From a virus, in the IMG/VR virus record IMGVR_UViG_3300037042_001463, positions 1-23,244 of that record: a stretch of 23,244 bases of DNA, one strand, 5' to 3'. Position numbers and translations under genes: made by a program. Positions 1 to 23,244 of this stretch are shown here, piece after piece. Numbering within the stretch: position 1 is the first letter of the stretch; every line of letters begins with the position of its first letter. The notes below the pieces were generated by a model, which worked only from the letters and a program-made list of their open reading frames with translations, was not told the DNA's origin and made no database searches.

Positions 1-85
1 TAGAACCAATTATTTTGTCTAAGTCAAACTCTTCGACTAATTTGTTGGCTAAAGTTACCAACTCACCTCTTGTTTTTTCTCTCAT
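1..85 (-). CDS. 5' end of an unidentified gene, cut by the left window edge
   Basis: Reading leftward from an ATG at 85-83, 28 codons stay open to the window edge. The peptide begins MREKTRGELVTLANKLVEEF and continues DLDKIIGS, an amphipathic, charged helix-like start. The ATG follows an A-rich leader (GAAAGAAAAAGTATACT on the minus strand), which fits the initiation style of the rest of the window. The gene is divergent from the plus-strand operon and shares the 56-bp spacer with it. Too little is visible to name a function, and a chance ORF of this length is possible. The good codon pattern and the symmetrical promoter-like spacer argue that it is real. Confidence 0.6.
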   Translation of the reverse strand, partial: MREKTRGELVTLANKLVEEFDLDKIIGS

Positions 86-102
86 AGTATACTTTTTCTT
101 TC

Positions 103-137
103 TTATATTAAAACCAAAAAAGAAAGTTTTAATATAA
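103..137. promoter_or_regulatory. Divergent spacer with a perfect 12-bp inverted repeat
   Basis: TTATATTAAAAC (103-114) and GTTTTAATATAA (126-137) are perfect reverse complements separated by 11 bases (CAAAAAAGAAA). A further outer match, TACTTTT (90-96) against AAAAGTA (136-142), overlaps the right arm. Each arm therefore places the same GTTTTAATATAA word upstream of a start: 4 bases before the ATG at 142 (plus) and 17 bases before the ATG at 85 (minus). This can be read as two outward-facing copies of one promoter or leader element, or as an operator for a dimeric regulator. The sequence symmetry is certain; the function is inferred. Confidence 0.45.
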
Positions 138-141
138 AAGT

Positions 142-786
142 ATGGGTTATTATCAAGAGTCAAGAAAGTTTGAATGTGTTACCTGTTCAAAGATAGCAAT
201 AACTAAGTTCGATGATGTTTTAGAATGTTCTAAGTGTAGAACAATGGACACAAAGTGTGCAAATTGTGGAACAAAGTTTACATCAACAACTGGTAAAAAA
301 CATTGTAGAGTTTGTAGAAGACTACTTGGCCTTATTTCACCAGTAGCTATGAAGAGAAGTATCAGTCTAACAACAAAGTTGAATTGTAGTGATGTTAGAG
401 AACACGAGAAAGAGATAAAGATACTTGCTACTAAACTAAAATGGAACTTACTAACACCTTTAGACTATTATAGAGTTGCTAATGTTTGGATGACTGTTAC
501 TTGTGATGAGATAAAGTGGTCTTCAAAAGAAATTCACACACAAATTGAACTGATGCTTGACCTACTTATTAGAATGTTAAGTGAACCAGTAAGTCATTAC
601 GCTAAAAAACCTGGTGCTGGATTTAGAAAGTCAGTTAAACAAGTAGATAGTAGTGGTAGAACTTTAAAGAAATGGTCTACTGTAAAAGAAGTTTGTGAAG
701 AGTTTGACCTTAATAGAACGTTCGTAACAGCGGTTCTTAATGGTAAGAAAAAGATTTCTAACTTAGATTTGAGGTGGGTAAAGTAG
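142..786 (+). CDS. Zinc-ribbon protein with C-terminal NUMOD1-like DNA-binding motif
   Basis: The protein has 214 residues. The N-terminus carries four CxxC pairs (C12/C15, C29/C32, C39/C42, C55/C58), enough for two zinc ribbons. The middle (about 65-165) is helical without a motif I recognise. The last 47 residues (168-214) follow the NUMOD1 / intron-encoded-nuclease repeat pattern: a DSSGR turn, LKKWSTVKEVCEEFDLN as the helix-turn-helix entry, then VLNGKKKISN and a closing LRWVK. In the known family, NUMOD1 modules are small helix-turn-helix DNA-binding units, usually attached to GIY-YIG or HNH homing nucleases. No nuclease motif is visible here, so a sequence-specific DNA-binding or regulatory role is inferred. 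It is first in the plus-strand operon, just after the divergent spacer, and ends with TAG 17 bases before the next start. The start has an A-rich leader and no Shine-Dalgarno. Confidence 0.72.
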   Translation: MGYYQESRKFECVTCSKIAITKFDDVLECSKCRTMDTKCANCGTKFTSTTGKKHCRVCRRLLGLISPVAMKRSISLTTKLNCSDVREHEKEIKILATKLKWNLLTPLDYYRVANVWMTVTCDEIKWSSKEIHTQIELMLDLLIRMLSEPVSHYAKKPGAGFRKSVKQVDSSGRTLKKWSTVKEVCEEFDLNRTFVTAVLNGKKKISNLDLRWVK

Positions 787-795
787 TTTAATATA
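786..795 (+). promoter_or_regulatory. GTTTAATATA element upstream of the 116-residue gene
   Basis: GTTTAATATA followed by TAGAAGAT leads into the ATG at 804. It nearly repeats GTTTTAATATAA at 126-137, which precedes the first operon gene, and fits the degenerate TAAYATAW word seen before other starts. It could be a promoter core or merely an A/T-rich translation leader; the sequence alone cannot separate these. Confidence 0.25.
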
Positions 796-803
796 TAGAA
801 GAT

Positions 804-1154
804 ATGGACGGCTTAAAAGAAGGCATTGCAAGAACTATTTTAGTTCCAGATTTCTTACACGAATGGGTTGATGAGTATAAAGATGAAGTTGTTAGTTTAA
901 CATTTCAAATACTTGACCTTTACTACAGAGGTGTAAACAAAGAACTCCTAACAAACAATCAGGTGAAAAGACTTTGTAAAAAGATTGATGGTGTATCAGC
1001 AGACTTGTTAGGCATTACACCTCCTTATTTACATCTACAAGGTTGGATATGGATAGGTGAGATGATTGAAGAGTGGATACAATTGGCAATCTTTGAAGAA
1101 GAGTTTGAATCGGCTGCTAACCTAAGAAAACTACTTAATTCTGAATATGTCTAA
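804..1154 (+). CDS. Small protein with UVR-like C-terminal motif
   Basis: This is a 116-residue acidic, mostly helical protein with a hydrophobic, Trp-rich stretch (LQGWIWIGEMIEEWIQLA, about residues 78-95). The C-terminus, AIFEEEFESAANLRKLLNSE, resembles the UVR (UvrB/UvrC) motif, whose usual form is A-x-E-E-E-[DEF]-[FY]-E-x-A-A-x-L-R. In UvrB, UvrC and some bacterial regulators this motif is a helical hairpin used for protein-protein contact, so a partner-binding role is plausible. No catalytic residues are evident. Its end overlaps the start of the sigma-like gene by 8 bases (1147-1154), which suggests translational coupling. The function is otherwise unknown and the UVR resemblance is by eye only. 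Confidence 0.68.
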   Translation: MDGLKEGIARTILVPDFLHEWVDEYKDEVVSLTFQILDLYYRGVNKELLTNNQVKRLCKKIDGVSADLLGITPPYLHLQGWIWIGEMIEEWIQLAIFEEEFESAANLRKLLNSEYV

Positions 1155-1701
1155 TTGGCAATTATGGCTAAACAAAAACTATAAAACAATTTCATTCTGG
1201 GCCAAACACTGGCATCGTGAAGAATGGCGTGAACTCTTAGCTTTTCTCACGCTTTATCTACAAAAGAACTGGTATAAATTCAGTAAAATACCTGATGGTG
1301 ATGAACGAATTAAGTTCTTACAAACGTGGATGAAAAACAATGTTCGTTGGAAAAACTCTGACTTTAACAAATCTATAGGTGTAAACAAGTTTGATGATGA
1401 ATGGGAAATACAATCAGAAACATTCGAAGAACCTTATGAGATTTTAGCCGAAGACTTACCAGATGATGTAAAAGAGTTTATAGTTGATTTAGACCGTAGG
1501 TTCACAGAAATTGAGGTTAGACAGATTATTGTGATACGAAGAATATATCTTACCTTACCATCACACGAACGTGTCTTATATGACCTTTACTTTACACAGA
1601 TGTTAAGTTTAAGACAAGTAGCTAAGAAACTTCAATTACCCTTATCAGCAGTTCACAATATGGTAACTGACCTGAAAAAAAAGATAAAAGAAAGATGTTA
1701 G
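1147..1701 (+). CDS. Sigma-70-like factor, candidate late transcription regulator
   Basis: The protein has 184 residues with the two-part layout of a small sigma factor. Residues about 14-75 resemble sigma region 2: HREEWRELLAFLTLYLQKNW, then FLQTWMKNNVRW, the 'W-x-x-N' end found in ECF-type factors. An acidic linker (about 82-112) follows. Residues 134-182 look like region 4: a 'LP-x-x-E-R-x-L-x-x-L-Y' helix, then the helix-turn-helix LSLRQVAKKLQLPLSAVHNM and a basic tail. In the ECF family, region 2 binds the -10 and core polymerase and region 4 binds the -35. It overlaps its neighbours on both sides (8 and 7 bases), so it is part of a tightly coupled operon. Given the adjacent structural genes, directing late gene transcription is a reasonable inference. 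A purely DNA-binding role, or a terminase-small-subunit-like role, is the main alternative. Confidence 0.7.
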   Translation: MSNWQLWLNKNYKTISFWAKHWHREEWRELLAFLTLYLQKNWYKFSKIPDGDERIKFLQTWMKNNVRWKNSDFNKSIGVNKFDDEWEIQSETFEEPYEILAEDLPDDVKEFIVDLDRRFTEIEVRQIIVIRRIYLTLPSHERVLYDLYFTQMLSLRQVAKKLQLPLSAVHNMVTDLKKKIKERC

Positions 1702-1949
1702 AAATTATAGGACTGGCTTGTATTGGTGCACTTTGGATTAATGCAGAGCCTACAATTAGACTAAGAAGTCTATACAAAAAAGAAGACTGGTTTTTCAGAT
1801 TGATTAACTGTTGCCTTTGCTCAACATTTTGGATTGCACTACTATATAAGTTAATATGGTTTCAACAATTCGACTTATTTGTGGCAGCATCAGCAAGCGT
1901 ATTAGGAGAACTTATTTGCAAAAAATTAACAGAAGGAAAATTATGGTAG
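1695..1949 (+). CDS. Small membrane protein (DUF1360-like)
   Basis: The protein has 84 residues and about three hydrophobic segments: 1-16 (IIGLACIGALWI), about 35-55 (LINCCLCSTFWIALLYKLIW) and about 59-73 (LFVAASASVLGEL). The cysteine cluster C39, C40, C42 next to STFWIALL recalls the 'C-P-x-C-x-x-x-W' core of small phage and sporulation membrane proteins of the DUF1360 type. That resemblance is from memory and moderate. The ATG overlaps the end of the sigma-like gene by 7 bases, and its stop overlaps the next start, so the three genes are translated as a unit. The role is unknown; it is a possible inner-membrane phage protein. Confidence 0.68.
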   Translation: MLEIIGLACIGALWINAEPTIRLRSLYKKEDWFFRLINCCLCSTFWIALLYKLIWFQQFDLFVAASASVLGELICKKLTEGKLW

Positions 1950-2170
1950 AAGAAGCAACATTTTTAAGAGCACATAACTTAGTGCAAGAATGGGAAGGTA
2001 AAGAAAACTACAACGTGCCTGCTCACGTTATTACAGAAATCTTTAACACACACAACGAAATCTTTTGGGAAAAGAAAGAACATTCAAAAGGTTGTGGTGG
2101 TTGTAGAGAACGTGTTTGGAATAGATTAAAGTCTTGGTATCACGAGAATAAACATCTTTACGGATATTAA
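1943..2170 (+). CDS. 75-residue CxxC protein, unknown function
   Basis: I start this gene at the ATG at 1943. An ATG at 1856 in the same frame lies deep inside the preceding membrane-protein gene. The 1943 start is preceded by AGAAGGAAAATT, one of the few purine-rich Shine-Dalgarno-like leaders in the window. The product (MVEEATFLRAHNLVQEW...) is charged and soluble, with a single CGGC motif (C51, C54) followed by a basic-aromatic helix (RERVWNRLKSWY). Lone CGGC-RxRVxNRL tails occur in small proteins of Bacteroidota phages, always unassigned as far as I know. It overlaps the membrane-protein gene by 7 bases. A metal-binding or redox role for the CxxC pair is possible but unproven. Confidence 0.65.
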   Translation: MVEEATFLRAHNLVQEWEGKENYNVPAHVITEIFNTHNEIFWEKKEHSKGCGGCRERVWNRLKSWYHENKHLYGY

Positions 2171-2175
2171 CATAT
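2167..2175 (+). promoter_or_regulatory. TTAACATAT element upstream of the 282-residue gene
   Basis: TTAACATAT, followed by TTAGAAAC, lies in the only real gap of the plus-strand operon, 20 bases before the ATG at 2196. The same nine bases, followed a little later by TAGAAAC, precede the major capsid gene on the other strand. This supports a shared regulatory element, perhaps a late promoter core. The inference rests on a few copies. Confidence 0.35.
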
Positions 2176-2195
2176 TTAGAAACTAAATCTAACCT

Positions 2196-3044
2196 ATGCC
2201 AATAGAAAGAAGAGAAGATGAAACTCGTGATGAGTTTGTATCAAGATGTGTCAGTAAAGAAATGAATGGTGGTATGCCACAAGACCAAGCTTTAGCGGTT
2301 TGTTTAACATACGCAGATGAATACTTTAAAGGTGCAACTAAATCAGTTACAGATAATACTTGGTCAACTGAGGCACCTATCAATACAAACCTATCAAAAG
2401 TTAAAAAGGTAATCTTTGATGAAGAGTTCAATGAAGATGATGTTAAAAAATACAAAGACTTAGGTTTTAAAGTTTACATTAGAAGTTCTCGTAAGATAAA
2501 GAAGAAAGATAAAAAGGTTTGGAACAAATTAAAAGTTGCTGGTCTTTCAGAAGATAACTTAGTCTTTGGTGAGTTAAAAGAGTTAAACAAAAAGTATGAG
2601 TTTGACTTACTTCTTACAGGACAAGATCCTATTTTAGAAGCACTTCTTTTAAAAGGTCAGGAGTTAAACCTTAAAAACGTAATCAGTTCTTATGAAGTAG
2701 ATTCAATTGAAGATGCTAAGTTAAAAGAAGAGATAATGTTAAAGTCTGTTGACTTAAAGTTTGTTACAGTAAAAGTTCTTTATACTTATGAAGAGATACC
2801 TGGTATACCACCAGCGGCTTCTGGTTCTCGAAACTTCTGTAAAAGAATGTTGTCAAATAATAGAGCTTACTCACTTGATGAGATTAGCAATCTACCTAAC
2901 GAACACTTAAAAGAGATGTTTAAAAAGTATGACTTACAACCAGATGTGTTTCAATATAGAGGTGGTTTTTATAGACTACCAGGCACTTTAAACACCACAC
3001 CTTGGTGTAGACATTATTGGAAAGCAAACGTTGTTGTTAGTTAA
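2196..3044 (+). CDS. Probable phage head-associated protein with Cys-containing C-terminal domain
   Basis: The protein has 282 residues. The N-terminus (residues 8-36, DETRDEFVSRCVSKEMNGG then PQDQALAVC) matches a 'deF-x-x-R-C-x(n)-P-x-x-Q-A-x-A-x-C' motif, with cysteines C18 and C36, that recurs in Bacteroidota phage structural proteins. The middle (about 68-190) is Lys/Glu-rich and may form an alpha/beta domain. The C-terminus (about 190-282) reads VKVLYTYEEIPG, then SRNFCKRM (C215), an RGGFY turn (255-259) and WCRHYW (C271, H273). I associate this pattern with the C-terminal domain of phage head-morphogenesis/minor head proteins, where paired Cys/His may bind metal. It sits on the strand opposite the capsid and portal genes and is last in its operon. 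Its stop overlaps the stop of the convergent fibre gene. Presence in the virion is inferred. Confidence 0.62.
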   Translation: MPIERREDETRDEFVSRCVSKEMNGGMPQDQALAVCLTYADEYFKGATKSVTDNTWSTEAPINTNLSKVKKVIFDEEFNEDDVKKYKDLGFKVYIRSSRKIKKKDKKVWNKLKVAGLSEDNLVFGELKELNKKYEFDLLLTGQDPILEALLLKGQELNLKNVISSYEVDSIEDAKLKEEIMLKSVDLKFVTVKVLYTYEEIPGIPPAASGSRNFCKRMLSNNRAYSLDEISNLPNEHLKEMFKKYDLQPDVFQYRGGFYRLPGTLNTTPWCRHYWKANVVVS

Positions 3045-3047
3045 CAA
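3034..3047. repeat. Palindrome spanning two overlapping convergent stop codons
   Basis: TTGTTAGTTAACAA is an inverted repeat: TTGTTA, two bases, TAACAA. It contains the plus-strand TAA (3042-3044) and the minus-strand stop TAA (TTA at 3037-3039). It is AT-rich and has no long T-run, so it is not a convincing intrinsic terminator, yet it is the only symmetrical structure where the two convergent transcription units meet. Confidence 0.4.
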
Positions 3048-4320
3048 AGGTGAATGAACCACCGCCTCCACCACCACCACCAGTAGCCAAATCGTTATAG
3101 TTTGTTATATTTGTAGTATTACCTAAGTTAGTTCTAAAAACTTTAACAGGATTCCCTAAAGAAGCATCGATGTCAGAGAAACTCGCAGATACAATACTGT
3201 GTGTTCCTGTGATTGCTAAGTATGAAATCGTCGAAGCAGTAAAAGAAGTAACTTCGAATAACCTTCTGGCACCAGATAAATTAGTAAGAGGATTACCAAA
3301 GATATACATTTCTTCAACTGAATGTGTTGGTCCAGAAGACAACTCAATCTTTGGAGTTACTGAGTAAATTAAATTATCAGATGGTATTGTGGTATTTAAA
3401 GAAGATATGATAGCACCACCTATAAGCCTACCAGTTGAAGCAAATCTAAATACACCCTGATTTTGTTGGCCAATAGTTCCTCTTATTTGATTTAGTGATA
3501 AAGTTCTAAACCTAACATCAGTGTCTAAGTTGAATATACATCTTGCTCCTGTGTGTAAGTTACTTTCAGCATATATGTAATTTAGTTGTAAGTTGCCAGA
3601 AGATATACTAAAAGTAGCATTTACCGTAGAACCTGATAATACATAATACAACGAAGGTGGTGATGAAAAAGTTCCTTTTATGTATCTAAACTGTGGTATT
3701 CTGACAGTTGTTGATGCAAATCCAAAGCTACCATTCGTAACAGTTATTGTAGCATCAGCATCAATAACAATTGGAACAGTGTGATTGGCAGTTGTCTGTA
3801 AGGCCAAAGTCTGTGACTGTGTTGGATTAAAAACAACTGTTGTTGTAGACCCTGATAATAGGTTACCTTGAAATGTTGTTGTCGGTGCTGAAATAGATAA
3901 AGTTGCTCCATTTACAATAGCATTCGTAGTGTTTGAGAAAACATCTGTGACCTTTAACTCATCAAGTAATGTTTTTGTTCCAGCGCCAATACCAAAGGCA
4001 ACTCTTGGTATAGATTTACCATTTGTTTGTATAGAATGTGCTGAGTTGAATGTTATATTTGCGGTTTGAACTATATTCATTGCAGTAACAAATGTCGATG
4101 TTAGTGAGGCACCACTTATAGTCCAAGATGCATTAACAGTTAAAGTATTTGTGTAATTAGTAAAGTTAAAGGTTCTTGCGGCCGATGAAACATTCACAGT
4201 CAATTGACCCGATGTTGCAGTTGCCACAACATCATCAGCAGATGTTGGCACAGCAGCTTCAACCCAAGTTCCTGTTGAATTATAATTTCCTCCTGCGTTA
4301 CTGATTGTTCGTGTTGCCAT
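3037..4320 (-). CDS. Beta-rich tail fibre / adhesin-like protein ending in a poly-glycine motif
   Basis: The protein has 427 residues dominated by Thr, Ser, Asn and Val. It has no cytoplasmic enzyme motif and shows the short alternating strands expected of a beta-helix or beta-sandwich virion protein. The N-terminus (TRTISNAGGNYNSTGTWVEA, then PTSADDVVATATSGQLTVN) is a pattern seen at the start of fibre-like proteins of Bacteroidota phages. The C-terminus is eight consecutive glycines (3058-3081) followed by SFTFVN. Glycine-rich motifs form the receptor-contacting surface in T-even gp38 adhesins. A similar tip role is only an analogy here. Its start lies 23 bases inside the preceding small gene, so the two are co-translated. 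It is the last gene of the minus-strand cluster, a usual place for host-range genes. Confidence 0.66.
   Translation of the reverse strand: MATRTISNAGGNYNSTGTWVEAAVPTSADDVVATATSGQLTVNVSSAARTFNFTNYTNTLTVNASWTISGASLTSTFVTAMNIVQTANITFNSAHSIQTNGKSIPRVAFGIGAGTKTLLDELKVTDVFSNTTNAIVNGATLSISAPTTTFQGNLLSGSTTTVVFNPTQSQTLALQTTANHTVPIVIDADATITVTNGSFGFASTTVRIPQFRYIKGTFSSPPSLYYVLSGSTVNATFSISSGNLQLNYIYAESNLHTGARCIFNLDTDVRFRTLSLNQIRGTIGQQNQGVFRFASTGRLIGGAIISSLNTTIPSDNLIYSVTPKIELSSGPTHSVEEMYIFGNPLTNLSGARRLFEVTSFTASTISYLAITGTHSIVSASFSDIDASLGNPVKVFRTNLGNTTNITNYNDLATGGGGGGGGSFTFVN
3058..3081 (-). repeat. Eight-codon glycine run (GGT-rich microsatellite)
   Basis: Eight glycine codons in a row, mostly GGT with one GGA and one GGC, encode the poly-Gly tract near the C-terminus of the fibre-like protein. 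Trinucleotide slippage here would change the glycine number without shifting the frame. Confidence 0.7.
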
Positions 4321-4540
4321 TGTTTAATGTTATTTTTGTATAATCAACTATGAGATCCGAAAGGTCATAGTTACCATATTGTAAAAAATCATCGGTTAGA
4401 ACATCAATCCTTTTCATAATAAGTAGCTTTATCTCTCTATCACTTAGACCTTTGTCTATGGTAATTTCCCAATTGTGACCATCATATTCAAATAAGATAG
4501 TCTGGTATTCTTCTACTTCACTATTTACAATCCACTCCAT
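4298..4540 (-). CDS. Small acidic protein between two fibre genes
   Basis: The protein has 80 residues: MEWIVNSEVEEYQTILFEYD, then a helical middle (SDREIKLLIMKRIDVLTDDF) and a polar tail. It is acidic and soluble, with no signal peptide or membrane segment and no motif I recognise. The gene is locked to both neighbours: its ATG shares one base with the stop of the collagen-like fibre gene (TAATG at 4538-4542), and its end overlaps the next fibre start by 23 bases. Small genes between or after fibre genes sometimes encode fibre-assembly chaperones or fibre adaptors. That is the main hypothesis, from position alone. Confidence 0.6.
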   Translation of the reverse strand: MEWIVNSEVEEYQTILFEYDGHNWEITIDKGLSDREIKLLIMKRIDVLTDDFLQYGNYDLSDLIVDYTKITLNNGNTNNQ

Positions 4541-6867
4541 TAAGATTTAGTTATGTTTATCGACAAAGTTACCCTTGTTACTGTTGAAGCTGAATCAACG
4601 TTGAATGCTATTATATCACCAGCACTTACAGATGTTGTCCAAGTTGATAAAGACAAATCTTGATTTTTCTGAACCGATGATAAAGTTGGCTTCTCTGAGC
4701 CAGCAATCGTATCAGCAACAGATGGTGGGAAAGTAGCGTAGTTATCTTTCCAAACATCTATTACGATAGAACCTGTTTGGTCAGCAAATAAGTTCCATCC
4801 AGTAATAGTTCCTGAGTATGGTATTTGAACATATCCTTTAACACCAGTTGTGATTGCAGAACCACCACCATCAATTGTAACACCAAATGAACCAGAAGCA
4901 TTAGAGCTGGCAGGTCCAGTAGGTCCAGTAGGACCCATCGCTCCGGATAACTCAATAACACTTATATCTAAGTTATTAATGTTTATATCATCATCATCAA
5001 TACCACATATATCTATCCAATATGTTGTGCCAACTGATAATCCACTTACTATACCTTGTAGTGCGAATGGAAATAAAACTGTTGTAGATGCAAAATTTGG
5101 ACTAACTTTACTTATTTCTGTTCCAGCTGCAGCGGAGCCATTAGTAGGAGCAGTTCCTGTTCCATATCTCAAAGATAAAGTCATTAATCCGGTATTACCA
5201 ACACCTAAATCACCAGTAATCATAACCATCATTTCAGGTCTTGAAACCATAGAAAATGTAAATCCAATACCAGCCATTTCATTAGGTCCAAAATTGGTTG
5301 GATTTGCTGGATTTGCTGTCTTAAAGTTCATTTGTGATGTAGCCAATGTAGGTGAAACACCTGAAGTTCCTGATGAGCCATTAGCACCAGCCGCTCCTGA
5401 AGTTCCTGATGAACCATTCACACCAGCTGCTCCTGAAGTTCCTGATGAACCACTTACACCAGCTGCTCCTGAAGTTCCTGAAGAACCATTAGCACCATCA
5501 GCTCCATTGTTACCTGATGTGCCACTTGTTCCTGATGTTCCACTTGAACCTGATGTTCCTGAGGTTCCTGAACTTCCTGATGTGCCTGATGCTGAAACAA
5601 TTGATAAGAATAAATTGTGTCCGTTTGAAAAGTCAGTTGCTCCTATTCCACCTGAGCCTGATAATGAAACTGGCACTTCCCAATAATTGCTTGCTCCTGT
5701 TATTAAAGTTGGTGTGCCTGTTATTAGCCATATTTGATAATTTGCGCTGTTGTTTCTGTCTTGTATAGTTATAGTTTGCCCTGTTTCTAAAAGAGCAAGG
5801 AATATATCAATATCTATAACAGGATTTTCTGTAAGATGATTTATATTTATCTGTGTTGCTAAACTTTGAGTGGCATTATTCCAAAGGATTTGTCCTGAAC
5901 CTGGATTACCAGAAGTATTATTGGCATCGGCTGAATATAAAAATAAACTACTACTATAACCATTTACACCTGATGAGCCAGAAGTTCCACTTGAGCCAGA
6001 TGAACCATTAGCACCTGACGTTCCAGCAGAACCACTACTTCCTGATGTTCCAGATGAGCCATTAGCACCGGAAGTTCCAGAAGAACCATCAGCTCCGTTA
6101 TTACCGGAAGTTCCTGATGAGCCATTTGCACCTGATGTTCCAGAAGAACCATCAGCTCCGTTATTACCAGATGTTCCTGATGAACCATTTGCACCGGAAG
6201 TTCCAGAAGAGCCATTTGCACCAGAGGTTCCTGATGAACCATTTGCACCGGAAGTTCCAGAAGAGCCATTTGCACCAGAGGTTCCTGATGAACCATTTTC
6301 ACCTGATGTTCCTGATGAACCACTTGAGCCAGAAGTTCCAGAAGAACCATCAGCGCCGTTATTACCGGAAGTTCCTGATGAGCCATTTGCACCGGAAGTT
6401 CCTGATGAGCCATTTGCACCTGAAGTTCCAGAAGAACCATTTGCACCAGAAGTTCCAGAAGAACCATCAGCGCCGTTATTACCGGAAGTTCCTGATGAGC
6501 CATTTGCACCTGAAGTGCCAGAAGAACCATTTGCACCAGAGGTTCCTGATGAACCATCAGCTCCGTTATTACCAGATGTTCCAGAAGAACCATTTGCACC
6601 AGAGGTTCCTGATGAGCCATTTACACCAGAGGTTCCTGATGAGCCATTTACACCAGAGGTTCCTGATGAGCCATTTGCACCTGAAGTGCCAGAAGAACCA
6701 CTTGTTCCTGAAAGACCAGATGTTCCGTTCATTGGTGTTATGTTACCAAATGAATCTTTAAAATACCAGATTCCACCTTCGTTAAATAGAGAATCAACGC
6801 CAGTCTGAGGTGTTGGCACAGATGATGAACCACCTGTAATTCTGCTAATGTTTATTATTCCACCCAT
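4540..6867 (-). CDS. Collagen-like tail fibre with Ser/Thr/Asn-rich Gly-X-Y repeats
   Basis: The protein has 775 residues in a clear modular order. Residues 1-47 form a short head domain that probably attaches to the virion. Residues 48-303 are about 85 Gly-X-Y triplets built from GTS, GSS, GAN, GVN, GNN and GAD, with almost no proline. Residues 304-427 are a globular insert, 428-504 a second Gly-X-Y block, and 505-640 a second globular domain. A short GAMGPTGPTGP stalk sits at 641-653. The C-terminal domain (654-775) contains TIDGGGSAITTGVKGY and IVIDVWKDNY, a module I recognise from many phage tail fibre or appendage proteins. The layout suggests a long trimeric fibre with knobs. The gene follows the other collagen-like gene after a 32-base gap and is coupled by TAATG to the next gene. 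Confidence 0.82.
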   Translation of the reverse strand: MGGIINISRITGGSSSVPTPQTGVDSLFNEGGIWYFKDSFGNITPMNGTSGLSGTSGSSGTSGANGSSGTSGVNGSSGTSGVNGSSGTSGANGSSGTSGNNGADGSSGTSGANGSSGTSGANGSSGTSGNNGADGSSGTSGANGSSGTSGANGSSGTSGANGSSGTSGNNGADGSSGTSGSSGSSGTSGENGSSGTSGANGSSGTSGANGSSGTSGANGSSGTSGANGSSGTSGNNGADGSSGTSGANGSSGTSGNNGADGSSGTSGANGSSGTSGSSGSAGTSGANGSSGSSGTSGSSGVNGYSSSLFLYSADANNTSGNPGSGQILWNNATQSLATQININHLTENPVIDIDIFLALLETGQTITIQDRNNSANYQIWLITGTPTLITGASNYWEVPVSLSGSGGIGATDFSNGHNLFLSIVSASGTSGSSGTSGTSGSSGTSGTSGTSGNNGADGANGSSGTSGAAGVSGSSGTSGAAGVNGSSGTSGAAGANGSSGTSGVSPTLATSQMNFKTANPANPTNFGPNEMAGIGFTFSMVSRPEMMVMITGDLGVGNTGLMTLSLRYGTGTAPTNGSAAAGTEISKVSPNFASTTVLFPFALQGIVSGLSVGTTYWIDICGIDDDDININNLDISVIELSGAMGPTGPTGPASSNASGSFGVTIDGGGSAITTGVKGYVQIPYSGTITGWNLFADQTGSIVIDVWKDNYATFPPSVADTIAGSEKPTLSSVQKNQDLSLSTWTTSVSAGDIIAFNVDSASTVTRVTLSINITKS
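5358..5586 (-). repeat. Second Gly-X-Y coding repeat block of the long fibre gene
   Basis: About 76 codons of GTS/GSS/GNN/GAD/GAA/GVS-type triplets (residues about 428-503) with near-repeats of about 27 bases. On the plus strand they read as cctgaagttcctgatgaacc variants. It is separated from the first block by a non-repetitive domain of about 124 residues. Confidence 0.8.
6173..6298 (-). repeat. Perfect 54-bp tandem duplication
   Basis: A 54-base unit (6173-6226) is repeated without change at 6227-6280 and continues for 18 further matching bases. It encodes two 9-residue Gly-X-Y units per copy. Identity at synonymous positions, where most units in this gene differ, points to recent duplication. 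Confidence 0.8.
6601..6676 (-). repeat. Perfect 27-bp tandem repeat, about 2.8 copies
   Basis: The 27-base unit at 6601-6627 recurs exactly at 6628-6654, and 22 bases of a third copy follow (6655-6676). It lies near the start of the first Gly-X-Y block and encodes GVN-GSS-GTS-type triplets. Confidence 0.8.
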
Positions 6868-6899
6868 ACTTATTATATCTTTTTATCTTCTTATTGTTT

Positions 6900-7772
6900 T
6901 TAGTCAAACACGACTATACCACTAACCTCAAAGATACCATCAATAAAAAGATTATCTTTTATGTTGAGTAGTGCATTATTGTAAACCGTAGATGAGCCGA
7001 ATGAAAACGATTGGTCATATCCATCAACAACTAACTTACTAAAAACATACAAATCATATGCTACTTGTTGATATCCTGCTTGTATATGTGTTTCTGAAGT
7101 GACGAATCTAAATTGAGAAGCACCTCCACCAGCAGGACCAGCGGGACCAATAGGACCTTGTGCACCGGCAGGTCCAGGAGCTCCTGGCATACCAGGAAAA
7201 CCTCTATCACCTTTTTCACCATCGCGACCACGAGGACCAGTTGCACCGGTTGGTCCGATTAAACCATCTTGTCCTTTAGGTCCAATAGGTCCAGGTAATC
7301 CCTGTAAACCTTGTAGTCCTCTATCACCTTTATCACCCCTATCGCCCTTATCACCTTTAGGCCCAGCAGGTCCTTGTGGTCCAACAGAACCAGTGACACC
7401 TTGAAACCCATCAAAATAATCTATACCTTTTATAGGTGTGTAGCCATCAAGTCCGTTAATTCCATCTTTACCTTTTTGACCATCAACACCGTTAAAACCA
7501 TCAAAGTAGTCAACACCTTTAATTGGTGTGTAACCATCAAGTCCGTGAATACCTGATTTACCATCAATACCATCACGGCCGTTTTGACCATCTTTACCAT
7601 CTCGTCCATTTTGACCATCTTTGCCTGATAAACCTTTCTCACCTTGTAATCCATCATCACCTTTAGGTAAGGCATCCATCATCAGTTGTAACTGACCTAA
7701 ACGTTCTTTCTCTACATAAGTTACCTTTTTGTAGACACCATCTTTTTGCTTTATGTAGTAAGTATTACTCAT
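6900..7772 (-). CDS. Collagen-like tail fibre with charged and proline-rich Gly-X-Y repeats
   Basis: The protein has 290 residues. Residues 1-37 are a head domain (YYIKQKDGVYKKVTYVEKER, likely virion attachment). Residues 38-217 are an almost uninterrupted Gly-X-Y stalk. Its first half is rich in GKD/GRD/GQN and holds two copies of a GLDGYTPIKG-[VI]-DYFDGF motif (78-93 and 108-123), which occurs in other phage fibres. Its second half is classical collagen-like: GPAGPKGDKGDRGDKGDRG, later GPTGATGPRGRDG and GAPGPAGAQGPIGPAG. Residues 218-290 form a small beta-rich tip. Charged Lys/Asp/Arg pairs and proline are typical of bacterial and phage collagens that form stable trimers. Its ATG overlaps the upstream gene's stop by 4 bases. 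The contrast with the next, proline-poor fibre is notable. Confidence 0.82.
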   Translation of the reverse strand: MSNTYYIKQKDGVYKKVTYVEKERLGQLQLMMDALPKGDDGLQGEKGLSGKDGQNGRDGKDGQNGRDGIDGKSGIHGLDGYTPIKGVDYFDGFNGVDGQKGKDGINGLDGYTPIKGIDYFDGFQGVTGSVGPQGPAGPKGDKGDRGDKGDRGLQGLQGLPGPIGPKGQDGLIGPTGATGPRGRDGEKGDRGFPGMPGAPGPAGAQGPIGPAGPAGGGASQFRFVTSETHIQAGYQQVAYDLYVFSKLVVDGYDQSFSFGSSTVYNNALLNIKDNLFIDGIFEVSGIVVFD

Positions 7773-8338
7773 TTTTCTTGTGGGTAAATTGGTTTTGATC
7801 CACCTGAACCAGGTGATGAAATTGAGTGAAAGCCTTTTGTATAGTTTATGTGTATATCCCAGTCTAAGGTTTCTCCTGCTTGACCAACCACATTGAATGA
7901 AATTGAACTTGTGCCCGTGGCAAAGAATTCAAAATCACAACCAGTAAAGTCTTTCTTAACAGTATATGACATAGAACCACCGATAGCAGTAAGAGCTGAA
8001 CCAGAATGTCTAAAACCACCAAATGTTGTTGAAAGAAAAGCTTTAGAACCAGTAGAGTTCATTGCCAAAGCAGTTGATTCAATAAAAACACTTTCACCAG
8101 GTAACATAGGTATTGCGTCAAATGTGTAAACTTTGTAGTTTGACATTGTAACTGAGATAAACGAATTAAAGGTGGCTGACTCCATATCCGAAGCCGTGCC
8201 ACCTAAAAGAGAATAATAGTATCTATTGCCATTCGCTTCCGCATAGTAGGTATTCTCAACACCACTAATAAAAGTAGTATAAGTCAACCTAACACCATCA
8301 TAAGGTTTGTATTTAAAAAGTGTGTTTTTTACAGCCAT
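7769..8338 (-). CDS. Unknown virion-like protein, beta-rich
   Basis: This 189-residue protein has no motif I can name. It begins MAVKNTLFKYKPYDGVRLTY and has many Thr/Ser/Tyr/Phe-rich alternating stretches (YYAEANGNRYYYSLLGG; SYTVKKDFTGCDFEFFATGT), which suggest a beta-sandwich such as an appendage or head-decoration domain. It ends with a flexible SSPGSGGSKPIYPQEK tail. Both borders are coupled: TAATG with the preceding membrane coiled-coil gene (8336-8340) and a 4-base overlap with the collagen-like gene. The position between connector and fibre genes makes a structural role likely, perhaps a fibre base or neck appendage. This is inferred from context only. Confidence 0.6.
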   Translation of the reverse strand: MAVKNTLFKYKPYDGVRLTYTTFISGVENTYYAEANGNRYYYSLLGGTASDMESATFNSFISVTMSNYKVYTFDAIPMLPGESVFIESTALAMNSTGSKAFLSTTFGGFRHSGSALTAIGGSMSYTVKKDFTGCDFEFFATGTSSISFNVVGQAGETLDWDIHINYTKGFHSISSPGSGGSKPIYPQEK

Positions 8339-8586
8339 TACTTAATTCTTTTGTTCAGTTCTTTAATCTCTTTTATCAACTCAACCATAGTAAGTTTTAG
8401 CTCATCAAACTTTTCACTTAAGTTATCATATTTGTTCTTATAGTCAATCTTTAAGATGTCTATTTGACTTCTATTATCATAAGACATCTGCTTAACTTCT
8501 TTAAGCTCGTCCATAGTTCTTTTTAGAAAATATCCTATAATGGCGATCATAACACCACCTATAAGAGTTAGTATCTGCATCTCCAT
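8338..8586 (-). CDS. Small membrane-anchored coiled-coil protein (possible holin or spanin-like)
   Basis: The protein has 82 residues. Residues 4-21 (QILTLIGGVMIAIIGYFL) are one clear membrane helix. They are followed by a Lys/Glu/Leu-rich coiled coil (about 23-82) with heptad-like spacing (DELKLTMVELIKEIKELN). One transmembrane helix plus a long coiled coil is the layout of several small phage proteins annotated as holins, XhlA-like haemolysins (usually in the reverse order) or spanins. No endolysin lies beside it, so a lysis role is uncertain, and a virion or membrane-tethering role is equally possible. The gene ends in a TAATG junction with the next gene and starts 2 bases after the connector gene stops. 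Confidence 0.62.
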   Translation of the reverse strand: MEMQILTLIGGVMIAIIGYFLKRTMDELKEVKQMSYDNRSQIDILKIDYKNKYDNLSEKFDELKLTMVELIKEIKELNKRIK

Positions 8587-8588
8587 CT

Positions 8589-9170
8589 TTAAGAAAGGTA
8601 TTTTTTTAAGAACTTAAGCTCTTCTAAATTAAGTCCTTTATATCTATCCTCGATGTAGATGTCTGAATCATACTGATAAGTCTGTGGATACATATCATCT
8701 GATGCAGCACCATAAAGAGGAAAGTAAGTTGAGTTTTCACATAAGAAGTTAACAACTCTTTGGTTCCAAAACTCAGCTAAGTTTTGCATCTCCTCACGAA
8801 TGTATTTTAGTTCTTGAACTGTTGATACAGTCGTGTTGTCGGAAGTTGCTCTGGCGACACCTATGTTTCTAATTTGAATAGCCAAATGTGGTAGAGCCAA
8901 GTAAATAGTCCAGTAAGCTAAAGCTTTAGAAGCAATGTTAATTAGGTCAATCTCCTGTTGAATAAAATAAGCCGTAGAGAAAGTTAGACCTGAATAAAGT
9001 TTGTATTCAAGATAGTTATAAAGTGGTGTGCCAAGTAAATCTTGTGTGTAGATGTCTTGTGCTTCCTGTATAAAAGGATAGATTTGGTCGACATCGATTG
9101 ACTTACCTAAAGGAGTATACGTCTTAAGGTATTCATCGTCAATAAAAAGGAATGAAAATGTTGCTGCCAT
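8589..9170 (-). CDS. Head-tail connector-like protein (DUF6712-like)
   Basis: The 193-residue, largely helical protein begins MAATFSFLFIDDEYLKTYTP and has an 'L-G-T-P-L-Y-N-Y-L' segment (about 43-51), a Tyr/Leu-rich helical core and a C-terminal 'L-x-x-L-K-F-L-K-K-Y' helix. The pattern (length, helix content, 'E-A-Q-D-I-Y-T-Q-D-L-L-G' near residue 36) is one I associate with DUF6712-type proteins of Bacteroidota phages, which sit next to the portal and are thought to be adaptor/connector proteins. Its location supports this: its start is fused to the portal stop by TAATG (9168-9172). The role is inferred from family resemblance and position; no structure check was possible. Confidence 0.68.
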   Translation of the reverse strand: MAATFSFLFIDDEYLKTYTPLGKSIDVDQIYPFIQEAQDIYTQDLLGTPLYNYLEYKLYSGLTFSTAYFIQQEIDLINIASKALAYWTIYLALPHLAIQIRNIGVARATSDNTTVSTVQELKYIREEMQNLAEFWNQRVVNFLCENSTYFPLYGAASDDMYPQTYQYDSDIYIEDRYKGLNLEELKFLKKYLS

Positions 9171-10333
9171 TATGGTTGTTCAATTATTTTTATCGGCACT
9201 AAAGGCTCTATCTCTATTCTTGCGACACCATTGTAAATCAAAACTTGTTTGAAATGGTCTAAGATTAGTTTTCTTTCTGGTTGTATAACCATCTTATCGA
9301 ATATCTCCCACGATTGTAGTAATTCAGTAGAAAAGCCAAGTTTCCCAGGGGTTTGAATACCTAACAATTGTGGGTGAGCTCTATGAGCTGTTACTATCTG
9401 TTGAACTATTTGGTCGGCAACCTGTAATAGTCTTGCGTCAATGTTTGTTGCATCTAAAGTATCGATGTCTGGTGCCAGTTCTTTACCATCTGAATAAAGT
9501 ATGATGGCTTTACCAGCATTCTTTGCACCACCGTGTTGTGATTTAATTGCTTCAGAGTTGTATCTTCTTTCTTCAGGTGATGGTTTTTTATAGAACTTAA
9601 ACACAATTGAAGGTGAGAAACCGTTATTTATTGCAGCTAAGTTATACTCAGCCATAAGAGCATCGGCTTTAATCCATCTCAAAGCAGAATAATAATTCGG
9701 AAGTGAGTAGTAATCCATATTGTTATCATCGTGTTTAATAAAGATAAGTTGTCTTACTTCTTCACCATTAGGATCGAATGTTGCTATCTTTCTTGGTGGA
9801 TTTTGTCTTGTGTTAGACCAGTTCTCCGAATAAAAGTATTCGTTGATTTGACCATTCTCATCTCTTTTACCACAAGCAATTCTTGAGGCATCAATCCAGT
9901 TCATATCTACTATACGTGTTCTGTCCATTGAGTATATAACCTCAAAACAAGAGTAACCAAATGTTTCTTGGTCACGTGAAACCATCCAGAATACTTTGTC
10001 TAACTTACGCCAGAAAGGAACTAACTTCCAGTTATCTATGATGAACTGATTTGATTCTTCACGAGTTGCGCCAAATATAAAGCCGTTACCAGCAATAAGC
10101 GCAGTTTTACCTTCAATGATTGAATCGTGAATTGCAGATGAGTTTCTGTATTCAAGTAAATCAAGTGGAAATGAGTTGTTAACACCGAAAAGAACCCACT
10201 CAAAGCCTTTTTGTTCTTTTGGCATTGGTAATTCAATGTTTCGCATGTTGATTGTGTCTAATATATCCTGAGATATACTCTTCGGTTGCTGAGCATCCGG
10301 TTGCTTTTTGTTTAGAAAGTCGAATAATGCCAT
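9170..10333 (-). CDS. Phage portal protein
   Basis: The protein has 387 residues. Its N-terminus is a flexible Gln/Pro-rich leader, followed by 'L-D-L-L-E-Y-R-N-S-S-A-I-H-D-S-I-I-E-G-K' (about 58-77) and AGNGFIFG, the conserved early portal motif. Later come VSRDQETFGYSCFEVIYS, an aromatic wing segment (YYSLPNYYSALRWIKADALM), and a C-terminal 'AHPQLLGIQTPGKLGFSTEL' (about 319-338), typical of portals in Bacteroidota phages. The portal is the dodecameric ring at the capsid vertex through which DNA is packaged and to which the connector binds. At 387 residues it is on the short side for the family. It follows the 119-residue gene by a single base and is coupled by TAATG to the connector gene. 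The terminase that would dock on it is not in the window. Confidence 0.82.
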   Translation of the reverse strand: MALFDFLNKKQPDAQQPKSISQDILDTINMRNIELPMPKEQKGFEWVLFGVNNSFPLDLLEYRNSSAIHDSIIEGKTALIAGNGFIFGATREESNQFIIDNWKLVPFWRKLDKVFWMVSRDQETFGYSCFEVIYSMDRTRIVDMNWIDASRIACGKRDENGQINEYFYSENWSNTRQNPPRKIATFDPNGEEVRQLIFIKHDDNNMDYYSLPNYYSALRWIKADALMAEYNLAAINNGFSPSIVFKFYKKPSPEERRYNSEAIKSQHGGAKNAGKAIILYSDGKELAPDIDTLDATNIDARLLQVADQIVQQIVTAHRAHPQLLGIQTPGKLGFSTELLQSWEIFDKMVIQPERKLILDHFKQVLIYNGVARIEIEPLVPIKIIEQP

Positions 10334-10334
10334 A

Positions 10335-10694
10335 TTATCTTCTTAGGGCTCCGTTGTTTTTAGCGGGTCTATCCAAAGTTGCCCAAGTCTTTGTTTCTTC
10401 AACTAATACTTTACCCGTTTCGAGTATAGTTGAACCTGCTTCTACTTGATAAGACCACATACCAGCAGACATATTCAATCTTGGTAAGCTGAGGTTTTCT
10501 GGTGTGCCAACAGCTATATCAAATTTCGACCACTTATTGTTAGGTTGCAAATCAGTAGGATAGAATACTTTTTGCAAACCAGTCACATCATTAGTGAAGG
10601 TAAATTTGAAACTCGCTGTGTTACCAACCGGAACATCTTCTCTTAAACTCATCCAAATTGAGCTTGTAACTCCTGGTGTAAGGTTTATCATCAT
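10335..10694 (-). CDS. Small structural protein upstream of the portal
   Basis: This 119-residue, predominantly beta protein begins MMINLTPGVTSSIWMSLRED. Its pattern of strands and turns (FKFTFTNDVTGL; WSYQVEAGSTILETGKVLVE) resembles Ig-like or beta-sandwich virion proteins. I recall similar proteins near portals in Bacteroidota phages, without an assigned function. It is the first gene after the terminator at 10776-10811 and the ATAACATAT element, so it probably opens the portal transcription unit. Two adjacent ATGs (10694 and 10691) could serve as start, and I keep the longer. Its stop lies one base before the portal ATG. A head completion or decoration role is the best guess. Confidence 0.63.
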   Translation of the reverse strand: MMINLTPGVTSSIWMSLREDVPVGNTASFKFTFTNDVTGLQKVFYPTDLQPNNKWSKFDIAVGTPENLSLPRLNMSAGMWSYQVEAGSTILETGKVLVEETKTWATLDRPAKNNGALRR

Positions 10695-10710
10695 AGTTCA
10701 AGTTTTATTT

Positions 10711-10719
10711 ATATGTTAT
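10711..10719 (-). promoter_or_regulatory. ATAACATAT element upstream of the portal transcription unit
   Basis: On the minus strand GATAACATATAAATAAAACT ends 8 bases before the double start ATGATG of the 119-residue gene. It contains TATAAATA and follows directly after an intrinsic terminator, where a new promoter would be expected. The same ATAACATAT precedes the protease/scaffold gene. Position and recurrence support a promoter core; there is no experimental evidence. Confidence 0.4.
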
Positions 10720-10775
10720 CTAAACCTCACTCTGTTTTTAGCCTATAACTTCTGTTACTAAAATTTGCTTAAATA

Positions 10776-10811
10776 AAAAACCCGTAATCAATTGCCTGAC
10801 TACGGGTTTTT
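10776..10811 (-). terminator. Rho-independent terminator after the probable tail tube gene
   Basis: AAAAACCCGTA (10776-10786) pairs perfectly with TACGGGTTTTT (10801-10811). Inside, after one mismatch, TCA pairs with TGA around a 6-base loop. On the minus strand the stem ends in TTTTTTATTT, an ideal U-tract. It begins 21 bases after the stop codon at 10833. The A-tract on the other side means it could also act for plus-strand transcripts. It is the clearest terminator in the window. Confidence 0.88.
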
Positions 10812-10832
10812 ACTTTATATGGAATTCAAAGA

Positions 10833-11348
10833 TTATGCTACAAGAGCTGCTACAATTCCAGATGCAACTCCAAATGCTCTATCTTGTTCGAACCCTTTAA
10901 GAGTTATTACATAGTTAGAACCATCAGCTTTAGCTGTTCCAGATGTTGAAGTTGATTCTGAAAGATACATACCTTCAACAGCTCCTGGATACCAGTATAA
11001 ACCGTTAGAGTCTTTAATTATTACTGCTAAGTCTCTTTGTGTTAAAAGAGCCAAAGTGTTTCTTTTTTGAACATCTCTTCTTGGAATAGTTACTGTTGTT
11101 GTTTGTTCGAACAAAGCCGAACCAGCTTCAACAGATTTAACTAAATCTTCTGTGAATGTAGCCGAGTTTCTGTTAAAATCGAATTCGTAGAATTTAGAAG
11201 CAGATGCCATGATGATTGAGGATACAGTTCCGCCAGATTGAACATAAGAAGTGATGTTATCAAAGTCTGTTAAATACAACTTTGTTAGACCACCGATATT
11301 ATTTTCACAATCCTTAGCGATACCTCCTGAAAAACTTACACAAGCCAT
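10833..11348 (-). CDS. Probable tail tube / major tail protein
   Basis: The protein has 171 residues. Its start, MACVSFSGGIAKDCENNIGG, then LTKLYLTDFDNI, and later KFYEFDFNRNSATFTEDLVK, SVEAGSALFEQTTTVTIPRR and LAVIIKDSNGLYWYPGAVEG, match a compact beta-barrel family of Bacteroidota phage virions. I believe this family corresponds to the tail tube; the length fits a siphophage tube subunit. It lies directly after the capsid gene (32-base gap) and just before the strong terminator, as expected for a protein made in large amounts. The leader is exceptionally A-rich (AAAAAAAAATTAAAACAAA before the ATG). An alternative is a head decoration or neck protein. No signal peptide or membrane segment is present. 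Confidence 0.6.
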   Translation of the reverse strand: MACVSFSGGIAKDCENNIGGLTKLYLTDFDNITSYVQSGGTVSSIIMASASKFYEFDFNRNSATFTEDLVKSVEAGSALFEQTTTVTIPRRDVQKRNTLALLTQRDLAVIIKDSNGLYWYPGAVEGMYLSESTSTSGTAKADGSNYVITLKGFEQDRAFGVASGIVAALVA

Positions 11349-11380
11349 TTTGTTTTAATTTTTTTTTAGTCCTTTAAGGA

Positions 11381-12286
11381 TTATGAGTATAACACGATTT
11401 CGTTACCGTATAGGTAATTAACACCAAACTTCAAAGAAGTTGCAAATCTCTCGGTTCTTGCACCAGAGATGTTTCTTTGTGGTATGATGATGATTTCGTC
11501 CCAATCAGAAACTAAGTCTGTTAAGAAGAATACTTTATCAGAGTTGAAAGCAATCATTTGTTTTGCTAACAAACCTGAAGTTGGGATAAGTCTGAATCCT
11601 AAGTAGTTCAACTCTTTGTCACCAACCATGAATAATCCACCTTGTGTAGATGCTTGTGCTTGTTTGTAAGCGAAAGCGATTTCTTGTGAAACAAAGATTT
11701 TGAAGTTAGCTTCTTGTCTAACTACTGCAGGAACTGCTTCAAGAATTCTGTTTAACTCACCGATAACGTTAGAAGCAACGATAGAAGATGCAGTAGCAGT
11801 TACATCGATAACTGAACCGTCAGCTAAAAGTTGTTTTACTAAACCATCACAAAGTGAGTAAGGGTAAGATGCAGTTGCAGTGTTACCTTGGAACATAGTT
11901 AATTCTAAGTCAGAAGCAACTTTCTCAGCAACGTAGTTAACTACGAAGTCAGCATATGATGTTGGCATCACTTCTTCGTTGTTAGAACCTGCTCTTAATT
12001 GTAGTGATAAGTAGTTAGCTTCGAATGTTGTTGCGCAATATTCTAAGTTAACTTTAAGGTCACAAACCTCCATAGTTTTTTGATTAAGTGTTCCTTCACC
12101 TGTTGCAGAGAATGAACAATCATCAGCTTGTAAGATGTTACCTAAATCCGAGTAAGCTAATTTGATTTTCGATTTAACATTCGGAATCAAAGATAACTCA
12201 TTTTTAGCAACACCAGTTGTAAGAACTTTTCTGAAGAAACCTTCAGCGTCCTTACCGTAAAATGTAGTATTGTCTGTTAAAGCCAT
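11381..12286 (-). CDS. Major capsid protein (HK97-fold candidate)
   Basis: The protein has 301 residues. The pattern fits major capsid proteins of Bacteroidota phages: a short N-arm (MALTDNTTFYGKDAEGFFRK), an early beta segment (SKIKLAYSDLGNILQADDCS), a long spine-like helix (SYADFVVNYVAEKVASDLEL), a central domain with FKIFVSQEIAFAYKQAQ, and a C-terminal strand ending GVNYLYGNEIVLYS. There is no N-terminal scaffold extension, which agrees with scaffolding being supplied by the upstream protease/scaffold gene. The leader ends in nine A bases directly before the ATG, as expected for very high translation in Bacteroidota. Intergenic spacing is 62 bases upstream and 32 downstream. The fold assignment is from pattern and context, not a search. 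Confidence 0.78.
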   Translation of the reverse strand: MALTDNTTFYGKDAEGFFRKVLTTGVAKNELSLIPNVKSKIKLAYSDLGNILQADDCSFSATGEGTLNQKTMEVCDLKVNLEYCATTFEANYLSLQLRAGSNNEEVMPTSYADFVVNYVAEKVASDLELTMFQGNTATASYPYSLCDGLVKQLLADGSVIDVTATASSIVASNVIGELNRILEAVPAVVRQEANFKIFVSQEIAFAYKQAQASTQGGLFMVGDKELNYLGFRLIPTSGLLAKQMIAFNSDKVFFLTDLVSDWDEIIIIPQRNISGARTERFATSLKFGVNYLYGNEIVLYS

Positions 12287-12321
12287 TTTTTTTTAAGTTT
12301 ATTTTTTGTGGTTTCTATACA

Positions 12322-12330
12322 ATATGTTAA
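12322..12330 (-). promoter_or_regulatory. TTAACATAT element upstream of the capsid gene
   Basis: TTAACATAT followed by TGTATAGAAAC lies 35 bases before the capsid ATG. The same TTAACATAT, with TAGAAAC close behind, occurs upstream of the plus-strand head-associated gene at 2167. Directly before it, AAAAACCAGGTTTTT (12329-12343) could form a weak hairpin with a T-run that overlaps this element. Candidate capsid promoter. Confidence 0.4.
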
Positions 12331-12343
12331 AAACCTGGTTTTT
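12329..12343 (-). repeat. Short inverted repeat between protease/scaffold and capsid genes
   Basis: AAAAACC and GGTTTTT flank a single base. As RNA it would fold only as a 5-bp A-U stem with a 5-base loop, so it is at best a weak or partial terminator. It lies 5 bases beyond the stop of the protease/scaffold gene, just before the TTAACATAT element. Confidence 0.35.
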
Positions 12344-12348
12344 GTTTT

Positions 12349-13386
12349 TTACTTTGATTTAGCAAAAGCTTTGATACGAGCTTCAATAGATGCAAACTTA
12401 GAATCAATCTTCAAGTCTTCTTGTTTCTTGATACTTCCTGTTGCAGGTATTGAACTAAACTTCTCGTCAACTGATGCTCGAAAGGAGTTTAACTCTTCGT
12501 CTTTGTTTTCTAATGCTGATTTAAGTGCAGTGATTTCTTCCATCAATTCTGCAAATCTTGCGTCAATCATCATAGATACTTCTTCTGAAGTAAGTGCTTG
12601 AGGTGCACCTGGTTCAACTGCTAAGTCTTCCGCGTCTTCTTCAACTGAAGAAACTTGAATCTCAACAACTTCACCATTTCTTGTAGTCACAATAGTGCCA
12701 TCTTCTAAAACGTGGTCAGCATCAGGAGCCAACTCAGTAAGAGCTTCATCTATATAGATAATTGTGCCCATTCCGAATTCACCATCCCAATAAACAGTCA
12801 CACCATCTTTAAGAACGGCTGTTCCTAATTTGATTTGTTTTTCCATTACTTGTTCTTTATTTTTTAGTGATAATTCTAAATCAGCTAAGATTTCTACAGA
12901 GAAACCTTTCACTTCTTCATTCTTAACTTTGTCTTTCCAAAAGTCTGAGTCTTTAACCTTAACACCACCAAACCAAGTTCCTTCTGGTAAGTCAAAGCCT
13001 AAGCCTCTACTTTTGTCTTGCTCATTTTCAATAAGCCAATTCTGTGCTACAAATGCGTCAACCTTCTCATTAGTGTGCATAAAGTTTATGTTCTTATTAT
13101 TAAGGTCTTCGTTAAACTTTGTAGCTATTTTTTCAATTTCTTCTTTGCCGAATCTAACATAGTATTCACCGTTTTGCTCATCAAACCTATAGATAAGCAT
13201 GTTAGGTATTAAAAATGGTCCATAAAGCATTTGCTTGTCAGTATCCGATTTGAACAACATAGGATTTTGTTTAGCCAGTTTAATCCAGTTCACTTTTATT
13301 GCTGGGTCATCAACTAAACTTATCATTCCAACACCCTGACTTTCGTCTGTTAGAACTATATCGTAGATAGGTAAATCTTTGTTCAT
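12349..13386 (-). CDS. Prohead protease/scaffold fusion (XkdF-like)
   Basis: The protein has 345 residues. The N-terminus (PIYDIVLTDESQGVGMISLV, then DDPAIKVNWI) and the segment RLGF-type 'M-H-T' (H104) through KGFSVEIL (S163) match the XkdF-like serine protease pattern, in which a His and a Ser of a 'GFS-V-E' motif act in prohead maturation. Residues about 183-246 (IKLGTAVLKDGVTVYWDGEF, later DADHVLEDGTIVTTRNGEV) form a small beta domain common in such phage proteins. Residues about 265-345 are a charged coiled coil (SMMIDARFAELMEEITALKS), suited to scaffolding. A protease joined to a scaffold and placed before the capsid gene is a known arrangement. The likely third catalytic residue was not identified. 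A possible internal start lies at M181. Confidence 0.76.
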   Translation of the reverse strand: MNKDLPIYDIVLTDESQGVGMISLVDDPAIKVNWIKLAKQNPMLFKSDTDKQMLYGPFLIPNMLIYRFDEQNGEYYVRFGKEEIEKIATKFNEDLNNKNINFMHTNEKVDAFVAQNWLIENEQDKSRGLGFDLPEGTWFGGVKVKDSDFWKDKVKNEEVKGFSVEILADLELSLKNKEQVMEKQIKLGTAVLKDGVTVYWDGEFGMGTIIYIDEALTELAPDADHVLEDGTIVTTRNGEVVEIQVSSVEEDAEDLAVEPGAPQALTSEEVSMMIDARFAELMEEITALKSALENKDEELNSFRASVDEKFSSIPATGSIKKQEDLKIDSKFASIEARIKAFAKSK

Positions 13387-13391
13387 ACTCT

Positions 13392-13400
13392 ATATGTTAT
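13392..13400 (-). promoter_or_regulatory. ATAACATAT element just before the protease/scaffold start
   Basis: ATAACATATAGAGT precedes the ATG at 13386, leaving only 5 bases between the nine-base word and the start. The word is identical to the one before the portal unit. If it were a -10-like promoter core, the transcript would be almost leaderless. That is a reason for doubt, and a translation-leader role is an alternative. Confidence 0.3.
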
Positions 13401-13455
13401 TTTTTGTAAATGTGTTTTTTCTAAAACATGCAACATAATGATACTAACTACCCCC

Positions 13456-16400
13456 TTATCCGAAAGTTGAGTTATCTTCCAATACCCTAACTCTATCTTG
13501 AGCTGATGTTATATCACTTTCTAAGACATAAACTTTCTGGAATGTTGCACTATTTCCAGTTGTTGTAGTAGTTGTTGTTTCACCTCCGCCTGTAGCTTGT
13601 GCTGTAAATGAAGTAAAGCCAGCTGTAGATGCTAATGCACTTTGTGCTACAGAACCACCTGAACCAGAGACACCTGCATCACCTAATGATGATGGTTGAT
13701 TTGTGCTTAAACCAGTTTCGTCAAACTTAACTTTTTTGATTGCTGCTACTTGTGCTCCTGTTGTAGCTAATACTAAAGCAGCTAAGGCAGCACCTACAAT
13801 TGGACCTGCAATAGGACCTAACTGAAATGCTCCTGCAAATGCTTGAGCCGCTCCTTGTAAACCAGAAACGATTGCTTGAGCCACTTTAAGGTTTTGTTCC
13901 TTTTTAAATAGTTTTTTCTGACCTAAAATAGTTTCGTCATTTAGTTTATTATTCAAAGTATTGACAGCGGTTGTTCTATCTTCTGCAAGTTTTTCAGTTA
14001 ACTGATTATATTGTTCTTGATTAATTAAACCTTGGTCAAAAGAGGCTTTTGCTGTTTCTAACTCTGTATTGTATCTGTCGTTTAAAACATCTTCTTGTTG
14101 TTGATTAGTCTCTTTCAGTATTTGTATTCTTCTATCTTCAGTTGCCTTTTGTGCGTCTAATATACTTTGAAACAAACCTAAGATAACAGAAGATATATCA
14201 CCAAAAGCCTGAGATATCTCATCTAACTTATCAAGCTTATACTTTTGAACATCTTCTAAAGCTTTTTTCTCAGCGCTTGTCTCTTCGTTTCTAAACTTCT
14301 GATTTATCTCTTTTTGTTTTACATTTGACTCTTCTAAGTTGTTTACATTTGTTTGATAAAGTGATGAAGCGTCAGAAGCTTTATCGTCATTAGCTTTTGT
14401 ATCAAGAGCGACAGACTTTTTGTTGAAATCTTCTTGTGTTATTAAGTTATCATCAAGTTGTTTTTTCAAAGCTGCTTTTTCAGCACTATACTTATCTTGA
14501 TTATACTTTAAGTTCAAGTCACTAACCTTCTTCAAATATTCTTCCTCTGATATTTCTTCATTTTTCAAGCTTTCATCAAAAGCATCTCTTTCAGCTTTGT
14601 ATCTTCTTTGTCTATCAAGTTCAGTCAGACCAAATTCTTTAGTCAATAGCTCTTCAAAGTTACCTAACTTCTTAGTGTTTTCTGCATTTAACTGCTCAAT
14701 TTCAAGAGCTTCTTGTAACTTAAGTATTTCTTTTTGCTTTTCAAGTCTAACAGTCAAATAGTTTAAGTAGAACTTAATCCTATCTTGATTGTTCTTTGCA
14801 TCAAAATCTAACTGGTCTTGAGCCAATTGTCTTTCTCTCAAAACTAAACTTTCGCGTGAGTCAGCTGTATTCTGGTCACCAAACAATAACTCTTTTTGTA
14901 GAATATCGTTTATCTGTTTAAGTTTAGCAGATTGTTCTTCTCGTAATTTAGTTTCTTCATCAATCAATGCTTTCTTTTTCTCAAAGTAGAAAAGTTCAAG
15001 CGCATCCTGTGCTTGTTTTGTTTCAGTTTCAAGTTGAGTGATAAGTTTCTGCTTTTCTTTACCTAATACTTTACTGTTTTGAACATCTTTCTTTCTAAAC
15101 TCAATAATAGCATCTAACTTTTCTTGTTCTTGTTCTTTTTCAAATTCAACTTCCTGTAACTTAGTAGTGAACTTAGATTTAGTCAAGTCATCAACAAACT
15201 TTTTCTCAATAGCATTTAACTCATCAAGTCTTGTTTTAACCTGACTTTTAATCTCATCGTAAGCTCTTTTATATTGCTCTCTTGCTTTATCTAAGGCCGC
15301 TTGTCTTTCTCTCTGTGCTTGTTCAGCTGCTCTTTGTTGTTCTTCAAGTTGTTTTTTCTCAGCCTCTTGTTGTATTTTAATTTGGTCTTGTAGTGCTTTT
15401 TCTAAAGCTGCTCTGGTCTTTTGAAAAGATGTGATAAGTGTTTGTAAATTTTGTGCAAGTGTTTCATCTTGCGATTTACTTGATTGTTTTAAGAATTGTT
15501 TTTGTTTAGTCAAGTAGTCAATATAAAATCTTGTAGTAGCTTGTTCTTCTTTGATTCTACCTTCTTCTTGTGTAATTTTTTTAGCAGCAACATCAGCGGA
15601 AATTGCCGCTCTTTCTGTAGCTAATCTATTTCTCAAATCATCTAACTGACCTTGACCGACTTTAAAAGTCTCTGTTCTAAATTGCTGTGACTTACCTATG
15701 AAGATACCATATTCATCGTATTCAGAAACCTCTCTAACAAGAACTTGTCTTTGAGCTGTATAAGCTTGTCTATATTTTTCAAACTCGTCTAAAAGTAAAG
15801 CATTAGCATCTTGTGCTGATTCTGTTTGTTTTTCTAAAGCGTCTTGTTGTAGACCTAAAACCTCAGCAGCTAACTCTTTTTCTAATTCGGCTCTTTTTTT
15901 CGAATCTTTTTCTTGTAGTATTTCTAATTCTTTTCTTGTTCTATACAACTCTATGAAGTCATCAGACTGTTGCTTCAAAATATCAGACTGTTCGAGTATC
16001 GCACTATTAGTTTCATCTATATTAGTTTTAGCAGTCTTTTGACCATCACTAAAAATGAATAAAGCTGATATTAAAGCTGTTAAGCCAACAACAACTAAAC
16101 CTATAGGATTAGCCGCGAGTGCTGCAGTAAATCCAGTAGTTGCTACTGCGGCACCTTCGGTAGCTACAGTATCAGTTACCATAGCAGCAGCGTGTGCATT
16201 AACACCGGTAGTATTTGCGGCCTGAGCCGCTGTGTTAATAGTTGTCGTAGCCGCCTCTGATGCATCAGCGGCTGTTGATGTCTCTTGAACTGCTAAGTCA
16301 GCAGACCTTGCTGTAGTCAATGAATTCAAGCCTGCGGTTATCTGAGCGATTGAATCTGATAAACCACCGAAACCTTGTATAGCTTGTGTAACAAAAAGTA

Positions 16401-17025
16401 AACCCTGAAGTTTTTCTAAAGCTTGTTTAGCACTTTCAGATTCAACCCCAAACAATTTCATCGCACCAACTACACCTTGTAAACCAGTAACACCTATGTT
16501 CACAACACCAGTTAAAGCACCACCTAATCTTTCTGTTGCATTACCAGCTAAGGCAGTTACAACATTATTAGTATCTGCTATCTGGTCTCTTAATTCACCG
16601 GCTCTAACAGATAATTGCTGAAATCTTGCCGTGCCAGGTTCTAAGTTTTGTAATTCTTGAACGATTTGTCTGAGTTCATTTCTTAGTGACGTCGAGCTTG
16701 TTGTTGCTTGATCGAGTGAGGTTTCAAGTATCTGACCTGTTGTAGAAGCAGCTTGAGTAGTATTTGTAAAAGTTGTGTTTAATTCTTTTGTGGTTTTATT
16801 AACATCACCTAAGTTTTTATTAAGAACAGCAGCATCATCCGATACCGCACCTAAAACTCTCTCTAAATTCTGTGCTTGATTTTTCAAAAAACCAAAATCT
16901 TTAGATGTTTTATCTACGTTTTGCAGCTGTTTATTAGTATCAGCAAGTGCTTGTTCTAATTGGCCAATAGTTGAAACTGTTTGTTCAATACCATTGACTT
17001 TGACGTTTAATTCAAATTGAGCCAT
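13456..17025 (-). CDS. Tail tape measure protein
   Basis: The protein has 1189 residues. Residues 1-80 are heptad-like (GQLEQALADTNKQLQNVDKT). Residues about 300-328 form one hydrophobic segment (ANPIGLVVVGLTALISALFI). Residues about 340-1040 are very long, charged, coiled-coil sequence rich in Glu, Lys and Gln (KKQLEEQQRAAEQAQRERQA). Residues about 1048-1095 are Ala/Gly-rich and hydrophobic (GAAQAFAGAFQLGPIAGPIV), followed by a Ser/Thr/Gly tail. This is the hallmark of tape measure proteins, which set tail length and enter the host envelope at infection. By the common rule of about 0.15 nm per residue it would correspond to a tail of roughly 180 nm. It lies downstream of the distal tail genes and upstream of the protease/scaffold gene, the reverse of the usual order. 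Only 4 bases separate it from the upstream gene. Confidence 0.87.
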   Translation of the reverse strand: MAQFELNVKVNGIEQTVSTIGQLEQALADTNKQLQNVDKTSKDFGFLKNQAQNLERVLGAVSDDAAVLNKNLGDVNKTTKELNTTFTNTTQAASTTGQILETSLDQATTSSTSLRNELRQIVQELQNLEPGTARFQQLSVRAGELRDQIADTNNVVTALAGNATERLGGALTGVVNIGVTGLQGVVGAMKLFGVESESAKQALEKLQGLLFVTQAIQGFGGLSDSIAQITAGLNSLTTARSADLAVQETSTAADASEAATTTINTAAQAANTTGVNAHAAAMVTDTVATEGAAVATTGFTAALAANPIGLVVVGLTALISALFIFSDGQKTAKTNIDETNSAILEQSDILKQQSDDFIELYRTRKELEILQEKDSKKRAELEKELAAEVLGLQQDALEKQTESAQDANALLLDEFEKYRQAYTAQRQVLVREVSEYDEYGIFIGKSQQFRTETFKVGQGQLDDLRNRLATERAAISADVAAKKITQEEGRIKEEQATTRFYIDYLTKQKQFLKQSSKSQDETLAQNLQTLITSFQKTRAALEKALQDQIKIQQEAEKKQLEEQQRAAEQAQRERQAALDKAREQYKRAYDEIKSQVKTRLDELNAIEKKFVDDLTKSKFTTKLQEVEFEKEQEQEKLDAIIEFRKKDVQNSKVLGKEKQKLITQLETETKQAQDALELFYFEKKKALIDEETKLREEQSAKLKQINDILQKELLFGDQNTADSRESLVLRERQLAQDQLDFDAKNNQDRIKFYLNYLTVRLEKQKEILKLQEALEIEQLNAENTKKLGNFEELLTKEFGLTELDRQRRYKAERDAFDESLKNEEISEEEYLKKVSDLNLKYNQDKYSAEKAALKKQLDDNLITQEDFNKKSVALDTKANDDKASDASSLYQTNVNNLEESNVKQKEINQKFRNEETSAEKKALEDVQKYKLDKLDEISQAFGDISSVILGLFQSILDAQKATEDRRIQILKETNQQQEDVLNDRYNTELETAKASFDQGLINQEQYNQLTEKLAEDRTTAVNTLNNKLNDETILGQKKLFKKEQNLKVAQAIVSGLQGAAQAFAGAFQLGPIAGPIVGAALAALVLATTGAQVAAIKKVKFDETGLSTNQPSSLGDAGVSGSGGSVAQSALASTAGFTSFTAQATGGGETTTTTTTGNSATFQKVYVLESDITSAQDRVRVLEDNSTFG

Positions 17026-17029
17026 CGTT

Positions 17030-18190
17030 TTACACTATATTTATTAGTCTGTGGTATGAATAAGAACATAACCACTGTATTGTTGTTGTGCCAACACCTG
17101 TGACACTTACATAAACACCTGAAGCATCAGCAGACATTTCAACATCTGGAGAAGCACCTGGCCAGTTAGCACTTGAAGCATTCAATATAGGAACGCCAAC
17201 CTCTGTTATTGTTCCAGAATCATTTATTGTATAACATCCTATAATCTCTGCGTGATAAGCATAAACCGCTGCATCAATAACAGTTCCAACTAAATAAGCC
17301 TTCACCTGAACAATTTCACCTAATCCAACCCAAGGTATTGAAACGATGTCTGTAGTAAGTGCATCTGATGTTCTTAAAAGAGCTTGTGCTGTAATCCAGT
17401 CACTTCTATCATACTGATTTGAACCATCATCTGATACACCTCTGATTGCTAATTGTTTACCAGCATAAACCGTCTCAGTATCATAGTCAAACTTATTATA
17501 ACCTAAACCTAAGTGAACAACTGCGTTCAATGAGTCAGCTACTTTAACATTTTGACCACCAATAACAACTGTTGAAGAACAATTTGACATTGATGCTGAT
17601 ACAGAACCTATAAACACACTATCGATGTTTCCAACACCTACAAATGATGTGCTTCTTGAATTTAAGTGTAGGCCTCTATCTTTGGTAGTTATTGATGATG
17701 ATGAGTGTATTTGTAAAGGTGCATTGTTTGCCAATATACCATTAGTTGTAAGAATACCGTTTGTAGTTTCTCTTAACACAACACCACCATTAACGTTGAT
17801 TGTTGCATAATTGGTAGATGAACCACCTAAGTAAAGGTCTTTCCATCTAAGAGAAGTATTACCTAAATCTGTAAAGTAACCAGTTCTACGTGTAACAGCA
17901 TCTGCTGAATAAGTAGAACCGATTTGAATGTTTGGTGAATTGAAAACAAATACAGCCGCAGTTGATGCAGTTGAGCCAGAAGATGTTCCGGTTGCAATCT
18001 GTAACACACCGTTGTTTGTTCTAACATAAACTTTATCATCAGTAACATTTACGCCAAACTCACCTATGTAAAGGTCACTTGCAAGCCAAGTTTCGTCAGT
18101 GTGGTCATTTGAAACTGGCACTGTAAAAGTTTGACCAGCTGTTGAGAGTGCGTGATTTATAATCCTACTATATTGTTCTATTTTCGCCAT
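17030..18190 (-). CDS. Tail fibre-like protein between tail hub and tape measure
   Basis: The protein has 386 residues. Near the N-terminus, DLYIGEFGVNVTDDKVYVRT (39-58) is the 'G-E-x-G-V-N-x-x-D-x-x-x-Y' motif common at the head of phage tail fibre and baseplate proteins. LGNTSLRWKDLYLG (109-122) matches the 'R-W-K-D-L-Y-L' motif of fibre shafts. The centre is Ser/Thr/Asn-rich with beta-helix-like repeats. The C-terminal 100 residues form a beta domain ending TTIQWLCSYSYHRLINIV. No enzymatic motif is seen. It probably forms a short fibre or a side appendage of the distal tail. Its neighbours are the 1250-residue hub-like gene (33-base gap) and the tape measure (4-base gap), whereas the other fibres lie far downstream. 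Confidence 0.68.
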   Translation of the reverse strand: MAKIEQYSRIINHALSTAGQTFTVPVSNDHTDETWLASDLYIGEFGVNVTDDKVYVRTNNGVLQIATGTSSGSTASTAAVFVFNSPNIQIGSTYSADAVTRRTGYFTDLGNTSLRWKDLYLGGSSTNYATINVNGGVVLRETTNGILTTNGILANNAPLQIHSSSSITTKDRGLHLNSRSTSFVGVGNIDSVFIGSVSASMSNCSSTVVIGGQNVKVADSLNAVVHLGLGYNKFDYDTETVYAGKQLAIRGVSDDGSNQYDRSDWITAQALLRTSDALTTDIVSIPWVGLGEIVQVKAYLVGTVIDAAVYAYHAEIIGCYTINDSGTITEVGVPILNASSANWPGASPDVEMSADASGVYVSVTGVGTTTIQWLCSYSYHRLINIV

Positions 18191-18223
18191 ATCTAAATAT
18201 ATCTTTTTCTAAACTAAGTGTTT

Positions 18224-21200
18224 TTATCTGAGCTGTGCTCTTGTTCTTATAACATCTACAAAAGATTGAGTTGCAATACTTGTTTCATAACCAGTTGTTA
18301 AGTTAGTTCTTGGATTAGGATTAACTAAAGTAGAAACACCTAACTCTTGAACATCAGGAAGTATCATATTCAATCCTGAGTTGATTACATTTTCAAATGT
18401 GTTTGTGCCTGCAGATATAACAACATCTTCACCAGCATTTATAACTGTCGGTGTTGTAGAAGCAGAATGTCTAACTAAAGCAGTATCTCTACCACCATTT
18501 ATCACATTTGATTTTGATACAGGAAGACCATTAACATATCTGATGTTGTTGATGTAAGTCACGTTTGATTCAGACACATACTTTTTGTCTGTTCCGATTA
18601 TAGTCACATTCTTTACAGAACCAACAACAAAGTTACCAGAACCACCAGAGATGTTTACATTCTCAGCAAAGTCACCGATTGAGTTTTCATTACCAGTGAT
18701 GTTAATGTTTTTAGAACCTGCTGCTATAAAGTTAGAAAGACCATTTGTTTGAATAGTTACAGAGTTAGAAAGATTAACACCAGCAGCTGAGTTCATAAAA
18801 CCTATCTCAGGTCTTTTACGAGAAGGTGCAATCTGAACACTTGTAACTGAAACAGGTCTTGTTGTATCTACTTGTGTTGTAAATACATTATCAACAGTTC
18901 CCCAAGCATCTACAATAAGTGATTCTCTACTAAATTTAGTAGGTGACTTTATCTTTAAAAACTCACACTTTGTTAGACCATCAGAGTTAGGATTGTAATC
19001 AACAATCTTTTGTAGTCTGAGCCAGTGATTATCAATAAGATACACTTTTCTGAAATCTAAATCATAAACATCTTTAGGTGTTAAGGCAACATTAGCAACA
19101 ACCACTTTAGAAGTAGGGTCAGATACTTCGTTAACAAAGTTAGACCAGTATTTGTTATAAAGGTTCTCATTAGTCCATCTCGCATAGTCATAGTAAACAA
19201 AGTCACCATTCTCCATATTATACCAGTTTATGTCGTGAATCGGATCCTGTGGTGAATCAACAGTTCCAGCATAAGGATACTGATTGTAAATAGAAGCTGA
19301 CGCAGATGCAATTGTAGAGTTAGAACCTGATAAGATTTCCCAGCCAAACTGATTAGGATGACTTGCATTATCTAAGTTAACTTTAGCACCACCTCTTTGA
19401 GCTGTGTAAGGTCTCATACCACCCCATATAAGAATACGAGGCATTGAGTTAGATACTGGTTTGAATGAGCCATTACTTTCTCTTTGTAGAATAGCACCCA
19501 TCACAACATCTGAGCCAGCAGGGTTGTTAATCATAACAGTAGAACCAAAAGGCAAACTAACTTTAGTTTCATTCTTTAAGAAGTCATTGTTGATTTCTTT
19601 TTTGTAATATTGATAAGCCCTGCTTCTATCTTCTTTAAATCTTTTGTTCCAGTAATCAGACTCTTCTTTGTTTTCAAATGTGTAGTATTTAGCAATCAAC
19701 TCACCTAATGGTATAATCTCAACAGAAGTGTTATCTATCTTATCAGTCCAATCTACAAACTGAGAAGAAGTTGTGCCTAAATAGTAAAAGTCATCACGAG
19801 GTTCAATGTAGTAGTATTTGTCGATTTGTTTGTCTTCTTGAATGTGTAGATTGAACATCTTAATTATACCGATAAGAAAGTCTTTTGCATCCATATCTTT
19901 AGGTAGAATAGATGTCATCGGAAGTGATGATCCTTCAACAGTTCTTGGTGACGGATCGTTAAAGATATAACTTTGGCCATCAACTCTTAAATACCATTCA
20001 CCAATAATTGCTTTAGCAATCTCAGGACCACCTGATTGATTAAAACAAAAAGAAGCTTTTCTACCTAAGTTTGTTTGACAAGCAGGTGAGCCAGCATAAG
20101 CTTGAACATGGTGTGATAATTCAACCCATACCTCATCACCTTCTTTAAAGTATTTAGAACCAGATGTTACTGTAAGTTCTTGGTTTCTCCAGCCAACTGG
20201 TTGATAACGACCAAAGTTTACCCAGTTCTCATTTGTTGGTGAATAGAATGATGAGTTGTTCATAATAAAGTTTTGAACATTCTCACCGAGGTTTTGAACA
20301 ACACCATCTCTTAATCTTTTGATTGTAGCCTTTACCTGCATACCGAATGTATAGATGTTAGTTGCACTAAAAGGACCTGGTCCTGAATCAAAAGCATTCG
20401 TATAAGTTTCACCACCTGAACCAGGATAGTATTTGTATGTAGTTAAGTTAAACGATGCAGTTCCATTACCTGGTGATGCACCAAAGCCATTCATATCAGT
20501 CCAAGCTGTTAACTTAATAACAGATGTTAAATCATATTCACCTGTGTCTTGAACAACCCACTTATAAGTAACATTATCCCAGTTACCATATGAACCACCT
20601 TCTGTAATACCATTGTCATAGAATGAGACCGTTCCAAAGCCACCTGATTCACTTAAGAAAGGAAATTTAGAAGGTGTGTTTTTAGAAAAGATAGAAGCAG
20701 TCGCAGTTGATGTAGTTCCTAATTGTGGATAATACCAATTAGATGTGCCTAAGTAAGAAGCACCTGTTAAATAAGATTGAGTTGAACCAACCCAGAACTT
20801 TCTTTCTTTATACTCAGAAGGATTTAAATCATAAGATGGTTTCTTTTGAACTAAGATTAATCTTTTAAAGAACTGACTATTCAAAAAGGTTGAAGAGTAT
20901 TGTGACTTTGTTTCTTTAAAGATTTTATCCCATATCTCTTTTAAGTAAATACCTGGCACAAAACTGGTTACAGGAAATGAGTTGTAATCATACTCATCAC
21001 CCCACGAAATCATAGGATAAACATAACCACGACCAGTTGCAGTTCTTTTTGCAATAGTTCCTAATGTGCCTGTGTATCCTGATGGTAGTAACATCATAGG
21101 ATACATATAGTTTACAGAAAACTGAGTAGATGAAAGAACATCTGTTACTTGCCACTCACCACGAGCCGACATAAAATTACCATTCACTGTTAAATTAGGC

Positions 21201-21976
21201 TCTATCTTAACATAATCTTCAACTGCCAATCCGTGAGATGTTGATGTTTGTATGCTTAATCTACCTGATTGACCATTTCTAAATATACGACTAATCGTTT
21301 TAGAAGAACCTGATGAGATTGAGTTATAGTCTGTGTCATTCAATAACGAAACACCAGACCAAGACTTTTCTATATTCTCTTTTGTCCAATCGTGGTCCCA
21401 CTCACTGAAATCTAAGTCAGATAGTTTAGCAGTTCCTATATCAAAAAAGAGTGATGTTAAATCACCTGAGATTGCAATTTCATATTCAATGTTACCGTTA
21501 ACATCTTTTGCAATTCTTTTAAGTTGTAAATTACCTTTAAGAACTTGAAGACCTTCTGATTGTAAAATACACTCTAATCTTAAGTTAGGATTAAAGCTTT
21601 CGTAAACAGAAGTGTTACCTATTGTAACCCAACCGTCAGAACCTAATTCGTATATGTGGTCAAAAATTCTGTTGTTGTTCTTAGTGCCGGGTATAGTTAT
21701 AGTTTTAGACCAGTTTGTCTTTCTCTTCTCTGGTTCTCTTACATCTAAAATAGTGTAGTTAATTGGAATGCTAACATCATCATAAAGGTCTACCGTCAAG
21801 CCCTGACCAGAAAGTGACCTCGTGTATTCTAACTTTGACTTATTAATAGTTTTGTTAATGTTACCTTTCTGGTCAAATGTGTAGCCACTACCAGTTGCTA
21901 ATCCATAAGCTGCATCATTAGGTGCAGCAAGAATTGACCTAAAAGGTCTGTGAAATATAATCAGTTGAGTTTTCAT
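18224..21976 (-). CDS. Large tail hub / baseplate-like protein with C-terminal beta-helix region
   Basis: The protein has 1250 residues. Residues 84-103 (KRKTNWSKTITIPGTKNNNR) are the 'R-K-x-N-x-S-K-T-x-x-I-P-G-T-x-x-N-N' motif I associate with a conserved distal tail protein of Bacteroidota phages. Residues about 695-810 carry a second conserved segment (KDFLIGIIKMFNLHIQEDKQ, later YYYIEPRDDFYYLG). Residues about 1060-1200 are short repetitive Asn/Ile/Gly stretches (NITGNENSIGDFAENVNISG), suggesting a beta-helix, and the protein ends with a basic DVIRTRAQLR tail. In siphophages this position is filled by the tail-associated hub protein, often with fibre-like or lytic domains. No peptidase or lysozyme motif is seen. 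Its ATG overlaps the stop of the upstream tail gene (TAATG at 21974-21978). Confidence 0.74.
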   Translation of the reverse strand: MKTQLIIFHRPFRSILAAPNDAAYGLATGSGYTFDQKGNINKTINKSKLEYTRSLSGQGLTVDLYDDVSIPINYTILDVREPEKRKTNWSKTITIPGTKNNNRIFDHIYELGSDGWVTIGNTSVYESFNPNLRLECILQSEGLQVLKGNLQLKRIAKDVNGNIEYEIAISGDLTSLFFDIGTAKLSDLDFSEWDHDWTKENIEKSWSGVSLLNDTDYNSISSGSSKTISRIFRNGQSGRLSIQTSTSHGLAVEDYVKIEPNLTVNGNFMSARGEWQVTDVLSSTQFSVNYMYPMMLLPSGYTGTLGTIAKRTATGRGYVYPMISWGDEYDYNSFPVTSFVPGIYLKEIWDKIFKETKSQYSSTFLNSQFFKRLILVQKKPSYDLNPSEYKERKFWVGSTQSYLTGASYLGTSNWYYPQLGTTSTATASIFSKNTPSKFPFLSESGGFGTVSFYDNGITEGGSYGNWDNVTYKWVVQDTGEYDLTSVIKLTAWTDMNGFGASPGNGTASFNLTTYKYYPGSGGETYTNAFDSGPGPFSATNIYTFGMQVKATIKRLRDGVVQNLGENVQNFIMNNSSFYSPTNENWVNFGRYQPVGWRNQELTVTSGSKYFKEGDEVWVELSHHVQAYAGSPACQTNLGRKASFCFNQSGGPEIAKAIIGEWYLRVDGQSYIFNDPSPRTVEGSSLPMTSILPKDMDAKDFLIGIIKMFNLHIQEDKQIDKYYYIEPRDDFYYLGTTSSQFVDWTDKIDNTSVEIIPLGELIAKYYTFENKEESDYWNKRFKEDRSRAYQYYKKEINNDFLKNETKVSLPFGSTVMINNPAGSDVVMGAILQRESNGSFKPVSNSMPRILIWGGMRPYTAQRGGAKVNLDNASHPNQFGWEILSGSNSTIASASASIYNQYPYAGTVDSPQDPIHDINWYNMENGDFVYYDYARWTNENLYNKYWSNFVNEVSDPTSKVVVANVALTPKDVYDLDFRKVYLIDNHWLRLQKIVDYNPNSDGLTKCEFLKIKSPTKFSRESLIVDAWGTVDNVFTTQVDTTRPVSVTSVQIAPSRKRPEIGFMNSAAGVNLSNSVTIQTNGLSNFIAAGSKNINITGNENSIGDFAENVNISGGSGNFVVGSVKNVTIIGTDKKYVSESNVTYINNIRYVNGLPVSKSNVINGGRDTALVRHSASTTPTVINAGEDVVISAGTNTFENVINSGLNMILPDVQELGVSTLVNPNPRTNLTTGYETSIATQSFVDVIRTRAQLR

Positions 21977-23244
21977 TAACCTCTAAGTGTTGTTTTTTGA
22001 TATGATGCTCTATAGTTTAAGGAGTATTCGATTGGTCTACCTGTTTTTTGTTTAACTTCAATTGTATTATCAGAAATAACAATAGGTAAAGTCTTCCAAT
22101 TTTCTTGTTTCTGTATCCAACCACAACCAGATAAAGATGTAGACCATCCAGCATCAGTTGTAATTATATTACCATCAACATAAAGAACTTCATAAAGACC
22201 TTCTAACGAAGCATTATCACTAAAGACATATATCATATCATTTTGAACTATTCCGTGCTCGCCATCAACCCATATCTTCAAATCAGAGCCATCTACAATC
22301 GTTCTGAATGAATAAAGGTCTGGTCTAATATAAGTCCAAACAGTAGGTGATAACCACATTTCATAAAGCCACTCAGATGTAGGCTTATCACAATAAGTGC
22401 TAACTGCATTTTGTTGTTGAGCATTGATTGCATAAACAGATTCACCACGGTCACCTACTTCATACTTCCACTGACCTGAATAGTTAGACTGAAGTGTTTT
22501 ATTAAAGGTCTTTCTCTCAATGTTGTATTGAGTTTTATTTCTGTGATAGAATGTAAAATGTTCTACACCACCTTTTAAACCAACAAAAGCAATTCTTGTT
22601 CTAAATGTTTTAGGTTCTTTAACATTAAATGTTAATGTCTCAGAGATTGTCGTGTTTGAGTATTTTAAACAAACTGTGTAGTAAGAAACGTTCTTTCCTA
22701 TTATAGTTGTGCCGTAGATTGAGTTAATATCATAAGGACCACAAAGAACTCTATACCTTCTAACATTAGACAAAGATGCTGATGTTGTTGAATAGGTTGC
22801 TAAAACTGCATTAGATGAATTATAGGTAGTGATGTATACCTTCCAGTTTGAGTTAATAGTTTGTGTTGTGATAAAATCTACAGAGTAAGTATCGTTGTAG
22901 GTAACATCAATCTCATTATTAGAGTTTGTTAAGAACGGTGTTGTGTTAGATACTGTTCCCATCAAGTAATTATTACCATTAAATGTAGGAAATTCTTCGT
23001 AGTCAACCGCACATTCAAACACATAAGCTGTGTTAGATGTTGCTAAGTTTGTGTATTGTGTTATTAGACCATCACAAGTTGTAGTTGAATCATACTCTTC
23101 GCCAAATTTTAACTGCAATTGAAATGCTGCTGAAGGCGGAGTTGTGTTTGCGGCCAGTTTTATCAAGCCACCACCACTCGCATTAGATTCTTTAATAAAG
23201 TATGTTTGAATGTAGTCTTGAATTACTCGAGACAATTGAAAGAA
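21976..23244 (-). CDS. Distal tail protein, 5' end cut by the right window edge
   Basis: At least 419 residues are visible. The reading frame stays open to the last base (upstream codons TTC TTT CAA), and the only start near the edge is a TTG at 23235, so the true start most likely lies outside the window. The N-terminal half is Thr/Ser/Asn/Tyr-rich and beta-like. The C-terminal half has the family pattern FRTRIAFVGLKGGVEHFTFY, then 'W-L-Y-E-M-W-L-S-P-T-V-W' and a closing IEVKQKTGRPIEYSLNYRAS. I associate this pattern with a conserved distal tail/baseplate protein of Bacteroidota phages. It is coupled by TAATG to the tail hub gene. A Dit-like or baseplate-ring role is plausible but not shown by the sequence. 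Confidence 0.7.
   Translation of the reverse strand, partial: FFQLSRVIQDYIQTYFIKESNASGGGLIKLAANTTPPSAAFQLQLKFGEEYDSTTTCDGLITQYTNLATSNTAYVFECAVDYEEFPTFNGNNYLMGTVSNTTPFLTNSNNEIDVTYNDTYSVDFITTQTINSNWKVYITTYNSSNAVLATYSTTSASLSNVRRYRVLCGPYDINSIYGTTIIGKNVSYYTVCLKYSNTTISETLTFNVKEPKTFRTRIAFVGLKGGVEHFTFYHRNKTQYNIERKTFNKTLQSNYSGQWKYEVGDRGESVYAINAQQQNAVSTYCDKPTSEWLYEMWLSPTVWTYIRPDLYSFRTIVDGSDLKIWVDGEHGIVQNDMIYVFSDNASLEGLYEVLYVDGNIITTDAGWSTSLSGCGWIQKQENWKTLPIVISDNTIEVKQKTGRPIEYSLNYRASYQKTTLRG

Follow-up and report, generated by a model that had tools for sequence, protein, structure and literature searches.

A probable phage-encoded, ECF-like sigma factor and its putative two-part late promoters in uncultivated phages of probable Bacteroidota hosts

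Introduction

Late-gene control in Bacteroidota phages is little described, and a small open reading frame (ORF) beside the virion genes of an uncultivated virus raises the question whether such phages encode a sigma factor of their own and which promoters it might serve. The DNA analysed, in the following called the window, is the 23,244-base IMG/VR record IMGVR_UViG_3300037042_001463. The ORF at positions 1147-1701 on its plus strand starts with ATG and encodes a sigma-like factor of 184 amino acids, here called P0001. An earlier note on this DNA had proposed a phage sigma-like factor that serves late genes via a repeated leader motif, a central idea that fits the data and is supported by the present analysis. 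The ORF very probably encodes a phage sigma factor redirecting the host RNA polymerase to the late genes via AAAC/ACATAT promoters. The computed evidence comprises a gene that is conserved together with its neighbours, resemblance to sigma factors in profile and fold searches, a two-part motif, host-type promoters and a switch of the -35 word in one related genome (G019).

The sigma gene, its operon and its relatives

The sigma ORF is part of a row of plus-strand ORFs spanning 142-3044. It is a real ORF that overlaps both neighbours, as the earlier note had described, sharing 8 nt with the upstream ORF 804-1154 and 7 nt with the downstream ORF 1695-1949. The first ORF of the operon inside the window, g1 (142-786, plus strand; homologs found), has a zinc-ribbon-like N-terminus and a NUMOD-like C-terminal segment according to weak Pfam matches below the cut-off (5e-4 for the NUMOD-like segment), and its sequence suggests an endonuclease-related DNA-binding protein within the sigma operon. 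It is followed by g2 (804-1154, plus strand), which its homologs mark as a conserved partner upstream of the sigma gene. Downstream follow g4 (1695-1949, plus strand), a small protein conserved among the homologs and, judged from its sequence, likely a membrane protein, g5 (1943-2170, plus strand, the ATG at 1943 taken as start), a small conserved protein with a CGGC motif, and g6 (2196-3044, plus strand), the last ORF of the plus-strand unit with its own sigma-type promoter in front. The window truncates the upstream part of the sigma strand at base 1.

The minus strand of the window carries portal, major capsid protein (MCP)-like, protease-like and tape-measure ORFs, the MCP name being based on position and on a PHROG match to 'virion structural protein'. 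The sigma gene is therefore adjacent to the structural cluster, as had been stated, but because the structural genes are encoded by the minus strand and head in the direction of the sigma operon, they form a separate unit convergent with it. Two tail-fibre-like ORFs are present at 4540-6867 and 6900-7772; the DNA of the former contains many short repeats encoding Gly/Ser-rich stretches, and the latter gives a Pfam Collagen match of 5.5e-25.

When P0001 itself was the query, IMG/VR, GTDB genomes and GenBank phages yielded no relative, and two distant sigma homologs used as queries gave no match in GenBank phages. Relatives were obtained via the portal and the MCP, which identified 32 and 56 loci in IMG/VR, respectively. 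From the records behind these loci 30 were chosen, mostly longer ones, and a sigma homolog is present in 18 of them, including all 10 records of at least 30 kb, while the 12 records without a homolog are pieces of 9 to 26 kb. The identity amounts to 36-65% in 15 records and to 28-31% in three. A profile search in 22 records, the Nonlabens phage P12024S and 8 loci likewise found the sigma homolog in 18 records, window included, and none in P12024S, in four other records or in the 8 loci. The gene order g2-sigma-g4-g5-g6 is conserved in several near-complete records. In G011 the sigma gene (29230-29841) is located on the late strand, unlike in the other near-complete records.

The closest isolated phage by portal is P12024S with 27.5% identity, and no portal relative above 28% identity was found among the 50,697 GenBank phage records searched. 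Genomes were also searched with the MCP in order to identify the host, which gave no match. The host is probably a member of the Bacteroidota because of the TAnnTTTG promoters described below and the distant Nonlabens phage relative. One relative, IMGVR_UViG_3300033996_000679 (G008), encodes the portal twice, about 33.7 kb apart, in a contig of 44,471 bases, suggesting a genome of about 33.7 kb and a terminally redundant contig that extends past one genome length.

Profiles and predicted fold of P0001

The sigma alignment comprises 19 homologs. The NCBIfam profile sigma70-ECF matches 18 of them (best 5.3e-8), phrog_1190 'RNA polymerase sigma factor' 15 (best 5.4e-9), phrog_1740 14 (best 2e-6) and Pfam Sigma70_r4_2 11 at an E-value of 0.1 (best 1.1e-4). 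P0001 itself matches sigma70-ECF at 8.3e-8 over residues 67-183 with 32 bits (curated cut-off 42.9) and Sigma70_r4_2 with 18.0 bits (curated cut-off 25.7), so that all profile scores given for P0001 fall below the curated cut-offs. The Pfam region 2 profiles matched none of the 19 homologs at an E-value of 0.1. The check by sigma region profiles that the earlier note had recommended hence recovers region 4, below the cut-off for P0001, and does not recover region 2.

The predicted structure of full-length P0001 (pLDDT 80, pTM 0.41) consists of two helical domains with a linker of low confidence between them, and the low pTM value means that the mutual placement of the two domains is undefined. 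The predicted N-terminal helical domain (residues 1-80; 1147-1386, plus strand) is sigma region 2-like, the linker (residues 82-103; 1390-1455) has a pLDDT below 50, and the C-terminal domain (residues 121-184; 1507-1698) is, by profiles and predicted fold, a sigma region 4-like helix-turn-helix with a recognition helix starting from about residue 166. Among the 50 matches listed by Foldseek in the PDB nearly all are sigma factors or sigma regions with ECF sigmas first, the top matches being sigmaE (E-value 5e-3, probability 0.99), AlgU, Mycobacterium tuberculosis (Mtb) SigL and SigW; the probabilities reach 1.00, with no match at an E-value of 1e-3 or below. The region 4 domain superimposes on sigma-28 with a VIA Z of 9.1 and an rmsd of 1.6 over 65 residues (120-184). 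The N-terminal domain folded alone has a pLDDT of 90.9 and reaches VIA Z values of 7.0 and 6.4. In Foldseek just two chains of transcription complexes, 9n9q_C and 9m9e_F, match it with a TMq of at least 0.6 (0.60-0.65), at weak E-values of 4.6 and 6.8 and probabilities of 0.35 and 0.28; we take 9n9q_C to be the sigma subunit of a dCas12f-sigmaE complex.

The presence of a region 4 in P0001 is thus well supported by sequence and predicted fold, and that of a region 2 is supported by predicted fold and position only, which supports both segments named in the earlier note, region 2 mainly by fold. With 184 amino acids and two helical domains P0001 fits the ECF build of about 180-200 amino acids without region 1.1 or region 3, and sequence and model together suggest an ECF-type sigma factor of two domains. 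The best PDB sequence match of the sigma profile was a cellulase (E-value 0.003). As this match runs across the linker and covers a portion of either domain, it is probably due to chance and was disregarded; one homolog searched against the PDB sequences gave nothing below 0.067.

Two other identities for the protein have to be considered. That P0001 is a small terminase subunit or a DNA-binding protein unrelated to sigma factors is extremely improbable. In the distant clade the gene comes immediately after the large terminase gene (TerL), as would suit a terminase protein; however, most relatives examined have a separate small ORF in the small terminase (TerS) position just before TerL, a label given from position and look, the one such ORF tested being without a PHROG match. 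Furthermore, every strong match by profile or fold is of the sigma type, both fold searches place sigma factors first, and no match to a small terminase, named in the earlier note as an outcome speaking against a sigma factor, was found. Alternatively, P0001 might be a late activator of the ArpU/RinA type, i.e., a region 4-like DNA-binding protein aiding an RNA polymerase that keeps the host sigma factor. It would agree with this possibility that region 2 has no Pfam match in the 19 homologs and that phrog_36 'transcriptional regulator', presumably the ArpU/RinA group, matches 5 of the 19 (best 1.3e-4), but the sigma profiles score better and in more homologs, and the N-terminal domain weakly resembles sigma domain 2. 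The promoters themselves, to which we return below, bear on this possibility as well.

A putative two-part promoter upstream of the late genes

Upstream of the virion genes, on the strand opposite to the sigma gene, a two-part element AAAC-N16/17-ACATAT (or GATATA) is found. Of the 138 late upstream regions of 15 records, 83 have the site with a spacer of 16 or 17 and 55 have no site, while the other spacing pairs between 10 and 23 occur in 17, 13, 11, 6, 2 and 6 of the 138 regions. This count covers 15 of 22 records; G013, G016, G017, G022, G023, G026 and G027 gave 0 by the ACATA rule. The hexamer ACATAT alone occurs in 42 of 125 late-strand upstream regions (6.8 expected) and the two-part pattern in 36 of 125 (2.8 expected), compared to 2 of 62 regions on the other strand (0.9 expected). 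The spacing is sharply defined: in 13 records (322 kb) AAAAC-Ng-ACATAT occurs on the late strand 11 times at g=16 and 28 times at g=17 but at most 4 times at any other g from 0 to 40, and the opposite strand has 2 occurrences at g=17. For G008, 36,000 bases were used in the upstream-word, gap-histogram and matrix counts, so that one promoter may have been counted twice, and 33,678 bases in the later counts, including that of 83 among 138. Since an unsupervised two-block EM converged on coding-sequence words, the motif was derived by anchoring the analysis on the -10 word and by plotting spacing histograms. No AAAC/ACATAT spacing peak was observed in P12024S, in which the sigma profile finds no homolog, or in 50 kb of phiEco32.

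Five of the six late upstream regions in the window have the site. On the minus strand AAAC-N16-ACATAT precedes the MCP-like ORF 11381-12286 (12322-12347) and the protease-like ORF 12349-13386 (13392-13417), AAAC-N17-ACATAT precedes ORF 10335-10694 of the portal operon (10711-10737), and AAAC-N16-GATATA precedes the tail-fibre-like ORF 4540-6867 (6874-6899) and ORF 17030-18190 (18198-18223). On the plus strand motif search and weight matrix place AAAC-N16-ACATAT before g6 (2150-2175). The matrix, trained without the window and then applied to it, recovers the sites of the MCP-like, protease-like, tail-fibre-like, 10335-10694 and 17030-18190 ORFs as well as that of g6, together with two lower-scoring matches inside genes. 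Over 13 records 63 of its 78 matches are on the late strand, intergenic and within 80 nt of a start, compared to 4, 6 and 6 matches of any kind in three Markov shuffles. Similarly, AAAC-N16/17-ACATA is observed five times in the window, one of these (7847-7872) falling inside ORF 7769-8338, whereas dinucleotide shuffles have a mean of 1.04 and none of 100 reaches five. The leader motif TAAYATAW of the earlier note captures the -10 half of this element, but the real unit has two parts; TAAYATAW occurs 14 times in the window (6.8 expected), and it was dropped as the repeated unit as just four matches (2168, 10711, 12322 and 13392) lie in promoters.

The end of the -10 hexamer is at most 8 nt from the start codon at 46 of the 83 promoters. 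In other sigma systems the -10 hexamer spans -12 to -7, and with the same placement transcripts would start at or next to the AUG, so that these 46 promoters would give rise to nearly leaderless late mRNAs. In Flavobacterium johnsoniae, by contrast, 87% of the transcripts have leaders of more than 10 nt (PMC6847099). A translation signal is unlikely to explain the motif, since its two words keep a fixed spacing but lie at variable distances from the ATG.

A further candidate promoter, AAAAC-N17-ATATAA, was read from the sequence before g1 (110-137, plus strand) and has its mirror image at 103-130 on the minus strand. The inverted repeat at 103-137, TTATATTAAAAC...GTTTTAATATAA, lies between g1 and a divergent ORF running off the window and corresponds to two overlapping candidate promoters facing apart. 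The plus-strand candidate would make self-activation of the sigma operon possible; a counterpart was not seen in G014 or G004.

Host-type promoters of the early strand

The sigma strand carries promoters of a different kind. The Bacteroidota promoter consensus TAnnTTTG (PMC6847099) served here as the host-type element. TTG-N17..23-TAnnTTTG is found in 12 of the 62 upstream regions on the other strand (0.21 expected) and in 3 of the 125 on the late strand. Among the intergenic matches of 11 records that have a gene start within 150 nt, the non-late strand carries 15 and the late strand 2. The sigma strand of G008, G004 and G014 has the early genes first and the sigma operon last.

This division argues against an activator of the ArpU/RinA type. 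Instead of the host-type TAnnTTTG, the late promoters carry a distinct -10 word, ACATAT or GATATA, at a fixed spacing from the -35 word, as expected if the sigma factor itself is replaced, and we regard such an activator as unlikely.

A switch of the -35 word in one lineage

Besides their co-occurrence, evidence that ties the sigma factor to the two-part promoter comes from G019. When AAC and AGC are the triplets accepted at -35, G019 has AGC at each of its 7 sites and AAC at none, whereas the other 14 records have AAC at all 76 sites; a looser count in the 13 main records gave 3 AGC among 83 NNC. The switch is seen at orthologous genes: MCP, protease, the ORF of 117-121 amino acids and the ORF of 383-389 amino acids are preceded by AAGC in G019 and by AAAC in the relatives that have the site. 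L023, a fragment with 82% MCP identity to G019, has AAAC. The recognition helix residues 166-172 read VMATYLM in G019 and LSAVHNM in the window, the changes including S167M, V169T and N171L. Residues S167 and V/I169, which do not vary among the other aligned homologs from promoter-bearing records, are M and T in G019, and N171 of P0001 would align with S172 of sigmaE, which we take to be a -35-contacting residue. From the compared sequences the switch links the sigma factor to the promoter, although it represents a single event in a single lineage.

It also bears on the possibility that P0001 is sigma-like while AAAC-N16/17-ACATAT is read by another phage protein or by a host alternative sigma factor, P0001 serving other genes. 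The link between protein and motif consists of co-occurrence and one correlated switch; moreover, four of 22 records encode a second, gp55-like protein (see below), and the distant clade G023, G026 and G027 has the protein but AAAC/AGC-N16/17-ACATA was found in 0 of 6, 0 of 12 and 0 of 13 regions. In G016, G013 and G017 the strict AAAC/AGC-N16/17-ACATA rule likewise gives 0 of 36 regions, and there is just a broad peak with a [GT]ATATA-like -10 word at N16-18. On the other hand, the gp55-like protein was not found in most promoter-bearing records, including the near-complete G014, G009 and G019, the unique recognition-helix changes occur in the very genome with the switched -35 word, and a host factor does not easily explain a phage-wide switch. 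A different reader of the motif is therefore considered very unlikely.

Proposed mechanism and implications

P0001 as the reader of the two-part promoters would act as follows. The host RNA polymerase with the host primary sigma factor would first transcribe the leftward early genes of the sigma strand from TTG...TAnnTTTG promoters, the sigma gene lying at the far end of the early strand. The phage sigma factor, made of sigma2, linker and sigma4, would then displace the host sigma factor on the core RNA polymerase. Its region 4 would read AAAC near -35 and its region 2 would read and open ACATAT (or GATATA) near -10, and transcription of the packaging, head and tail genes would begin, often at or next to the AUG. 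It is in this sense that we infer the binding of P0001 to RNA polymerase, its role as motif reader, the start sites, the timing and the Bacteroidota host.

As a wider proposition, these uncultivated phages, whose host is probably a member of the Bacteroidota, might possess a private code consisting of an ECF-like sigma factor and two-part promoters preceding most late transcription units, about half of them near enough to the start codon for the mRNAs to be leaderless, with a natural re-coding from AAC to AGC at every promoter found accompanied by S167M, V169T and N171L and with some phages adding a gp55-like sigma factor; we consider the arguments for and against this whole picture evenly balanced. 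Phage sigma factors themselves are known, and what would be new here is the ECF-like build, the two-part promoter, the nearly leaderless starts and the natural re-coding. In the open-access literature searched, no paper on a phage ECF-type sigma factor with its promoters in Bacteroidota phages was found; the papers on phage sigma factors that did come up concern other systems, including phage 7-11 and phiEco32. If true, the cognate promoters of one sigma factor could be read from many genomes, the joint change of a recognition helix and about seven promoters would provide a test case, and an orthogonal expression pair would become available for Bacteroidota, whose promoters differ from those of E. 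coli.

Comparison with known sigma systems

Bacterial ECF (group IV) sigma factors such as E. coli sigmaE, SigW and Mtb SigL/SigH consist, like P0001, of sigma2 and sigma4 without sigma3, and their promoters similarly have a -35 word with an AAC core and a spacer of 16-17 bp to the -10 word. In contrast to these, P0001 scores below the curated cut-offs, is phage-encoded and has no anti-sigma factor identified, and its promoters have the AT-rich -10 word ACATAT and serve virion genes.

Among phages, gp36 of phiEco32 and the sigma factor of phage 7-11 serve later genes after host-sigma-driven early genes (PMC4331800), and the present system resembles them in having a phage-encoded sigma factor for later genes. 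Phage phiEco32 gp36 matches phrog_1740 at 1.9e-45, the family that 14 of the 19 P0001 homologs match weakly; hhalign of the P0001 profile with gp36 alone gave 0.5%, which is not significant. The phage 7-11 motif is one core, TGATGT with flanks, and no -35 word accompanies it in the passages describing it (PMC4331800), whereas the P0001 motif has two parts. In Nonlabens phage P12024S gp33 is annotated as 'containing Sigma-70 region 2' and is encoded near TerL; P12024S lacks the two-part promoter peak, and gp33 is not matched by the P0001 profile.

The earlier note had named T4 gp55 as the model, a comparison that did not hold, the nearest kind being the two-domain ECF-type sigma factors. T4 gp55 (phrog_234) is, like P0001, a phage sigma factor for late genes with short AT-rich promoter words. 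It is region-2-like and, together with gp33 and the gp45 clamp, acts at a promoter consisting of a -10 word only. P0001, in contrast, contains a region 4, its putative promoters include a -35 word, and it shows no similarity to gp55: hhalign of the P0001 profile with T4 gp55 gave a probability of 0.2%, and phrog_234 was neither listed for P0001 nor found among 25 of the 33 families matched by the 19 homologs. The gp55-like ORF that G010 carries at the position of g2 raised the possibility that g2 itself derives from a gp55, an idea that was rejected as phmmer with g2 does not find that ORF.

The second, gp55-like protein is encoded in G008 (L096:19200-19571), G004 (L095:2359-2736), G007 (3396-3779) and G010 (4590-4985). 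These proteins have about 125-132 amino acids and no region 4; two were tested and match phrog_234 at 2.6e-6 and 7.4e-5, and that of G004 matches Pfam Sigma70_r2 at 6.6e-4, below the cut-off. Some small phages would thus encode two sigma-like proteins, the gp55-like one being accessory. In G004, G007 and G008 its gene is located between the ORF in the TerS position and TerL, and in G010 it immediately precedes the sigma gene.
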